Below are positions 1-64,000 of a DNA stretch of 64,000 nt, in pieces (positions within the stretch are counted from its first letter, which is position 1; each line of letters opens with the position of its first letter). Below the pieces are notes generated by a model. The model searched no databases, was not told the origin of the DNA, and saw only the letters and a list, made by a program, of their open reading frames with translations. The position numbers and the translations under genes were made by a program. The DNA is from Peredibacter starrii (GTDB lineage: Bacteria > Bdellovibrionota > Bacteriovoracia > Bacteriovoracales > Bacteriovoracaceae), in NCBI RefSeq assembly GCF_034259205.1, contig NZ_CP139487.1, positions 1,674,001-1,738,000 on the forward strand, in the 5' to 3' direction.

Positions 1-2
1 AT

Positions 3-3000
3 TTTATCTATGACTTTACTATCCCAGATCCTAATTCGTATTGGACGCTGGATAAAGTAAACGTTGATGGTGCAGTGGCCTTCGATGTCGTTAATGCTAA
101 AAACGGTATCATCACCGGTGCAGTTGAGACGGTCGGTAAAGTTGATGAAGGTAGAAGTTTTATTGGCGCGGATGAATTTATTGAAGTGCCTTTTGATTCT
201 TCTTTCCAACCTCAGAACCAAGTCACTCTTTCAGCATGGTTTAAAGTTCCAAGTTTTGGAGTGGCGGAAAGAGTTCTCGTTGGGAATTTTAATAATGGCG
301 GTTACGCACTTGTTCTTCAGAACAATGGTCTTCATTTTAGAGTGAGAGTGGGTGGGGCGACTGAAGTTATTACAACTTCAACTGGCGGACTTGCGACAGA
401 TACCTGGCACCACGTAGTGGGAATCTATGATAACGGAACGCTTCGTCTGTTTGTAAATGGAGCTGAAATTCTTCCAAGTGTAAGCGCTGCCGCCACAAAC
501 AAAGACATCGAATACGCAAACTCTAACTCCCTAGTGATGGGAGCAGGAGCTCCGGCCGCCACCGGAAACAGTGGAAGCTTCTTAACCGGTGGTCTGGATG
601 AAGTGGCCTTCTGGGACACGGCCCTTTCTGATACAGTCGTTGCGGAAATCTATGACCGTGGTATGGAAGGGGACCAGGTTTACTATAATGTGACCCCTCC
701 AGAAATTCCGATTAACTTAAATATCACTTACTATAACTCACTCGTTTCTCGAGCGAACTTAAGTGTGAACAGTTGTACAGACCTTGATTATATTATCGTG
801 ACCAAGGATGAGTTCCCACCTGATAAGAACGACCCTGACTGGCAACGTTGTAACACTCTTGTGGGTGGTCTTCTTTCAAAAGAGCTAGAGACATCTGATT
901 CATTCGGGAAGCTTTGGACCAAGGACAATTACGGTAACGTTTCAAGAACGTTTGAATATGTGCCTATTTCTACTCCATACGATAAACCAATTTCTCGTCC
1001 GGTGGTTCATTGGACCTTTGATAACGCTCACTATGTTGCGGGAACAAAAACTGCCTTCGATCGCCTGAGCCAGATTAACTTAAAGAGTGAAACATTGATG
1101 AAGGCCTCTGGGGATGCTTGTCAGCACTTCCAGGGCATTGATCCGAATAATAGTGCCTTATTAACTAACCAAGCAGGGGTCCTTAATCAGGCCTTTACGT
1201 TTGGTATCATGAATACCTATAAGAACCCAACCATCCTTCGTTCGAATCATCCGAGTAACTCTAAGTTAAAACCGTTGAATAAACTTTCCGTGGCCGCTTG
1301 GGTCTATATCGTAGGTAATACTGCCTCTCAAGATAAACACATTGTGAGTAACCTCTATAACGGTAAAGGCTGGGCACTTAGAATTCAGGCCGCCAACGTA
1401 GATGACAGGGGTCTTCGTTTCACCGTCATCACGAATCAGGGAACAGTCGAGCCGTATCTTGAGACCAAAAACATTGCCACCGGCTGGCACTTAGTGGTTG
1501 GTACCTATGATGGTCAGAAAGCATCTCTGTTCATGGATGGTATTTTTGTTAAGTCCTTCTCACTCCCGGCACCCGGACAAATTCTTTATGAACCAGGTGT
1601 AAATACCTTCGTAGGCTCACAAGCTTCTTTAACTAATTTACCGACTCGTTGGGAAACTTACAGAGCAGAACTAGTTTGTGGAGCGGCCTCGGGGGTCAAT
1701 ACCGGTAACATTCTTAATAACTCTTATTACGAAAATAAAATTGATGAAATTATCGTGTGGGAAAAGAGTTTAAGTAAATTGGAAGTGTCGTCGCTTTATC
1801 ACAACGGTGCGGACATTCTTTATGCTTCTGATACAGTTCCTCCTACTCTGGCATCTCTCACACTTGAAAATACTCGTCCTAACATGTTCTCGAACAAGGC
1901 CTACTTCTCACTTAGTTCTTGTAACCTTGCGGGCCCATTAAATAACGTTATCTCTGGTGTTCTGGTTAACGAAGGAACACGACCGGATAAACAAGACGAG
2001 CGTTGGGAATCATGTCGTACTCGTCTGGGATCGTTTGGTCTGGAAAATCTCACTCCTGGTGGTCATACCATTACAGTGTGGTTCAAAGACCTTGCTGGTA
2101 ACGTCACTCCGGTTTCATCAGATCTAGTGGTGGATTTTATCGATGGCCTTCTTCCTTCTGCCAACGCTGTATGGCCATTGGACGCGACTCATACGATTTC
2201 AAAATACTCTCGTGATGTGATTGATAACAAGGTTCATGATTTACTACTGGTAAATATCGATACTCCACTTAACCCGGATGCTCATGCGGTAACGGGGAAG
2301 GTGAATGAAGGTATTGATCTGGCCGCGACATCTACCACCAACGGTGCGTTCATGTCAGCGACTTCAACTAAGCTCCTTCGTCCCGTGAACTACTTTTCGG
2401 TGGGGGGATGGTTTAGTCTTACTCAAGGTGATGCGACGACAAGAGTACTGGTGGATCATCATACTTATTCTTCGGCCACAGTCCGCAGTGGTTACAAACT
2501 CTACATGACTGGTGGCCAACTTCGTTTAACAACTGAATTAGATATCGCTGGAACGATCACCATGTCTGCTCCAATGGCCTCAATCACCACTGGCTGGCAC
2601 CACGTAGTAGGTGTGTTCACTGGTTGGGAAATGAAGCTCTATATAGATGGAGTGCAAGTAGGGACGAGTGGTCTTTTGGCGGAGAGAGACTTTATTCGTT
2701 ATGATATTCTGACTGACTTCCGTGTGGGAGCTGAGTCAGAGAACAATGTGAATCCAATTTCTTTCTTTGACGGCATGGTGGATGAAATCGCCCTTTGGGG
2801 ATTTGACATGACCCCTGCGCAAGTTACGAGTGTTGTTAATGCTCCTAACAGTAACTCTCATATTTATGCCGCTCTCCCTGCACCAAATAACGTAGATAAT
2901 GCTTTTATCTATCACTACGATAATTTTGGCTCTCGCGCGAGAATGACCATTCTTGATTGTACGAACACTCCCTATGTTTATGTGAACGCCCAGAATGCTG

Positions 3001-6000
3001 GTGCTCCTCATCCGGCGGATCCGGACTGGAGAAATTGTCAGGCAGGTCCGGGTGCCATCATTTCGGCGAAATTGCCTCTTAATACGACCTATGTAGATGT
3101 TTATGCCAAAAACTCTGATGGTATTGTATCAAGCGCTCCGGGAAGAAAAGAGATTCTTCCGGTCCTCTATGATTATGATCTGACTCTACCAATTACTTAT
3201 TTATCTTTTAACGAAGAACATTTCACGACCGTTGAGCGTGACTTTATCATTAATGCTGCCGGCACTCGTACCGGTACTCCGGTCAGACAATCTAATAATG
3301 ATGGTGATGCACTCTTATTAACTGCCGCTCAGGCGGTTGATACGAACACGGCAAAAATTTATGATCTTCGAGATGGATTGTCTTTTGGCCTTTGGGTGGA
3401 TCTGACTCAAAACGATTCTTCCACTAGAAGAATCGTTGCCCGCAACGGTTCGGCGGTTCTGGACGATACAAGCCTTCTACTCGAAGGTGGATATCTAAAA
3501 TTTAAATTGAATGTTCCACTTGTGACAGATTATATGCGCTCAACTCAAACAGTTGAGGCGCGCTATCCTACGTCTCAAATCTCGACGGGTAAACATTTTG
3601 TCGTTGCCACTTATGATGGCTTTGATATGAAGCTTTATCTTGATTCCACTTTAGTGGCCGCTGAGAACATAGGGGATAGAAACTATAATCCAACTATTAA
3701 ACGAATTGTTGATATGGATGGTATAGGTGGATTTAAAGTTGGTCTGGGAATTGTGGGGCAGGTCGATGAATTCATGGTCTTTGACCGTCCAATCACAGAA
3801 AAAGAAATCATCGCCTGGTATCGTCGTTATAGCGATGCCATCACTCCGGGTGACACGACTCCACCGGCCCAGGGCCGTGGCATTAGTGTCTTTGCTTCGA
3901 CCTTTGGTACTAACTGGCCAACAGATAATAGTAATCCATATTTTACGATCGATAACTGCTCAGACATTAATGGTATCTATATCAGCTTAAGTGCCACTCC
4001 TCCTGCCTTCGATGCCCAAGGTTGGCAGAACTGTACGACACTTGAGGCCTATCTGAAGAGTCCGACTCTGAATGCTGGTTCAAACACTGTTTACTTCTAC
4101 TATCGTGATGCTCACGGAAACGTTTCTGCCGGCCAGCCGGTAGAAGTAGTTTACACCGTTCCTCCTCGTCCAAATCCGGTCGCGTACTGGAACTTCGATG
4201 ATGACTCCATGGTGGGTGAGAAGAACTTTGAGCCAGTGAACTGGCAAATGGCCCATACCTATGCCATTACTCCAAGTGACTATGTTGCTGGTGGAGTAGG
4301 CCGCGCCATTCAGTTTGATGGTCTCAGAAAATATGTTGAAGTAGAGAATAACCCGGTCATTAAACCAGTAGATGAGCTTTCCATTAATTTCTGGATCAAT
4401 GTTCCCACACTGATTGCGGATCGTGGGGCCAAAACTATTTTAAGTACTCGAAGTGTAGGACATGAAGGTTATGAGATTCGTTGGTCATGTAACGTTCCTA
4501 CTTTATTCGATGCGACCACTGCACTGACCGCATGTCCTCCCACTGATTTATATCGATATGAGTTTTTCGAATTTATCTTGAATGTAAATGGTCAGGACGT
4601 CGTACTGGATTATCCTCAGAACCAGCTTGGTACTGGACCAATGTTCATCAGCGCGACCTTTGACGGTCGTTATATGAAGCTCTACAAGAACGGAAATCTT
4701 CTTCGCAAGAAAGATCTGGGTTATGAGGGGATGATTACTTATAACGCTTCAAAAAATACCTCTCTGACAATTGGTGCACGAGCAGGTGATTTTGAAAAAC
4801 CAGTGGGTGGATACTTCAGAGGTGTGATCGATGAGGTGATGATTTATAACACCGCCCTTTATCAGGCCCATATCACTGACATCTATAACAACTTTATTTT
4901 GACCAATACTCGTATCTACAATCCGGGTCTGGCGGTTATTACTCCTCCAAATTCTCGAACTACCATCTATGAACCGGGTAAAAAATCTTACGGTTCTCGT
5001 CTAAAACTAACGGTTTCCGATTGTACAGATATGAATATGGTGCTGGTGAATAATTCTCTAACTGCTCCTGCGGCCAACGATGAGAACTGGCAACCATGTA
5101 ACACAATGGCCGGCGGTATCACATCAGCTCCGATGAATTACAATACAACTGTGACACCTAGAGTGTGGGCGAAGTCCTTCACGGGACAGGTGAGTGCGGG
5201 ATCCGGAACGGCAAATGGTGAAACATTTGTGATGTCTAATTTCGTGACTGACATTCCTCGTCCAAAGATCACGTGGACCATGGACTCTACTTTCTCTGGA
5301 CACACCATCGGCAATGAAGTTCGTGACTCATTATCTTGGTCAGATGGTGCTCTTGATTTGATTGGAACCCCAACTTCAACGGTAACTCAACTATCCGGAA
5401 CATTCAGTATTGCTCCAGGCACTGATATGGTTTCTGGTAACTCAACTTCTTTTTTGGGTGAATTAGAGGTCGGTGACCGAATTAAAATTGGCAATGAGTC
5501 TCTGGAAGTGAAGGCAATCACTAATAATACAACCATGCAAATGAAGGCCAATCATCTGGCCGGTGCCACGAACTATGTTGCCTATAGAATAGGTCAGAAG
5601 TCAGGCAGTAAGTCGGCGATCGAAGGTGGTTTCATTTTCGACGGTGTTCAGGACATGATTTCAATCCATCCGACCGCTGCTACCAACCCAATGTATGACC
5701 TGACTATATCTGCCTGGGTAGAACTTAAAAAAGGTGAAACTCAGTATCGCCATATCGTAGGTAACAATCAGTATTTTGCGACTTCGACTGGTGCCGGATC
5801 TGGACTTCGAGTGAAGGACGGTCAATTACAATTTTTCGTGACTGCCTGGACGGGTACAACTCAGCCAACATACACCGTGGGAATCGATACCAACATTTAT
5901 AATTCTGGTCTTCACCATGTGGCCGGAACATATGATGGACGGGATTTAAAATTATATCTTGATGGTGTGTTTGTTAAACAATATGCGATTCCATTCTTCA

Positions 6001-9000
6001 ATGCTGCACGCTACGAACTTTATCATGATGACTTCAGTAACTGGACCGTTGGAGCAGAAACTGATCTTAACAATGCTGGTGCTCCAGGATCGTTTTTTAA
6101 CGGCGTGATTGATGAAGTTCAAATCTGGCATAAACCTCTAACTGAACAACAAATTTATTATGTATATGAGTACGGTGGTGCTCACTTGCCAGACGTGCTT
6201 AAAGATGGAATTCCTCCGACAGATCCAGGGATTTATCTTGCTAACGGCTTAACGACTTCATCCATGCCTTGGGCCTATTTCACAATGCCATCTTGTACCG
6301 GCGCGAATGGAATTGAAATCAATGCGATTTATGTAAACGTTGCTCCAAGCCCGGCGCCGAATGAAGATGATGAAGGCTGGCAGTTCTGTAGTTTAGATGC
6401 GGCCTACATTGTTTCATCATTAATTGATCGTGGTACATCTACTGTGAATGTTTACTTCCGAGATGAACAAGGTGATATCTCTGGCTCAACTTCATTCACA
6501 TACACTTATCAGCCACCTGAAATGATCAATCCTCTGGCCTACTATTCGTTCAATGCGGCCGATAGAACTGGTAACTATTACTTCCACGACAAGGCGGGTA
6601 CGAAGCATATCCGTGCAACGGTCACGGCCTATAATCCAGTCAGAGCAGGTAAAGTTGGAGATGGTTTTGGTAAGGCCCTGCCGGCAGATGGTATGTACTA
6701 TAACGCCATTGAGGGGACTTATCGAGCAGAATACGATTCTGTGAAGGACTACTCAGTTGCCTTTTGGTATAGACCGTTTGAGGCGATTGTTGCTGATGAA
6801 GTCCTTCTTGATCAAGGTCAATATACAATTACCAGAACTATATCTGATACCATTGAAGTCACAACTCGGGCCGGTGGTAACTGGGTCAAACGAAGTGTGG
6901 CCCGTATTGCTCCTCAGAAGTGGAACCACATTGGAGTCATTCGTAAGAATAACTCTCTTAAAATTTACATCAACGGACGCGTCGACTCTTCTCACCTCAT
7001 TTCAACCGGAAATCTTGATGCCAATATGGGCAAAATGAAAATGGGTGATTCAAAAGGTTACTATGATGAACTCGTTCTTTATGATTCGGCCCTGACAGAT
7101 GCTCAACTTGCTTACGTTTACTACCATGGGGAGAAGAGCGAATCAATTGATGTCGTCGTTCCTAATCTTGTGGTTGCTCCGACTCCTCAGCATTATTGGA
7201 ACTTTGATAATTCAACTTTTGCCGATCCTTACTTAAATTCTGTTACGAATCCTCTACCACTTAAAAAGTATAATGCTGTCGCCTCTAACCAGAGCGGGGT
7301 GAACTCTAAAGTAGGAGAAGGTTTCTTCTTCCAGCGCTTTGAAGATATGATTAATGGTGGAGAAGCAAATACCATTGGTAAACAACAGTACTTAGAATCT
7401 GATTCCGCTGCCCCTCTGGCCCTCGGACAAAATTTTACAATTTCAATGTGGGTGAAACAACCAACTCCTCGTGGTTATTATGCGACCGGTGCTTCGGCCG
7501 GCCACACTGATAGCACGGCGGTCTTTGATATGTGGGGTAATGATCCGGAAGATCGAGCTTTCTCTCTTACATATACAAGAGGGGTATCGGCACCTACCTC
7601 AAGTACTGCCTATGAATTCAAAGTGAAAATTGGCTCAATCGAATCAGTTGTAAGTACTAATGTCACCTATATCCTGGATTCGTTTGAGACCGCGTGGACA
7701 CATTTAACGGTGAGAAGAAAAGATAAAATTCTAACGATTTTCGTGAATGGAGTAGAGTCAAGTTCAACCACTCTCATATCTTCTGCACCTGTGAACGTTC
7801 CAGAGATGACTCGTCTGCGCGTAGGTAACTCAAGTTTATATAGTTATTATAATATACCTGGTACTGTGACAGTTGCTTCAGGATCGACCAACGTCGTAGG
7901 TACCGGAACTCAATTTATGACGGATCTGTTTGAGCAAAAAACAGGTACTGTAACTGTGAGTGCCGGAACAACGGCCGTTGTGGGTAACGGAACCATGTTC
8001 TTGACACAATTTGCAGTCGGTAATCTTGTTCGTATCGCCGGGACTTATCATCAGATTGCGACCGTCACGGACAACTTAAACATGACGCTCTCAACACCTC
8101 ATGTGGCCGGTGCTACTGACGATACAATTGCAAAACGTACGACGAATACGGTCAGAATCGGTCTAAGTAATTACACGATTGCAAGCATTACTGATGATAC
8201 TCACTTGACCTTGAATACGGCCCATTCAACTGGTGTCACAAATGAATATCTTGGTCTCAACATCAATACTGCCAACGCTGCCGCCATCGATGAGTATGGT
8301 TTCAACGGTTACATTGATGAACTTGCGGTATGGGATTCGGCCCTGACTCAACGTCAGATTTATGATCTAAGTCTTAAGGGTAATGCAGGTACTGCAATTC
8401 CAGTTGAACCAATGGGAACGATCATTGGTGTGAATGGAAGCACGACGGTTAATACCGCCCGTGCAAAAATTAAGCTTAACGACTGCAATGGTTATTCTCA
8501 TGTATGGATTGGTTTTGCAGGAGACGCGGCCCCAACTGATGCTTCGGTAGGAGACGCCACATATCCAGGATGGGTGGCATGTTCAGACGCCATGGAATTA
8601 GATTCTCCAGTTCTGGTGGGAGATTCATTAAATAATCTAAGAATCTGGTTTATGACTGGAAACGTGGTCTCAAGTTATACCTATGACGTTGGTGTGACTC
8701 AAGCGACAGGGGACACAACTCCTCCGGCAATTCCAATCATGGTCATGCTTAACTCTGATCCGACGACTGAATCATTTGCTCGTTTCACCATTACGTCTTG
8801 TGCTGATATCGCAGCTGTTTTCGTAGGTGAGAGTGGAACGACTCCAACTGCTCACCAATCTGGCTGGCAACCTTGTACGACCTCTGCGGGAGCGATCCTA
8901 TCTCAGGCCCTTACTGCTGGATTAAATAATATCAGTGTCTGGTTTAAAGATGCCGCCAACAATATGACCAGCAATACGGATTATTCTCTGACTTATAACG

Positions 9001-10370
9001 AGCCAGCTCTTCCAACTGCTGCTCTTCATATGACGATGGATGATGCTCAGATTATTGCTGCCACAAATTTTCAACGTGAAGTGATCACCAACGAACTAGC
9101 AAAAGGTGTGAACCCAGCGAATCTTTCAGCTGGTCGCGTAGGGATGGTAAATGAGGCGGTGAACTTCACCACCAATGCTTACTACGATATGGCCTATAGT
9201 CAATTAACTCTCACCAATACTCTGAGTTTCTTTACTTGGGTAAACGTCTCTGCTCCTGGAATGGATTCTCATCTTATTGGTCGATGGGACGGAACGGCCG
9301 CTAATGACTCATTTGCGGTTCGTATCGATAACACTGGCCGTTTATGTCTTGATCTTCAAACAACCGCCTCATCGGGTGTATGGAACACGCTTTCCTATAA
9401 ACGTGTGTGCTCGAGTGCTAAGGTTCCATTTGCAACTTGGCACCATGTGGGTGTGACTCGTAATGGGGGCACTATCCAGTTCTATATTGATAATGCTTCA
9501 GCGGGATTTGAAACAGTCAACTCGGCCGACTTTGCTCCTTCAACCCTTGGTCTTCGTGTGGGTGCTCAAGCAAGAGGTTCAGGAACTTTCGCCACTGAAG
9601 GTATGCTGGATGAATTGGCACTGTGGGCGCAGGTCTTAACAAACGATCAGCGTGGAGTGGTGTATGCAAAAGGTCTAAAAGATCAGCGTCTCTTCAATGA
9701 ACCGGCCCCTATTGATCCGGCAGTTTCTCCTGATCACTATTGGAAATTTGAAACTGGTTCAGCACTTACTGATCAGACCGGAGTTCTCAATTTCACTCTT
9801 AATTCAGGTGCTACGATTACAACAGTGGGTGGGCAGGTTGATGACTTCATGACGTTTGTGGCCGCTGAATCTGATGTGATTCAAACTCCACCAACGAACT
9901 TAAACCTCAATGCTGATTTCACCATGTCAGTCTGGGTAAATCCTACGACTCTTGTTGCCAGTGATATTGTGAACAAATGGGACACGACAACTCCTGTGCA
10001 GCAAAGCTTCCGCTTAAGCATGTCGGCCGCGGGTATTATAACTTTCCATTATCAAACCACTGCTGTGGGTAGTATCGCCAGTGTTCAGAGTATTCCGGCC
10101 GGTTCATGGACACAAATTACAGTTGCTCGTAGAGGAGCCGCGCTTTATCTATACTTAAACGGCTATGTTCAGAATGTCGTGAATATCGGCATTGATCCGA
10201 TTGTTAATGCTTCTTCGATCCCATTCAGTGTGGGTGGTAATGGCTTTAATAGCAGCAACTACTTCAATGGTGCGATTGATGATCTGGCAATTTATCAGAG
10301 CTACTTAAAAGAGCGTAAGGTTCGCTTTAATATCGAGAAAGGAATAATGGGAGATCCATTAATCCCTTAA
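3..10370 (+). CDS. Giant LamG-repeat surface/secreted protein (5' partial)
   Basis: The reading frame is open from the left edge, so the N-terminus lies outside the window; the GTG at 75 is only the first possible internal start. About 3,455 codons are visible. Ten LamG/concanavalin-like domains can be counted from their core motif (W/G-x-H-x-V-x-G-x-Y-D-G, then L-x-L-Y-x-D-G) near bases 400, 1485, 2595, 3590, 4650, 5905, 6920, 7690, 9440 and 10100. Eight beta modules with two conserved cysteines and W-Q-x-C (C-x-D near the start, W-x-x-C after about 25 residues) lie between most of them. Glycine- and threonine-rich mini-modules interrupt LamG 6 and 8. No membrane anchor is visible at the C-terminus (ends D-P-L-I-P). 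LamG_3 domains usually bind carbohydrate or protein ligands, so a cell-surface adhesin is likely but inferred. The 3' end overlaps the convergent gene by 12 bases. Confidence 0.9.
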   Translation, partial: FIYDFTIPDPNSYWTLDKVNVDGAVAFDVVNAKNGIITGAVETVGKVDEGRSFIGADEFIEVPFDSSFQPQNQVTLSAWFKVPSFGVAERVLVGNFNNGGYALVLQNNGLHFRVRVGGATEVITTSTGGLATDTWHHVVGIYDNGTLRLFVNGAEILPSVSAAATNKDIEYANSNSLVMGAGAPAATGNSGSFLTGGLDEVAFWDTALSDTVVAEIYDRGMEGDQVYYNVTPPEIPINLNITYYNSLVSRANLSVNSCTDLDYIIVTKDEFPPDKNDPDWQRCNTLVGGLLSKELETSDSFGKLWTKDNYGNVSRTFEYVPISTPYDKPISRPVVHWTFDNAHYVAGTKTAFDRLSQINLKSETLMKASGDACQHFQGIDPNNSALLTNQAGVLNQAFTFGIMNTYKNPTILRSNHPSNSKLKPLNKLSVAAWVYIVGNTASQDKHIVSNLYNGKGWALRIQAANVDDRGLRFTVITNQGTVEPYLETKNIATGWHLVVGTYDGQKASLFMDGIFVKSFSLPAPGQILYEPGVNTFVGSQASLTNLPTRWETYRAELVCGAASGVNTGNILNNSYYENKIDEIIVWEKSLSKLEVSSLYHNGADILYASDTVPPTLASLTLENTRPNMFSNKAYFSLSSCNLAGPLNNVISGVLVNEGTRPDKQDERWESCRTRLGSFGLENLTPGGHTITVWFKDLAGNVTPVSSDLVVDFIDGLLPSANAVWPLDATHTISKYSRDVIDNKVHDLLLVNIDTPLNPDAHAVTGKVNEGIDLAATSTTNGAFMSATSTKLLRPVNYFSVGGWFSLTQGDATTRVLVDHHTYSSATVRSGYKLYMTGGQLRLTTELDIAGTITMSAPMASITTGWHHVVGVFTGWEMKLYIDGVQVGTSGLLAERDFIRYDILTDFRVGAESENNVNPISFFDGMVDEIALWGFDMTPAQVTSVVNAPNSNSHIYAALPAPNNVDNAFIYHYDNFGSRARMTILDCTNTPYVYVNAQNAGAPHPADPDWRNCQAGPGAIISAKLPLNTTYVDVYAKNSDGIVSSAPGRKEILPVLYDYDLTLPITYLSFNEEHFTTVERDFIINAAGTRTGTPVRQSNNDGDALLLTAAQAVDTNTAKIYDLRDGLSFGLWVDLTQNDSSTRRIVARNGSAVLDDTSLLLEGGYLKFKLNVPLVTDYMRSTQTVEARYPTSQISTGKHFVVATYDGFDMKLYLDSTLVAAENIGDRNYNPTIKRIVDMDGIGGFKVGLGIVGQVDEFMVFDRPITEKEIIAWYRRYSDAITPGDTTPPAQGRGISVFASTFGTNWPTDNSNPYFTIDNCSDINGIYISLSATPPAFDAQGWQNCTTLEAYLKSPTLNAGSNTVYFYYRDAHGNVSAGQPVEVVYTVPPRPNPVAYWNFDDDSMVGEKNFEPVNWQMAHTYAITPSDYVAGGVGRAIQFDGLRKYVEVENNPVIKPVDELSINFWINVPTLIADRGAKTILSTRSVGHEGYEIRWSCNVPTLFDATTALTACPPTDLYRYEFFEFILNVNGQDVVLDYPQNQLGTGPMFISATFDGRYMKLYKNGNLLRKKDLGYEGMITYNASKNTSLTIGARAGDFEKPVGGYFRGVIDEVMIYNTALYQAHITDIYNNFILTNTRIYNPGLAVITPPNSRTTIYEPGKKSYGSRLKLTVSDCTDMNMVLVNNSLTAPAANDENWQPCNTMAGGITSAPMNYNTTVTPRVWAKSFTGQVSAGSGTANGETFVMSNFVTDIPRPKITWTMDSTFSGHTIGNEVRDSLSWSDGALDLIGTPTSTVTQLSGTFSIAPGTDMVSGNSTSFLGELEVGDRIKIGNESLEVKAITNNTTMQMKANHLAGATNYVAYRIGQKSGSKSAIEGGFIFDGVQDMISIHPTAATNPMYDLTISAWVELKKGETQYRHIVGNNQYFATSTGAGSGLRVKDGQLQFFVTAWTGTTQPTYTVGIDTNIYNSGLHHVAGTYDGRDLKLYLDGVFVKQYAIPFFNAARYELYHDDFSNWTVGAETDLNNAGAPGSFFNGVIDEVQIWHKPLTEQQIYYVYEYGGAHLPDVLKDGIPPTDPGIYLANGLTTSSMPWAYFTMPSCTGANGIEINAIYVNVAPSPAPNEDDEGWQFCSLDAAYIVSSLIDRGTSTVNVYFRDEQGDISGSTSFTYTYQPPEMINPLAYYSFNAADRTGNYYFHDKAGTKHIRATVTAYNPVRAGKVGDGFGKALPADGMYYNAIEGTYRAEYDSVKDYSVAFWYRPFEAIVADEVLLDQGQYTITRTISDTIEVTTRAGGNWVKRSVARIAPQKWNHIGVIRKNNSLKIYINGRVDSSHLISTGNLDANMGKMKMGDSKGYYDELVLYDSALTDAQLAYVYYHGEKSESIDVVVPNLVVAPTPQHYWNFDNSTFADPYLNSVTNPLPLKKYNAVASNQSGVNSKVGEGFFFQRFEDMINGGEANTIGKQQYLESDSAAPLALGQNFTISMWVKQPTPRGYYATGASAGHTDSTAVFDMWGNDPEDRAFSLTYTRGVSAPTSSTAYEFKVKIGSIESVVSTNVTYILDSFETAWTHLTVRRKDKILTIFVNGVESSSTTLISSAPVNVPEMTRLRVGNSSLYSYYNIPGTVTVASGSTNVVGTGTQFMTDLFEQKTGTVTVSAGTTAVVGNGTMFLTQFAVGNLVRIAGTYHQIATVTDNLNMTLSTPHVAGATDDTIAKRTTNTVRIGLSNYTIASITDDTHLTLNTAHSTGVTNEYLGLNINTANAAAIDEYGFNGYIDELAVWDSALTQRQIYDLSLKGNAGTAIPVEPMGTIIGVNGSTTVNTARAKIKLNDCNGYSHVWIGFAGDAAPTDASVGDATYPGWVACSDAMELDSPVLVGDSLNNLRIWFMTGNVVSSYTYDVGVTQATGDTTPPAIPIMVMLNSDPTTESFARFTITSCADIAAVFVGESGTTPTAHQSGWQPCTTSAGAILSQALTAGLNNISVWFKDAANNMTSNTDYSLTYNEPALPTAALHMTMDDAQIIAATNFQREVITNELAKGVNPANLSAGRVGMVNEAVNFTTNAYYDMAYSQLTLTNTLSFFTWVNVSAPGMDSHLIGRWDGTAANDSFAVRIDNTGRLCLDLQTTASSGVWNTLSYKRVCSSAKVPFATWHHVGVTRNGGTIQFYIDNASAGFETVNSADFAPSTLGLRVGAQARGSGTFATEGMLDELALWAQVLTNDQRGVVYAKGLKDQRLFNEPAPIDPAVSPDHYWKFETGSALTDQTGVLNFTLNSGATITTVGGQVDDFMTFVAAESDVIQTPPTNLNLNADFTMSVWVNPTTLVASDIVNKWDTTTPVQQSFRLSMSAAGIITFHYQTTAVGSIASVQSIPAGSWTQITVARRGAALYLYLNGYVQNVVNIGIDPIVNASSIPFSVGGNGFNSSNYFNGAIDDLAIYQSYLKERKVRFNIEKGIMGDPLIP
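5397..5594 (+). repeat. Beta mini-module inserted in LamG domain 6
   Basis: This stretch encodes G-T-F-S-I-A-P-G-T-D-M-V-S-G-N-S-T-S-F, then V-G-D-R-I-K-I-G and a T-x-M-Q-M strand. It matches the pattern G-T-V-T-V-x-x-G-S-T-x-V-x-G-x-G-T-x-F ... V-G-x-x-I-x-I seen twice more at 7860-8250. It sits between the domain's opening segment (W-T-M-D-S-T, near 5275) and its continuation (F-I-F-D-G-V-Q-D, near 5633), so it interrupts a LamG domain rather than linking two. Confidence 0.6.
7860..8250 (+). repeat. Nested pair of beta mini-modules inside LamG domain 8
   Basis: A module opens at 7860 (G-T-V-T-V-A-S-G-S-T, then G-T-G-T-Q-F) and breaks off after about 28 residues. A second, complete copy starts at 7944 (G-T-V-T-V-S-A-G-T-T ... 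G-N-G-T-M-F ... V-G-N-L-V-R-I) and ends with T-L-S-T-P-H-V-A-G-A. From about 8144 the missing second half of the first module appears (N-T-V-R-I-G, then H-L-T-L-N-T-A-H-S-T-G). The simplest reading is one module inserted into its own copy. A triplication followed by partial deletion is the alternative. Confidence 0.6.
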
Positions 10371-11612
10371 GAGTTTGGTTTTTAGATTTCCACCGGCCGG
10401 ACATTTTTCGGCAAAGTTTTTCTTTAGGGCCTTCTTCTCACGGGAAGGCTTTAAAGAGTCCAATTTTGCCTCCATTTGCTGACATTCAATATCCTGCTTA
10501 ATTGAGGCCTCATAATGGTTTTTGTAACTTTCATAAGTCTTTTTGCGGTCGATATTGAAAATGATTTCTTGAAGATCCTGGGCCTCATCGGCCGCAATAT
10601 CAAAGACTGTCATAGGTTGAAGGGACTCGAAGAAAATTTCATCAGGTGCCTTTTCTAAAGTGCTAATCGGAAATTTACCCGCCTTGATGTCTTTTTGATT
10701 GATACGAAGAAGCACAGGAACTATGGTCGTCTCATTTTTTTTCACGAGAGACATGTCCATCGAAACCAGAACCGGAATATCATCATCGAAAGCGGCATTA
10801 TCAACTGCCTTCACGTAAACGTTATAGATATCATCTGAAGTCTGGAAGATGTGATTACGGCCATCAATCGTGCAAGTCACGCTATGTTTACCAGTCGGAA
10901 CGATCAGAAGTTCATTTAAAAACGCACAGTATTTTAAAGAGGCCTCTTTATAGGTGTTTTTCTCTGGAGAATTCGCCACACAAGTTCCGTGAATTTTTCC
11001 TTCGACGATTTTTAAAGGATGACATGTGACCTTGAAATCTTCACCAAGGAGAGAAGAAAAAAGCATAAAGGTATTGTTCAAAACATCCACGTAAGGAAAA
11101 TTCTCCGTATTGTGAGAAATATTTGCCTTGAACTCAGATTCCAAATTTTTCAAAAGTTTTGGTTCGGGAATTTTAAAGGCGTCTTTGGTCTTGGCCGTTC
11201 GGATACAACGTTTGTCATAGGCCACTTTTGTGATGGCATCAGGGGCAAAGCTATTTAAAAAGCTGTAGCGATCTTTTAGAAGCTCGCAGTTTTTCTCAAC
11301 GTCTTCTTCCAGCTTTTTGGTAATTCCGATGTAGGTGTCGAGAGTTTTATTACGAAGATCTTTGAGATCATTTCGGTGGGGCATGGATTCCAGTGCGAGT
11401 CCCAGAATTTTGAGCGCCAATGAAGAGTTTTCTCCTTCTAAAGCACTATTGGCCGCAAGTCGAGCATCCATCGCGGCTTGGTGGGCGAGGAAGACATAGG
11501 CCTCACTTTCTTTATCTTTAATTTCGGCCAAACGGGTCAAAGAGTGAGGAATGTCCGTTTGAGCATAAATTGGGAATATAAAGCAGGTCGCCAGGATGAT
11601 GAGGATTTTCAT
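10359..11612 (-). CDS. Secreted helical protein of unknown function
   Basis: The 417-residue product starts with a clear signal peptide (M-K-I-L-I-I-L-A-T-C-F-I-F-P-I-Y-A-Q, cleavage near residue 17-18), so it should be exported. Residues 20-110 look like alpha-helical repeats (Ala/Leu-rich, TPR-like). The middle holds five or six cysteines and short beta-like stretches, and the C-terminus is Lys-rich and helical. I do not recognise a family. Its start is only 28 bases from the divergent deacetylase gene, so the two promoters must overlap or lie inside the opposite coding sequence. Its stop overlaps the giant LamG gene's stop by 12 bases, tail to tail. Confidence 0.75.
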   Translation of the reverse strand: MKILIILATCFIFPIYAQTDIPHSLTRLAEIKDKESEAYVFLAHQAAMDARLAANSALEGENSSLALKILGLALESMPHRNDLKDLRNKTLDTYIGITKKLEEDVEKNCELLKDRYSFLNSFAPDAITKVAYDKRCIRTAKTKDAFKIPEPKLLKNLESEFKANISHNTENFPYVDVLNNTFMLFSSLLGEDFKVTCHPLKIVEGKIHGTCVANSPEKNTYKEASLKYCAFLNELLIVPTGKHSVTCTIDGRNHIFQTSDDIYNVYVKAVDNAAFDDDIPVLVSMDMSLVKKNETTIVPVLLRINQKDIKAGKFPISTLEKAPDEIFFESLQPMTVFDIAADEAQDLQEIIFNIDRKKTYESYKNHYEASIKQDIECQQMEAKLDSLKPSREKKALKKNFAEKCPAGGNLKTKLLRD

Positions 11613-11640
11613 TTCAAAATGGTAGGTCTAAAATACCGAT

Positions 11641-12618
11641 ATGAAAATACTCCATGACCCTAATTCAAACTTACATCTTACCAAATACGGAATTCAGGTT
11701 CCGCTAGCGGATGATCGCGATTTTAAGGTCTATGATTTTCTAAATAACAAAGGCATTCCTGTCACCATGAACTTTACTCAGAATGTAAGTCTGACTAAAG
11801 AAGATATAGCTCGGGTCCATAATGAAGAGTTCATGTCGAAACTTTACGGAACCAAAGAAGAACTTCGCCACGAAATTATTAAATGCTATGAGCTCATCAA
11901 TGAAAATGGAGAGTATAACCGTTACGATCCAAATGCTGCCAAGGCCCCGCTCGAAGAATTGTTTGATTCAGTTCTTTTAAAAACAAAGGGAACGATGTTT
12001 GCGGTTCAGGAGGCCCTGAAGACCGGTGCTTGCTTCTTTTTAGGCGGTGGTTTTCATCATGCCATGAGTTTTGGAGGACGCGGTTTTTGTCTTATCAATG
12101 ATGTGGTAATCGCTTCTCGTTGGGCCCAAAAAAATCTTGGTGTAAAAACCGTATGGGTCATTGATGTGGACGCTCACAAAGGTGACGGAACTGCTGAACT
12201 CACTCAACATGACCCTTCTATTAAAACTCTTAGTATTCATATGGCCGACAGCTGGCCATTAGACAACGGTTCTCCTGATAGTCCGTGGTTTATCCCTAGT
12301 GATGTCGAAATTGGCATTAAGGCCAATCAGGAAAGCACCTATCTTCCGCGGTTAGAAGAGGGTCTTAAAACACTCGAGGCCATGGGAAAACCTGATCTCG
12401 CGATTGTGGTTCAGGGGAGTGATCCTTACGAGAAAGATCGTCTTCCAAGTGCCAGTTTCTTAAAGTTAACTAAAGAACAAATGCTTGAGCGAGACCTTCT
12501 CGTTTATTATTTCCTCAAAGATCGTGGCATTCCTCAGGCCTATGTGATGGCCGGAGGGTATGGCGAGCATGTTTATGAAATTTACTGTCAATTTTTAGAG
12601 GCGATTTCCTCAAAATAA
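11641..12618 (+). CDS. Histone deacetylase family (acetoin utilisation-like) deacetylase
   Basis: The 325-residue protein has the arginase/deacetylase-fold signatures of the HDAC family. G-G-G-F-H-H-A carries the catalytic His pair (139-140). V-I-D-V-D-A-H-K-G-D-G supplies zinc ligands Asp177 and His179, Q-G-S-D-P-Y the third ligand Asp261, and M-A-G-G-Y-G the late catalytic tyrosine. Bacterial members deacetylate small amides, polyamines or acetyl-lysine proteins; the substrate here cannot be read from sequence. No signal peptide is present, so it should be cytoplasmic. It is monocistronic, divergent from the secreted protein upstream and followed by the flagellin gene after 72 bases. Confidence 0.9.
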   Translation: MKILHDPNSNLHLTKYGIQVPLADDRDFKVYDFLNNKGIPVTMNFTQNVSLTKEDIARVHNEEFMSKLYGTKEELRHEIIKCYELINENGEYNRYDPNAAKAPLEELFDSVLLKTKGTMFAVQEALKTGACFFLGGGFHHAMSFGGRGFCLINDVVIASRWAQKNLGVKTVWVIDVDAHKGDGTAELTQHDPSIKTLSIHMADSWPLDNGSPDSPWFIPSDVEIGIKANQESTYLPRLEEGLKTLEAMGKPDLAIVVQGSDPYEKDRLPSASFLKLTKEQMLERDLLVYYFLKDRGIPQAYVMAGGYGEHVYEIYCQFLEAISSK

Positions 12619-12690
12619 TCCTGAGTGTACGCGTCAGGCTATCTTCTCTTCATTTCTTTTTTCTGACTCCGAAAAGTGTACCGAGGTAGT

Positions 12691-13524
12691 ATGAGCTTTC
12701 GAGTCAATACAAACGTAAGCGCCCTCGCTTCTCAAAGAGCGATGAGCAAAGTGAATAAGGAGACTGAAGAGTCTTCTGTGAAGCTTAGTTCCGGGCAGAG
12801 AATTACAAAAGCAGCAGACGATGCTGCCGGCCTCGCTATTTCTGAAAAACTAAAAGCTGAAATTCGTTCTTCTCGTCAGGCCAATCGTAACGCCAACGAT
12901 GGTCTCTCCCTTGTTCAAGTAGCAGAAGGTGGATTGGAAGAATCATCAAGTTTATTGACTCGTATGCGTGAACTTGCCATCCAGGCAGCTTCTGATACGT
13001 TGACTGACAGTGATCGCATGAAGTCCAGCATGGAATATGAATCGATCAAAGATGAATTAGAGCGTCTTTCGCAGACCACTGAATTCAACGGTAAAAAACT
13101 TCTGAATGGTTCTGGCCCGCGCCTGGATTTCCAGGTTGGTGTGGGTGATAACACGGCCGATGATCATATTAGTTATGATTCAAAATCAATCAATGCTGGG
13201 ATTCAGTTTTTGGGAGTTGCCCACGCTTCGATCAGATCGAAAAGTAGTGCTCAGCAAAGTTTATCCACCATTGATAATGCCATTAACAAAATTTCCGGAC
13301 ACCGCTCTCTTTTGGGTTCGATTCAGAACCGATTGATCACAAGTTCCAATAATCTTGGAATCTATACTGAGAATATGAGTAAAGCTAACAGCCAGATCCG
13401 AGATGCGGATTTTGCTCTGGAAACTTCTCAGCAAGCTCGTAACTCAATTGTGGCCTCTGCTGGTACGGCCGTAATGGCCCAGGCCAATATGTCAGGTCAG
13501 AACGCTCTCAAACTCGTAGGGTAA
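12691..13524 (+). CDS. fliC: Flagellin
   Basis: A 277-residue filament protein with the canonical N-terminal D0/D1 helices (M-S-F-R-V-N-T-N-V-S-A-L, then S-S-G-x-R-I-x-x-A-A-D-D-A-A-G-L-A-I) and the matching C-terminal helix (Q-A-R-N-S-I ... M-A-Q-A-N). The variable central region is very short, giving a minimal flagellin. I chose the ATG at 12691 rather than the GTG 15 bases upstream because GAGG at 12683-12686 is well spaced and because flagellins begin with this M-x-F-R-V-N motif. No other flagellar gene is in the window, so this is a lone flagellin locus; multi-flagellin genomes are common in Bdellovibrio relatives. I could not find a convincing sigma-28 promoter. Confidence 0.95.
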   Translation: MSFRVNTNVSALASQRAMSKVNKETEESSVKLSSGQRITKAADDAAGLAISEKLKAEIRSSRQANRNANDGLSLVQVAEGGLEESSSLLTRMRELAIQAASDTLTDSDRMKSSMEYESIKDELERLSQTTEFNGKKLLNGSGPRLDFQVGVGDNTADDHISYDSKSINAGIQFLGVAHASIRSKSSAQQSLSTIDNAINKISGHRSLLGSIQNRLITSSNNLGIYTENMSKANSQIRDADFALETSQQARNSIVASAGTAVMAQANMSGQNALKLVG

Positions 13525-13553
13525 ACCCATTTAATTCAAGTACTGGCCCCATC

Positions 13554-13588
13554 GTCAATGACCGTGGTCACTGACATTATATTTTTTT
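13554..13588 (+). terminator. Probable terminator after flagellin
   Basis: An inverted repeat GTCA-a-TGACC, gt, GGTCA-c-TGAC spans 13554-13575 with one mismatch, followed within seven bases by a run of seven T. It fits a rho-independent terminator for the flagellin gene, although the perfect central loop is only two bases, so the inner stem must open. It might also act as an operator for the next gene. Confidence 0.5.
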
Positions 13589-13614
13589 CTCTCACAATAG
13601 GCTCGAGGTGTTTT

Positions 13615-15120
13615 ATGAATACAACTGAGTCATATAGTGCGGTCATCTTGGACCTCGACGGAGTTCTTACCGATACTCGTAATCTTCATTACGATGCCTG
13701 GAAACAGACCTTTGATGAATATCTGAGGAACTACGGACAAGGACCATTCTCTCAAAAAGAATATGAGCAGTATGTCGATGGTAAGCCTCGATCTCAGGGA
13801 ATCCTGGACTTCCTGATTTTTCGGGGAATTCCCATCACTTCAAGTGAGCTTCAGAAATTGGGGCAAAGGAAAAATGAAATATATCTCTCTGAATTGGATC
13901 ATCAAGGAGTCGTGGTTTTTTCTGATGCTTTGAGAGCATTAAGAAAGTGGAGGGACAAAGGTGTTCCTCTGGCCGTCGTTTCATCCAGTAAAAACACCAC
14001 CAAAATCTTAGATCGATTACGCATTAGAAATTATTTCGAGGTAGAAATGAATGCCTTGATCGGAGAAGAGATGCATCTGGAAGGAAAACCCAGTGCGGAT
14101 TTCTTCCTAGAGGCGGCCAAACGTTTAAATAAGAAACCAGACGAATGTATTGTCGTCGAAGATGCAGTCGCTGGCATTCAAGCGGGCAATGCCGGAAATT
14201 TTGCTTCTGTCATCGGAGTCGCTCGTCCTGGCCAAACAGGTGGGAAAGAACTCAGTGAGGCGGGAGCGGACTTTGTGGTGACGGGACTGGAAGAAATATT
14301 CGACTTAAAACCAAATATCATAAAAAGCTGGCGCAACTTCGCTCAGTTTATTGATGGGAAGGAGATGGCCCTCTTCCTGGATTTTGATGGAACTTTGAGT
14401 GAAATCGTTCCGGATCATCACGATGCTCAGATGGTTGAAGAGATTCGCCCCGTACTAACTCGAATTTCAGATAGTATCAAGGTCGCCATCATTAGCGGTC
14501 GAGATCGAAAAGATGTTAAGGCCCGGGTAGGGATTGATGGTCTTTTCTATGCCGGCTGCCATGGTTATGACATTAGCGGCCCTGGATGTTTTCATTTTCA
14601 AATTGAAGAAGCAGAAGAGGCAAGTTCAGAAATGAACGAGGCGATTAAACAAATCGAGTCTCATGCGGACAAATACCCGGGTCTTTCCATTGAAAGGAAA
14701 AAATATTTCACGGCGATCCATTACCGAAATGTTGATTCCTCGCTTCATCAAAGCTTAAAAAACGAAATTAATGATCTGGTCAAAAGCTTTAAGAAGCTTG
14801 AGGTTAGAAGAGGGAAAATGGTTTTCGATCTTGCCCCAAAATTGAAATGGAACAAAGGTGAGGCAGTAAAAAAACTCTGTGAAGTTTTAGATATGGCCCC
14901 TGGAAAAACCGTCGCGGTCTATATAGGCGATGATCTAACGGATGAAGACGTTTTTTGTGAACTTCATTCTTGGGGGATTGGAATAAAGGTCGGAATAGAA
15001 AGTATGGCCGGTACTTGTTCCGATTATTCACTTCGAACTCCTTCAGAGGTCGCAACTTTTTTAAATAAGATCGAACAAAACTTCACTCAACAGGAAAAAC
15101 AATGGAGACGTGGAGCTTAA
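13615..15120 (+). CDS. Beta-phosphoglucomutase / trehalose-6-phosphate phosphatase fusion
   Basis: Two HAD phosphatase-fold domains are fused in 501 residues. Domain 1 (about 5-225) has I-L-D-L-D-G-V-L-T-D (Asp13/Asp15), G-K-P-S-A-D-F-F and V-V-E-D-A-V-A-G-I-Q, as in beta-phosphoglucomutases. Domain 2 (about 248-490) has F-L-D-F-D-G-T-L (Asp256/Asp258) and Y-I-G-D-D-L-T-D-E-D, as in OtsB-type trehalose-6-phosphatases. Start at 13615: GAGGTG at 13604-13609 precedes it, and the ATG at 13558 would add an unrelated N-terminal tail. The next gene, GH65, overlaps by 19 bases. Together the order PGM-TPP-GH65 equals the single-chain Mycobacterium OtsB1 (Rv2006). Expected chemistry: trehalose-6-phosphate to trehalose, and beta-glucose-1-phosphate to glucose-6-phosphate; which one dominates is unknown. 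Confidence 0.88.
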   Translation: MNTTESYSAVILDLDGVLTDTRNLHYDAWKQTFDEYLRNYGQGPFSQKEYEQYVDGKPRSQGILDFLIFRGIPITSSELQKLGQRKNEIYLSELDHQGVVVFSDALRALRKWRDKGVPLAVVSSSKNTTKILDRLRIRNYFEVEMNALIGEEMHLEGKPSADFFLEAAKRLNKKPDECIVVEDAVAGIQAGNAGNFASVIGVARPGQTGGKELSEAGADFVVTGLEEIFDLKPNIIKSWRNFAQFIDGKEMALFLDFDGTLSEIVPDHHDAQMVEEIRPVLTRISDSIKVAIISGRDRKDVKARVGIDGLFYAGCHGYDISGPGCFHFQIEEAEEASSEMNEAIKQIESHADKYPGLSIERKKYFTAIHYRNVDSSLHQSLKNEINDLVKSFKKLEVRRGKMVFDLAPKLKWNKGEAVKKLCEVLDMAPGKTVAVYIGDDLTDEDVFCELHSWGIGIKVGIESMAGTCSDYSLRTPSEVATFLNKIEQNFTQQEKQWRRGA

Positions 15121-17531
15121 CCTACGATGAGTGGGATCCTCAGGAAGAACGACTAAGAGAGGCCCTCTGTACTTTAGGGAACGGATACTTCGCGACGAGA
15201 GGTGCCGCAGAAGAAAGTACAACAGGCGATTTTCATTATCCTGGTACCTATCTTGCAGGAGGTTTCAATCGGAGCATCTCAATTATTGCGGGAGAAGAAA
15301 TACAAAATGAAGATCTGGTAAATTGGCCCAACTGGATCTGCCTCAGCTTCCGACATGTGAATGATGAATGGCTGGATCTCTCAAAGATGGAGGTCCTTTC
15401 TTATCAACAAGAGCTTGATTTAAGATCTGGTGTTTTAAGCCGGTGTTTAACTCTTCGGGATAAATATGGTCGAGAATCCGAATTAAAAACGAACCGATTT
15501 GTAAGTATGTCCAATAAACATGTGGCCGGTATAAAATGGTCTTTGCGGCCCCTAAATTGGTCGGGTCCAATCGAAATTAAAAGTTGGATTGATGGGGGCG
15601 TGGATAATTCTGGCGTTCATCGTTATCGTGAATTGAATCGAAAGCATCACACAGTCAGACGTTCAGGAAATATTGATCGAGAAAGTTTTTATCTCGAAAC
15701 CACCACTAATGAATCCCAAATCGTTATGGCCCAAGCAATACGAAACAGAATTTCTAAATCTGAATTTAAATTTGATGAGTGGATTAAAGAGGATTCAATT
15801 GGACATACTTTCTCAATCACTTTGGATGAACAAGAAGAGGTCACGATTGAAAAAGTGATGGCCCTTTTTCATTCCCGTGACCGGGCCCTTAGCCACCCTT
15901 TATACGAGGCCAAGCGGCTCCTGATGAAAATTGGAAATTATGAGGAAATATTGGCCTCCCATCGACGTGAATGGGAACATCTTTGGCATCTTTGTGACAT
16001 TGAGCTCCTGGATAATCCCCGGGAAGCTAAACTTTTACGTTTTCATATTTTTCATCTTCTCCAAACAGTATCTCTTCATAACATCGACCTGGATGCGGGA
16101 GTTCCCTCTCGAGGACTTCACGGAGAGGCCTACCGGGGACACATTTTTTGGGACGAGGTGTACATATTCCCCTTATTGAATATTCGCGTTCCCGAGATAG
16201 CCCGATCTCTTTTAATGTATCGATATCGAAGACTTGATGAGGCAAGGATCAATGCTCGGGAGAGTGGATTTGAAGGAGCCATGTATCCCTGGCAAAGCGG
16301 AAGCAATGGTGAAGAAGAAAGCCAGTTAACACATTTGAATCCTGTATCCGGGAAATGGATCCCGGACTCGACATATCTGCAACGTCATATCAATAGCATC
16401 ATTGTTTACAACATTTGGAAATATTATCAGGCCACAAATGATCTGGAGTTTCTTTCGTTCTTTGGTGCCGAGATGATGCTAGAAATCTGTCGGTTTTGGG
16501 CCAGCAAAATGACTTATAATTTGGATCGCGATCGCTACGATATTAAAAACGTTGTGGGGCCGGATGAATTTCATACCGCTTATCCCGACTCGGATGAATT
16601 AGGCATAAATAATAATGCTTATACAAATTTTATGGTCTCATGGTGTCTAAAAACTACCGTCGAACTCTTTCGTAGTTTACCTGTTAATAGACGACGGGAT
16701 CTTTTGAGTATATTGCAAATTAAAAATGATGAATTAGACATGTGGCTTGAGAAAAGTCGAAAGATATTCATCCCCATGGCCGAAGGTGGAATCATTGAAC
16801 AGTTTGAAGGTTTTGAAAAACTGGAGGACCTTAATTGGGACCATTATAAGCGGAAATATGGGAACATTCAGCGCATTGATCGGCTTCTTGAGGCAGAAGG
16901 TGATGATCCGAACAAATACAAATTGAATAAACAGAGTGATGTGTTGATGATCTATTATCTTTTTCTGCCAGATGAGCTAGAAAAAAATTATGAATGGCTG
17001 GGCTATCACTTTGACAAAGATAGCATTTTAAAAAATATTCAATATCATCTGGCACTTTCCTCAAATGGATCGACTTTAAGTCGTGTCGTTCATTCCTGGA
17101 TTCTTTCTCGTTATGATCTGGATCTTTCCTGGCACTGGTTCTTGCGTGCTCTGGAGAGTGATATATCGGATATTCAAGGAGGGACGACCGAAGAGGGAAT
17201 TCATCTGGGTGCGATGGCAGGAACTGTGGACTTGGTTCAGAGATGTTTTACAGGCATTGAGGTCAGAGATGATGTCATTTGGCTGCTTCCTCATATTCCA
17301 AGTAAGATTCGTCATTTAAATTTAAGAGTTCGCTTTCGCGGTCATTCCATTCAGATTCGGTTCGCCGATGATCTATGCAAGATTAAAATTGAGCGTAGCT
17401 GGTTGGTCCCTGGTAAAATTGGATTTCAGGGTGAGGTCCATGAGTTCAATGAAGGAGATGAGTTCTCTTTCAAACTGAAACCAGTCGAGGCAGATGTGAT
17501 TACTGACAGAATATCTTCTGCATTGCCTTGA
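15102..17531 (+). CDS. Glycoside hydrolase family 65 (trehalose/maltose phosphorylase-like)
   Basis: The 809-residue protein spans the whole GH65 architecture. It has an N-terminal beta-sandwich (L-G-N-G-Y-F-A-T-R-G near residue 25) and an (alpha/alpha)6 barrel with F-W-D-E-V-Y, followed by G-P-D-E-F-H whose Glu489 is the expected general acid. N-N-N-A-Y-T-N and K-Q-S-D-V-L are GH65 hallmarks, and a short C-terminal beta domain closes the protein. GH65 enzymes are inverting phosphorylases or hydrolases of alpha-glucosides. With the upstream PGM/TPP the natural reading is phosphorolysis of trehalose or a related disaccharide to beta-glucose-1-phosphate. The ATG lies inside the upstream gene with AGGAAA ahead of it, so translation is probably coupled. 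Its 3' end overlaps the opposite-strand repressor gene by 32 bases. Confidence 0.9.
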   Translation: METWSLTYDEWDPQEERLREALCTLGNGYFATRGAAEESTTGDFHYPGTYLAGGFNRSISIIAGEEIQNEDLVNWPNWICLSFRHVNDEWLDLSKMEVLSYQQELDLRSGVLSRCLTLRDKYGRESELKTNRFVSMSNKHVAGIKWSLRPLNWSGPIEIKSWIDGGVDNSGVHRYRELNRKHHTVRRSGNIDRESFYLETTTNESQIVMAQAIRNRISKSEFKFDEWIKEDSIGHTFSITLDEQEEVTIEKVMALFHSRDRALSHPLYEAKRLLMKIGNYEEILASHRREWEHLWHLCDIELLDNPREAKLLRFHIFHLLQTVSLHNIDLDAGVPSRGLHGEAYRGHIFWDEVYIFPLLNIRVPEIARSLLMYRYRRLDEARINARESGFEGAMYPWQSGSNGEEESQLTHLNPVSGKWIPDSTYLQRHINSIIVYNIWKYYQATNDLEFLSFFGAEMMLEICRFWASKMTYNLDRDRYDIKNVVGPDEFHTAYPDSDELGINNNAYTNFMVSWCLKTTVELFRSLPVNRRRDLLSILQIKNDELDMWLEKSRKIFIPMAEGGIIEQFEGFEKLEDLNWDHYKRKYGNIQRIDRLLEAEGDDPNKYKLNKQSDVLMIYYLFLPDELEKNYEWLGYHFDKDSILKNIQYHLALSSNGSTLSRVVHSWILSRYDLDLSWHWFLRALESDISDIQGGTTEEGIHLGAMAGTVDLVQRCFTGIEVRDDVIWLLPHIPSKIRHLNLRVRFRGHSIQIRFADDLCKIKIERSWLVPGKIGFQGEVHEFNEGDEFSFKLKPVEADVITDRISSALP

Positions 17532-17793
17532 GAAGCTTGAGTACCAGGGGATTTTCAATATAGTAGAAAGAAAAATTTTTCTCTCTTCTTAGCCCCAGAA
17601 GACCTTCATTTTGCATGCGCTTAAGGAATTGAGACGTATGTGATTGAGAGAGACCAACTGCGTTTTGAATTTCTGAAACCTGCTTTTCGCCGTCACTAAG
17701 ATAGCACAGAATCAACAACCGCTGTGGATGGGCAAACTGCTTCAAAAGTCCCGCCACTTCATCACATTTGTCCTGCATAATACTTAAATCCAT
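17500..17793 (-). CDS. bigR: ArsR-family repressor, BigR/SqrR/YgaV-type sulfane-sulfur sensor
   Basis: A 97-residue winged-helix protein with the ArsR core (F-A-H-P-Q-R-L-L-I-L-C, Q-V-S-E-I-Q, L-S-Q-S-H-T-S-Q-F-L as recognition helix, wing R-R-E-K-N-F-S-F-Y-Y). Cys30 and Cys96 are 66 residues apart, exactly as in BigR (42/108) and SqrR (41/107), where these two cysteines form a polysulfide bridge and release DNA. Neighbours are a sulfite/sulfur exporter, YeeE/YedE transporters and an ETHE1-type dioxygenase, so the sulfane-sulfur role is well supported. The ATG at 17793 has GAGGT ahead of it and overlaps the tauE-like stop by 10 bases, so the two genes form one operon. Confidence 0.85.
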   Translation of the reverse strand: MDLSIMQDKCDEVAGLLKQFAHPQRLLILCYLSDGEKQVSEIQNAVGLSQSHTSQFLKRMQNEGLLGLRREKNFSFYYIENPLVLKLLKAMQKIFCQ

Positions 17794-18518
17794 ACTGACC
17801 TCATGATACTAACTGTGGAATAGACCACAACAAGTGTAAAGAGTATTTTCCTGAACTTTAGCATTTCAGGAGGCAATTTTTTTATGAGCAAAACAGATAT
17901 GAACGAGCCAAAGGTAATTAATGCAAGCTCAGAAAGACTAATCAGTGAACTTACTTCTCCCCATTGAAAAATAAAAGACATCACTGAAATTAAAAGAATG
18001 CTGGCAAGTCCATTTCCCAGGGCCTCTTGATAGTTCATTCCAAAAAAATTCATTAGAACCGGCATGAGAACGACACCTCCCCCTAGACCTGTGAGTGTCG
18101 TTAAAATTCCCAGTAATAGACCGATGATGACCGATTTTATCGGCCCTTGCTTTTCTTGCTTGGCCCCCAATTCACGACGCTCTCTCCAAACACTCAATAA
18201 GCCATAGATTCCAATGGAGATGATTAGTGTGGCCACTACATAATCTGGAATTTCATTTTTTTTATTCACTGACAAAACATTTCCAATGGCCCCTGCTGAT
18301 ACAAGGGTGAGAACTAACCGAAGGTTTAATTTTGGCCTAAGACCAATTAAGTTTATCAGAGTACTCATAATGACGATGACTAGGGAAAGAGTCGTAGCAT
18401 CCCTCAATGACAGTGATAAAAGACCAATCAAAAGAGGAATCGCTGCCAGTGCTCCGCCAGCGCCAGTGAGCCCCATGATTAGTCCCACAAACAGTCCTAT
18501 GATGATGTAGAGGAGCAT
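17784..18518 (-). CDS. TauE/SafE family sulfite/organosulfur exporter
   Basis: The 244-residue membrane protein has about eight hydrophobic helices in two halves, each starting with the family's Gly-rich helix (G-L-T-G-A-G-G-A near residue 18, and L-T-G-L-G-G-G-V near 142). TauE/SafE proteins export sulfite, sulfoacetate or related sulfur anions from the cytoplasm. It is the first gene of the operon with the BigR-like repressor. Its predicted promoter, TTTACA (18571-18576) / 17 bases / TATTAT (18548-18553) on the minus strand, lies wholly inside the palindrome at 18545-18576, so repression by its own downstream gene product is likely. Confidence 0.88.
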   Translation of the reverse strand: MLLYIIIGLFVGLIMGLTGAGGALAAIPLLIGLLSLSLRDATTLSLVIVIMSTLINLIGLRPKLNLRLVLTLVSAGAIGNVLSVNKKNEIPDYVVATLIISIGIYGLLSVWRERRELGAKQEKQGPIKSVIIGLLLGILTTLTGLGGGVVLMPVLMNFFGMNYQEALGNGLASILLISVMSFIFQWGEVSSLISLSELALITFGSFISVLLIKKLPPEMLKFRKILFTLVVVYSTVSIMRSVWI

Positions 18519-18544
18519 GTTTTATTCCTTGATCTGAATGTGGA

Positions 18545-18576
18545 TTTATAATATTATGATTTTGTAATATTGTAAA
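18545..18576. promoter_or_regulatory. Divergent sulfur-operon promoter with long inverted-repeat operator
   Basis: Perfect 7-bp arms AATATTA (18550-18556) and TAATATT (18565-18571) flank eight bases. The symmetry extends outward to 12-bp arms (TTTAt.../...gTAAA) with one mismatch. Reading leftwards, TTTACA and TATTAT at 17-base spacing form a near-consensus sigma-70 promoter for the tauE-bigR operon inside this palindrome. A TATAAT at 18547-18552 could serve the rightward yeeE operon, though no good -35 goes with it. It is the obvious site for the BigR-like repressor, which would control both directions. Confidence 0.75.
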
Positions 18577-18594
18577 CTTGAAAAGGACAAACCG

Positions 18595-19005
18595 ATGTTA
18601 CCAATATTAGGTGGGGCCATTATAGGATTGGCCGCAAGTATATTGCTTCTATTCGATGGAAGAGTGACTGGAATTAGTGGCATTACTTCAGGAGTGATTA
18701 AATCAGAGACACCAGACAAGTCTTGGCGAATTTTTTTTCTTTCCGGACTAATAATTGGTGGAGTTCTTCTACGTTTTTTTCGACCGGAGGCAGTGACCAT
18801 TATTTCCGGCGCCTTCAATTATGATTACGCCCTTGCCGGTTTTTTAGTTGGGTTTGGCACTGTTTTAGGGAGTGGATGCACTTCAGGTCACGGAGTATGT
18901 GGATTGTCCCGTTTTTCAGTTCGTTCAATGGTTGCAGTTCTCATTTTCATTGGCACTGCCATGTTAACGTTATTTGTCTTTAAGACTTTTCGAGGTGTCC
19001 TATGA
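18595..19005 (+). CDS. YeeE/YedE-family sulfur transporter, first half (PmpA-like)
   Basis: A 136-residue protein with about four membrane helices and the sulfur-transport motif G-S-G-C-T-S-G-H-G-V-C-G-L-S-R (residues about 92-106), whose cysteines relay thiosulfate or sulfane sulfur in characterised YeeE proteins. It covers half of a full-length YeeE, and the next gene supplies the other half, overlapping by ATGA. Such split pairs (PmpA/PmpB type) are a known form of the family. AAAAGGA precedes the start. It begins the rightward transcript from the divergent sulfur promoter. Confidence 0.85.
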   Translation: MLPILGGAIIGLAASILLLFDGRVTGISGITSGVIKSETPDKSWRIFFLSGLIIGGVLLRFFRPEAVTIISGAFNYDYALAGFLVGFGTVLGSGCTSGHGVCGLSRFSVRSMVAVLIFIGTAMLTLFVFKTFRGVL

Positions 19006-19424
19006 AAAATGTGGTTGCCTTACTATCGGGCCTTATTTTTGCCATGGGCCTCGGTCTAAGCGGAATGACCCGACCAGATGTTGTTAAAGGTTTTCTCGAT
19101 ATAACGGGAGAATGGAATTGGTCATTGATGGGAGTCATGTTTGGAGCAATCCTGGTCCATAGTATTGCGTATCAACTCATTATGAAAAGAAAGTCTCCTA
19201 TTTTAGAAAAGGAGTTTTATCTTCCAACCAAGACCAGCGTTGATTCACGCCTCATCATCGGTTCCATCATTTTTGGAATCGGTTGGGGATGGGGAGGAAT
19301 TTGTCCAGGACCGGCCATCGTCAATCTTGCATCTGGGTCCGCCCGTGCCGTTATTTTTGTTCTCTTTATGTTACTTGGCATGAAAGTCTTTCAATGGTTT
19401 GATAATAAGGTCCTGTCTAAATAA
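19002..19424 (+). CDS. YeeE/YedE-family sulfur transporter, second half (DUF6691/PmpB-like)
   Basis: A 140-residue, four-helix membrane protein carrying G-I-G-W-G-W-G-G-I-C-P-G-P-A near residue 90-103, the second conserved cysteine motif of split YeeE/YedE transporters. The start ATG shares ATGA with the stop of the first half, so the two are translationally coupled and probably form one transporter for thiosulfate or related sulfur. The dioxygenase gene follows after 11 bases with a GCGAGG ribosome site. Confidence 0.85.
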   Translation: MKNVVALLSGLIFAMGLGLSGMTRPDVVKGFLDITGEWNWSLMGVMFGAILVHSIAYQLIMKRKSPILEKEFYLPTKTSVDSRLIIGSIIFGIGWGWGGICPGPAIVNLASGSARAVIFVLFMLLGMKVFQWFDNKVLSK

Positions 19425-19435
19425 GCGAGGTCTTT

Positions 19436-20152
19436 ATGCAAAATAGTTTAATCTTCTACCAGCTTTTTGAAAAAGAATCTTCAACCTATACCTATCTTCT
19501 GGGCGACATTAAAACAGCTGAGGCCGTGATCATTGACCCAGTTATGGAGACCAGCGAGAGAGACATTAAGCTGATTAACGACCTTGGATTAAAACTAAAA
19601 TATATTCTTGAGACCCATGTTCATGCAGACCATGTGACTGGGTCGGGGATCCTTCGCAACCGAACCGGAGCACAGATCGCTTTAGGTGCTGCCAATGATT
19701 CAGGATGTGCCGACATTTCTCTTAAGGAAGGAGATCAAATCAGGTTTGGTTCTCATAGTATTACTTCGATTTCTACACCAGGTCATACAAATGGGTGCAT
19801 GACTTATCACCTGGATAACATGCTCTTTACCGGTGATACCCTTTTGATCCGTGGATGTGGTCGAACTGATTTTCAGGAAGGCTCATCAGAAAGACTCTTT
19901 CATAGTGTAAGAGACAAGATCTTTGCTTTTCCGGATGAAACATATATTTATCCTGCACATGATTATAAAGGATTTACTCGAACAACAGTTGGTGATGAGA
20001 AAAAGCTCAACCCTAGATTGAAACTCGAGAATACTGAAGCGGATTTCGTTAAAATAATGGCAGAGCTTAAATTGGACTATCCTAAAAAGCTACAAGTTGC
20101 CGTCCCGGCGAATAAACAATGTGGTCTTAATCCCGGGCAGAACAATTCTTAA
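19436..20152 (+). CDS. ETHE1/Blh-type persulfide dioxygenase (metallo-beta-lactamase fold)
   Basis: The 238-residue metallo-beta-lactamase-fold protein has H-V-H-A-D-H (His61, His63, Asp65, His66), T-P-G-H-T (His117), a F-T-G-D-T aspartate near 133 and Y-P-A-H-D-Y. R-G-C-G-R-T-D-F-Q is diagnostic of the ETHE1 persulfide-dioxygenase branch, which uses mononuclear iron to oxidise glutathione persulfide to sulfite. No rhodanese domain is attached. Third in the rightward operon after the split YeeE pair; the sulfite it makes could leave through the TauE-type exporter encoded on the other arm. Confidence 0.88.
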   Translation: MQNSLIFYQLFEKESSTYTYLLGDIKTAEAVIIDPVMETSERDIKLINDLGLKLKYILETHVHADHVTGSGILRNRTGAQIALGAANDSGCADISLKEGDQIRFGSHSITSISTPGHTNGCMTYHLDNMLFTGDTLLIRGCGRTDFQEGSSERLFHSVRDKIFAFPDETYIYPAHDYKGFTRTTVGDEKKLNPRLKLENTEADFVKIMAELKLDYPKKLQVAVPANKQCGLNPGQNNS

Positions 20153-20226
20153 CAACGTACCTCGCCATTGCGCTGAAACAAGAAATACAATGGCTGGTCC
20201 ATATTTTCTCGTGATACAATTCGTGA

Positions 20227-22044
20227 ATGAGTGACACGACTTCTTTCAGTGCGACATCCGAAACCATTGAGCGTAATCATTGGAAGACCTTGAAGACACT
20301 GGGACATTATCTGTGGCCCGCGGACAGAAAAGATTTAAAGGTCAGAGTTGTTTTTGCCATGTTTTTCCTCGCGGCAGGAAAGATCCTCAATGTTTATGTT
20401 CCGTTTCTCTTAAAGTCTTCCATTGATCAACTGTCTCAAACGAACAAAGTTCTTGTTCTTCCACTGGGTCTCATCATCGCCTATGGTCTTGCTCGATTAC
20501 TGGTAGGAATTTTTGAGGAACTAAGAGATCTCATCTTTGCCAAAGTTGAACAGCACGCCTTACGTAACATCGCCTTGAACACATTTAGACACCTTCATGG
20601 TTTGTCTTTGGATTTTCATTTATCGAGACAAACCGGCGGCCTATCAAGAGTGATTGAAAGAGGGACCAGAGGGATTCAATTTCTTTTGGACTTTATGACC
20701 TTTAATATTATTCCGACCATCCTTGAAATTATTCTTGTGACTGGTGTGTTGGTTTATCACTTCAATTTGACCTATGCTTCAGTCATTTTCATAACCATTG
20801 CCATCTACATTGTGCTGACTCTGATGGTAACAGAGTGGCGCCTTAAATACCGTAAGGCGATGAATACCGCGGAGACCAAGGCCAATACCCGCGCGATTGA
20901 TAGTCTTCTTAATTTTGAGACTGTTAAGTATTTTGGAAATGAGGAGCATGAGTTTCATCGCTTCGATGAATCCCTTGCTCAGTATGAGACGGCGGCGATC
21001 AAGGGGCAAAATACTCTGTCTCTTTTGAATCTCACTCAAAAAGGCATTATCTCCTTTGGTCTTATCATTATCATGTTGATGGCCGCGAGAGATGTGGTGA
21101 GTGGAAAAATCACAGTGGGTGATTTCGTGCTGGTCAATACATTTCTTATTCAGCTTTATTTGCCCCTAAACTTCTTGGGATTTGTATACCGAGAAATTAA
21201 AAACAGCTTAGTCGATATGGATAAGATGTTTGAACTTATAAAAGTCCATGCATCTGTGGCCGATGATAGTAACGCTGAACCCTTAGTTATCACGAGGGCA
21301 GTGATTGAATTTGAGGATGTGCGATTTGGATATAAGTCAGACCGAGAAATCCTAAAAGGTATTAGCTTCAGAATTGACTCCGGAAAGACCCTCGCCATTG
21401 TGGGTCCCAGTGGATCAGGCAAATCGACAATCGGCAGGCTTTTGTATCGATTCTACGACGTCACTGGTGGAGTCATCAGCATCGATGGACAAAATATTCG
21501 AAAGGTAAAACAGCACTCCCTACGATCACATATTGGAATGGTTCCACAGGACACGGTGCTATTTAACGATACCATTGGCTACAACATCCAATACGGTCGC
21601 CCAACTGCGACAATGGATGAAGTAAAAAGGGCAGCTGAGCTGGCCCATATTGATGAATTTATCAATGAGCTACCTGATAGATATGAAACTCCGGTTGGAG
21701 AGAGAGGATTGAAACTTTCAGGCGGAGAAAAACAACGAGTTGCCATCGCCAGAACGATTCTTAAAAACTCTGAGATCCTTTTGTTTGATGAGGCGACTTC
21801 GGCATTGGATTCACAAAAAGAAAAAGAAATCCAAAAGTCACTTAAGGATATTTCACGAGATCGCTCCACCTTAATCATCGCCCATCGACTTTCGACGATT
21901 ACCCATGCAGATGAGATAATTGTGCTGCAAAACGGGAAGGTCGTGGAAAGAGGTGTGCATAGTCAATTGCTCCGTCAAGGTGGCATCTATGCATCGATGT
22001 GGGCAAAGCAGCAGGAAGAAGAAGCTCATTCTATTCAGGTATAA
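20227..22044 (+). CDS. Atm1/ABCB7-type ABC exporter (fused membrane and ATPase domains)
   Basis: The 605-residue half-transporter has six membrane helices in residues 40-320 and a C-terminal ATPase with Walker A G-P-S-G-S-G-K-S-T at 393, signature L-S-G-G-E-K-Q-R and Walker B I-L-L-F-D-E-A. The N-terminal pattern (L-W-P-A-D-R-K-D-L, N-V-Y-V-P-F-L-L-K, H-L-H-G-L-S-L-D-F-H, R-G-T-R-G-I-Q-F) is that of the Atm1/HMT branch rather than MsbA. Atm1 exports glutathione persulfides or metal-glutathione conjugates. It lies 74 bases after the persulfide dioxygenase, same strand, so it may belong to the same sulfur response; a separate promoter is possible. There is no good ribosome site before the ATG. 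Confidence 0.85.
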   Translation: MSDTTSFSATSETIERNHWKTLKTLGHYLWPADRKDLKVRVVFAMFFLAAGKILNVYVPFLLKSSIDQLSQTNKVLVLPLGLIIAYGLARLLVGIFEELRDLIFAKVEQHALRNIALNTFRHLHGLSLDFHLSRQTGGLSRVIERGTRGIQFLLDFMTFNIIPTILEIILVTGVLVYHFNLTYASVIFITIAIYIVLTLMVTEWRLKYRKAMNTAETKANTRAIDSLLNFETVKYFGNEEHEFHRFDESLAQYETAAIKGQNTLSLLNLTQKGIISFGLIIIMLMAARDVVSGKITVGDFVLVNTFLIQLYLPLNFLGFVYREIKNSLVDMDKMFELIKVHASVADDSNAEPLVITRAVIEFEDVRFGYKSDREILKGISFRIDSGKTLAIVGPSGSGKSTIGRLLYRFYDVTGGVISIDGQNIRKVKQHSLRSHIGMVPQDTVLFNDTIGYNIQYGRPTATMDEVKRAAELAHIDEFINELPDRYETPVGERGLKLSGGEKQRVAIARTILKNSEILLFDEATSALDSQKEKEIQKSLKDISRDRSTLIIAHRLSTITHADEIIVLQNGKVVERGVHSQLLRQGGIYASMWAKQQEEEAHSIQV

Positions 22045-22130
22045 TTGCCGCTCGTTCACTTCCTTTCTTATAAGGCAGGTCTAAACTAACCGTAAGAGCG
22101 CTTCTCTTTATGTGAGTGAAGGAGTCACTT

Positions 22131-22460
22131 ATGGAATCATTTCCTGTTCATGCGGTTTATGAGCTCGAATTTCCAGAATTCACTGCGGAAATTTCTGTTC
22201 TATCTTCTACACATCTCCAATTTGAAATTAAAGAAGGTCGTTATGAACGAACGGCCATTGTAAATTATGAGGCGCAAAAGATCAGATCAGGGGTTTTCAT
22301 TGTTAGCTGGCAAGATGAAGACAAATCAACGGTCGTTCATGTTGAGGACTTCATCAACCGGAAAATCTTTACTTTTGCGACCTTAGACGACAATACCTTC
22401 ATTAGATCTCAGGGAAATATTCGTTTCATTGAAGAGCTAAACGAGGGGGCCTATCATTAA
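22131..22460 (+). CDS. MoaF-like small beta-barrel protein
   Basis: A 109-residue protein from the ATG at 22131, chosen over a GTG 15 bases upstream because GGAG at 22121-22124 is well placed. The strand pattern (F-T-A-E-I, L-Q-F-E-I, Y-E-R-T-A-I-V-N-Y, G-V-F-I-V-S-W-Q-D, T-V-V-H-V-E-D-F) resembles the MoaF/phenolic-acid-decarboxylase-like calycin barrel, whose members include proteins of unknown function. No signal peptide or catalytic residue is certain. Its stop abuts the MFS gene, so both are probably co-transcribed. Confidence 0.7.
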   Translation: MESFPVHAVYELEFPEFTAEISVLSSTHLQFEIKEGRYERTAIVNYEAQKIRSGVFIVSWQDEDKSTVVHVEDFINRKIFTFATLDDNTFIRSQGNIRFIEELNEGAYH

Positions 22461-22476
22461 TTATAAAGTAGGGATT

Positions 22477-23940
22477 TTGACTGCGACCATCTTGGGCTCA
22501 AGCATGGTCTTTATCGATGGCTCTGTAGTGAATGTTATTATGCCTGAGCTGCAACGTGAGTTTAATGCCACTGCCGTGCAGATTCAGTGGGTGGTAGAGG
22601 CATATCTTCTATTTCTGTCATCTCTGATTCTTGTGGGCGGTTCGATCGGAGATCACTTTGGAAGGAAGCGTGTTTTTCAAATAGGCACTGTGATCTTTAT
22701 CATTGCTTCAATTGGTTGTGGTCTTTCTCAAAATCTCATGCAAATGACGATCTTTCGTTCTCTTCAGGGAGTTGGAGGTGCGCTTCTCACTCCAGGAAGT
22801 CTTGCCATTATTAATAGTGTCTTTCCTAAAAACGAACGAGGTAAGGCAATCGGTACATGGTCGGCTTTTAGTTCCATTACGACGGCCTTTGGGCCGGTAT
22901 TGGGTGGTTGGCTAAGTGACAATCTTTCCTGGCGATGGGTCTTTTTTATTAATCTTCCAATTGGGCTTTTGACAATTTTTTTCACCCGGAGTTTTGTCCC
23001 GACTCAATGTCGTGAAACAGGTGAGGAGACGCTCGATCTTCCAGGAGTTGTTGTTTCCTCATCCGGAATAGGGAGTATTGTTTTTGGTCTCATCGAAAGC
23101 AATTACTTCATTATGATGATCGGTGTGGCGCTCATGATTCTTTTTCTCTTCATGGAAACACGTTCAAAAAGTCCCCTGGTACCTTTATCTTTTTTTAAAT
23201 CCAGAGTTTTCTCTGCGGTCAACATGTCGACCTTTCTTCTTTATGGGGCCTTAAGTATTGTGTTCTACTTTCTTCCTTTTAATTTAATTCAGGTTCAAGG
23301 TTTTTCCGCCACCCAGGCAGGTGCTGCCAATCTGCCTTTTATCTTTATCATTTTTTTATTTTCCCGCTGGTCTGGAGGTCTTTATGACAAGGTAGGAGCA
23401 AGGCTTCCCATTGCCGTTGGTTCCATTATTTCTGGTCTTGGATTTCTTGCTCTAGGATTTATGCCAGGATTAGATGCTTCTTATTGGAAAGACTTCCTTC
23501 CGGGGCTGATTTTATTTGGGTTAGGCATGTCTCTTTGTATTGCTCCGTTAACCACAGCAGTTCTAGGGGCCGTACCGGATAAATTTTCAGGCCTCGCTTC
23601 TGGTGTTAACAATGCGGTCACGCGTTTGGCGGGACTGGTTGGAATAGCCATTATGACGGCCATGATCGTGATGTGGTTTCATCATTATCTGGAAATGGCC
23701 CTCGTAAACATGCCAATGAATGTGGGACTTAAAGAAGAGCTTCTCAGTCGTTCTCAAGATCTGGCCGGACTTCAAGGACATTCCAAAGAGGTTGATGGAA
23801 TTATTCGTGTGGCTTATCTTGAGAGTTTTAAATCAGTCATGATTTCATCTGCGCTGCTGGCACTCGCGAGTTCACTTTGCGCCTTGATCTTTATACCAAG
23901 TGAGAAGGTTATTCGCCTGCCTCTCTCTCCTGTTAGATAA
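22477..23940 (+). CDS. MFS drug:H+ antiporter, DHA2 (EmrB/QacA-like) family
   Basis: The product has about 14 membrane helices, with D-G-S-V-V-N-V in helix 1 (the family's L-D-x-T-I-V-N-V site), G-x-x-x-D-H-F-G-R-K-R in the first cytoplasmic loop and motif C-like G-G-x-L-x-x-x-L-S-W-R-W-V-F near residue 145. Such proteins expel drugs or other hydrophobic compounds using the proton gradient. The conventional start is TTG at 22477, but it leaves no residues before helix 1 and has poor ribosome-site spacing. The frame is open back to 22441, and an ATT at 22456, six bases after GAGGGGG, may be the real start. Confidence 0.88.
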   Translation: MTATILGSSMVFIDGSVVNVIMPELQREFNATAVQIQWVVEAYLLFLSSLILVGGSIGDHFGRKRVFQIGTVIFIIASIGCGLSQNLMQMTIFRSLQGVGGALLTPGSLAIINSVFPKNERGKAIGTWSAFSSITTAFGPVLGGWLSDNLSWRWVFFINLPIGLLTIFFTRSFVPTQCRETGEETLDLPGVVVSSSGIGSIVFGLIESNYFIMMIGVALMILFLFMETRSKSPLVPLSFFKSRVFSAVNMSTFLLYGALSIVFYFLPFNLIQVQGFSATQAGAANLPFIFIIFLFSRWSGGLYDKVGARLPIAVGSIISGLGFLALGFMPGLDASYWKDFLPGLILFGLGMSLCIAPLTTAVLGAVPDKFSGLASGVNNAVTRLAGLVGIAIMTAMIVMWFHHYLEMALVNMPMNVGLKEELLSRSQDLAGLQGHSKEVDGIIRVAYLESFKSVMISSALLALASSLCALIFIPSEKVIRLPLSPVR

Positions 23941-23960
23941 TAAGGTTAAAAGGAGTCTTT

Positions 23961-24161
23961 ATGATTTTATGGAGCTCCGATGTAGGCTACAACTTCCTCG
24001 TTTGTTTCTTCCTCTTCTGGACCGTACAGATCATTATCGGGATTATTATTAAGCTCAAAAATCTCGGTTTCACCTGTGAGAACTATCGACATCGTGCTCA
24101 GGATCTTCTTCATGAATATGTGAATAAATTGGAAGAGCCTTATCATCGAAAACACAGCTAG
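23961..24161 (+). CDS. Small single-span membrane protein
   Basis: A 66-residue protein with a strong ribosome site (AAAAGGAG, 23950-23957) ahead of the ATG. One hydrophobic helix (about residues 10-32, F-L-V-C-F-F-L-F-W-T ... I-I-G-I-I-I) is followed by a basic, cytoplasmic-looking tail with Cys39 and several His. I do not recognise a family. It follows the MFS gene by 20 bases and is probably in the same operon, so it may be an accessory peptide of the pump. Confidence 0.65.
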   Translation: MILWSSDVGYNFLVCFFLFWTVQIIIGIIIKLKNLGFTCENYRHRAQDLLHEYVNKLEEPYHRKHS

Positions 24162-24289
24162 TTCCACCGCCACCAACTTCTGGCACGGCCAAAATTTAGG
24201 TGCAAAATCGCTTTGGCACTGAATGAAATCCATGAGTTCCGCAAAACGGCGCCATTGCGAAGTTTTTTGGAAGTGCTACGATATGGGCC

Positions 24290-25039
24290 ATGAAAAATAA
24301 ACCCTTCATCTTCACATTATTATCTGTACTGTGCTTCATTGAACCAGCAATTAAGGTGCTCTATTTCAGAGCAATCACCCAATTTGATTTTCTGGTGATT
24401 CTTGCCAACCTTAAAGCGAGAAATTCTTTCGTTGAGGTCTTTGACTTCTGGATCGTGTTTCCGTTAGCAGGTTTACTCATCATGCGACTTCGAAAGTGGA
24501 CCTACTACGCTTTCATGTCGATTCTTGCATATATCGTTTACAACATCTTCACTTACGAGAAATACACCTGGCCCTATAACAGTGATACACCATTCATGTA
24601 TAACTACATTGTGGCCCTTGGTGCATTTGCGGTCTTTGCTTACTTCCTTTCTCCTAAAGCACGTGAACCGTTCTTTGATCGCCGTGCGAGATTATGGGAG
24701 ACCAAGACCCGTTATAAAGTACAAATTAGTTGTAAGTTAAAGAGCAGCTCTTTAACTTTCCCATCAAAAATTCTCAACATCTCTAAGACCGGGGCCTTTG
24801 TGCAGGATTCACCTTACATAAATGTAGGGGAAACGCTTGAAATGGAATTCAATTTTCTCGGGCACACTATGGAAGTGCCTGTGCAAATCATCCACAAGCA
24901 CAATAGCCATAATAAGCAGGGATATGGGGTTGAGTTTAAGTTCAAAAACTTTGCTCAAAGTGTTCGCATGGGCAAGATGATTAACATCATCAAAAAGTCC
25001 CATGCTGACCTTGGAGCAACGCCTAAGATCGCCGCTTAA
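24290..25039 (+). CDS. Membrane protein with C-terminal PilZ domain
   Basis: 249 residues: four hydrophobic helices in the first 130, then a PilZ domain. The c-di-GMP-binding signature is visible as T-R-Y-K-V (the RxxxR region near residue 143) and N-I-S-K-T-G-A-F (the D/NxSxxG motif near 163). PilZ domains bind c-di-GMP, so this is a membrane-anchored c-di-GMP effector, with motility or surface control the usual outputs. It is monocistronic after a 128-base gap. Its stop codon overlaps the convergent zinc-ribbon gene by four bases (TTAA). Confidence 0.85.
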   Translation: MKNKPFIFTLLSVLCFIEPAIKVLYFRAITQFDFLVILANLKARNSFVEVFDFWIVFPLAGLLIMRLRKWTYYAFMSILAYIVYNIFTYEKYTWPYNSDTPFMYNYIVALGAFAVFAYFLSPKAREPFFDRRARLWETKTRYKVQISCKLKSSSLTFPSKILNISKTGAFVQDSPYINVGETLEMEFNFLGHTMEVPVQIIHKHNSHNKQGYGVEFKFKNFAQSVRMGKMINIIKKSHADLGATPKIAA

Positions 25040-25542
25040 GGGCTACTGTAGTCTTTAATTGAATTTGGATCGACAGAAACAGGGACAGCAGTTGCAGACC
25101 ATACTGTCTTCTTGTGTGATCCAACGATGATCTTCTTCGAATTGAATTGAACATCAATAAGTGCGTTGAAGTTTCCTTGAACCGCAAAGAAAGACATTCT
25201 CATAAGGGCCTCGTCCTGATCTTCGCAATTCTCAACATGATAGGGTTCTTCATTTCTTTTTAGTTTGCTCGTCATTTTACTTTGTTCTTTAGTGAAGAAC
25301 AAAATTTCCTTCGCCTGTTCCATTGTGTGGTTATAGGCATCGAATGGCTCACGCACTTTATCTTCGAAGCACACTGGACAATAAGTAGGGTGAGTAAGTT
25401 CTTTTGGAACTTTCTTTAAGAATGAGAAGTGATCTTCACCCATAAACTGTGTACAGGACTTACAAGTGTTCTCGTGGCAGATACCACAGTTGTAGATTGC
25501 TTTCGGTTTACGACAGCTTTTGCAAAATTCATTTGTATTCAT
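25036..25542 (-). CDS. Cysteine-rich zinc-ribbon protein of unknown function
   Basis: 168 residues with four CxxC pairs in the first 58 (Cys7/10, 19/22, 27/30, 55/58), the last as Y-C-P-V-C. This spacing suggests two or more zinc-binding ribbons or a B-box-like fold. Residues 115-165 form a beta-rich segment (F-N-A-L-I-D-V-Q-F, K-K-I-I-V-G-S-H, V-W-S-A-T-A-V-P-V). There is no signal peptide. I do not recognise the family. Convergent with the PilZ gene, sharing a four-base stop overlap. Confidence 0.7.
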   Translation of the reverse strand: MNTNEFCKSCRKPKAIYNCGICHENTCKSCTQFMGEDHFSFLKKVPKELTHPTYCPVCFEDKVREPFDAYNHTMEQAKEILFFTKEQSKMTSKLKRNEEPYHVENCEDQDEALMRMSFFAVQGNFNALIDVQFNSKKIIVGSHKKTVWSATAVPVSVDPNSIKDYSSP

Positions 25543-25852
25543 AAAAGTAAAATTACCATCAATCCTTTGTTTTGCGTGGAAATTTCCACCGGCCGTACCA
25601 CTTTAAAGCACGTCGTCGTGTACCTGTAGCACTTAAACGCAACAAAACATCTCGTGTATTATTAGTAGTTTATATCAGTTTGGGGCCATTTTGGAACCGG
25701 CAAGTGTACACAATTGTGAATGGTTTGTGATGCCCCTACCTGAAACTTTCTTTACACATTTTTCGCGTTTGAATACTTTCCACTCCGCCAAGGCAAATGA
25801 CATTAACGATTTTTGATAGCGATATTTAACAAACCAAAAAAAGGGAAAAAAA
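25543..25852. other. 310-base intergenic region upstream of small secreted proteins
   Basis: No open reading frame of note and no tRNA. It contains short palindromes GTGTACAC and ACAATTGT around 25704-25718 and an AT-rich segment just before the start at 25853, with an A-rich leader AAAAAAAGGGAAAAAAAATG that includes the ribosome site. It should hold the divergent promoters of the zinc-ribbon gene and of the highly codon-biased secreted-protein operon, but I cannot pick out convincing -35/-10 pairs. Confidence 0.5.
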
Positions 25853-26164
25853 ATGAAATCACTTCTTACTGTTGCTCTTCTAGTTGCTTCTGCTAACTCA
25901 TTCGCATGGGGCCTTGAGTCTTACTACGGAAAGACTTCTATGGTTAACGGCCGTCACGCTTGTACTCTTACAAACAAGTCTGGCAAAGACCTTGATATCA
26001 AGCGCGTTGAATTCGTTCTTGACCGTCGTACAGGTGAAAACTCAGAAGTTATCGTTACTAAAACTGTTAACTCTGTAATCTACGCTGGCGAAACAATGAC
26101 TGTTGTTTCTGACGCTGGTCACGAGCTTTCTGCTTACGTTTGTAAGTTCCTTGCTCGTCGTTAA
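25853..26164 (+). CDS. Small secreted protein, tandem paralogue 1
   Basis: 103 residues with a signal peptide (M-K-S-L-L-T-V-A-L-L-V-A-S-A-N-S-F-A). The mature part has two cysteines (H-A-C-T-L-T-N-K and Y-V-C-K-F-L-A-R) likely to form a disulfide, and a beta-rich core (D-L-D-I-K-R-V-E-F, V-N-S-V-I-Y-A-G-E-T-M-T-V-V-S-D-A-G). It is a close paralogue of the next gene, identical over runs such as V-N-S-V-I-Y-A-G-E-T-M-T-V-V. Codons are strongly biased (GCT, GTT, AAC, CGT, GGT), unlike the GCC-rich neighbours, which suggests very high expression. Function is unknown. Confidence 0.85.
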   Translation: MKSLLTVALLVASANSFAWGLESYYGKTSMVNGRHACTLTNKSGKDLDIKRVEFVLDRRTGENSEVIVTKTVNSVIYAGETMTVVSDAGHELSAYVCKFLARR

Positions 26165-26207
26165 TTTTTAACCATAACTAAAACTTTTTAAATTTAAGGA
26201 TAATAAT

Positions 26208-26516
26208 ATGAAATCTCTAGTTCTTTCAGTTGCTCTACTTGCTTCTGCTCAATCATTCGCTTTCGGTCTTGAGTCTCACTACGGAAAACTTTCTATGGTT
26301 GGTGGTAAGCACGCTTGTACTCTTACAAACAAAACTGGTGCTGATCTTGATATCAAGCGCGTTGAGTTCCAACTTGAGCGTCTTGCTGGCAAGAACCGTG
26401 AAGTAGTTTTCACAAAATCAGTTAACTCAGTAATCTACGCTGGCGAAACTATGACTGTTGTTTCTGACGCTGGTTGGAACTTCACTGGTTACGTTTGTAA
26501 ATTTCTTGCTCGTTAA
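26208..26516 (+). CDS. Small secreted protein, tandem paralogue 2
   Basis: 102 residues, signal peptide M-K-S-L-V-L-S-V-A-L-L-A-S-A-Q-S-F-A, then the same fold as paralogue 1 with both cysteines conserved. The two differ mostly in residues 50-65 and 90-95 (G-W-N-F-T-G in place of G-H-E-L-S-A). The ribosome site TAAGGATAATA precedes the ATG. The gap of 43 bases has no terminator, so the two are one transcript. Same biased codon use. Confidence 0.85.
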   Translation: MKSLVLSVALLASAQSFAFGLESHYGKLSMVGGKHACTLTNKTGADLDIKRVEFQLERLAGKNREVVFTKSVNSVIYAGETMTVVSDAGWNFTGYVCKFLAR

Positions 26517-26546
26517 TTTTTAACTTTTAATTTTAAGGACTAATAC

Positions 26547-26885
26547 ATGAAAGCTCTAATTGTTGCCGTTGCTCTAATCGCTTCTGCTCAATCATTCGCT
26601 GCTGGTTACGTGACTCAGTCATTCAGCAAAATCTTCTACGCTCCAACTGAAGCTGAGCTAGTTGAAAAAGTTGAAGCTGCAATCCCTTCAATCCAGGCCG
26701 GTGAAGATAAAGAACTTACACGTTCTATGGAGTTCCAAGCTTGTTCTCCAATTCACCCACGTCACATCAAAATTGGTAAACTTTTCATCAAGAAACGTTA
26801 CACAACTGTTGATGGTGTACTAGTTCCTAACTACCGCGGTATGCTTATCGTTTCTCACAACCGCTGTTTCGAATCTAACCACTAA
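26547..26885 (+). CDS. Small secreted protein, paralogue of the 27775 gene
   Basis: 112 residues with signal peptide (M-K-A-L-I-V-A-V-A-L-I-A-S-A-Q-S-F-A) and two cysteines in the mature part. It lacks the fold of the two upstream paralogues but aligns with the protein at 27775: F-x-x-x-F/I-x-x-P-T, then I/L-P-S-I-x-x-G-x-D/N-K-E, a mid-cysteine, and G-x-L-I-V-x-x-x-x-C near the end. Third gene of the highly biased transcript; a strong terminator follows 20 bases downstream. Confidence 0.82.
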   Translation: MKALIVAVALIASAQSFAAGYVTQSFSKIFYAPTEAELVEKVEAAIPSIQAGEDKELTRSMEFQACSPIHPRHIKIGKLFIKKRYTTVDGVLVPNYRGMLIVSHNRCFESNH

Positions 26886-26905
26886 GATTTAGTGTTTAAA
26901 TAGGA

Positions 26906-26930
26906 AGGTCCCTTCGGGGACCTTTTTTTT
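26906..26930 (+). terminator. Rho-independent terminator of the secreted-protein operon
   Basis: Perfect stem AGGTCCC (26906-26912), loop TTCG, GGGACCT (26917-26923), then eight T to 26930. UUCG tetraloop and U-tract make this textbook. The next start codon is only two bases beyond the T run. Confidence 0.93.
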
Positions 26931-26932
26931 GT

Positions 26933-27778
26933 ATGATGCAAGAAGATCATTTACCAAACATCGCTGAATACCTGAACTATCGAGAGTTCCTTCAGGATTT
27001 TTATCTTTCTAAGAAGAAGGTAAATGCTTCTTATTCTTATCGCGTTTTTGTTAATAAAGGTGAACTAGGTTCTCCTTCTCACTTAAAGATGGTGATCGAC
27101 GGAAGTCGTAACCTCACTCTCAGCACAATCCCTAAATATGTTAAGGCCATCGGATTTAAGAAGAAGATGGAAACACAGTTGTTTGAGCTTTTGGTTCACT
27201 ACAATCAGGAAAGTGATGCTGATCAAAAAATTACTTATTTCAACGAAATCATGAACCTCAAGAGGAAACAGGGTCTTTCTATGCTGGAGAAGCATCAGTT
27301 TGATCTACTGGCCCATTGGTTTCATGTTGCCATATATGTTCTGATTGATCTTTATGATTTTAAGGATGATCCAGAGTGGATCTCTGAACGGCTCCGTAAG
27401 AAGGTCACGGCCCGTCAGGTGCGGGAAACTCTGGATTCCCTTGAAACACTAAAGTTAATCGAGAAAGACGACATCAAAGGATATCGTCAGACTTCGGGTG
27501 CCCTTTCAACTGATGAAGATATTAAATCATTAGGGGCTTACCGATATCATCAAGACATGTTAGAACTCGCCCTGGATTCGCTTAAAAATGATTCACTGGA
27601 TGTACGCGAGTTTAACGGTGTGACGATGAAAATCAGCAAAGATAAGCTGAGTGTTCTCAAAGATAAGATTCGTGCATTTAGAAAAGAGATCAATGAGCTT
27701 ACCAGTAATATGGAAGGCACTGATCAAGTCTACCAGTTAAATATTCAACTCTTCCCACTCACTGAGGTGAAACAATGA
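26933..27778 (+). CDS. TIGR02147/DUF4423-family regulator
   Basis: 281 residues matching the TIGR02147 layout: an N-terminal P-N-I-A-E-Y-L-N-Y-R-E-F-L-Q-D-F-Y with L-G-S-P-S-H-L-K-M-V-I-D-G-S-R-N-L-T, then a DUF4423 middle (Q-F-D-L-L-A-H-W-F-H) with a winged-helix-like stretch near residues 145-190 and a long C-terminal helix. The family is abundant in Fibrobacter and Bdellovibrio-type genomes and is thought to regulate transcription, with no established target. Two adjacent ATGs lie directly after the upstream terminator, with no ribosome site. It overlaps the next secreted-protein gene by ATGA, so the two are coupled. Confidence 0.85.
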   Translation: MMQEDHLPNIAEYLNYREFLQDFYLSKKKVNASYSYRVFVNKGELGSPSHLKMVIDGSRNLTLSTIPKYVKAIGFKKKMETQLFELLVHYNQESDADQKITYFNEIMNLKRKQGLSMLEKHQFDLLAHWFHVAIYVLIDLYDFKDDPEWISERLRKKVTARQVRETLDSLETLKLIEKDDIKGYRQTSGALSTDEDIKSLGAYRYHQDMLELALDSLKNDSLDVREFNGVTMKISKDKLSVLKDKIRAFRKEINELTSNMEGTDQVYQLNIQLFPLTEVKQ

Positions 27779-28155
27779 AGAATTTAGCTTTTATCTTTTT
27801 GGCCCTAGTCTCTTTCCAAATTTGGGGAGGCGGTGGAGTTGACGTAGGTAACCACAGTCAGAAAAGTTTCAGAGGAACATTCCAGGTTCCAACATTTGAA
27901 ACAGAAGAGGCGATGGTTTCTCACGTGCAGGGACTATTACCTTCGATTGAGAAGGGAACGAATAAAGAAGTTAAGAAACTAGTCTCTCAAGGAAAGTGTT
28001 CGAATAAAGTAACATTTGATGAATTAGAAGTGCTTGCTGCTTATGATTACAGCAATCTTCAGAAGAAGATGTTTCATCTTTCATCTGGTCTGGTAATCGT
28101 AAATCTTTACGACTGTAAGACGCCTTCAAAAATCACTAACGAAGCAGAGTTCTAG
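27775..28155 (+). CDS. Small secreted protein, paralogue of the 26547 gene
   Basis: 126 residues with a signal peptide (M-K-N-L-A-F-I-F-L-A-L-V-S-F-Q-I-W-G), a Gly-rich linker and two cysteines. It shares the pattern P-T-x-x-x-E, L-P-S-I-E-K-G-T-N-K-E-V, a mid-cysteine and G-L-V-I-V-N-L-Y-D-C with the protein at 26547, though codon use here is ordinary. Its start shares ATGA with the TIGR02147 stop. The stop CTAG is shared with the convergent serA. Confidence 0.78.
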   Translation: MKNLAFIFLALVSFQIWGGGGVDVGNHSQKSFRGTFQVPTFETEEAMVSHVQGLLPSIEKGTNKEVKKLVSQGKCSNKVTFDELEVLAAYDYSNLQKKMFHLSSGLVIVNLYDCKTPSKITNEAEF

Positions 28156-29363
28156 CCAACGACTCTCGTTCTCAAAGAGCGAGGGAGCTTTTCAATGTCC
28201 TGCGCCAGTTGACTGGCGTGGGCAGAATGAACGTCCATCACCAGATATCCGATCTCATCATCCGTAGACAAATACTGACCTTCAATGTTGGCACCGGCCT
28301 TAGAAATAATGGTGTTGATTTCCCCAAGTACACCAGGCTGGTTTTTGTGAACATTCAGAATACGTGACGTACCTTTTTTGACTGGTAGATCTACATTCGG
28401 AAAGTTTACCGCACCTGATGAGGAACCAATCTTTAAATAACGACGGAAGCTTTCCGCCACTTCAATACCGATGGCCTTCTGGGCCTCTTCCGTGCTTCCC
28501 CCGATATGCGGAGTAAGAATCACGTTTGATAGACCTTGAAGAGGGGACTGAAATTTTTCTTTGTTAGAGGCCGGCTCAATTGGAAATACGTCAATCGCAC
28601 AACCGGCGATATGTTTCGATTTCAAAGCCGACACGAGATCATCGATCACTACCACCGTTCCACGGCTGGCATTGATTAAGAAACTTCCTTTCTTCATTAA
28701 TGACAATTCTCTTTCACCGATCATATTCATTGTTTCTGGAATTTCCGGAACGTGAAGAGTTACGAAGTCCGAAACTTTGAGAAGATCATCCAGTGAAGTC
28801 ATGGCACGGGCATTACCCAGTGGAAGTTTCTTGATGGTATCGAAGAAGACAACCTGAAGACCCATAGACTCGGCAAGAATACTCACCTGACTACCGATGT
28901 GGCCGTAACCCACGATACCCAGAGTTTTTCCACGCACTTCTTTTGAACCTTCCGCAGACTTTACCCATTCACCCGAGTGGGCCTTGGTATTCCGGTCACC
29001 CAATTGACGAGAGAGTGCGATCATTTCTGCGATCACTAGCTCCGCCACACTTCGCGTATTGGAGTGAGGAGCGTTGAAAACAGCGACACCTTTTTGACGG
29101 GCGCGCTCGAGTCTCACTTGGTTGGTGCCAATACAGAAACAGCCAATAGTGACAGTATTTTGACTGTGCTCCAGGACTTTATCTGTAATTTCAGTTTTTG
29201 AACGAATTCCAACTGCTGTGTACTGAGGAATTAGCTTGATGAGCTCGTCTTCAGTAGGTGCATGAGAGAGTAAATCCACCTGATAACCGTGGCTTTCCAG
29301 CATCTCTTTGGCGATAGGGTGGATGTTTTCTACTAATAGGATGCGATTGTTTGATTCGTTCAT
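28152..29363 (-). CDS. serA: D-3-phosphoglycerate dehydrogenase
   Basis: 403 residues, close to the 410 of E. coli SerA. The N-terminal half ends in the catalytic pattern N-A-S-R-G-T-V-V. The NAD fold has G-I-V-G-Y-G-H-I-G with an acidic residue after the second strand (V-V-F-F-D), and T-P-H-I-G-G-S-T carries the catalytic His. Residues 330-400 form a C-terminal ACT domain, the usual serine-feedback site. First step of serine biosynthesis. Monocistronic, with a four-base stop overlap with the convergent gene and no terminator between them. Confidence 0.95.
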   Translation of the reverse strand: MNESNNRILLVENIHPIAKEMLESHGYQVDLLSHAPTEDELIKLIPQYTAVGIRSKTEITDKVLEHSQNTVTIGCFCIGTNQVRLERARQKGVAVFNAPHSNTRSVAELVIAEMIALSRQLGDRNTKAHSGEWVKSAEGSKEVRGKTLGIVGYGHIGSQVSILAESMGLQVVFFDTIKKLPLGNARAMTSLDDLLKVSDFVTLHVPEIPETMNMIGERELSLMKKGSFLINASRGTVVVIDDLVSALKSKHIAGCAIDVFPIEPASNKEKFQSPLQGLSNVILTPHIGGSTEEAQKAIGIEVAESFRRYLKIGSSSGAVNFPNVDLPVKKGTSRILNVHKNQPGVLGEINTIISKAGANIEGQYLSTDDEIGYLVMDVHSAHASQLAQDIEKLPRSLRTRVVG

Positions 29364-29462
29364 AGAATAAGTTTATTCAAAAAATATGCCTTTGGAACCG
29401 CTATTTGATTGATTTAAAGTGATTAATTGATCAAACTACTATTACACACATGGAGGTTTTAT

Positions 29463-29747
29463 ATGGAAAACATGGAAACTACGAAGACAAAATCTGCCCG
29501 TAAACCAAACGCTGCATTCATGAAGGCAATGACTCCTTCAGCTGAACTTGCTGACGTAATCGGTGCAAACCCTATCGCTCGTACTGAAGCTGTTAAACTA
29601 GTTTGGGATTATATCAAAGCTAACAATCTTCAAAACCCAGCAAACAAAAGAAACATCCTTGCTGACGCAAAACTAAGCAAAGTTTTCGGCAAAGACGAAG
29701 TTACTATGTTTGAACTAACTGGTCTTCTAGGCAAACACCTAAACTAA
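29463..29747 (+). CDS. SWIB/MDM2-domain protein
   Basis: 94 residues from the ATG at 29463, chosen because TGGAGG at 29451-29456 sits just ahead; the longer frame adds an unrelated tail. A basic N-terminus (K-T-K-S-A-R-K-P) precedes a whole SWIB fold (L-A-D-V-I-G ... V-W-D-Y-I-K-A-N-N-L-Q-N-P-A-N-K-R-N-I-L-A-D-A-K-L-S-K-V-F-G). In eukaryotes SWIB is part of chromatin remodellers. Small bacterial versions occur in chlamydiae, myxobacteria and relatives, probably as DNA-associated proteins. Strongly biased codons and its own terminator suggest high, independent expression. Confidence 0.88.
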   Translation: MENMETTKTKSARKPNAAFMKAMTPSAELADVIGANPIARTEAVKLVWDYIKANNLQNPANKRNILADAKLSKVFGKDEVTMFELTGLLGKHLN

Positions 29748-29773
29748 TCAAGATCAAATTCAGATAGTGATTG

Positions 29774-29799
29774 GGGCCCGTTTTCGGGCCCTTTTTATT
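29774..29799 (+). terminator. Rho-independent terminator after the SWIB gene
   Basis: Perfect GC stem GGGCCCG (29774-29780), loop TTTT, CGGGCCC (29785-29791) followed by TTTTTATTTT. Confidence 0.93.
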
Positions 29800-29849
29800 T
29801 TCTGCACATTGACGCCCGGGCCTTGACCCTTCATGCTTATCAACTAAGA

Positions 29850-30452
29850 ATGAGAAAGCTCTCTGCGGTGAACGTTATTGTCGCCATAAATATTTTGGTT
29901 TTTTGTCTGTGGTATGTGATGCCCACTGAATTTATGTTTTATAACTTCCTTGTGAGTTACACCGGACTTACAGAAGGAAGAATTTGGACCCTCATCACTT
30001 CGGTCTTTTCGCATAACTCTTTCTTTCACATCTTTGTGAATATGTATGTGCTCTATGGATTCGGACAGGCCATGGAATCGGTCATGGGGACAAAGCGATT
30101 TGTGAGCTTCTATTTATTGGCGGGAATTCTCGCGTCGCTGACCCATAGTTTGGTGAGTGCTTATATTATTCATGATCCCGATCTGCCCGCCTTGGGTGCT
30201 TCCGGAGCTGTCGCCGGACTCATTCTTCTATTCTCGCTCTTATTTCCGAGAGAAAAAATCTTGCTGTTAGGGATCATTCCATTACCTGCGATCTTCGGAG
30301 CTCTGGTCTTTGTCGGTCTGGATATTTGGGGATTGGTATCGCAGGCGCGAGGAACAAGTATTCTTCCGATTGGCCATGGGGCCCATCTCGGTGGTGCTTT
30401 CACTGGTCTGATTTTCTATTTTTTTACCAAACGCAAAACGAGCATAGAGTAG
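29850..30452 (+). CDS. Rhomboid-family intramembrane serine protease
   Basis: About 200 residues and six membrane helices. The catalytic dyad is visible as G-A-S-G (Ser118) in helix 4 and G-H-G-A-H-L-G-G (His179) in helix 6, with the oxyanion H-x-x-x-N pair (His60, Asn64) in helix 2. I prefer the ATG at 29850 (M-R-K-L-S-A-V-N-V) over a TTG at 29823, because rhomboids start just before helix 1; neither has a strong ribosome site. Rhomboids cut single-span membrane proteins; the substrate is unknown. Confidence 0.88.
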   Translation: MRKLSAVNVIVAINILVFCLWYVMPTEFMFYNFLVSYTGLTEGRIWTLITSVFSHNSFFHIFVNMYVLYGFGQAMESVMGTKRFVSFYLLAGILASLTHSLVSAYIIHDPDLPALGASGAVAGLILLFSLLFPREKILLLGIIPLPAIFGALVFVGLDIWGLVSQARGTSILPIGHGAHLGGAFTGLIFYFFTKRKTSIE

Positions 30453-30552
30453 ATAGTCGGTTCGTCATTCTTCATGTTCTTTCCAGTTAGCAAGAGAATA
30501 TCATTCCTCTAAACTTCCCTTGAAGATACTCATCTTAACAAGGAAGTTATGC

Positions 30553-31650
30553 ATGAAAACATTTTATCTTATTTTGCTTAGTACGATCGTAGGTACGGCA
30601 TACGCACAAGAGGAAACAAATGCGTGTTCTGCTACTGCCGATCAAAGTTTAGTCGCATGTAATTCGGCCGCTGATACGGCCAAAGAGACTGCTTATGCTG
30701 CCTGTGAGAACACCACAGAAAGAGACACTTGTCGTGCCGAGGCCGATACGAACTTGACCAATGCAAAGGTCCAGTGTGAGGCCCAGAATGCGGCCCAAAA
30801 AGCGGCCTGTGGTAAATTAGGTGAAGCTGTTTATGATCCACAAATTGATCCAGCTAATTACTCTTCAACAGTTTCGAATCCATATTTCCCACTGACTGCG
30901 GGGACAGTATGGACTTACTCCGGAACAACTGATGCCGGAAGTGTAACGGTGACGAGAGAAATCTCAGAGGAAACTAAAGACATTATGGGTGTTACTTGTA
31001 CTGAGGTGAAAGAAACGGAAAAAGTTGGTGAAGACACAACTCGTGAAACGCTTGAATGGTATGCTCAGGACACTGAGGGGGCTGTGTGGTTATTCGGAAG
31101 AAACAATCAAGAACTAGATGGCGATCAAGTGACTAGCATTGATGGTTCATTTGTTGCCGGAGAAGAAGGTGCTAAGCCAGGTATCATCATGAAAGCAACT
31201 CCAGCAGTTAATGATGTTTACCGTCAGGAATATGTGATTCAGGAATCTGAAGGAGTAGGTGAAGTGTTAAGTATCACCGAAACTCTGAATGTTCCGGCCG
31301 GTAATTTTTCGAATGTGGTTAAAACAAATGATACGGACGCCATTACACCTGAAGATATTCAAAACACTTTTTATGCTCAAGGCGTAGGTCCGATTTCAAG
31401 AACGTCGGCCGATGGTACAGAGAAACTTGAATTGCAATCAGTGTCTCCAATGCCAGATGGAGGTACTACAGGTGGCACAACTGGTGGAACTACAGGTGGC
31501 ACAACTGGTGGAACTACAGGTGGCACAACTGGCGGAACTACAGGTGGCACAACTGGCGGAACTACTGGTGGTACAACCGGTGGAACTACAGGTGGTACAA
31601 CTGGTGGTACTGACGGTCAGGAGCTTCCTACACCACTAGCTTCTTTTTAA
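30553..31650 (+). CDS. Secreted protein with C-terminal Gly-Gly-Thr-Thr repeat tail
   Basis: 365 residues from the ATG at 30553 (AGGAAG at 30541-30546). Signal peptide cleaved after T-A-Y-A. Residues 20-85 hold six to eight regularly spaced cysteines in an Ala-rich helical segment. Then comes a beta-rich domain (Y-F-P-L-T-A-G-T-V-W-T-Y-S-G onward), which resembles uncharacterised secreted proteins with that same motif. The tail is 12 perfect GGTT tetrapeptides plus GGTD. The tail may act as a flexible wall or surface spacer. The gene end overlaps the convergent ABC permease by 23 bases. A possible stem (CTTCCCTTG 30514-30522 with CAAGGAAG 30539-30546) could mask the ribosome site. Confidence 0.82.
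   Translation: MKTFYLILLSTIVGTAYAQEETNACSATADQSLVACNSAADTAKETAYAACENTTERDTCRAEADTNLTNAKVQCEAQNAAQKAACGKLGEAVYDPQIDPANYSSTVSNPYFPLTAGTVWTYSGTTDAGSVTVTREISEETKDIMGVTCTEVKETEKVGEDTTRETLEWYAQDTEGAVWLFGRNNQELDGDQVTSIDGSFVAGEEGAKPGIIMKATPAVNDVYRQEYVIQESEGVGEVLSITETLNVPAGNFSNVVKTNDTDAITPEDIQNTFYAQGVGPISRTSADGTEKLELQSVSPMPDGGTTGGTTGGTTGGTTGGTTGGTTGGTTGGTTGGTTGGTTGGTTGGTTGGTDGQELPTPLASF
31459..31614 (+). repeat. 12-bp in-frame tandem repeat encoding (GGTT)n
   Basis: Thirteen 12-base units, mostly alternating GGTGGCACAACT and GGTGGAACTACA, which makes a higher-order 24-base unit. The first eight units are nearly perfect and the last five carry silent changes. Because the unit is a multiple of three, copy-number change alters tail length but not frame. 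Confidence 0.95.
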
Positions 31651-32398
31651 TTCTCCAGTAGGCCAGTCCACAGAGGACTGCACTTTGAAGAATGAGAATG
31701 GAGCCGTTATATAATAAAGCATCTACTATCCCTTGATTCCAGAAGAGTGATTGCGCAAGCCTCACTCCATGGATCAAGGGAAAAAATTCTGCCACAACCC
31801 TTACCGGTGCCGCCATCTGAGAGATCGGAAAGAAAATTCCCGATAAGAAATACAGAGGAGCGATGATAAAAGAATACACAGTTTGAAACTGATTGATGTT
31901 ATTCACGAGTGCAGTAGCCAGAAGTCCCATTGCCCCACATGGAAGCGCCACTAAGAATCCTACAATTGCGAGAGCAGGAATTAGCCAAGGATTGGCCATC
32001 ATCCCAAAGAGAGCAAGAACAATGGCAACACCCACTGCCATGACAGCTCCTTTAAGGGCGACCCAAAGCATTTCTCCCATCACAACTTCAGGCACTCCGA
32101 TGGGAGTTGTGAGCATCGCTTTGAAAACATTTTCATAAGTCATTCGCACGTAGAAGCCGTAACTACTTTCAAAGAACGAAGTAAAAAGAGCAGTCGCCAC
32201 AGTCAGACCTGGGGCCAGAAATTGCATGTAACTCATGCCTTCGACGTTGGTTAAATAGGCACCAAGTCCAAGTCCCAGCGAAACCATGATGAGGGCCGGA
32301 TCCGCCACGGTTGGAGAAATATTAGAAATCAAATCTTTCTTATAAACTGTCCAGTTACGGAGAGTAATATTAAAACAAAGCTTAAGTGATTCAAGCAT
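31628..32398 (-). CDS. ABC-2 type transporter permease (NodJ/DrrB-like)
   Basis: 256 residues with six membrane helices and the ABC-2 hallmark near the C-terminus (F-I-I-A-P-L-Y-F-L-S-G-I-F-F-P, residues about 178-192). It overlaps the upstream ATPase gene by eight bases, making a two-gene exporter. The NodIJ/DrrAB group exports lipo-oligosaccharides, drugs or lipids; the substrate is unknown here. Confidence 0.88.
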   Translation of the reverse strand: MLESLKLCFNITLRNWTVYKKDLISNISPTVADPALIMVSLGLGLGAYLTNVEGMSYMQFLAPGLTVATALFTSFFESSYGFYVRMTYENVFKAMLTTPIGVPEVVMGEMLWVALKGAVMAVGVAIVLALFGMMANPWLIPALAIVGFLVALPCGAMGLLATALVNNINQFQTVYSFIIAPLYFLSGIFFPISQMAAPVRVVAEFFPLIHGVRLAQSLFWNQGIVDALLYNGSILILQSAVLCGLAYWRIKKKLVV

Positions 32399-33299
32399 CT
32401 GCGGATAGCTCCTGACCTGTTAATTTTAAGAACACGTCTTCCAGGTTACTAGGTCTAATTTGAAGGGGATTCAGTCCATGATCGGAGTGAAGGGAAGTCA
32501 GATCACTGAGAGCATTAGCACGAACATAAACACCCGACGCATCTTCATTAAAATGAAATGATTTCTGCTGAGAAAGATCCGCGAGTTTCATGCGATCTTC
32601 CAAACTGAAAATTCCCACAAAGCCCGGTGTGAATTTATGGATCATGTCCTTAGGGGTTCCTTCAGCAGAAACTTTTCCATGATTCATAATCACCAAGCGG
32701 TTACAAAGAACTTCCGCCTCATGCATGTAGTGAGTGGTCAGAACAATGGTTGTTCCTTGCTGATGAAGTTCTTTAACTTTTCCCCATAAAAGATGGCGCA
32801 CGGCCGGATCTAGACCGGTTGTTGGTTCATCCAGGATTAACAGTTCTGGACGACCTAAGAGTGCTCTTACAAAAACCAAGCGTCTTTTCATCCCGCCCGA
32901 GAGAGTAAGAATCTTAGTGTCTTTTTTATGAGTGAGATTCATGTATTCAAGAAGATCTAAAACGCGCTTTTGACGTTCACTTCTAGGAACCCCGATGAAG
33001 GCACAGTAAATCATCATGTTTTCCATGACGGTTAAACTTTCATCGAGTGCGTTGTCCTGAGTGACAACACCCATGCGTTTTTTTATTTCGCGACTATTAG
33101 TTCGAGGATCATGGCCAAAAACTGAGAGTTCTCCTCCAGTTCGCTGAACCGTGCCATAAGTCATGCTGATGAAAGTGGATTTTCCGGCGCCATTCGGACC
33201 AAGTAGTCCAAAACATTCACCTTGTTTGATCGAAAGATCAAGGCCATTAACAGCGGTGAAATCACCGAAAGTTTTTACCAGGGATTTTGCAATAATCAT
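32391..33299 (-). CDS. ABC exporter ATPase (NodI/DrrA-like)
   Basis: 302 residues. Walker A G-P-N-G-A-G-K-S-T at 34-42, Q-loop V-V-T-Q-D-N-A-L-D, signature L-S-G-G-M-K-R-R, Walker B L-L-I-L-D-E-P-T-T-G-L-D and H-loop T-T-H-Y. The V-T-Q-D-N-A-L-D stretch and the C-terminal L-E-D-V-F-L-K-L-T-G are typical of NodI/DrrA proteins. Promoter must lie in the 35-base gap to the divergent glutaminase gene or inside it. Confidence 0.9.
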   Translation of the reverse strand: MIIAKSLVKTFGDFTAVNGLDLSIKQGECFGLLGPNGAGKSTFISMTYGTVQRTGGELSVFGHDPRTNSREIKKRMGVVTQDNALDESLTVMENMMIYCAFIGVPRSERQKRVLDLLEYMNLTHKKDTKILTLSGGMKRRLVFVRALLGRPELLILDEPTTGLDPAVRHLLWGKVKELHQQGTTIVLTTHYMHEAEVLCNRLVIMNHGKVSAEGTPKDMIHKFTPGFVGIFSLEDRMKLADLSQQKSFHFNEDASGVYVRANALSDLTSLHSDHGLNPLQIRPSNLEDVFLKLTGQELSADA

Positions 33300-33334
33300 T
33301 CTTAAAATGGTAATGAATTTGCTATCCTTTATCT

Positions 33335-34246
33335 ATGAAAATCTTAGAAGAGCTCTATCACAGACATCTGTCCTGTACTGAGGGACATCCTGCCACATAT
33401 ATTCCTGAACTTGCGAAGGCAAATGTTAAGAACTTTGCCATTGTTATTGCGACTGTCGATGGTGAGATTTTTAAAGTTGGTGATCATGATGTTGAGTTCA
33501 GCATGCAATCAACTTCAAAGCCTTTTTCTTACGGCATGGTTCTGCAAGAAATGGGTCGAGACTTCGTGATGTCAAAGGTCGGAGTGGAGCCCACCGGAGA
33601 GGCCTTTAACTCGATTGTTGAATTAGAGAAAAACACGCACAAACCTTATAACCCCATGATTAATTCTGGTGCGATTGCCATCAGTAGCTATATCAAGGGT
33701 CAGAGCTTTGAAGGCCGAGTTCAAAGTATGACTAAGGCCTTTAGTCAGTTCGCGGGCCATGATCTCAGAATTGATGATGTGATCTTTGAATCAGAAAAAA
33801 CCACTGCTCATCGAAATCGTTCCATTGCTCATCTTCTTCGTCACTTTGGTGTGATTGATGGGAAGATTGAAGAATCATTGGATCTTTATTTTAAACAGTG
33901 TTCTTTCATGGTGAATACCGTGGATTTGGCAGTGATGGCGAGTACTCTTGCGAATAAAGGAATTCATCCGAAGACCAAAGTTCGCGCCCTAAGTGAAGAC
34001 TATACTGGGGACGTTCTTAGTCTCATGTTTACTTGTGGCATGTATGATACTTCCGGGAAATGGGCCTACTCGGTTGGAATTCCGGCCAAGAGTGGAGTAA
34101 GTGGCGCCATCTTTGGAGTCATTCCGGGCAAGATGGGAATTGCGGTCTATTCACCACCCATCAACGAACACGGACATTCCGTTCGCGGAATGAGGGTGTT
34201 CCAGGACCTCTCAAAAGAGCTAAATTTAAGTATCTTCCGTAAATAA
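33335..34246 (+). CDS. glsA: Glutaminase A
   Basis: 303 residues, the normal family length. Beta-lactamase-like fold with catalytic Ser59-x-x-Lys62 in Q-S-T-S-K-P-F, N-x-M-I-N-S-G-A-I-A near residue 109, and the late K-S-G-V-S-G-A-I-F. It hydrolyses glutamine to glutamate and ammonia, which in some bacteria serves acid resistance. No ribosome site is evident before the ATG. Divergent from the ABC exporter. Confidence 0.94.
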   Translation: MKILEELYHRHLSCTEGHPATYIPELAKANVKNFAIVIATVDGEIFKVGDHDVEFSMQSTSKPFSYGMVLQEMGRDFVMSKVGVEPTGEAFNSIVELEKNTHKPYNPMINSGAIAISSYIKGQSFEGRVQSMTKAFSQFAGHDLRIDDVIFESEKTTAHRNRSIAHLLRHFGVIDGKIEESLDLYFKQCSFMVNTVDLAVMASTLANKGIHPKTKVRALSEDYTGDVLSLMFTCGMYDTSGKWAYSVGIPAKSGVSGAIFGVIPGKMGIAVYSPPINEHGHSVRGMRVFQDLSKELNLSIFRK

Positions 34247-34271
34247 CCGATAAGAAAACGAGGGTTTTACC

Positions 34272-34757
34272 ATGAAAAAATTCATCCTGTTCTCGACAAT
34301 GGTTCTTTCATTACAAGCAACTGCAGGAATCTTTGAAGGCGAAGAATTACTTTCTGATCAAGTGGTGAGTGCGCAAAATTGTGTAGGTCACGCGGAAGAA
34401 GTTTCAATGGCCATGGGTGGGCATTCCCCCGTTGGTGAAGTCCCGGTAGATATTTATACTCTGGTGATTGAGCGCCAGATTGAAAAAGAAGTTTATAAAA
34501 AGAACCTCCTTTTGAAAAAGAAGGAAGGAACTTCCTATAAAGAAACCATCAATAAGTCTGAAGTTCTGACTTTTAAGAGTGAATTCAAAGGCAGTGATGC
34601 TGTAGCTCAAAGAGCGGCAAATCTCGCTGCTAAAGAAGCTTGTGAAGCACAACGTGCTAAGTTCTTCTCGCGCGACAATTCGGAAAGAGGTGTCGTAGAG
34701 AAGTCTGGTTCACAAAAAGCTGATCAGAAAAAAACATCAAGCGCACAAGCCCAGTAA
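34272..34757 (+). CDS. Secreted protein of unknown function
   Basis: 161 residues; signal peptide M-K-K-F-I-L-F-S-T-M-V-L-S-L-Q-A-T-A then a mature protein with two cysteines and a low-complexity Lys/Ser/Gln tail. GAGGG precedes the ATG. Twenty-five bases after glsA and one base before the next gene, so it sits in a glsA-thioesterase run. No family recognised. Confidence 0.72.
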   Translation: MKKFILFSTMVLSLQATAGIFEGEELLSDQVVSAQNCVGHAEEVSMAMGGHSPVGEVPVDIYTLVIERQIEKEVYKKNLLLKKKEGTSYKETINKSEVLTFKSEFKGSDAVAQRAANLAAKEACEAQRAKFFSRDNSERGVVEKSGSQKADQKKTSSAQAQ

Positions 34758-34758
34758 A

Positions 34759-35469
34759 ATGTCCCGTGCCCTTAATCTCTACTTTCGCCTTTCGGTGAAA
34801 GAATTAGAGCGCGTGATTGAAGACTACCAGGTCGAATTTGACCAGGCCCTGGAAGATACTTTCAGCGATGATGAACTTTTGAAGTATGAAACGATGATTG
34901 ATTCCATCGCTGCACTCTACGTTCAACCCATCTCCAATGAATTAAGCTTCGATGATTTTTATGCTTATCCTTCTCAGGAAGAAAAGCAGCGACTCTTTTT
35001 TGAATCATGCCGAAGCTCCTTGGTATTAGAAAATCTTCCTTATTTTGAAAGTAATCCTATCCAGGTCACTTATCTCACGGATCTTTTGTGGAGCTTTGAA
35101 GAGGTTCTCATTGATCCAGGAGGCGTTTCCAATTTGATGTTTCGGAAAGATTATCTCGAAGAATTAAAGCGCTACAAGACCATGGATTCCTTGCTGACGG
35201 ATAAGGTTGAGAAAGTGGTAGAGACGAAAAGCTCGGTTCCTGTGACGCCCATTGATTTTTTAGTGCTTGATGTTTACAAAGAACTAGATCGTCTCAAAGG
35301 ATTTACTATTCCTGAAAACGATTTAGGCGAGAAGCCTCGCAGGATTTTTGAGGCCATGAAAAATGAAAGATTAGACAGTACGAGTCTTTTTCGAAAGTCG
35401 GGACTAATACCAAAAGATTTTGATGATGGACTTGAACGGTTAAAATTCTTTCTGAGAAAATTACAATGA
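34759..35469 (+). CDS. Cytoplasmic protein of unknown function
   Basis: 236 residues, acidic and largely helical, no signal peptide or membrane helix. The N-terminal motif L-N-L-Y-F-R-L-S-V-K-E-L-E-R-V-I-E-D-Y and the C-terminal R-L-K-F-F-L-R-K-L are recognisable features, but not of a family I can name. The stop overlaps the thioesterase start by four bases, so the two are coupled. Confidence 0.72.
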   Translation: MSRALNLYFRLSVKELERVIEDYQVEFDQALEDTFSDDELLKYETMIDSIAALYVQPISNELSFDDFYAYPSQEEKQRLFFESCRSSLVLENLPYFESNPIQVTYLTDLLWSFEEVLIDPGGVSNLMFRKDYLEELKRYKTMDSLLTDKVEKVVETKSSVPVTPIDFLVLDVYKELDRLKGFTIPENDLGEKPRRIFEAMKNERLDSTSLFRKSGLIPKDFDDGLERLKFFLRKLQ

Positions 35470-35915
35470 CGCCAAATGAACTAACAACCTTCCTTCACGA
35501 GCAAATCCCGCTAGCAAAAGCGCTGGATATCGAGATTATTAAGGCCACAGATTCCGAGGTCGAGGTCTTTGGACCTTTGTCTCCGAACCGTAATCACATG
35601 GGCACGGCCTTTGGCGGAAGTTTAAGTGCAGTGCTGATCTTGTCTTGTTACACCTGGCTATTTCACCGCCTGGATCAAGCAGGATTCAGTGCGCATGTAC
35701 TCATCAAAGAAGGAAAGACTGATTATCTTCTTCCAGTTGAAGAGGATCTTAAGGCCGTTTGTCTTTCACCGGATGAATCGCAATTTGAGAAATTCATAGA
35801 GTCTTTCAGGCGTAAAGGTCTGGGTAGAATCACTTTGAAAGCCCATATTAAAAACTCCTGCGTTTTTGAAGGGGTGTTTGTGGCCCAAAAATCATCTGAG
35901 ACGCGTCTGGGTTAA
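35466..35915 (+). CDS. YiiD C-terminal-type hotdog thioesterase
   Basis: 149 residues. The N-terminus I-P-L-A-K-A-L-D-I-E-I and the pattern G-P-L-S-P-N-R-N-H-M-G-T-A-F-G-G-S-L match the YiiD_C thioesterase domain, where N-x-N and F-G-G-S form the hotdog active site. E. coli YiiD adds an acetyltransferase domain that is absent here. Likely acyl-CoA or acyl-ACP thioesterase activity. Overlaps the upstream gene by ATGA and shares a TTAA stop with the convergent epoxide-hydrolase-like gene. Confidence 0.8.
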   Translation: MTPNELTTFLHEQIPLAKALDIEIIKATDSEVEVFGPLSPNRNHMGTAFGGSLSAVLILSCYTWLFHRLDQAGFSAHVLIKEGKTDYLLPVEEDLKAVCLSPDESQFEKFIESFRRKGLGRITLKAHIKNSCVFEGVFVAQKSSETRLG

Positions 35916-37150
35916 TGGAAATTTCTAAAAGCATCACGAATATTTGAAGAGAACAATTCCGGTTGCTCCATGGCCGCAAAATGCCCACCACGTGGAATGT
36001 CCTGATAGTGAACTAAGTTGTAACCTCTGCGAGCAGTTTCGATACTTGGTCTTCCAAAGATGTGCTCCTTGGGATAAATCGCGATCGCAGTTGGTACTTC
36101 TATATATTTTGGATGAAGTTCCCAATTGAGTTCTGTTTGAAAGGCCCGAGAGTACCAAAAACTCGCTGCAATCCCGCCCTCATTCACCAGGTACAGCATG
36201 ATATTGGTGAGAAGTCTTTCTTTCGTAATGGTGTTCTCAAGCTTCCCGCCATGATCAGACCAGGCCCAGAATTTTTCAGCAATCCAGGCCGCTGTTCCTA
36301 TAGGGCTATCAGTTAAGGCCACTGCGGCCATCATCGGACGATTGCTTTGAATCCTTTGAAAATCAAAAGCAGGCCCGTTTAAATATGTTTCATATTCTTT
36401 GATCCAGGCGGTTTCATCTTCGGTTTGATCAGTACTTGGTATGTTAAACCAAAGGGGAAGATTTAAGTGGATCGCCTTTACATTCTCTGGGAACTGCTCA
36501 GCAAGTTGAACCGCAACTAATGAGCCGATGTCTCCACCTTGGGCCACATAATGTTCATGCCCCAATATTTCAGTCACAAGCTTATTAAAAATCTTGGCCG
36601 TTGTTTTGGCCTGGATAGGTTTTTTTGGCATAGAAGAAAAACCAAAACCCGGAAGCGAAGGAATGATCACGGTGAAGGAATCTTCTGCTTTTCCTCCATG
36701 TTTTGAAGGTTCAGTCAGATAAGAAATGCAGTCAATGAATTCCACTACCGAACCTTGTGAGGCATGAGTAAGAAGTAGGGGAAGAGGATTAGGACCTTCA
36801 CCTTGCACATAATAGAAATGAATCTGATAGTCATCCACCTGGGCCATATACTGGGGATACTCATTTAAACGCTGCTCTTCTTCTCGCCAATCGTACTCCG
36901 TCAGCCAGTAATGCCGAAATTCCTCCAACCAAGCGATGTCCGCACCGGTTTCCCAGTTGGATGTGGCCTCTTCTGAAGGCGGCATTTGCTTAGGAAGTTT
37001 GGCATTCATGACTCGGGCGGTGATTTCATCGAGTCTTGCGTCCGAAATATGGATTTTGAAATCTTCAATTAGATCGGGCCTTGCGAAAAAGGGTCCGCGG
37101 GCACCAAGTTCTTTTTTATCGAATGAAAAATAATTGAAAGTATTGTCCAT
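35912..37150 (-). CDS. Epoxide hydrolase family protein (EHN + alpha/beta hydrolase)
   Basis: 412 residues. Residues 30-120 form the EHN N-terminal domain (W-L-E-E-F-R-H-Y-W ... Y-D-W-R-E-E-E-Q-R-L-N), followed by the hydrolase core. The nucleophile G-G-D207-I-G-S and the C-terminal R-G-G-H-F-A-A-M-E catalytic His are present. The oxyanion motif is H-A-S-Q-G-S (129-134) in place of the family's H-G-W-P-G-S, so activity may be altered. Juvenile-hormone-type epoxide hydrolases are the closest group. Divergent promoter region to the LysR gene is absent: both are on the minus strand, 77 bases apart. Confidence 0.85.
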   Translation of the reverse strand: MDNTFNYFSFDKKELGARGPFFARPDLIEDFKIHISDARLDEITARVMNAKLPKQMPPSEEATSNWETGADIAWLEEFRHYWLTEYDWREEEQRLNEYPQYMAQVDDYQIHFYYVQGEGPNPLPLLLTHASQGSVVEFIDCISYLTEPSKHGGKAEDSFTVIIPSLPGFGFSSMPKKPIQAKTTAKIFNKLVTEILGHEHYVAQGGDIGSLVAVQLAEQFPENVKAIHLNLPLWFNIPSTDQTEDETAWIKEYETYLNGPAFDFQRIQSNRPMMAAVALTDSPIGTAAWIAEKFWAWSDHGGKLENTITKERLLTNIMLYLVNEGGIAASFWYSRAFQTELNWELHPKYIEVPTAIAIYPKEHIFGRPSIETARRGYNLVHYQDIPRGGHFAAMEQPELFSSNIRDAFRNFH

Positions 37151-37227
37151 ATAGTTTTCTCCTCAGCTCATTTAAATCGGCTTTGCTGAGAGAGAAAAGC
37201 TGTCTTGAATCAAGAGCAGATTACTTT

Positions 37228-38127
37228 TTAAAAATATGGCGTGAGTCTAGGTGTCAAAAAGTCCAGAAACTTTCTGATTCTGATAGGTACTTCTTTTTGA
37301 TGCGGGATTAGAATTTGAAGCGGTTTACCTTCCAATTTCCATTCTTTAAAAACAGTAATAAGTTCTCCCTTCATAATATGATCTTTGACTAAAAATGAAG
37401 GAATCAATGCGAAACCTCCACCTTTTAAGACCATATGCTTAATGAGGAGAAAGTTATTAGAAGTGAGATGGGGTTTTACTTTAAGAGTTTTGGTTTCCTT
37501 TCCTTTTGTGACCTTAACGCTGGAATGAGGAAGTTTGAAATCTTCGTAAGTAATTAAATTCATCTTCTCCAGATCTTCCAGACGACGAGGCAGATGCTTC
37601 TGATAAAGTTCTGGTGACATCACTAATTCCATGTCCACCGTACCAATTTTTTTTTGGATGAGAGTACTATCTTTGGCCTTGCCAATTCTTACCGCCACAT
37701 CGATCTGATCTTTTACCATGTCGACGATGACGTTGCTGGCGTGAATTTTAATTTGGGTCTTTGGATAGAGTTCCAAAAACTCCTGGCAGATAGGACCTAA
37801 TAGTTCGGCCGCCACATCTTCAGGAGCTGTGATTTTTATCATTCCTGCCACTTCGTTGGTGTCTGATACCACCATCTCTAGCGAGGTCTTGAGTTCATTT
37901 AATAATGGGGAGAGTTGATTATAAAGTAACTGACCTGAGTGAGTCAGTTCAAAGGAGCGAGTGGTGCGATAAATAAGCTGCACGCCCATTTCTTTTTCTA
38001 ATGAGGAGATGGTGCGGCTAATACGGGACTTAGGTTGTTTGAGATTTTGTGCCGCCTTAGTGAAACTTTTTGCGACTGCAAGCTCTCGGAAAATCCGTAA
38101 TTTATTTAAATCCAGCTCATCCAGCAT
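37228..38127 (-). CDS. LysR-family transcriptional regulator
   Basis: 299 residues from the ATG at 38127 (M-L-D-E-L-D-L-N-K-L-R-I-F), which has AAAGG ahead; the upstream ATGs would place coding sequence in the palindromic operator. HTH: S-F-T-K-A-A-Q-N-L-K-Q-P-K-S-R-I-S-R-T-I-S; then a periplasmic-binding-type effector domain. It faces the NmrA-type reductase and DoxX genes, which it probably controls through the palindrome at 38138-38156, and may also affect the epoxide-hydrolase-like gene downstream on its own strand. Confidence 0.9.
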   Translation of the reverse strand: MLDELDLNKLRIFRELAVAKSFTKAAQNLKQPKSRISRTISSLEKEMGVQLIYRTTRSFELTHSGQLLYNQLSPLLNELKTSLEMVVSDTNEVAGMIKITAPEDVAAELLGPICQEFLELYPKTQIKIHASNVIVDMVKDQIDVAVRIGKAKDSTLIQKKIGTVDMELVMSPELYQKHLPRRLEDLEKMNLITYEDFKLPHSSVKVTKGKETKTLKVKPHLTSNNFLLIKHMVLKGGGFALIPSFLVKDHIMKGELITVFKEWKLEGKPLQILIPHQKEVPIRIRKFLDFLTPRLTPYF

Positions 38128-38137
38128 AACATACCTT

Positions 38138-38156
38138 TGTTGCATATATTGCAACA
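38138..38156. promoter_or_regulatory. LysR-type operator palindrome
   Basis: Perfect inverted repeat TGTTGCA-TATAT-TGCAACA, 19 bases, in the divergent gap between the LysR gene and the reductase. It contains a T-N11-A core typical of LysR-type sites, 11 bases ahead of the regulator start and about 70 ahead of the target start. Confidence 0.8.
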
Positions 38157-38226
38157 CTGTAATGCGATTATGTCTACTTTTTGTAACAACGGATCAGTGA
38201 GATTATGGATTCATCAAGGAGACCAT

Positions 38227-39081
38227 ATGAAAGCATATAATGGAACTATCATGGTAACGGGGGCCTCTGGCCATTTAGGTCAGTTGGTTCTGGATGAACT
38301 ACTTTCAAAGTATAAAGGCAAAGTCATTGCTGGTTCACGCCATGTTGAGAAGCTACAGAAGTTTAAGAATCAGGGGGCCGAAGTCCGTAAGGTCGATTTC
38401 AATCAACCAGAGGAGTTGGAGCAATCATTTGAAAATGTTGATAAACTTTTTATCATCAGTACCGATTCTCTGGCCGTTCCTGGTGAAAGATTGCGCCAGC
38501 ATTTAGCAGCAGTGAAAGCGGCCAAGGCAGCGGGTGTTAAGCACATTGTTTATACTTCTTTAAACAATCCGGACAAGGTTAAGATCTTTTTTGGTCCAGA
38601 TCATAAAGGATCCGAGGACGCTATCCTGGCATCAGGCCTTGAGTACACCATTCTAAGAAATAATTGGTACATGCAAAACCTGGATGCGGGTCTGAAACAT
38701 GCCTTGGAATCAGGTTCCTTAGTGACTTCTACCGGAGCGGGAAAAGTGGGATTTATCTCCCGTGAAGATTGTGCGGCTGTTGCAGTTGCGGCCCTAATGA
38801 ATGGCGACTTCCAACACTCGATTCTAGATGTGACAAATGAAGAGACCGTCAGCTATCCGGAAATTGCACAGATGCTTAAAATTAAGTTCATCGATGTATC
38901 CAAAGCCGAAATCGAAAAGGCCTATGCCGGAATGGGACTTCCACCGTTTGTGGTTGATCTCTTTGCCACTTACGAAGAATCAGTGAAAGAGCAGCAGTTA
39001 AATATCAAAAATAATATTGTGAGAGAGCTGACAGGCAAGGCGCCCACAACTCTTCAAGATTATTTAAAGGCCCTAAAATGA
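38227..39081 (+). CDS. NmrA/QorB-type NAD(P)-binding reductase
   Basis: 284 residues from the ATG at 38227, chosen because AAGGAGA lies just upstream and the longer frame runs back through the operator. V-T-G-A-S-G-H-L-G (10-18) is the Rossmann nucleotide motif and the substrate-binding C-terminus resembles NAD(P)H:quinone oxidoreductase 2 (QorB/YtfG). These act on quinones or sense NADPH. Coupled by ATGA to a DoxX gene, a common pairing under LysR or HxlR control. Confidence 0.85.
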   Translation: MKAYNGTIMVTGASGHLGQLVLDELLSKYKGKVIAGSRHVEKLQKFKNQGAEVRKVDFNQPEELEQSFENVDKLFIISTDSLAVPGERLRQHLAAVKAAKAAGVKHIVYTSLNNPDKVKIFFGPDHKGSEDAILASGLEYTILRNNWYMQNLDAGLKHALESGSLVTSTGAGKVGFISREDCAAVAVAALMNGDFQHSILDVTNEETVSYPEIAQMLKIKFIDVSKAEIEKAYAGMGLPPFVVDLFATYEESVKEQQLNIKNNIVRELTGKAPTTLQDYLKALK

Positions 39082-39482
39082 TAACAAATCAAAAAGAAGA
39101 TTTAGCGAAATTGTTCTTACGTTTTGTTGTTGGTGGGCTCATGCTTTTCCATGGAGTGCATAAACTGATTCATGGTTATGGTCATGTGGGAGGGATGCTG
39201 AATCAAGCGGGCCTTCCGGAATTTATCCAGCACGGTGTTTTAGTGGGAGAGATAGTTGCTCCACTTTTACTCATTGTGGGTTATAAAACTCGCTATTCAG
39301 CAATCCTCATTATTTTCACCATGCTGGTGGCAGTAGGACTGGCGTATCATGAAAATATCTTCACCCTGAATCAATACGGGGGTTGGATGATTGAACTTCA
39401 TGTATTTTTTATTGTTTCCTCTCTGGCCATTATTCTTCTTGGTGCAGGTAAGTATTCTTTTGAATCTAGTGGAGTAAAATAA
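39078..39482 (+). CDS. DoxX-family membrane protein
   Basis: 134 residues with four membrane helices and the DoxX opening L-F-L-R-F-V-V-G-G-L-M-L-F-H-G-V-H-K-L. DoxX proteins are linked to quinone metabolism and thiol/redox stress. Translationally coupled (ATGA) to the reductase. Confidence 0.88.
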   Translation: MITNQKEDLAKLFLRFVVGGLMLFHGVHKLIHGYGHVGGMLNQAGLPEFIQHGVLVGEIVAPLLLIVGYKTRYSAILIIFTMLVAVGLAYHENIFTLNQYGGWMIELHVFFIVSSLAIILLGAGKYSFESSGVK

Positions 39483-39521
39483 GCGGACTTTAACGGGGAT
39501 GTCATTCAAAGACTTCTCCGT

Positions 39522-39544
39522 TATAATTTTCCCCTTAAGGGGAA
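39522..39544 (+). promoter_or_regulatory. tldD promoter -10 and overlapping 16-bp palindrome
   Basis: A consensus TATAAT at 39522-39527 is followed by the perfect palindrome TTCCCCTTAAGGGGAA (39529-39544), which contains the ribosome site AAGGGG ahead of the ATG at 39548. The -35 is weak. The expected transcription start falls inside the palindrome, so an operator is more likely than an RNA hairpin; the alternative is a terminator of the DoxX operon, but the T-tract is poor. Confidence 0.55.
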
Positions 39545-39547
39545 TTT

Positions 39548-40927
39548 ATGCCACTACTACAATCTCAAGTTGCTCAAGACATTATCGCTCATGGTATTTC
39601 TCTCGGTGCAGATTTCGTTGATATCTTCATCGAGAGGACCCATTCAGAAAATATGGTCTTCAAAAATTCTCGTGCTGAAGACACTCAGTCGGGAACTCTT
39701 TTTGGAATTGGTATTCGTTTGATTTATGGCCAGCAGGCCCTCTATGGTTATACAAATTCAACTGATCGCGAAGAACTTCTTCGTATCACCAAACTTCTGG
39801 CCTCAAGAATTAATAAGGCCGGAAAGTCAGTAACTGTTAATTTTGAAAATCTCAATTACCCGAAGATTCCTACCATTCAGGACCAGGAAGTAGATGCTAA
39901 ATACAAGCTCGCTTACTTGAAGAAAACGGATGATGCTCTAAGAGCTGATCCGAAGGTCGCTCAGGTCATGTTGAACTTTATTAAAAAGAAACAGTTCATT
40001 GAGGTCTACAACTCTGATGGTCTTTATGCCTCGGAAGAAAGACCCTATATCCGTTTATTCCATCAGCTTGTGATGAAAGATGGCAATCTTCAAACTGAGG
40101 CCTTCCACGGTCCGGGCGCCATTGGCGGGTGGGAATTCATGGAAAAACTTAATCGTGAAGAAGTGGTGGACACACTTTTAAAACAGGCCAATACCACTCT
40201 ATACGCTGGTGCTTGTCCCGCGGGAAAAATGCCAGTGGTGATCGATAATGGATTCGGTGGAGTTATTTTCCACGAGGCCTGCGGACACTTGCTTGAGACA
40301 ACATCAGTTGAAAAGAAGGCGAGTGTGTTCTGGGACAAAATGGGAGAGCAGATCGCCCATAGCGCTTTATCGGCAGTCGATGATGGGACAATTGCTGGGG
40401 CATGGGGATCACTTTCAATTGATGATGAAGGGATGCCGACTCAGAAAACCCAGTTAATTGAAAATGGAGTCTTAAAGCGTTTCATTGCTGACCGCATGGG
40501 CGAAATCAAAACGGGCCACAAGCGCACAGGTTCTGCTCGTAGACAGTCTTACAAGTTTGCACCCGCTTCTCGCATGAGAAACACTTATATTGAACAAGGT
40601 CCTCATGAATTAGCAGACATCATCGGAAGTGTTCCTAATGGACTCTACGCTAAGAAAATGGGTGGCGGTTCGGTGAACCCGGCCACTGGTCAGTTTAACT
40701 TTGCGGTTCAAGAGGCCTATCTCATTAAGGACGGAAAAATTACGACTCCAGTTCGTGGGGCCACGCTAATTGGAACGGGCCCGGATATTATGGCGAAAAT
40801 TTCGATGGTCGGAAAAGACCTGGAACTCATGGCCGGAATGTGCGGTTCGGTGAGTGGTAGTATCCCAACGACTGTCGGACAACCTCCAGTCAAAGTTGAT
40901 GAAATTCTCGTGGGAGGTGAAGCATGA
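39548..40927 (+). CDS. tldD: TldD metalloprotease subunit
   Basis: 459 residues. F-H-E-A-C-G-H-L-L-E contains the HExxxH zinc motif (His242, Glu243, His247). The full TldD pattern is present, including R-M-R-N-T-Y and the C-terminal M-C-G-S-V-S-G-S-I-P-T-T-V-G-Q-P-P. With TldE it degrades unfolded peptides and matures some RiPPs such as microcin B17. Next gene overlaps by ATGA. Confidence 0.95.
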   Translation: MPLLQSQVAQDIIAHGISLGADFVDIFIERTHSENMVFKNSRAEDTQSGTLFGIGIRLIYGQQALYGYTNSTDREELLRITKLLASRINKAGKSVTVNFENLNYPKIPTIQDQEVDAKYKLAYLKKTDDALRADPKVAQVMLNFIKKKQFIEVYNSDGLYASEERPYIRLFHQLVMKDGNLQTEAFHGPGAIGGWEFMEKLNREEVVDTLLKQANTTLYAGACPAGKMPVVIDNGFGGVIFHEACGHLLETTSVEKKASVFWDKMGEQIAHSALSAVDDGTIAGAWGSLSIDDEGMPTQKTQLIENGVLKRFIADRMGEIKTGHKRTGSARRQSYKFAPASRMRNTYIEQGPHELADIIGSVPNGLYAKKMGGGSVNPATGQFNFAVQEAYLIKDGKITTPVRGATLIGTGPDIMAKISMVGKDLELMAGMCGSVSGSIPTTVGQPPVKVDEILVGGEA

Positions 40928-42237
40928 AAAAGATCATGGAAAGAGTGATTAACCAAATCACGGATCATAAAGCAGAAGCGGACCTGATTTACTCTACTTC
41001 AAAAGCACTTTCAATGAGTGCTCAGAATGGTGAAATCTCTTCTTATAAAGTATCTAGTTCTGAAATTCTTGGAGTAAGGGTCATTAAAGATGGCCGCGTG
41101 GGGATCTCTTATACTGAGGCCCTGGATGAAGAGTCGCTACAATTTATGATTAAGCATGCTCTTCAAAATGCTGAGATCAGTGAGCCGAATCCCAATGAGA
41201 GAATCATGGAGCTTACGGGACATCTTGCCGATGAGGAAAGTCATCCTGAGCCGGAAGTTGATATTGCTCTTAAAACCAAAAAGGCATTGGAACTAGAGTC
41301 AGTTGTAAAGATGATGGATCAGAGAGTTGTTTCTGTTCCACATAACGGTTTTTCGGAAAACGAATACAAATCCCTTTATCTTAGTTCTAGAGGTCGTTCG
41401 ACTTCTTATTTGGACAAGAGTTATTCCATTAGCTCCTCGGCCCTCTTAGATGAGAAAGGGAAGAAGGCGATATTTTATGATTTCAATCTAGCCAAGACCT
41501 TTGAAGAACTTCAATGGAACAAGGTCATTGAGACATCACTCTTCCATGCACGGAATCTTTTAGAAGAAGAAACTCTTCCAAGTGGAAAGTATGAAGTGAA
41601 ATTCACAGAGGATTGTTTGAAGCAGCTTCTGGATTGCTTTTCAAACTTCTATTCCGGCAAGTCGGCCATGGATAAAATGAATCCTTGGGATCAGAAGCTA
41701 GGTGCAGAAGTGATGTCGAAGGACATTACGATTGTTGATCACCCGACCTATGAGCATTCATTCAGGACATCGCTTTTTGACAGTGAAGGAGTGGAGAGAA
41801 AACCACTCACCTTGGTTAAAGATGGTGTGCTTCAAAGTTTCTATCATAATTCAATGACCGCTAATCATTTCAAGACCAAAACTACTGGACACGCTTCTCG
41901 AAGTGCAGGTAGTTCATTAGGCATCGCTGGAAATGATCTTCTGGTCATGGGTAAAAATAAAAAAGAACTTCCTCAGCGCTATCTTGAAGTTATTCAGATG
42001 GATGGTCTTTATTCTGGTGCCAATCGTGTGAAGGGGACTTTCTCTGTTGCCATCAAAGGTTACGTTTGGGAATACGGTGAAAGAACTAAGACCTTCGGCA
42101 ATATTACTCTTTCTGGAAATCTCATGGAGATGTTCATGAACGTTGATGTTGTAGGAGAAGGGCTTGAAGCATCTAGGGACCATTCGTTTTTTAGCGTGCC
42201 ATTAATCTTCCACAATCTATCAATTGCAGGCGCATAA
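40924..42237 (+). CDS. pmbA: TldE/PmbA partner subunit
   Basis: 437 residues, homologous fold to TldD but with no HExxxH motif, as expected for the non-catalytic partner. H-A-S-R-S-A-G-S-S-L-G-I-A-G-N-D and the C-terminal F-M-N-V-D-V-V-G family signature are visible. Coupled to tldD. No RiPP precursor is recognisable nearby, so housekeeping peptide turnover is the default role. Confidence 0.93.
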   Translation: MKKIMERVINQITDHKAEADLIYSTSKALSMSAQNGEISSYKVSSSEILGVRVIKDGRVGISYTEALDEESLQFMIKHALQNAEISEPNPNERIMELTGHLADEESHPEPEVDIALKTKKALELESVVKMMDQRVVSVPHNGFSENEYKSLYLSSRGRSTSYLDKSYSISSSALLDEKGKKAIFYDFNLAKTFEELQWNKVIETSLFHARNLLEEETLPSGKYEVKFTEDCLKQLLDCFSNFYSGKSAMDKMNPWDQKLGAEVMSKDITIVDHPTYEHSFRTSLFDSEGVERKPLTLVKDGVLQSFYHNSMTANHFKTKTTGHASRSAGSSLGIAGNDLLVMGKNKKELPQRYLEVIQMDGLYSGANRVKGTFSVAIKGYVWEYGERTKTFGNITLSGNLMEMFMNVDVVGEGLEASRDHSFFSVPLIFHNLSIAGA

Positions 42238-42243
42238 ACCACC

Positions 42244-42274
42244 GGGAATGACGAATTAAACCTCTGTCATTCCC
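42244..42274. terminator. Hairpin after tldE
   Basis: Perfect 9-bp stem GGGAATGAC (42244-42252) / GTCATTCCC (42266-42274) with a 13-base loop, seven bases after the stop. There is no T-tract, so it may be a processing or rho-assisted end rather than an intrinsic terminator. Confidence 0.5.
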
Positions 42275-42304
42275 ATAGGTTGGACTTTAATTGTTACTTT
42301 AATC

Positions 42305-42354
42305 TTGACAATAATACAGGTCGAACCCATCATATGGTTAGGGCCTGTGGCCCT
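42305..42354 (+). promoter_or_regulatory. Promoter and 5' hairpin of the DsbA-lipoprotein/thioredoxin operon
   Basis: Consensus TTGACA at 42305-42310, with CATCAT (17-base spacing) or TCATAT (19) as -10 candidates. AGGGCC-tgt-GGCCCT (42340-42354) follows and would form a tight hairpin at the 5' end of the transcript, just ahead of the ribosome site AGGGTGG. Confidence 0.5.
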
Positions 42355-42369
42355 CACAAAAGGGTGGTT

Positions 42370-43152
42370 ATGAACAAGTCTCTCTCGATTCTCACCATTG
42401 GTTCTCTCCTTTATTTTGCAAGCGGTTGCTCTCAGAGTCCTGCTCAACTTCAAAAAGCTCTGGAGGATAATCCAGAAATTCTGGTGAATGCGATTAAAAA
42501 GAATCCTGAGAAGATCATGGCGGCCCTGCAAGTGGCGGCCCAGGAATCGGCCCGAAACGCGCAAGAAGTAGCGGCGAAAGAACAAGAGGCGAAGTTTGAA
42601 GCTGAGTTCAAAAATCCTCTGAAGCCAGAGTTAGGAACCAGAGAATCGTTGGGTGTTGTGAATGCTCCCATCACGATTGTGGAATACACAGATTTCCAGT
42701 GTCCTTTCTGCGCTCGAGGCTACCAAACCATGGAGCAAGTGAGAAAGACTTATGGAGATAAAGTTCGCTTAGTCGTGAAGAATCTTCCTCTTTCAAATCA
42801 TCCCATGGCGATGCCGGCAGCGGAAAGATTTGAAGCGTTGATGCTTGTGAAACCAGATCAAGCTTGGGCCTTTTATCACGAGATCTTTGCTCACCAGGAT
42901 CAACTCAATGGTGGCGGAGAAAAGTATCTGGACTCTGTGGTTAAAAAAGTTGGTGCGGATCTAGCAAAAGTAAAAACTCTGATGGCCTCTGAAAAGGTGC
43001 AGTCACTCATCAGAAAAGATATGGAAGAAGCGGAGAAGTTTTCTATTCAGGGTACGCCGGGCTTTATTGTGGCCGGAGTATCGGTAAGAGGAGCTTATCC
43101 GTTTGAGACCTTTAAACAAATTATTGATCGTAAATTAAGTGAAATGGAGTAA
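42370..43152 (+). CDS. DsbA-like thioredoxin-fold lipoprotein
   Basis: 260 residues from the ATG at 42370 (AGGGTGG just ahead). Signal sequence with a lipobox A-S-G-C (Cys20), so probably a lipoprotein facing the periplasm. A helical stalk (30-85) precedes a DsbA-type domain with C-P-F-C (111-114) and the cis-proline loop G-T-P-G-F. It likely makes or isomerises disulfides in exported proteins. Thioredoxin follows after three bases. Confidence 0.87.
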   Translation: MNKSLSILTIGSLLYFASGCSQSPAQLQKALEDNPEILVNAIKKNPEKIMAALQVAAQESARNAQEVAAKEQEAKFEAEFKNPLKPELGTRESLGVVNAPITIVEYTDFQCPFCARGYQTMEQVRKTYGDKVRLVVKNLPLSNHPMAMPAAERFEALMLVKPDQAWAFYHEIFAHQDQLNGGGEKYLDSVVKKVGADLAKVKTLMASEKVQSLIRKDMEEAEKFSIQGTPGFIVAGVSVRGAYPFETFKQIIDRKLSEME

Positions 43153-43155
43153 GTT

Positions 43156-43473
43156 ATGAGTCTACAACAAGTGAACAGTTCAAACTTCGAACAAGCAGTT
43201 TTAAATTCTGATAAACCGGTCCTCGTGGATTTTTGGGCCGAATGGTGTGGTCCTTGTCGCGTGCTGGGTCCAGTGCTGGAAGAAATCTCGGGAGAGATTG
43301 GAACTAAAGCAAATATCGTAAAACTAAACGTTGATGAGTCACGTGACCTTGCTATGAAATATGGTATCCGCGGTATCCCAACTATGATCCTCTTTAAGAA
43401 TGGTCAGGTGGTAAATACTCTCGTAGGTAATCAACCAAAAGATGTTATTTTAAAGAGCATTGACGCTCTTTAA
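43156..43473 (+). CDS. trxA: Thioredoxin
   Basis: 105 residues, full-length thioredoxin with W-A-E-W-C-G-P-C-R (Cys31/Cys34) and the cis-proline R-G-I-P-T. No signal peptide, so cytoplasmic. Same transcript as the DsbA-like lipoprotein, which suggests a joint thiol-redox function. Confidence 0.95.
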   Translation: MSLQQVNSSNFEQAVLNSDKPVLVDFWAEWCGPCRVLGPVLEEISGEIGTKANIVKLNVDESRDLAMKYGIRGIPTMILFKNGQVVNTLVGNQPKDVILKSIDAL

Positions 43474-43489
43474 TGGGGGAAACCGGGAT

Positions 43490-43798
43490 TTAAAGGGGAG
43501 ACTTGAGTGAGCGTAAGACCTCAATAAGTCCCGGAACTCTTTTTTCAATTTCATCGACCCTGAGAGAAATATAGTGGGTCTTACCTTCTTCTCTTTTTTC
43601 GATAAATCCTGTCTCTCTTAAAACCTTGAAGTGATGGGACATTGTGGACTTAGAAAGAGTGCTTTTGCATTCTCCACAACTGATTTCATTCTTTTCTAAA
43701 AGTTCTCGAATGATCTCAATCCTCGCAGGATCACTTAGAGCATTAAAGATACTTGAGATCTGAATTTTCTTTAGAGCAGGTCTGTCGGGTTTCTTCAT
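43490..43798 (-). CDS. ArsR-family transcriptional regulator
   Basis: 102 residues with the ArsR core (F-N-A-L-S-D-P-A-R-I-E-I-I-R-E-L) and recognition helix L-S-K-S-T-M-S-H-H-F-K-V-L. Two cysteines (S-C-G-E-C, residues 41 and 44) precede the recognition helix in a CxxC arrangement near the place of the ArsR metal-site ELCVCDL motif, but the motif is not conserved. Divergent from lon; a perfect 16-bp palindrome lies between them. It may be autoregulated and control lon. Confidence 0.87.
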   Translation of the reverse strand: MKKPDRPALKKIQISSIFNALSDPARIEIIRELLEKNEISCGECKSTLSKSTMSHHFKVLRETGFIEKREEGKTHYISLRVDEIEKRVPGLIEVLRSLKSPL

Positions 43799-43829
43799 AG
43801 AATGATCCTAACATCTTTTATACTGAACA

Positions 43830-43882
43830 TTGACATTTTTTTTACCGTTACCATCTTATTTCTAAGTTCGATAATTATCGAA
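43830..43882 (+). promoter_or_regulatory. lon promoter with 16-bp palindromic operator
   Basis: TTGACA (43830-43835), 18 bases, then TCTTAT (43854-43859) as a plausible sigma-70 promoter. TTCGATAATTATCGAA at 43867-43882 is a perfect palindrome covering the expected transcription start, 20 bases before the lon ATG. It is not a CIRCE element. Its position makes it a repressor site, with the divergent ArsR protein the nearest candidate. Confidence 0.6.
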
Positions 43883-43901
43883 GTGAAACAAGGAGTTTCC
43901 T

Positions 43902-46283
43902 ATGCAATTGCTGCCAGTTTTATCTGTGAGAGAAAGCGTAATTTTACCGGGCAGCGCCCTCCCGTTACGAGTAGGACGCAAACAAAGTATTGAAGCTGTT
44001 GAGGCCGCTCAAAAAAATGGGAACATGATTTTGGCCGTGTCCCAGAAGAGTGGATATGATCACGACCATGTGGAAATTGATGACCTGAGAACCATCGGTA
44101 CTCTTGCCCAGATTGATCGCATTCGTGGAAATGCCAAAGATGGTTATCAAATTTTTCTTCGAGGAGTTTCTCGTTACCGCGTAAACCAATTCAGCATGAA
44201 AGACGGTTATATTGCCGCCGCCGCTGAAGAGTGGAAAGACGTGATGGATGGTGATCCATCAACTTTTGCAACGATGCTTGATGTGATGAAAAACATGTCA
44301 GAGAAAATCTTGCAGCTTCTTCCGAATGATACCCGATTACTGTCAGAGCTTGTGAAAGAGATGAATGATCTTTCTCATCTGACTTATTTGACCGCTGCGA
44401 ATCTGGATATTGACTCCCAGAAGAAACAAGAGATTCTGGAGACCGCGGGTCTAAAAGACCGTTCGCTCAAGGTCCTTGAGGCCATGCAGAAGATGAAAGA
44501 TGAGCTAGAGGTCCAGGTTGAAATTAGAAATAAACTTGGCCACAAACTCGGTAAGCATCAGCGTGAAACAATTTTACGTGAACAGTTGAGAACCATTCAG
44601 GAAGAGTTAGGTGATATCGAGAAAGGTGAAGAGAAAGACGATCTTCGCAAAAAAATTGTTGATGCAGGAATGCCAGAAGAAACCCTCAAGGTCGCACTGG
44701 ATGAATTTAAACGCCTGGAGAGTATGGGGCCAAATTCTCCTGAATCTCATGTGATTCGAAATTACTTGGATCTTTTGGTGGCACTACCTTGGAAGAAAAA
44801 TGCGACTGAATCAGAGATCGCTGACCTGGATCTTGAAAAGGCCCGAGAGATCCTGGATGCTGAACACTATGGTCTGGATAAGATCAAAAAACGTGTGCTT
44901 CAACATCTGGCGGTCATGAAACTTAAAAAAACCAGTCGAGGACAAATCCTTCTTCTCGTTGGACCTCCCGGAGTTGGTAAGACCTCGTTAGGTCAAAGTA
45001 TCGCGAAGGCATTGGGCCGAAAATTTGTGCGCGGAAGTTTAGGGGGAGTAAGAGACGACGCCGAAATCCGCGGACACCGTCGCACTTATATCGGAGCAAT
45101 GCCTGGTCGAATCATTCAGGGAATTAAACGTGCAGGAGAAAACAATCCGGTCTTTATGCTGGATGAGATCGATAAACTTGGCCGTGGTTTCCAAGGCGAT
45201 CCGGCCGCCGCACTTCTGGAAGTTCTTGATCCTGAACAGAACGCTACGTTCTTAGATCATTACTTAGACGTGCCATTTGATTTATCGAATGTGTTCTTTA
45301 TTGCGACTGCCAATAGTCTCGATACAATTCCATGCCCGTTACTTGACCGTATGGAGATCATTGATCTCTCGGGTTACACAACGGCCGAGAAACTACACAT
45401 CGCAAAGAATCACTTGATTCCTAAGCAGTGGACTGAACACGGACTCTCAGATGATCAGTTAGTGATTTCAGATGAGGCCCTTTTGAAGCTCATCAATTCG
45501 TATACTCGTGAAGCAGGGGTGCGTGATCTGCAAAGAAAGATCGTGACTCTATGTCGAGCGATGGCGGAAAAAGTTCTTTCTAAAGACTCGGTTCTGCCAA
45601 TAAGAATTGAACTCGCTGACATCGAGGAAGTGTTTGGTAACGAGCGCTTTACTCATGAGGTGGCCAACACCATGAACCCTCCAGGAGTGGCAACTGGACT
45701 TGCCTGGACTCCACAAGGTGGTGAGATTCTCTTCATTGAAGCGAATCTTATGCCGGGTAAGGGAAGCTTGATCCTTACCGGGCAATTGGGTGAAGTCATG
45801 AGAGAATCGACTCAGATTGCTCTAAGTTTGGTTCGTTCTCGTCTGGCCCATGCTATTCCGGGCTTTGAGTTTGAACGAAAGGACATTCACGTTCACGTTC
45901 CGGCGGGGGCAATTCCAAAGGATGGTCCGTCAGCGGGTATCACCATGCTTACGACCATTGCTTCACTTTTAACTGGTCGAAGCATCAGTCCTAAACTTGC
46001 TATGACTGGTGAGCTGACTCTCAGAGGTGCTGTAATGCCAGTAGGAGGAATCAAAGAAAAACTCATTGCTGCTCACCGAGCAGGCATTGAGAAAGTGATT
46101 CTTTCGAAACGAAATCAGAAGGATTTGAAAGATGTTCCAGAAGAAGTTCGTCACGGGCTCAAGATTGAATTGGTGGAAACAGCAGCAGAAGTTTTAAAAA
46201 TTGCTCTTGATTTGGATGCAACTGAGGATTTTGTTCCTCAAGGATTCAAAGAGAATATTCAAGAGGTCCCAACCGCCATGTAA
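43902..46283 (+). CDS. lon: ATP-dependent protease Lon
   Basis: 793 residues, typical for LonA. The N-terminal substrate-binding domain starts L-P-V-L-S-V-R-E-S-V-I-L-P-G. AAA+ Walker A G-P-P-G-V-G-K-T at 354-361, Walker B V-F-M-L-D-E-I-D-K. C-terminal protease domain with P-K-D-G-P-S-A-G (Ser677) and V-G-G-I-K-E-K (Lys718). It degrades misfolded and regulatory proteins. AAGGAG precedes the ATG. Palindromic promoter upstream and a perfect terminator downstream. Confidence 0.96.
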   Translation: MQLLPVLSVRESVILPGSALPLRVGRKQSIEAVEAAQKNGNMILAVSQKSGYDHDHVEIDDLRTIGTLAQIDRIRGNAKDGYQIFLRGVSRYRVNQFSMKDGYIAAAAEEWKDVMDGDPSTFATMLDVMKNMSEKILQLLPNDTRLLSELVKEMNDLSHLTYLTAANLDIDSQKKQEILETAGLKDRSLKVLEAMQKMKDELEVQVEIRNKLGHKLGKHQRETILREQLRTIQEELGDIEKGEEKDDLRKKIVDAGMPEETLKVALDEFKRLESMGPNSPESHVIRNYLDLLVALPWKKNATESEIADLDLEKAREILDAEHYGLDKIKKRVLQHLAVMKLKKTSRGQILLLVGPPGVGKTSLGQSIAKALGRKFVRGSLGGVRDDAEIRGHRRTYIGAMPGRIIQGIKRAGENNPVFMLDEIDKLGRGFQGDPAAALLEVLDPEQNATFLDHYLDVPFDLSNVFFIATANSLDTIPCPLLDRMEIIDLSGYTTAEKLHIAKNHLIPKQWTEHGLSDDQLVISDEALLKLINSYTREAGVRDLQRKIVTLCRAMAEKVLSKDSVLPIRIELADIEEVFGNERFTHEVANTMNPPGVATGLAWTPQGGEILFIEANLMPGKGSLILTGQLGEVMRESTQIALSLVRSRLAHAIPGFEFERKDIHVHVPAGAIPKDGPSAGITMLTTIASLLTGRSISPKLAMTGELTLRGAVMPVGGIKEKLIAAHRAGIEKVILSKRNQKDLKDVPEEVRHGLKIELVETAAEVLKIALDLDATEDFVPQGFKENIQEVPTAM

Positions 46284-46290
46284 TAAAAAT

Positions 46291-46317
46291 AAGGCCAGCA
46301 TATGCTGGCCTTTTTTA
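46291..46317. terminator. Bidirectional terminator between lon and the Rrf2 gene
   Basis: Perfect inverted repeat AAGGCCAGCA / TGCTGGCCTT separated by TA (46291-46312), followed on the plus strand by TTTT. The minus strand has an A/T-rich flank too, so it may serve both convergent genes. Confidence 0.92.
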
Positions 46318-46728
46318 TTTCATATCTTTGATGACATCTGCGAGGGTGGTCTTTTTAAGGCTATCCTCCATCGCTTTCTGGGTCTTATCCAGGACCTTTT
46401 CCATACACTCTTTAATACCGCAACTTACTTCACAAATTTTTTGTTCTGGATATTTGTGAATAGCGAAGGCCTTCGGAGCTTCCACTGCACGATAGATATC
46501 AAGAAGAGTAATGTCTTTTGGTTTCTTACCCAGAGTTGAGGAGCCAGTCTTCCCGGTCGATGTTTCAACCAACCCTGCTTTTGATAACTTCGAAAGAATT
46601 CTTCTGACAAAACTTGGATACGCATTCACACTGCTAGCGAGGGTAGCTGAAGTCATGTCTTTCTTGGCACTGCCAATACAAACCATGATGTGAATTGCGA
46701 TTGAAAACTGAGTATTTACTGCGGCCAT
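46315..46728 (-). CDS. Rrf2-family transcriptional regulator
   Basis: 137 residues from the ATG at 46728 (M-A-A-V-N-T-Q-F-S-I-A-I-H-I-M); the upstream in-frame start would add an unrelated tail. Winged helix with T-S-A-T-L-A-S-S-V-N-A-Y-P-S-F-V-R-R-I-L-S-K-L. Three cysteines in I-C-E-V-S-C-G-I-K-E-C resemble the cluster region of Rrf2 sensors but with tighter spacing (x3, x4) than IscR. A Fe-S or redox signal is possible, not shown. No clear ribosome site. Confidence 0.83.
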   Translation of the reverse strand: MAAVNTQFSIAIHIMVCIGSAKKDMTSATLASSVNAYPSFVRRILSKLSKAGLVETSTGKTGSSTLGKKPKDITLLDIYRAVEAPKAFAIHKYPEQKICEVSCGIKECMEKVLDKTQKAMEDSLKKTTLADVIKDMK

Positions 46729-46772
46729 TAGAACAATGATAAATGGGGGTAGATAGATGGGCAAGAAAATTG

Positions 46773-46801
46773 AAAAAAAGACCGGCCGAGTAGACCGGTC
46801 T
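46773..46801 (-). terminator. Terminator of the alpha/beta hydrolase gene
   Basis: On the minus strand AGACCGG, nine-base loop, CCGGTCT, then TTTTTTT. The plus-strand copy shows the A-run at 46773-46779 and stem halves at 46779-46785 and 46795-46801. Confidence 0.85.
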
Positions 46802-46811
46802 CACGGATTGA

Positions 46812-47597
46812 CTAGTTAGACGCAGACTTAGGTTGTTCAACCTGGCTATTGAGCTTTTTAAGAGCATCAGTAATGACTTTCGCCACTTCCTTAGGTCTTG
46901 AAATCATAGGCACGTGACTTGAGCCAATGGTGGTCACCGTCGCGTTCATTTGTTTTGCCAGATTTTTCTGAGCATCCGGATTAATCATACGGTCTTTAGA
47001 GGTCACAATGTACCAGTTGGGTTTTGTTTTCCAGGCCGCAGTGGTGACCTTATCATCAAAACATTTCCCTGCAATTGGACCCTGAGTTGCTGTCATGAGA
47101 TTGGTCTCATCCTTTTTTAAGTCTTGGGCAAAATCAGTCGCCATGATTTCTTTTGAAAGAGATATATAACCATTTGTATCCGGTGAAAGTTTTTGAATCC
47201 CAGGTGCTGCTGGAAAGGCCTTGACTGACTCGTTTGCTGATTGGCCATCATTGGGAGCGAATGCCGCCACATAAACCAGGCCCGCTACCTTTTCATTATT
47301 TCCCGCTTCAGAAATCACAGCACCACCCCATGAATGTCCTACCAGAAGAACTTTTCCAGGTTGAGCTTCTATCACTCGTTTTGCAGCAGCGGCATCATCG
47401 GCAAGAGAGGTCAGGGGATTTTGAACTGAGATCACATTGATCTTTGATTTTTGTAGAGAGGTAATGACTTTGTTCCAGCTGGAACCGTCAGCGAATGCGC
47501 CATGAACAAAGACCACTGTATCGATTTTATCAGTGGCAGTTTGGGCCAGCGCCAGTGGCATCATGATCAAACTAAATAACATGAATACTATTTTCAT
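46812..47597 (-). CDS. Secreted alpha/beta hydrolase
   Basis: 261 residues with signal peptide ending L-A-L-A-Q. V-H-G-A-F-A-D-G-S-S-W is the oxyanion region, V-G-H-S-W-G-G holds the nucleophile Ser89, and G-S-S-H-V-P-M the late catalytic His. Similar to EstC/methyl-esterase-like secreted hydrolases. It lies 14 bases after the esterase gene upstream on the same strand, so they probably share a transcript. Confidence 0.87.
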   Translation of the reverse strand: MKIVFMLFSLIMMPLALAQTATDKIDTVVFVHGAFADGSSWNKVITSLQKSKINVISVQNPLTSLADDAAAAKRVIEAQPGKVLLVGHSWGGAVISEAGNNEKVAGLVYVAAFAPNDGQSANESVKAFPAAPGIQKLSPDTNGYISLSKEIMATDFAQDLKKDETNLMTATQGPIAGKCFDDKVTTAAWKTKPNWYIVTSKDRMINPDAQKNLAKQMNATVTTIGSSHVPMISRPKEVAKVITDALKKLNSQVEQPKSASN

Positions 47598-47611
47598 AAA
47601 ATCATCCTTGA

Positions 47612-48592
47612 TTAGTGAAGTTGCAGGTATTTTTTAAGCTCTTGCGAGGCCTGAAGAATGTGTGATCTTACTTCCGGAAGTTCCGCTAGAGGATTCAAGA
47701 GACCAAAGTCATGAATCATACCCACATAACGAGTGGTCGTCACACTGACGCCCGCTTCATCTAACTTGCGAGCAAAGGCCTCACCTTCGTCACGAAGTAC
47801 GTCACATTCTGCGGTTTGCACGAGAGTTGGTGGGAAGTCTTTAAAATCAGAAGATGTTGCCTGTAGTGGCGAGGCGTACTTGTTCTGACGGTCTTTCTCA
47901 TCAGGTGCATAATTGTCCCAGAACCACTTCATCATGTTCTTAGTCAGAAAATGATTTTCAGCAAATTGATTATAAGATTCAGTTTCAAAGAAGGCATTCG
48001 TCACTGGCCATAAAAGAAGTTGAAAGCGAATGTCCGGTCCACCCTTATCTTTTGCCATTGATGTAACAGCAATTGCCATGTTTCCGCCGGCACTATTTCC
48101 TGCAACCGCTAAACGAGAGCCGTCCACGTTAATTTCGTCACCATGCTCGGCCACCCATTGAGTTGCGGCATAGGCCTGATTGATTGAAATTGGATACTGG
48201 GCCTCGGGTGAACGGGTATAATCCACATAAACAGCACAGCAGCCAGATTCTGCCACAAGATCACGAATCAGACGTTCATGAGTCGGATAATCGCCAATGA
48301 CCCATCCGCCACCATGAAAATACATGAAAACCGGAAGTTTCTCTGAAGCATTTTCTGGTCTTACTATTTTGAGATTTATTTTTTTTCCATCGACTTCAAT
48401 TGCTTTATCTGAAACTTCGGCCGCACCTAAATTAACTTTGACACTTTTCTGTGCACCTTCAAGGACCTTTCTTGCTTCATCTGGAGAGAGTTGTTCCATT
48501 GGCTTTCCTCCAGAAGCATTGAGAGCGTCCAAAAATTTTTGGGTCTTACTATCTGGATGGGACTCGTATTGTTCAGTAGATTGATTGGCCAT
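47612..48592 (-). CDS. Hormone-sensitive-lipase-family esterase
   Basis: 326 residues. F-H-G-G-G-W (His93) oxyanion loop, V-A-G-N-S-A-G-G with nucleophile Ser167, acid region E-C-D-V-L-R-D-E-G, and late His in G-M-I-H-D-F. No signal peptide, so cytoplasmic. These hydrolyse small acyl esters. GGAGA precedes its start. First gene of a two-hydrolase run. Confidence 0.88.
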   Translation of the reverse strand: MANQSTEQYESHPDSKTQKFLDALNASGGKPMEQLSPDEARKVLEGAQKSVKVNLGAAEVSDKAIEVDGKKINLKIVRPENASEKLPVFMYFHGGGWVIGDYPTHERLIRDLVAESGCCAVYVDYTRSPEAQYPISINQAYAATQWVAEHGDEINVDGSRLAVAGNSAGGNMAIAVTSMAKDKGGPDIRFQLLLWPVTNAFFETESYNQFAENHFLTKNMMKWFWDNYAPDEKDRQNKYASPLQATSSDFKDFPPTLVQTAECDVLRDEGEAFARKLDEAGVSVTTTRYVGMIHDFGLLNPLAELPEVRSHILQASQELKKYLQLH

Positions 48593-48699
48593 ATTTGTCT
48601 CCTTTGAGATAAATTAGATCGAGAACTCCTTAGGGTCGTCTCCTTTGTCTATCTTGTGAATGAAGTCGGGCCTAATAATAGTTGAGGTTAAATATCCTT

Positions 48700-50046
48700 A
48701 TGCGCGCATTGTTTTTGCTCTTAGTCTTAGTGCCTATTCTTTCTCATGCTGAGGTTCTGTGGCCGGGTTATAAACTCTTACGTCAGGACGAAGATTTCAG
48801 TTACCTTCGTGATTCCTCTAAGAAATCTGATTATTTCGACGGCATTAAGTTTATTTCATTAAATGAAGAGAGAAGTAACTTTCTTACTCTGGGCGGTGAG
48901 GTCAGAGAAAGGTATGAGTATTTTAGTAACTTTTTATGGGGAGCTCCATTAAACGAGGGCGATGGTTATATTTTATCTCGGGTGATGGTTCATGGTGATC
49001 TTCACATCAGTGATAAGTTTCGTTTATTCACGCAATTAAAGAGCAACCTGGTATTTGATAAGACTCTTCCGCCTCGTGGAATTGATAAAGACAAACTTGA
49101 TCTTCACCAGTTGTTTATTGATGGTGATTTCGATCATTTTCTTTTGAGAGTAGGTCGTCAGGAGATTAACTACGGAAGTGGTCGACTCATTTCAGTTCGA
49201 GAAGGTCCAAACGTCCGTCAATCATTTGATGCAGTTAAATTAAATTACAAAGATCAGAATCTAAACATTGATGGATTGTACTCGCATCCGGTTGAAACTA
49301 ATCCGGAAGAGTTTGATGACAAATCGGGAACCGATCGAGCTCTTTTTGGTGCCTATGCCAATTTCGTTAAGCTCAAGGCCGATATTTATTATTTAGGATA
49401 TGATCGTCAAGAGGCGGAGTTTGATTCTGGGACTGATCATGAAATGCGACATTCGGTGGGTACAAGATGGTACAATAAAGGGAAGAACTGGGACTATGAC
49501 TACGAAGGTGTTTACCAGTTCGGTCAATTTGGTAATAAAAGTATCAAGGCCTGGACAGTTTCCACCAATACCGGCTACACCTTTAATCATCCTTGGAAAC
49601 CACGCTTAGAGCTTAAGGCCTCGGCAGCAAGTGGTGATGATAATCCTAATGATGATACGCTCGGAACTTTCAATGCCCTTTTCCCGAAAGGGGCCTTCTT
49701 CAACGAGGCCGCGATTTTGGGGCCAGCAAACTTTATGGATCTTCATCCAGGATTTTCAATTGATCCATCGGACGTCATGACGTTTAAAGTGGACTGGGAC
49801 TTTCTCTGGAGGCAATCAATCGAAGATGGACTTTATAATGTTCCACTAAATCCGATTGTACCTGGAAGCGCTGGAGATTCTCGCTATATTGGAAGCCAAC
49901 TGGCACTTAGTGGGCAGTATAAGTTAGGCAAACACTGGCTGCTCTTTGCTCAGTATGTGCATTTCTACGCCGGCAGTTTCCTGGAAGAAGCGACTCCGGG
50001 CAAAGACATCGATTACTTTACAACATGGGTAACTTATAAGTTCTAG
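48700..50046 (+). CDS. Alginate-export-family outer-membrane beta-barrel
   Basis: 448 residues from the ATG at 48700; an in-frame TTG six codons earlier is less likely. Signal peptide ends L-S-H-A. The rest is amphipathic beta strands with the AlgE/alginate-export pattern (L-G-G-E-V-R-E-R-Y-E-Y, R-V-G-R-Q-E-I-N-Y-G-S-G-R-L-I, L-E-L-K-A-S-A-A-S-G-D) and ends Y-F-T-T-W-V-T-Y-K-F with the terminal Phe of outer-membrane barrels. Probably a passive channel for a sugar or small anion; no alginate genes are nearby. Confidence 0.85.
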   Translation: MRALFLLLVLVPILSHAEVLWPGYKLLRQDEDFSYLRDSSKKSDYFDGIKFISLNEERSNFLTLGGEVRERYEYFSNFLWGAPLNEGDGYILSRVMVHGDLHISDKFRLFTQLKSNLVFDKTLPPRGIDKDKLDLHQLFIDGDFDHFLLRVGRQEINYGSGRLISVREGPNVRQSFDAVKLNYKDQNLNIDGLYSHPVETNPEEFDDKSGTDRALFGAYANFVKLKADIYYLGYDRQEAEFDSGTDHEMRHSVGTRWYNKGKNWDYDYEGVYQFGQFGNKSIKAWTVSTNTGYTFNHPWKPRLELKASAASGDDNPNDDTLGTFNALFPKGAFFNEAAILGPANFMDLHPGFSIDPSDVMTFKVDWDFLWRQSIEDGLYNVPLNPIVPGSAGDSRYIGSQLALSGQYKLGKHWLLFAQYVHFYAGSFLEEATPGKDIDYFTTWVTYKF

Positions 50047-50127
50047 TGAAGCTCTTTGCTGCATTTTCACTGCATATTTTAGAATGGTTAACCTAGGAAT
50101 ACTCTGAGACTCTACAAAGGAGTCATC

Positions 50128-50415
50128 ATGAAAATTGTAACATTTTTAGCAGTGGGACTTTTTGCTGTTAGCGCATTCTCGGCCGATGATCTGTCTGGGG
50201 CAAAGAAAAAGAAAACGGATGATATTGATCGTAAGATGAATGCTTTGAAAGAGTATAGAACTTGTGTCGTGGGCTCCACCACGACCGCCATGGTGGAATC
50301 TTGTCGTTACCGCGGACCTGAAGGTATGATGCAAGAAGAAGAAGTGATTGATGTTGAACCTGTAAAGCAAGACGTAAGGAGTGATTCTAAAAAGAAAGAC
50401 AGTAGCAACTATTAA
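50128..50415 (+). CDS. Small secreted charged protein
   Basis: 95 residues; signal peptide M-K-I-V-T-F-L-A-V-G-L-F-A-V-S-A-F-S-A, then a Lys- and Asp-rich mature region with two cysteines (R-T-C, E-S-C-R). AAAGGAG precedes the ATG. Single gene with its own terminator. No family recognised. Confidence 0.75.
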   Translation: MKIVTFLAVGLFAVSAFSADDLSGAKKKKTDDIDRKMNALKEYRTCVVGSTTTAMVESCRYRGPEGMMQEEEVIDVEPVKQDVRSDSKKKDSSNY

Positions 50416-50422
50416 AAAATTA

Positions 50423-50448
50423 AAAGGCCACCTTGGTGGCCTTTATTA
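50423..50448. terminator. Bidirectional terminator
   Basis: Perfect stem AAAGGCCACC-TT-GGTGGCCTTT (50423-50444), then ATTATT. It sits between convergent genes and can serve both. Confidence 0.9.
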
Positions 50449-50673
50449 TTGAGGCAGGGATTTTTCATGGAGTTCATTAAAGACTCTTTGAACTCCTTCA
50501 ATTCCTTTTACTTTTTCTTCAATGGTCGTTCTCATTTCTTCATTAGGGATTTCACCTAATAGACTTACTTCTCCCTTCTCAACCGTGACTTCTATGTTTT
50601 CACACTCCAGATCAATCAATACTTCATTGACCCGATCTTTAAGACCCGCATCCGCGGAGTTTAGATTTTCCAT
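50446..50673 (-). CDS. BON-domain protein
   Basis: 75 residues, essentially one BON domain (V-N-E-V-L-I-D-L, I-E-V-T-V-E-K-G-E-V-S-L-L-G-E-I-P, I-E-G-V-Q-R-V-F-N-E-L). There is no signal peptide, unlike OsmY-type BON proteins, so it would be cytoplasmic. Last gene of a four-gene minus-strand operon with DUF2267 and two DsbA-like genes. Confidence 0.85.
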   Translation of the reverse strand: MENLNSADAGLKDRVNEVLIDLECENIEVTVEKGEVSLLGEIPNEEMRTTIEEKVKGIEGVQRVFNELHEKSLPQ

Positions 50674-50682
50674 TTTCCCTCC

Positions 50683-51111
50683 TTAATCCAGATAGAGATC
50701 CTGGATGTTTTTAGGTAAATTTTTTAAAACTTGTTTGGCCTCTCCCTGATCAATCAAATCAAAAATGACTCCCAAGGTGACTGGTACTGCATGGGAGAGA
50801 TCAATCTCGTCATGACCATGAAAATAACGACGTACATCTTCCAGAAAGTCGAAGGTGGTTCTGGACCTCGAGACATCTGCGTGAGGACTCCAGCCTTCAT
50901 AGTAAATGCCTCGAAGAATGGTTGAGAGTTGAGAACCCAGATGGATCGCCTCATCTCTTCCAACGCGCTCCCTTAGGGCCTTTAGACAGGCCTTGAGCAC
51001 GGCAAAGGCCTTCTGTTCATTTTCAAAAAGTTTACTTTCCATAAGAAGATTGATGACGTGATTAATTTCTTCATTGGCCTTATCAATGCCTTTTATATGC
51101 TTATGATGCAT
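50683..51111 (-). CDS. DUF2267 protein
   Basis: 142 residues with the DUF2267 pattern A-F-A-V-L-K-A-C-L-K-A-L-R-E-R-V, D-E-A-I-H-L-G-S-Q-L-S-T-I-L-R-G-I-Y-Y-E-G-W, and D-F-L-E-D-V. Function is unknown; it often occurs among general-stress genes. The start overlaps the DsbA-like gene by 11 bases; BON follows after nine. Confidence 0.85.
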   Translation of the reverse strand: MHHKHIKGIDKANEEINHVINLLMESKLFENEQKAFAVLKACLKALRERVGRDEAIHLGSQLSTILRGIYYEGWSPHADVSRSRTTFDFLEDVRRYFHGHDEIDLSHAVPVTLGVIFDLIDQGEAKQVLKNLPKNIQDLYLD

Positions 51112-51649
51112 AATCTTGATACTCCCGTTTAAGTTCCAGGATGCTTTCTTTTAATGCTGGATAAGTCGCATCTTCCTCAAAAATAATTCCATTCAAAAAG
51201 AAAGTAGGAGTTCCAGTTACTCCGGATTCTTCACCGCTATCAATGTCCGCGCGTACTTTGTTAATGAGATCATCTCTTTCCAGATCTACCAGAAAACGAG
51301 AGATATCGAGTTCCAGAGCTTCTGCCAGAACCGTAATGCTTTCGGCGGAAAGGTTATAAATGTTCTTATAAAGAAGATCATGCATGTCCCAGAAACGAGA
51401 CTGCTCATTGGCCGCTTCTGCGGCCATCGCAGCAAGGGCGGCATGGGGATGAATGTCGGTGATAGGGAAGTGACGAAAAACGTAACAGATATCACCTTCA
51501 AATTCTTTCAGAAGTTTTTGAATGAGTTGCTGGGCCCGGGCACAATGGGGACATTCATAGTCACCATATTCAACCAATACCACTGGTGCATCTAAGGGAC
51601 CTTTTCGGTGATCATTTTTAGTGGCAGGTACTTTTAGGGTATAAGTCAT
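51101..51649 (-). CDS. Cytoplasmic DsbA-like oxidoreductase 2
   Basis: 182 residues from the ATG at 51649, which has a perfect AAGGAGG ahead; the longer frame is not needed. E-Y-G-D-Y-E-C-P-H-C (Cys33/Cys36) and the G-T-P-T-F-F-L-N-G cis-proline loop define the DsbA/Thioredoxin_4 family. There is no signal peptide. Close paralogue of the next gene upstream, 10 bases away. Confidence 0.9.
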   Translation of the reverse strand: MTYTLKVPATKNDHRKGPLDAPVVLVEYGDYECPHCARAQQLIQKLLKEFEGDICYVFRHFPITDIHPHAALAAMAAEAANEQSRFWDMHDLLYKNIYNLSAESITVLAEALELDISRFLVDLERDDLINKVRADIDSGEESGVTGTPTFFLNGIIFEEDATYPALKESILELKREYQDYAS

Positions 51650-51659
51650 GATGACCTCC

Positions 51660-52208
51660 TTAGATGGCCGCTCGGTTTTCATAAATGAGCTTGTTGATAA
51701 CGTCTCTTAGAATCTCCAATGACGGAGCTCCATCAAAACGAATTCCGTTAATAAAAAGAGTGGGAGTTCCGTTCACCTGGCTTCTGACTCCGCTATTGAA
51801 GTCGACTCTAACTTTTTCTGCAAATTCTTCTTTTTCCAGATCGTCCAGGAACTGTTTCATATCGAGTTTTAGGACTCGAGCGAGCTCAAAAATATTTTCA
51901 GATGATAAGTCATTTTGATTTTCAAACAGGAGATGATGCATTTGCCAGAACTGGCCTTGAACATCTGCTGCTTCAGAGGCCACTGCCGCAACACCTGCAT
52001 CGGTATGAATCGTCGATAAGGGAAAATGGCGATAGATAAAACACAGATCCTGTCCATATTCCTTAACTAATGTATCCATGGTCGCCACGGTCATCTGACA
52101 GTGAGGACATTGGAAGTCTCCATATTCAATAAGAATGACTGGAGCATGAAGTGAACCGATTCGGTGGTCGTGGACATTAGGTGGAATTTTTAAGGTTGAA
52201 CCATTCAT
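51660..52208 (-). CDS. Cytoplasmic DsbA-like oxidoreductase 1
   Basis: 182 residues, same length and fold as its downstream paralogue: E-Y-G-D-F-Q-C-P-H-C (Cys34/Cys37), F-I-Y-R-H-F-P-L, and G-T-P-T-L-F-I-N-G. No signal peptide, so a cytoplasmic thiol oxidoreductase or peroxide-stress protein is more likely than a periplasmic DsbA. AGGAGG precedes the start. First gene of the operon; a 16-base inverted repeat lies 13 bases upstream. Confidence 0.9.
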   Translation of the reverse strand: MNGSTLKIPPNVHDHRIGSLHAPVILIEYGDFQCPHCQMTVATMDTLVKEYGQDLCFIYRHFPLSTIHTDAGVAAVASEAADVQGQFWQMHHLLFENQNDLSSENIFELARVLKLDMKQFLDDLEKEEFAEKVRVDFNSGVRSQVNGTPTLFINGIRFDGAPSLEILRDVINKLIYENRAAI

Positions 52209-52221
52209 GGGATGGCCTCCT

Positions 52222-52237
52222 GTGAATATAAATTCAC
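52222..52237. promoter_or_regulatory. Inverted repeat ahead of the DsbA-DUF2267-BON operon
   Basis: Perfect GTGAAT-ATAA-ATTCAC, immediately upstream of the ribosome site of the DsbA-like gene, in the divergent gap to OsmC. It may be an operator or a 5' RNA hairpin. A second palindrome, TTAATATTAA, lies at 52304-52313 nearer OsmC. Confidence 0.55.
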
Positions 52238-52365
52238 CCCTGAGTTTTATCCCAACAACTGCTTCTGTCGAATGAAAAGAGAATCGATCAATAATAGGTT
52301 GAGTTAATATTAAGTTGGATGGGCCGTCTCAACCGCGAGATACTTTAAAGAAGATAGGAGTAGTT

Positions 52366-52818
52366 ATGGAATTCAAAACTTCGTGGAAGGAAAACATGCT
52401 CTTTAAGGCCAAGGTTGGTAATCATTTGATCTCAATGGATGCCTCTGAACCATTGGGTGAGGATAAAGGTGCCACGCCTAAAGAACTTTTTGCGGCCTCC
52501 CTGTCTGGATGTACTGGAATGGACATAGTTGGTTTATTACACAAATATAAACAGAACATTAAAAAGTTTGAGATTGAGACCAAGGTTAAATCGACAAATG
52601 ATGGTTATCCAATTGTCTTTTCCTTTATTGATCTGGTTTATCACATCGAAGGTGAGGTAGAAGAGGCCCTGGCCCTTCAGGCCATTCGCCTGGCCCAAAC
52701 CAAGTATTGTGGGATAAGCGCCATGATGGCCCGATCCGCGTCTATCCATTGGAGATTATTCTTAAATGGCAAAGAAGCGGGTACGGGGGACATAGGAGAG
52801 TATCTCAGTGGCGAGTAA
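52366..52818 (+). CDS. OsmC-family peroxide reductase
   Basis: 150 residues from the ATG at 52366 (AGGAG at 52356-52360). Catalytic cysteines: Cys49 in S-L-S-G-C-T-G-M-D and Cys115 in T-K-Y-C-G-I-S. This is the OsmC/Ohr fold, which reduces organic hydroperoxides with thiols. Divergent from the DsbA-like operon and followed after 52 bases by the two-component system. Confidence 0.87.
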   Translation: MEFKTSWKENMLFKAKVGNHLISMDASEPLGEDKGATPKELFAASLSGCTGMDIVGLLHKYKQNIKKFEIETKVKSTNDGYPIVFSFIDLVYHIEGEVEEALALQAIRLAQTKYCGISAMMARSASIHWRLFLNGKEAGTGDIGEYLSGE

Positions 52819-52819
52819 G

Positions 52820-52864
52820 ATTACAGAAATGTAATTTATCTACTGGTTCAAAATACCGTATAAT
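52820..52864 (+). promoter_or_regulatory. Inverted repeat and -10 box before the response regulator
   Basis: ATTACA-gaaa-TGTAAT (52820-52835) is a perfect 6-bp inverted repeat just after the osmC-family stop. TATAAT at 52859-52864 lies only six bases before the ATG at 52871, so a transcript from it would start at or very near the start codon. The -35 is poor. Confidence 0.5.
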
Positions 52865-52870
52865 AAGCGG

Positions 52871-53551
52871 ATGAAAATTCTTATCGTTGAAGACGATCCG
52901 AAAATTTCTGGATTTATCAAAAAGGGATTAAAAGAATCCGGTTATGAGCCTGTCGCCCTTGCCAATGGTCAGGAAGCGCTCGATCATCTCGGTGTTGATA
53001 AATCCTATGACTTGGTGATTCTCGATCTTATGCTGCCTGGAAAAAGTGGACTCGAGGTCCTTGCCGGGATGAGAGCTGAAGGGCTAAGTACTCCCGTGCT
53101 TATTTTGAGTGCCAAACGTTCGGTGGAAGAGAAAGTTGAGGGGCTACAGCATGGGGCCGATGATTATTTAGTGAAGCCTTTTGCCTTTTCTGAGCTTCTG
53201 GCGCGCATTCAAGTCCTTCTCCGTCGTCATCAACCACAAAAAAGTCTTCCGACTTCCTTAGCACAATTCGGAATTAAAATTGATCTTCTCAAGCGTGAAG
53301 TCACTCGCGGGGGAAAAGTCATAGATCTTCAGGCAAAAGAATTTTCACTGCTTGAATACTTTCTTAAAAATCCAGAAAGAGTACTTTCCAAAACCATGAT
53401 TCTTGAAAATGTTTATCATTACAATTTTGATACCCAGACCAATATTGTGGATGTTTTGGTTTGCCGTTTAAGAAATAAGATCGATAAGGACTTTGATCAC
53501 AAGACCATTCACACCATTAGAGGGGTGGGGTATGTTCTCAAAGACGGTTAA
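52871..53551 (+). CDS. OmpR/PhoB-family response regulator
   Basis: 226 residues: receiver with acidic pair E7/D8/D9, phospho-acceptor Asp52 (I-L-D-L-M-L-P) and Lys in V-K-P-F; C-terminal winged helix ending T-I-R-G-V-G-Y-V-L. Such regulators bind tandem direct repeats with 11-bp spacing, exactly what lies upstream of the peptide/PepSY genes. Overlaps the kinase start by 20 bases. Confidence 0.94.
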   Translation: MKILIVEDDPKISGFIKKGLKESGYEPVALANGQEALDHLGVDKSYDLVILDLMLPGKSGLEVLAGMRAEGLSTPVLILSAKRSVEEKVEGLQHGADDYLVKPFAFSELLARIQVLLRRHQPQKSLPTSLAQFGIKIDLLKREVTRGGKVIDLQAKEFSLLEYFLKNPERVLSKTMILENVYHYNFDTQTNIVDVLVCRLRNKIDKDFDHKTIHTIRGVGYVLKDG

Positions 53552-55022
53552 AAAAATTGGGCCACGTCTGGTTCTTGGAACGACCCTTCTTCTTCTCGTT
53601 TCCCTCTTAAGTGTTTCGATCACGATCTATTACTTGCTTTCTAACTCTCTAAGAAAGAGCGACAAAGATCTCCTGGAAAGACTTTCCGCGGTCTATGCCC
53701 AGAACTACGAACTTTTTGGTGAGGACTCACTCAGAAAAGACATCTCACCGGAAATTTTGGTCGTCATCGTAGATAAAGAGGGAAAAGAGATCTTTTCATC
53801 ACTTCCTAAATATATTGACCGAGACTTTGAAGATGAAGATGAAATCAGACAGCTTCAGATTGAGGTCAGTCAAATGCCGCTTAAAAAAGGGCTTCAAACT
53901 GTTCTTCTTCTTTCGGGAGAGGAGGATAAGGACCTGTATGAGAAGTTAGAGTATCAGTTACGGGTGATGTTTCTGGAAAAAGAGTGGTTAGGGCTTCTTC
54001 CCATAATTGATAATGATTTATTTGAAGTCTTTGTGACTCCGCTTAAAAATGACCGATGGATGAAAGTGGGGAAAAGTTCGGAAGAGCGTGAAGAGCATTT
54101 ATCGAGCATTCGTTACATTGCTTTGATGGTACTGATCCCGTTTCTCTTCGTGGGTTTTCTTTTAAGTTATCTCTTGTCCCGAAGTATCTTAAAACCTATT
54201 AAAAATCTCGCCGCTGTTATCAATGATATTCAAAATGGTAAAACTCAAAAGCGAGCATTAGTGCGAAATTCAGGGGATGAGGTCGATCTTTTGTCCCATG
54301 AGTTTAATAATCTATTAGATAAGAATGAGATTTTGATCTCAAATCTAAAAAGCTCCATCGACAATGTGGCCCATGATTTAAGAACGCCTTTGACCAGATT
54401 TCGCATTAGTGCAGAAGACGCTCTTCTTCATCAGGATGATCCCAAGAAAATGGCACTTGCTCTTGAAGACGGGTTAGAGAACTCAGAAAAGATCCTGGAA
54501 CTACTTCATGCCATCATGGATGTGTCTGAAGCAGAGACCGGAACGATGATGATCAAAAAGAAAGAAATCTATCTCGATATTTTCATTAAAAATCTGGTTG
54601 AACTTTATCAGTACGTGGCAGAAGACAAGGAGATTAAACTCTCTTTCAGTGTTCCAGATGATCTGTGCATTATGGGAGATGAAGTCCGACTAAATCAGGC
54701 CTTTGGAAATCTCCTGGATAATGCCATCAAATATTCTCCTGCTGGAACTGAAGTGAAACTAGTTGTCACTCCTCAGCATGATCAGGTTTCAATTGCGATT
54801 AATGACCAAGGGGAAGGAATTCCCGAGTCGGATTTAGAGAAGATTTGGGAGCGCCTTTACCGCGTGGATAAGAGTCGTTCTACTCCAGGTCTGGGCATTG
54901 GGTTAAGTGTCGTTAAGGCCATCATTAAAGTCCATCAAGGCTCGGTTCAAGTCTCTAGTACTATAGGGAAAGGGTCTTGTTTCACAGTTACATTACCGCT
55001 TTGTAATGCAGGCGTAAGATAA
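53532..55022 (+). CDS. Membrane sensor histidine kinase
   Basis: 496 residues from the ATG at 53532, chosen over an earlier start because GGGGTGGGG precedes it. Two membrane helices (about 14-36 and 190-212) flank a periplasmic sensor domain of about 150 residues. HAMP domain, then N-V-A-H-D-L-R-T-P-L with phospho-accepting His281, N-box L-D-N-A-I-K-Y, and G-x-G-x-G-L blocks of HATPase_c. Pairs with the upstream regulator; the signal is unknown. The three GTAA repeats begin inside its last codons. Confidence 0.93.
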   Translation: MFSKTVKKIGPRLVLGTTLLLLVSLLSVSITIYYLLSNSLRKSDKDLLERLSAVYAQNYELFGEDSLRKDISPEILVVIVDKEGKEIFSSLPKYIDRDFEDEDEIRQLQIEVSQMPLKKGLQTVLLLSGEEDKDLYEKLEYQLRVMFLEKEWLGLLPIIDNDLFEVFVTPLKNDRWMKVGKSSEEREEHLSSIRYIALMVLIPFLFVGFLLSYLLSRSILKPIKNLAAVINDIQNGKTQKRALVRNSGDEVDLLSHEFNNLLDKNEILISNLKSSIDNVAHDLRTPLTRFRISAEDALLHQDDPKKMALALEDGLENSEKILELLHAIMDVSEAETGTMMIKKKEIYLDIFIKNLVELYQYVAEDKEIKLSFSVPDDLCIMGDEVRLNQAFGNLLDNAIKYSPAGTEVKLVVTPQHDQVSIAINDQGEGIPESDLEKIWERLYRVDKSRSTPGLGIGLSVVKAIIKVHQGSVQVSSTIGKGSCFTVTLPLCNAGVR

Positions 55023-55045
55023 CGGTAAGGTCCATGTTTTAAGAT
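55003..55045 (+). promoter_or_regulatory. GTAA direct repeats with 11-bp period (response-regulator box) and -10
   Basis: GTAA occurs at 55003, 55014 and 55025, spacing exactly 11 and 11 bases. TAAGAT (55040-55045) 11 bases beyond the last repeat is a plausible -10. OmpR-family regulators bind half-sites 11 bp apart, and PhoP boxes sit at this distance from the -10, so the adjacent regulator probably activates the peptide and PepSY genes here. Confidence 0.65.
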
Positions 55046-55067
55046 TTTCTCATCAAGGGGAAAACGC

Positions 55068-55154
55068 ATGAAATACCTGGCAGTACCTTTTCTACATCTG
55101 GCAATCATTACAGCTCTGGCCCTTTCGGCCTATCAGTCCGCTGTTTTATCATAA
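55068..55154 (+). CDS. 28-residue hydrophobic peptide
   Basis: A small gene with a good ribosome site (AAGGGG at 55055-55060). The peptide starts M-K-Y-L-A-V-P-F and continues as a single hydrophobic helix (H-L-A-I-I-T-A-L-A-L-S-A), so a membrane peptide or a short signal-like sequence. It lies between the GTAA repeats and the PepSY gene, nine bases apart, and so would be in that transcript. No homologue recognised. Confidence 0.55.
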   Translation: MKYLAVPFLHLAIITALALSAYQSAVLS

Positions 55155-55163
55155 GGAGTAACT

Positions 55164-55592
55164 ATGAAATTTCTAACTTTCGGTCTATTAGCATTATCTA
55201 TTCCTGCGTTCGCTGCCAACCTTAGTGATTCAGCACTAAAAATGGTTCCAGGCGGAAAAGTCGTTCAGGAAAAAGAGAAAGAAGTAAAAATTCAAACCAA
55301 AGATGGCTCTATTGTAGAAGTTGAATTTAAGCGTAATGGTGATTTTGAAGAGGCCTCTGGTCATGCCGTTGATAAGGATACTTTTGAACCCGGACAGAAT
55401 CTTCTTTCACTCAAAGACGCTGTGGCGGCCGTGAAAAAGGCCGGCAAATCACCAGTGGGCGACTGGTCACTTGAAGACAGTATGATGAAGGGCTGGCACT
55501 ATGAATTTGAAGGCATGGAAAACGGTAAGGCGATGGAATATTTAGTGGATGCTAAGACCGGTAAACTTCGTGAAACAAAACAAGATGATTAA
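55164..55592 (+). CDS. Secreted PepSY-domain protein
   Basis: 142 residues; signal peptide ending P-A-F-A. Two PepSY-like repeats: V-K-I-Q-T-K-D-G-S-I-V-E-V-E-F and L-K-D-A-V-A-A-V-K-K ... M-E-Y-L-V-D-A-K-T-G-K. Small secreted PepSY proteins are often controlled by an adjacent two-component system, as here. AAGGAG ahead of the ATG and a terminator after the stop. Confidence 0.83.
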   Translation: MKFLTFGLLALSIPAFAANLSDSALKMVPGGKVVQEKEKEVKIQTKDGSIVEVEFKRNGDFEEASGHAVDKDTFEPGQNLLSLKDAVAAVKKAGKSPVGDWSLEDSMMKGWHYEFEGMENGKAMEYLVDAKTGKLRETKQDD

Positions 55593-55598
55593 AAAAGA

Positions 55599-55624
55599 AA
55601 GGCCCCTTAAGGGGCCTTATTATT
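55599..55624. terminator. Bidirectional terminator
   Basis: Perfect AAGGCCCC-TTAA-GGGGCCTT (55599-55618), followed by ATTATTTT. It separates the PepSY gene from the convergent subtilase. Confidence 0.92.
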
Positions 55625-58453
55625 TTAGATGACTTCAATTTTACCAAGAGAGATGCGTTTTGCCTCAAACACCGTTGAGTATTCGACACGGTAGATGCCT
55701 GGCCCTAACTTAGGAAGAACAAAGTCCTTCTTAAGACGTCCACCCAGATCAAATCTTACTTTCGCTTCTTCTTCAATCGTAGAGATTTGAAGTTTCCAGA
55801 AGAGATTATCGTTAGCGGCAATGCCCAGGTCGAAAGGCACACAACGGAACTTCAGAGTGGCCTCTTTATCTGTATCGTTTTTGTAAGTCGCTTTATCAGT
55901 TGCTTCGAACTCGCCCTTATCGTTCTGAACCATGATGCTACAGTTAGCGTAGAAGTAGCTCATATCGTATTGAGCAGTTGGAAGTAGATCCACAGCATAG
56001 TTACCCTTGGCCACATTCATCGTGATTTCAGGGATGTCTTTTTTATTGTTGAAGATCTGAGACTTAATCGGAGTTACTTCACGAACCAGGACCAGTTCAC
56101 CTTGAAGTGAAGATTGAGCAAGGTTACTGATATTGATTCTTCCACCTTCAGCAGCGGCGATATCCGTGTTTAGTTTAAGATTAATTTCTTCCATCTCAAA
56201 CTCAACTGTTGCTGAACGCTCAGTTCCGCCGTTCATAAGCATTGTTACCTGGTAGTGACCTGGCTTAGGAGTCGCCATGACAAATTCACGAGTGAAAGCA
56301 ATTTGTTCGGCACGAATATAGTCTGGAGTGAATGTTCCAAGATTCAGGAAGCTTGATTCGCCTTCAACCACACGCGCTCTTACTTTTACCCCTTTAACAC
56401 CTTCTGGGATGTTCAGGTGAATACGAGCTCCTTCCTGAGAACCTACAGTCAGACTCTGGCGAAGGAATGTACGAGGACGAAGATCACGTACCGCAGTCAC
56501 TGGAACCACTGCGAGAAGTGATTTGTCCGCTTTAGAGTAAAGACGGATTTCACCGAAAGCTTCATTCGCGTCACCCAGCATCTCTTCTGCGTTCACATCA
56601 ACTGCGATTCGACTTTGAGAAACAGCGACCCAAAGTTCTTTTGGACCTTTGATGCCTTTAGTGTACTCGATATCAACTGGCGTAAGAAGATTTGTAGTTG
56701 CTTCAGATGGAGCAAGAGCTGAAAGCTCACCTGTGAATAGCACACGGTAAGTTTCAATTGAATCTGTTAATTGAGAAGTTCTAACGAAGATCCCTTGAGC
56801 GGCGGTTCCGTCTAGACCACCACGGTTCACACTGAGAGAAATATTCTGAAAATTCTGACCATTGATAAGAGTCTTATAAATTTCAAGCGCCTTTGGAATC
56901 TGTGGCAGACCATAACCTTGAGCAACGAATGGTTCATTGGCGATTCTTTTACCTGAAAGACGAAGGGCCGCAACAACAGTTGCTGCATTTACCTTCATAC
57001 CAGCTTGCTTAATGGCCGAAACCAGAACTGTCGCAGCTCCCGCCAGGGCCGGTGAAGCAGAGCTTGTTCCGTTGAAAGCACGGTAACCAAGATTTGGAGA
57101 AGAGTGAGTTAAGCTAGAAAGTGGAGAAATAAGTGTTGGACCAGCACCACCCGCACCTGGACCGCGGCTTGAGTAATAAACCACGCGACCTTCTTCAGGA
57201 AGTCCAGTTGTTCCCCATACTCTTTCATCTAGTTCTTTTGGAACGTAGGCACCGGCAACAAGAGTTGAAGAAGGGTACATCAGACGACGGTTAAGTGATC
57301 CTAGACCCGGACCATTGTTGCCCGCAGAGAAGCTGATCACGATATTGTGCTTCTCGATGATTTGAGCAAGGGCCTTGCTCATAAATGCTTGAGTGGCAGT
57401 GTTTGTGAAGAACAGTGAATAACTAACGTTTGCTACTTCTGCACCTTGAGAACCTAACCAGTCAATCGCCAGAAGGAATGTTCCCAGCGTGTATTCGTTT
57501 TCAACTGGCCTATTTGTAAGTTCAGAGAGATCGTAGTCTACGATTTGTGCACCAGGGGCAACACCATCAAGGTTTCCACCACCCATTGAATTGTGAGCGG
57601 CCATAACACTCGCCACACCTTCACCGTGAGAGTCATCGTCTTTTTCTGGCTGAAGCACGCGAAGAGTTTTCTTAACCAGATCTACTTCTGTCATAACAGC
57701 AAGAGTTGGTTTCTTTGGAAGCAGGTAGTAGTCACCAGTCTTGGCGAACGTACCTTTACATTCAGACTCGTCAAATTTGTCATCAACGTTTAAATCAAGA
57801 CAAACGCGAGAGCCATCAAGAGAAACTGAGGCCTTCCAATTGTTGATTGTTCCATCTTGGTTCAGATCCAGCTTACCACCGAAAGTCATGCCTTCTTTTA
57901 CTTCAACAGTGAAGCCATCTTCAGCATCAACCAATGGGTAAACTGAGAATGTCGATTGAGATGTTTTAGCAAGAAACTTACGAGCACCAGTAGTTGTTTT
58001 CTGGAAGCCCACCTGATGAGGAGAGATACCATCATCAATCACACCAACGATAACACCACGGCCATCGGCCTCAGGATTTGTTTTCCAAAGATCCAGGATA
58101 CCGAATTCTTTTTTAGCTACGTAAATGGCATCAGCATCTGGTTTACTAGCTTCATCACGAGATACTTCGATTTCTGAATCGAGTAGGTAATCAAGACTAT
58201 CTTTAACCGGGATATTTAATTGATTAAGGTCTGAAGCTGCACCAGTCAGACGGATAATATTTTGACCTTCAAGCTTAATACCGGCCTTGAGAATCTCTTC
58301 CTGAAATTCAGGGGTGATTTCAGCACCAAGAACAACAACTGAAGTGTTGCCTTTGGTTTGCTCAGATAGGTTTAACTTTTCTGTTTTGTGCTTTTGAGGG
58401 CCACCACAACCAACAAGTAAAAGAGTAAAAAGTAGTCCAGCAGTCTTTTTCAT
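55625..58453 (-). CDS. Pyrolysin/tripeptidyl-peptidase II-like subtilase lipoprotein
   Basis: 942 residues from the ATG at 58453 (AAGGAT ahead). Lipobox L-V-G-C makes it a lipoprotein. Subtilisin triad: Asp of V-I-D-D-G (about 140), His276 of S-H-G-E-G-V-A, and Ser of N-G-T-S-S-A-S-P. About 135 residues separate Asp and His, and that insert holds two EF-hand-like loops (D-L-N-Q-D-G and D-L-N-V-D-D), as in pyrolysin and TPPII. A C-terminal beta region of about 400 residues follows (G-T-A-A-Q-G-I-F-V-R), as in TPPII. It is probably a calcium-binding secreted or surface protease. Confidence 0.87.
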   Translation of the reverse strand: MKKTAGLLFTLLLVGCGGPQKHKTEKLNLSEQTKGNTSVVVLGAEITPEFQEEILKAGIKLEGQNIIRLTGAASDLNQLNIPVKDSLDYLLDSEIEVSRDEASKPDADAIYVAKKEFGILDLWKTNPEADGRGVIVGVIDDGISPHQVGFQKTTTGARKFLAKTSQSTFSVYPLVDAEDGFTVEVKEGMTFGGKLDLNQDGTINNWKASVSLDGSRVCLDLNVDDKFDESECKGTFAKTGDYYLLPKKPTLAVMTEVDLVKKTLRVLQPEKDDDSHGEGVASVMAAHNSMGGGNLDGVAPGAQIVDYDLSELTNRPVENEYTLGTFLLAIDWLGSQGAEVANVSYSLFFTNTATQAFMSKALAQIIEKHNIVISFSAGNNGPGLGSLNRRLMYPSSTLVAGAYVPKELDERVWGTTGLPEEGRVVYYSSRGPGAGGAGPTLISPLSSLTHSSPNLGYRAFNGTSSASPALAGAATVLVSAIKQAGMKVNAATVVAALRLSGKRIANEPFVAQGYGLPQIPKALEIYKTLINGQNFQNISLSVNRGGLDGTAAQGIFVRTSQLTDSIETYRVLFTGELSALAPSEATTNLLTPVDIEYTKGIKGPKELWVAVSQSRIAVDVNAEEMLGDANEAFGEIRLYSKADKSLLAVVPVTAVRDLRPRTFLRQSLTVGSQEGARIHLNIPEGVKGVKVRARVVEGESSFLNLGTFTPDYIRAEQIAFTREFVMATPKPGHYQVTMLMNGGTERSATVEFEMEEINLKLNTDIAAAEGGRINISNLAQSSLQGELVLVREVTPIKSQIFNNKKDIPEITMNVAKGNYAVDLLPTAQYDMSYFYANCSIMVQNDKGEFEATDKATYKNDTDKEATLKFRCVPFDLGIAANDNLFWKLQISTIEEEAKVRFDLGGRLKKDFVLPKLGPGIYRVEYSTVFEAKRISLGKIEVI

Positions 58454-58480
58454 AGAGATCCTTCGTTCATTTTGCACACA

Positions 58481-58552
58481 GGTATTTTAGCTAAATACCC
58501 GAATTGCATGGGCGGGATTGAAGTTTTTACATGCGGGTGTTGGCCAAGTCAA
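58481..58552 (-). promoter_or_regulatory. Subtilase promoter and palindrome
   Basis: On the minus strand TTGACT (58552-58547), 17 bases, TAAAAA (58529-58524). Closer to the gene, GGTATTT-TAGCT-AAATACC (58481-58499, with 7-bp perfect arms) could be an operator. Confidence 0.45.
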
Positions 58553-58603
58553 CACGGCCTAAGTGCAGGGAATTTATAAGGATTTAATCAATTGTTCGGA
58601 CTT

Positions 58604-60463
58604 TTAGTGAACGTGGGTCTCATTTTCGGGTGAATGAGGGGCCCGTTCATCGTCCAGGACCCGGAAAAACTCTTTCAGCTCTTCCTCAGAAAGGGTCTCA
58701 TGGAGCATAAGGGATGAGGCGGCGGACTCCAGAAGTTCCCGGTGATTGCGTAGGAATTCATAGGCCCGAAGATAGGAGTTCATAACAATTCGTTTCACGC
58801 ATTCATCAATTTCTTTAGCGGTATCATCAGCATAACTAATGCGAGAGAAGCCATCTTTCACATCCAGGAAAGGTGAGGCCGCTTCTTCATAGGTCACAAA
58901 GCCCAGCTCTTCAGTCATACCAAATCTCATGACCATTTCACGGGCAATGTTAGTGGCCTTGCCTAAATCATCCGAGGCACCAGTGCTGAGTTTACCGAAG
59001 ATAAGCATCTCAGCAGCTCGACCACCCATGAGGACCGCCATTTTATTTTCGAGATCTTCTTTCGTCATGAGGTAGCGGTCTTCAGTTGGTCTTTGAATGG
59101 TGTAACCCATTGAACCAATTCCATGCGGGATAATTGATACCTTGTGGATCTTATCATCGTGACTCATCCAATAACCCACGAGGGTATGACCCATTTCATG
59201 AAAGGCCACGATCTCTTTTTCTTTGGCATTAAGAATTTTATTTTTCTTTTCAATTCCGGCAATGGAGCGCTCGAAAGCGAGAGTGAAGTGATTCATGTTG
59301 ATGGCGGTGGCATTTTCTCTTGTTGCTATGAGGGCCGCTTCGTTCACGAGGTTCGCGAGATCCGCACCAGTAAATCCCGGAGTAAGACCTGCGATGGAAT
59401 CAAGATTCACATCCGGTTCCATTTTTACTTTCTTAGAATGAATTTTAAGGATGTCTTCTCGTCCTTTGCGATCAGGACGGTCCACCACCACCTGACGATC
59501 AAAACGACCGGCACGCAGTAATGCTGGATCAATCATTTCAGGACGGTTGGTGGCCGCGAGAATAATGATTCCACCTTGGGTATCAAATCCGTCCATCTCA
59601 ACTAAAAGTTGGTTCAGTGTTTGTTCTTTTTCGTCGTTACCACCCATGATGTTAGAGTGACGAGTTTTTCCGAGAGCATCAAGCTCATCAATGAAGATGA
59701 TACAAGGCGCGGTTTTCTTCGCTTGTTCAAAAAGGTCTCTTACTCGGGCCGCCCCAACACCAACAAACATCTCTACAAATTCAGCACCGTTCGTAGAGAA
59801 GAAGGGAACACCTGCTTCTCCGGCGATGGCCTTTGCGATAAGTGTTTTCCCTGTTCCTGGAGAACCAACAAGAAGAATTCCCTTAGGCATTTTTCCGCCA
59901 AGACTTTTGACTTTGTCTGCGTTTTTTAAGAAATCGATGACTTCTCTGAGTTCATCCAATGCCTCATCAGCACCCGCCACATCTTTGAATGTGGTTTTGG
60001 TATCGGTCTCGACGTAAATTTTTGCCTTACTTTTTCCAATGGACATGAAAGAGCCACCGCCCCCCATACCTTTAAGTCCCCGTTTCAGGATGTAGTACCA
60101 AAAACCAATGAAGAGTATGGTGGGTAAAAAGAAAAGAATGAAACTTCCCATGAAGGAAGAAGATCCTAAACTTTCATAACTCACTTTATATTTATCTAAT
60201 TGATTGGCGATATCCTGAGGGACAATATTAGTTTGATAACCAACTCTGCCTTTGATGGGTTTTACAAATTCACCGGTGGCACTATCTCCCCGGAGAGTGA
60301 CGTTTTTGATGTCACCTCGCTCCAGATGCTGTTTAAATTCGCTATAGGAAATTCGCTGCATCTGCGAGCCTTCCAGGCAACTTCTTACGATTAAGAAAGC
60401 TAGAATGCCTAGAAAGATGTGGTAATAACTGAATACGAAACGCTTGTTGTTCTCAGTTTCCAT
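58604..60463 (-). CDS. ftsH: ATP-dependent zinc metalloprotease FtsH
   Basis: 619 residues. Two membrane helices (about 11-27 and 106-126) flank a periplasmic domain; AAA+ Walker A G-S-P-G-T-G-K-T at 200-207, SRH region with A-A-T-N-R-P and R-A-G-R-F-D-R; zinc site H-E-M-G-H at 422-426. The hydrophobic start and periplasmic [13 protein letters not shown] are typical FtsH. It degrades membrane and regulatory proteins. No sign of a linked HflKC. No terminator is evident. Confidence 0.95.
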
Positions 60464-60528
60464 TTTGAGATCATAACAAGATTACGCTTCGAGGGCATGA
60501 TTCACTTATTCCTCTTTAATTAACTCAG

Positions 60529-60888
60529 TTAACTTCTGCTTTGCACGGTGATGGAAACTTCATCAGTTAGAGTCATGCCTTCTTCTTTTTTTGTAATTCG
60601 GAACACATATTTGCCGGGACGAAGCCCAGTAATTTTTGTTGTGAGAGCATGTGGCCTTTCAATCTTCGCAGGACCTCCAGAGATCTTGGTCCACTTATAA
60701 CTCGAAGCTTGAATATCTGTGGCCTCTGCCGCCAATGTCGTCTTAGAAGTCAAAATGGTTTTATCCTGGCCCGCGAATATTGAACTGGTCACAAGATCAA
60801 TGATGTTGATCTCTTCAATCGGACCATCGGATTTCTGGCACGAGGTCAGAAGCATAGTGAATATGAGGAGAAGGATGGATGTTCTCAT
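60529..60888 (-). CDS. Lipoprotein with PKD/Ig-like fold
   Basis: 119 residues from the ATG at 60888, since the upstream start in frame is a TTG. Lipobox L-T-S-C. The rest is one PKD-like beta domain (S-Y-K-W-T-K-I-S-G-G-P-A-K-I ... G-L-R-P-G-K-Y-V-F-R-I-T), like those used for protein contacts at cell surfaces. A 12-base palindrome TTGTTATAACAA (60910-60921) lies between it and the serine hydrolase gene. Confidence 0.75.
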   Translation of the reverse strand: MRTSILLLIFTMLLTSCQKSDGPIEEINIIDLVTSSIFAGQDKTILTSKTTLAAEATDIQASSYKWTKISGGPAKIERPHALTTKITGLRPGKYVFRITKKEEGMTLTDEVSITVQSRS

Positions 60889-60912
60889 ATTCAAAGTTGT
60901 AACAAGAATTTG

Positions 60913-61986
60913 TTATAACAATGTGGAGGCCAGCATTCCATTTATCATGTCTGAGATGACTGATTCTGTCGCTTTCTGTGCTTCAGCTCCGCCTGTGTTA
61001 GTAGTTGTCGCCATAATGAGTTTAAGCTTTGGAGCGAGCCAAACCTTGGCGTAGTTCACCGTATTAGATCCATCGTGAGTAAGTGCGGGGCCATTGGCCC
61101 AGGATCTTTCATAGCGAAGCCATCCACCATAAGTATAAGGATCTGATCCAGCGCGAGTGTGAAGTTTCAAAAAAGTTGAAGCGTGTACAATTCCGTCGCT
61201 GCCATTGAAACCATCAACATGCTGCTGAAGAAATTTTCCCCAGTCTGGTAGTGAGCAATGAACTCTTGCTGCCGGCCCATAACCTTCGGGGTTGTCAATA
61301 TGAATAGGTGTGAGACCTTTGTGGGCCCAGGTATTTTCTGGTGAAGTTGGACCGAAGCCGCAACTTTTCATATCAAGGGGATTAAAAAGTTTTTCCCGCA
61401 TGAGAGTTTCCCAGGATTCTCCCGTGAGTTTTTCCAAAATATAGGCAGCGATGATGTAGCTCGTATTGTTGTAATCATAACGCGAACCCGGAGTCGTTAC
61501 AGGAGCAATTTCGAGGACAGAGCGGGTAATAAGTTCTCGGGCACTGGTTGAGGTATAAGAAGGTGATTGAATCATTCTGAATAAGGAATCGTCTTTAACT
61601 CTTGAGAGTCCTGCCCGGTGAACCAATAGGGTTTCATAGGTCATGTTTTGAAAAGAAGCATGTAGATTAAACTCAGGAAGAAGTTCTTTTAGAGGCGAGG
61701 TCCAATTGAGCTTACCTTCCTCGATTAAAATCGCGGCAAGGGTCGCTGTCATCGCCTTAGTGCAAGAGCCTAGATGAAATTTATCCGTGGGAAGAAGGGG
61801 GGATGGATCACCATATTTTCTCACTCCCAGGGTACTAAGTTCCTGGGTCACTCCATTTCTAATCGTCATGCGGCCAAGACCGGGAAGTTGGAATTCAATC
61901 AACAAGGGAAGAGAAGAACTGGTAGAAGATCCAGAAGAACTTTTTCCGCAAGAGATGAGAAGCAAAAGGAGGAAGAGAATGCGCAT
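60913..61986 (-). CDS. Serine beta-lactamase-like hydrolase, lipoprotein
   Basis: 357 residues; lipobox L-I-S-C. S-C-T-K (Ser74, Lys77) is the active SxxK pair, followed by Y-D-Y-N-N as the YxN-type box, and H-D-G near 311 takes the KTG position. This is the class C/EstB-like branch: esterase or peptidase rather than a real beta-lactamase. Possibly co-transcribed with the PKD-like lipoprotein gene downstream, which lies 24 bases away. Confidence 0.87.
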   Translation of the reverse strand: MRILFLLLLLISCGKSSSGSSTSSSLPLLIEFQLPGLGRMTIRNGVTQELSTLGVRKYGDPSPLLPTDKFHLGSCTKAMTATLAAILIEEGKLNWTSPLKELLPEFNLHASFQNMTYETLLVHRAGLSRVKDDSLFRMIQSPSYTSTSARELITRSVLEIAPVTTPGSRYDYNNTSYIIAAYILEKLTGESWETLMREKLFNPLDMKSCGFGPTSPENTWAHKGLTPIHIDNPEGYGPAARVHCSLPDWGKFLQQHVDGFNGSDGIVHASTFLKLHTRAGSDPYTYGGWLRYERSWANGPALTHDGSNTVNYAKVWLAPKLKLIMATTTNTGGAEAQKATESVISDMINGMLASTLL

Positions 61987-62124
61987 GCCTCATTCTCAGG
62001 GGAGACAAAATTCGAGAATAGAGAGCAAAAATGATCAATACCTCACCGCGGCACTTGGAGTTTTAAAGTGACACGAGTTCGGGCCAGGAGTAGATTTAAG
62101 GGATCACTAAAAGGAGTTCTTTTT

Positions 62125-62631
62125 ATGCTATTTGATATGACTGTTCCGCAATTCATTAAGATGCTACATAACCTTGACCTTATTTTGGATAAAGGTGCTC
62201 AACTTGCTACCGAGAAAAAGTTTGAAGTGGATGTACTTCTTAACTCTCGCCTTACTCCCAACCAATTCAATCTGATCAAACAAGTTCAGATTGCTTGTGA
62301 TACGGCAAAGCTTTGTGCCGCTCGTTTATCTGGTAAAGAAGCTCCGACTCATAATGATTCAGAGAAAACACTTCCTGAACTTAAAACAAGAATTGCAGAA
62401 ACAATCTCATTCTTAAAAACAATCACGGCAGCAGACTTTAAAGATGCTGCGACAAAACACATCTCTCAACCTCGTTGGGAAGGTAAGTATTTGACTGGTG
62501 AAGAGTATGTGATTCATCATGCTGTTCCAAACATCTACTTCCACGTAACAACTGCTTACTCAATCCTTCGCCACAATGGTGTTGAAGTTGGTAAGAAAGA
62601 TTACCTAGGTGAACTACCGTTTAAGAAGTAA
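62125..62631 (+). CDS. DUF1993 protein
   Basis: 168 residues from the ATG at 62125, with AAAAGGAG ahead. The DUF1993 pattern is present: M-T-V-P-Q-F-I-K-M-L-H-N-L, L-T-P-N-Q-F-N-L-I-K-Q-V, and F-H-V-T-T-A-Y-S-I-L-R-H-N-G-V. A four-helix DinB-like fold is expected. Function is unknown. Codon use is more biased than its neighbours, suggesting good expression. The next gene starts three bases downstream. Confidence 0.85.
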   Translation: MLFDMTVPQFIKMLHNLDLILDKGAQLATEKKFEVDVLLNSRLTPNQFNLIKQVQIACDTAKLCAARLSGKEAPTHNDSEKTLPELKTRIAETISFLKTITAADFKDAATKHISQPRWEGKYLTGEEYVIHHAVPNIYFHVTTAYSILRHNGVEVGKKDYLGELPFKK

Positions 62632-62633
62632 TT

Positions 62634-63245
62634 ATGGAAAAACCATTTTCAGCTGCTTGTGAAAGAAATGCGGGCCCCATTCTTGGGGTCCTGAAAGAGC
62701 ATATTACTCATGAGCATAAGCGTTTATTAGAGATTGGTTCAGGAACCGGCCAGCATGCGGTTTATTTCGCCGGTGAATTTCCCTGGATGGAATGGCATCC
62801 TTCGGATCTCAAAGTGAATCATGCAGGCATGATCCAGTGGTTTAAAGAGGCCAAGCTTCAGAACATCCTTCCTCCGGTGAAACTGGATGTGGGTAAGGAT
62901 GATTTTCCAAAATTAAAGTTTGATGTAGTTTATACCGCCAACACGTTTCATATCATGCACTGGAAAGAGTGTAAGTCATTCATGAAGTTATTGGGGCACC
63001 GTTTGCGAGAGGGATCTCTTGCGATGATTTATGGTCCCTTTAACTATAACGGAGAGTTTACTTCTGAGAGTAACCGCGAGTTTGATCAGACTTTGAAAGC
63101 GAGAGACCCTCTAAGTGGGATTCGTTCTTTTGAAGATGTGAATAACAACATGGAGAAAAATGGCTTTGAGTTATTGGAGGATCAAGAGATGCCGGCCAAT
63201 AACCGAATGCTGGTTTATCGCCGTCTTAAATTCGTAAAATCTTAG
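62634..63245 (+). CDS. DUF938 SAM-dependent methyltransferase-like protein
   Basis: 203 residues. K-P-F-S-A-A-C-E-R-N-A-G-P-I-L and L-E-I-G-S-G-T-G-Q-H (motif I, about 46-56), then W-H-P-S-D and T-A-N-T-F-H-I-M-H-W: the DUF938 family. It likely methylates a small molecule, substrate unknown. Same transcript as DUF1993. Its stop TTAG overlaps the convergent gene by four bases. Confidence 0.87.
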   Translation: MEKPFSAACERNAGPILGVLKEHITHEHKRLLEIGSGTGQHAVYFAGEFPWMEWHPSDLKVNHAGMIQWFKEAKLQNILPPVKLDVGKDDFPKLKFDVVYTANTFHIMHWKECKSFMKLLGHRLREGSLAMIYGPFNYNGEFTSESNREFDQTLKARDPLSGIRSFEDVNNNMEKNGFELLEDQEMPANNRMLVYRRLKFVKS

Positions 63246-63934
63246 AATAGGTGGCTTGGGATTCTCCAGGCCGCCTGACTTTTTATATTCACCAGCACTA
63301 GGGATTGACCTGTCCCGTCCAATGATACATCACCGCCCTTATCGACGATTTGCTTAATGTACTTATCAAGCAGAGTTGTGTTTGCTGGTAATTGGGCAAT
63401 GATTTTATCCATGGCCTCTGAAGCGTCTTTAAACTGACCCCAACCAACTTTTCTATAAGCATCTGTTACTTGCTGAAGATTTGATTTCAATTCAATTAAT
63501 AGTTTTGTTTCAGTGGCGTTTTTCTGGGAGATGTTTTCAAAAGCAAAACGTTTCATCTCCGGCATGGGGGTTTGATAAGCATAGAATGGCTCAACACCAT
63601 CAAAGTCCCAACCCCAAGATACTTTTTTTACTTTAACACCTTGGCAGCCAGTATCAGTTGCATCTTCCTGCATATTTCTAACAGTGACGTTTTTAGTTCC
63701 CACAACGTCGATAAGACGACCGTTTACTTTACAATCATAGGTACATTCGAAAACCACAGTGCGGGGATAGCTCGTGCTAAAATGTGTATCGACATAGCGC
63801 TTTGAATCTACGCGTGGAGCGCAGTGATTCTCAGGAATCTTAACTTGTTCAGCAGCACGTGAGCCTAAGCTGAAAAGCAATGCGGCCAGAGATAGTGTAG
63901 AAAGACACAGAATTTTTAGTTTATGGTTTTTCAT
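63242..63934 (-). CDS. Secreted protein of unknown function
   Basis: 230 residues with a signal peptide ending R-A-A. The mature part has four cysteines in the first 80 residues (N-H-C, E-C-T-Y-D-C, G-C-Q) and a helical C-terminal half. No family recognised. Convergent with the DUF938 gene, four-base stop overlap, no terminator between them. The promoter would lie in the last 66 bases of the window. Confidence 0.75.
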   Translation of the reverse strand: MKNHKLKILCLSTLSLAALLFSLGSRAAEQVKIPENHCAPRVDSKRYVDTHFSTSYPRTVVFECTYDCKVNGRLIDVVGTKNVTVRNMQEDATDTGCQGVKVKKVSWGWDFDGVEPFYAYQTPMPEMKRFAFENISQKNATETKLLIELKSNLQQVTDAYRKVGWGQFKDASEAMDKIIAQLPANTTLLDKYIKQIVDKGGDVSLDGTGQSLVLVNIKSQAAWRIPSHLF

Positions 63935-64000
63935 AAATAAAATTTTATATCAGTTTTAGTGGGAGGGAATTCAGATTGTAAGAGATACCGGGGCCGTCAA

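Follow-up and report, generated by a model that had tools for sequence, protein, structure and literature searches.

A predicted BigR-class sulfane-sulfur switch over divergent tauE-repressor and yedE1-yedE2-dioxygenase units in Peredibacter starrii

Introduction

The basic BigR-type system is already well described in other bacteria. The cysteine pair of these ArsR repressors is spaced by 66 residues in Xylella BigR (42/108; PMC5823870), Acinetobacter baumannii BigR (34/100; PMC7315123) and sHdrR (50/116; PMC12423496), and by 67 in YgaV (31/98; PMC9774250). The reported chemistry includes a disulfide in Xylella BigR (PMC5823870), a tetrasulfide in YgaV (PMC9774250) and, in HlyU, a persulfide-specific reaction with none toward H2O2 (PMC10509353). 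The SqrR operator reads ATTC-N8-GAAT (PMC9774250), and Xylella BigR is reported to block a -10 region (PMC5823870). Among the genes found with such systems, the YedE1E2 transporter of Cupriavidus and Sinorhizobium imports zero-valent sulfur and needs one cysteine per subunit (PMC10812762), and RND pumps have been mentioned near repressors related to the sHdrR-type regulators (PMC12423496). The closest characterised system to the locus described here is BigR/yeeE-yedE-pdo2 of A. baumannii, which has nearly the same parts (PMC7315123).

In this work, we analysed a locus in a window (the whole 64,000-nucleotide stretch of DNA under study) from Peredibacter starrii, which an initial annotation had read as a complete reactive-sulfur response locus with a BigR-type switch. 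The genes, the catalytic and sensor residues, the synteny, and the conservation and uniqueness of the operator were computed here.

Results

An ORF check placed all five genes of 17500-20152 at the coordinates of the initial annotation, and Pfam agreed with its description of a repressor flanked by TauE/SafE, a split YeeE/YedE and an ETHE1-type dioxygenase:

17500-17793, minus strand: ArsR/BigR-class repressor, 97 aa, with Cys10, Cys30 and Cys96
17784-18518, minus strand: TauE/SafE-family exporter, predicted sulfite efflux (Pfam TauE)
18595-19005, plus strand: YedE1-like half of a two-gene YeeE/YedE (PmpAB) sulfur transporter (Sulf_transp)
19002-19424, plus strand: YedE2-like half (DUF6691; Sulf_transp and DUF6691)
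19436-20152, plus strand: ETHE1-type persulfide dioxygenase, metallo-beta-lactamase fold (Lactamase_B)

The Pfam scores were 45 bits for HTH_5, 105 for TauE, 34 and 46 for Sulf_transp, 145 for DUF6691 and 77 for Lactamase_B. On the minus strand tauE precedes the repressor gene, and the end of the one and the start of the other share 10 nt, so the two are probably co-transcribed and translationally coupled; yedE1-yedE2-pdo lies on the plus strand, divergent from them. A sulfide:quinone oxidoreductase (SQR) was found neither in the locus nor among the PF07992 matches of the genome, those examined being of NDH-2 or thioredoxin-reductase types, and the three rhodanese-domain genes of the genome are unlinked to the locus. 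Thus, the word "complete" in the initial annotation has to be withdrawn: the locus is a sulfane-sulfur module rather than a complete sulfide-oxidation pathway, and it would act on sulfane sulfur that has been formed or taken up beforehand, and not on H2S itself. A glutathione synthase-like gene in the genome could serve the substrate thiol. In the neighbouring part of the window (13558-17531, plus strand), inspection by eye showed a 520-aa protein that apparently fuses two HAD phosphatase domains (beta-phosphoglucomutase-like and trehalose-phosphatase-like), adjoined by an 809-aa GH65-like disaccharide phosphorylase.

The closest solved relatives of the repressor are YgaV (3cuo), the ArsR set 6o8k/13ct, which we take to be SqrR, and BigR (3pqj), and in the alignment with all of these, Cys30 and Cys96 fall on the sensor cysteines, one in helix 2 and the other in the last helix. 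The predicted model has the ArsR helix/strand order of the winged-helix type (mean pLDDT 89.7), with Cys10 in helix 1, Cys30 in helix 2 and Cys96 where the last helix ends, and together with Pfam HTH_5 it indicates an ArsR winged-helix fold. Cys30 and Cys96 are described here as the predicted persulfide-sensing pair. Their exact 66-residue spacing, which the initial annotation had stressed, does match BigR, but the whole sensor class has 66, with 67 in YgaV; because it is common to BigR, sHdrR and related sensors, the spacing alone cannot name the ligand. Against the NCBIfam equivalog for the sulfite-sensing repressor BigR (NF040642) the protein scored 65.6 bits, short of the cut-off of 155, which places it in the BigR/SqrR/YgaV class without making it a BigR ortholog in the strict sense. 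Both linkage to sulfane-sulfur genes and an inverted-repeat operator, as in that class, were observed here. In four other ArsR/HTH_5-like proteins examined from the P. starrii genome, no cysteine pair spaced by 64-68 residues was present. Elsewhere in the window, an ArsR/HTH_5-like protein (43595-43732, minus strand) has a CxxC pair and lacks the BigR-type cysteines.

Among 40 aligned homologues, Cys30 was kept in all 40 and Cys96 in 36. One of the four Cys96-less sequences, L068, looks like a degraded copy, and the other three (L047, L059 and L065) are intact and carry Cys10 and Cys30; L047 and L059 lie close to a persulfide dioxygenase gene, which counts against reading Cys30/Cys96 as the switch. 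Cys10 is an extra cysteine common in the family and missing in nine relatives, and as it is kept in the three intact Cys96-less repressors, it may be an alternative or third sensing thiol. We also considered complementarity between Cys10 and Cys96, which has three exceptions among 39 intact proteins and, with a chance of about 0.44 calculated by hand, is not significant. The degraded copy belongs to congener G098 (L068 6555-6785), where the frame is broken after about 49 residues.

A metal-sensing ArsR/SmtB repressor, with Cys10, Cys30 and Cys96 as the metal site, would also suit the ArsR fold, the 63.1 bits scored in a broad NCBIfam metalloregulator subfamily (cut-off 55 bits) and the three cysteines conserved in the clade. 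However, the linked genes include no metal transporter and no ars/czr gene, the repressor sequence is without a CxC metal motif, nine relatives do without Cys10, and the closest solved structures are sulfur sensors. We rejected metal sensing for the lack of metal-linked genes, and its probability appears minimal.

Upstream of yedE1, the predicted operator ATATTATGATTTTGTAATAT occupies 18551-18570 and contains the inverted repeat ATATTA-N8-TAATAT, the sole exact match to which in the 4.15-Mb genome is this one. It falls inside the fragment 18530-18590 that the initial annotation had proposed for a gel shift, and it overlaps the -10 boxes of two predicted divergent sigma-70 promoters, which are consensus matches of a kind no commoner here than in shuffled sequence:

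18548-18576, minus strand: predicted promoter of tauE-repressor, -35 TTTACA (18576-18571), 17-nt spacer, -10 TATTAT (18553-18548)
18529-18557, plus strand: predicted promoter of yedE1-yedE2-pdo, -35 TTGATC (18529-18534), 17-nt spacer, -10 TATTAT (18552-18557)

At most loci of the congeners, the same place holds a TTGACT-like -35 together with a TATTAT -10. The operator was present in 14/14 repressor-YedE1E2 loci with 10-12 of 12 positions matched, and over these 14 YedE1E2-linked loci the N8 spacing, with a sum of 161, topped every other spacing tested (at most 146). These upstream regions had in part served to define the motif, which makes the shuffle test on window-type loci partly circular; we therefore re-tested the operator on a sister clade of repressors in RND operons, which had not been used for motif definition. 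There, all 11 operons had the operator, 24-41 nt before the first gene, with a sum of 126/132, whereas shuffled sequences gave a mean of 93.4 (sd 2.3) and at most 101. These RND-clade sites and the unlinked (tauE/pdo) sites make up the independent part of the operator evidence. Across 26 congeneric genomes, 21 exact operator sites were found vs 3 for a reversed control pattern; 18 of the 21 were inspected, of which 13 lie at sulfur-linked genes of this set (repressor loci, OsmC or tauE/pdo) and five do not. In G081 and G087 the operator sits between divergent tauE and pdo while the repressor is on a different contig, so the operator is apparently used in trans.

In some congeners, an OsmC/Ohr-type peroxiredoxin gene adjoins the operator. 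This would suit a BigR/RexT-like switch with oxidants (H2O2, disulfide stress) as its main signal and with the sulfur genes inside an antioxidant programme, as would the Cys42-Cys108 disulfide, sulfenylation and glutathionylation of Xylella BigR in vitro (PMC5823870). However, every linked gene in the window has to do with sulfane sulfur or sulfite, and HlyU, a homologue, reacts with persulfide but not with H2O2 (PMC10509353); we regard oxidant sensing as improbable. In all likelihood, the locus is a BigR-class sulfane-sulfur switch over tauE-repressor and yedE1-yedE2-pdo.

The repressor was found in 53/129 genomes of the order searched, and its named relatives in public genomes come from Bacteriovoracaceae, other Bdellovibrionota, Oligoflexia, Gracilibacteria/Patescibacteria and some Pseudomonadota; most are metagenome assemblies, and some loci stop at contig edges. 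The divergent tauE-repressor/yedE1-yedE2-pdo layout recurs in congeners L031, L033, L034 (at a contig edge), L036 and L037, and L032 has a divergent arrangement without tauE in which no dioxygenase was detected. The repressors of L031-L034, L036, L037 and L035 form one clade with that of the window (support 100/100). Other genera have the order repressor-yedE1-yedE2 on a single strand. In the sister clade (L045, L046, L048, L050-L054 and L063, and also L038 and L041), the repressor homologue closes an operon that also encodes an outer-membrane efflux protein (OEP), an RND pump and, in most cases, a rhodanese, with the operator in front; the opposite side carries divergent rhodaneses and, in some loci, a YeiH- or TauE-family exporter. 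On Gracilibacteria/Patescibacteria contigs L107-L110, L112, L115 and L118, a homologous repressor has ATATTA-N8-TAATAT just upstream, and several contigs of this group carry repressor-yedE1-yedE2-...-dioxygenase operons. Under table 11, in-frame stops interrupt at least two of the Gracilibacteria/Patescibacteria repressor genes, which would be expected if TGA encodes Gly (code 25). We tentatively speculate, as a possibility that we hold to be rather less than even, that one ATATTA-N8-TAATAT persulfide regulon spans Bdellovibrionota and Gracilibacteria/Patescibacteria with its outputs swapped by lineage (YedE1E2-dioxygenase-TauE vs rhodanese-OEP-RND-repressor), and that the RND pump is a sulfane-sulfur exporter.

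The dioxygenase aligns from end to end with human ETHE1 and bacterial PDOs at E about 1e-70 (2.8e-75 for ETHE1 structure 4chl), and it keeps the metal-site His/Asp residues and the motifs THVHADH, GHT, FTGD, RGCGRTDFQ and PAHDY, of which RGCGRTDFQ is shared with human ETHE1 (4chl), as are the metal ligands. By this full-length homology, its metal ligands and its motifs, 19436-20152 is assigned as an ETHE1-type persulfide dioxygenase. The TauE protein is covered over its full length by PF01925, as befits the TauE/SafE family, and is a predicted sulfite exporter. An ATM1/ABCB7-type ABC exporter gene (window 20227-22044, plus strand) begins 75 nt after the dioxygenase gene on the same strand, and no terminator is predicted between the two. 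Atm1 relatives move glutathione (poly)sulfides. We left this exporter out of the locus because a close homologue occurs in only 2/26 congeners and is not adjacent in syntenic relatives.

Cys95 and Cys102 of the YedE1-like protein and Cys101 of the YedE2-like protein were invariant in 16/16 sequences, and two adjacent half-size Sulf_transp proteins with a conserved cysteine in each are of the YedE1E2/PmpAB type. Cysteines equivalent to these invariant ones are essential in Cupriavidus YedE1E2 (PMC10812762), and by analogy YedE1E2 here most likely imports sulfane sulfur. The split YeeE/YedE of the initial annotation is thus of a type reported to import zero-valent sulfur (PMC10812762), so it probably supplies the dioxygenase and does not serve export.

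The same switch could also serve sulfur acquisition or nutrition from exogenous zero-valent sulfur, e.g. from prey, rather than detoxification. This idea agrees with the reported import, and not export, by YedE1E2 (PMC10812762), but the dioxygenase and TauE would discard the sulfur as sulfite and not fix it, and the sister species have an RND efflux operon behind the same operator. We consider a nutritional purpose unlikely, if somewhat less so than oxidant sensing. Relatives in this family live as predators and come into contact with the thiols of their prey, which speaks for nutrition; the predatory lifestyle of P. starrii is itself inferred from its family.

Discussion

The initial annotation is partly supported by this work, with corrections to "complete", to the role of YedE1E2 and to the weight given to the cysteine spacing. 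Homology, residue conservation, synteny and an operator that is itself conserved speak for its BigR-type thiol switch, sulfite-producing dioxygenase and sulfite exporter.

For the ligand, the cysteine bridge, the release from DNA and the direction of transport, our model draws on the homologues. By analogy with them, the switch very probably turns on reactive-sulfur import, oxidation and export upon persulfide build-up. A reduced repressor dimer would sit on the single operator (18551-18570), cover both -10 boxes and keep both units silent. With a build-up of persulfide or polysulfide, one or more sulfur atoms would come to link Cys30 to Cys96 and the repressor would leave the DNA, so that tauE-repressor and yedE1-yedE2-pdo could both be expressed. 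YedE1E2 would then import zero-valent sulfur, or transfer it to thiols to give persulfide; the ETHE1-type dioxygenase would convert thiol persulfide and O2 to sulfite, and TauE would export the sulfite thus made. Because the repressor gene is in the tauE operon, the switch would reset itself.

These results extend the BigR-type sulfane-sulfur switch to a predatory Bdellovibrio-like lineage, in which our literature search found nothing on such a switch. To the described systems, this work adds the operator sequence, the position of the operator across two divergent predicted promoters and its apparent use in trans, as well as the link to an RND operon in sister species and the occurrence of this operator before Gracilibacteria/Patescibacteria repressors. 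The operator sequence lets the regulon be predicted from DNA alone, including the RND efflux operon. In view of the RND pumps mentioned near sHdrR-type repressors (PMC12423496), the RND link is not wholly new.

As in A. baumannii, the locus combines an ArsR repressor whose cysteine pair is 66 apart, a two-gene YeeE/YedE and a persulfide dioxygenase (PMC7315123); unlike there, tauE joins the repressor operon, which diverges from the transporter-dioxygenase operon, and no SQR was found alongside. With the bigR operon of Xylella and Agrobacterium it shares a BigR-class repressor, a sulfur dioxygenase and a TauE-related exporter (PMC5823870), and just as Xylella BigR covers a -10 region (PMC5823870), the predicted operator here lies over -10 boxes; however, the dioxygenase here is a single ETHE1 domain, whereas Blh of Xylella and Agrobacterium is a DUF442-ETHE1 fusion (PMC5823870). 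An aligned sensor cysteine pair and an inverted-repeat operator with N8 between the half-sites are shared with E. coli YgaV and Rhodobacter SqrR, but the operator bases are ATATTA/TAATAT instead of ATTC/GAAT, and the target genes differ (PMC9774250). Finally, the transporter predicted here resembles Cupriavidus and Sinorhizobium YedE1E2 in consisting of two small membrane proteins with one conserved cysteine each at about 101-104 (PMC10812762).
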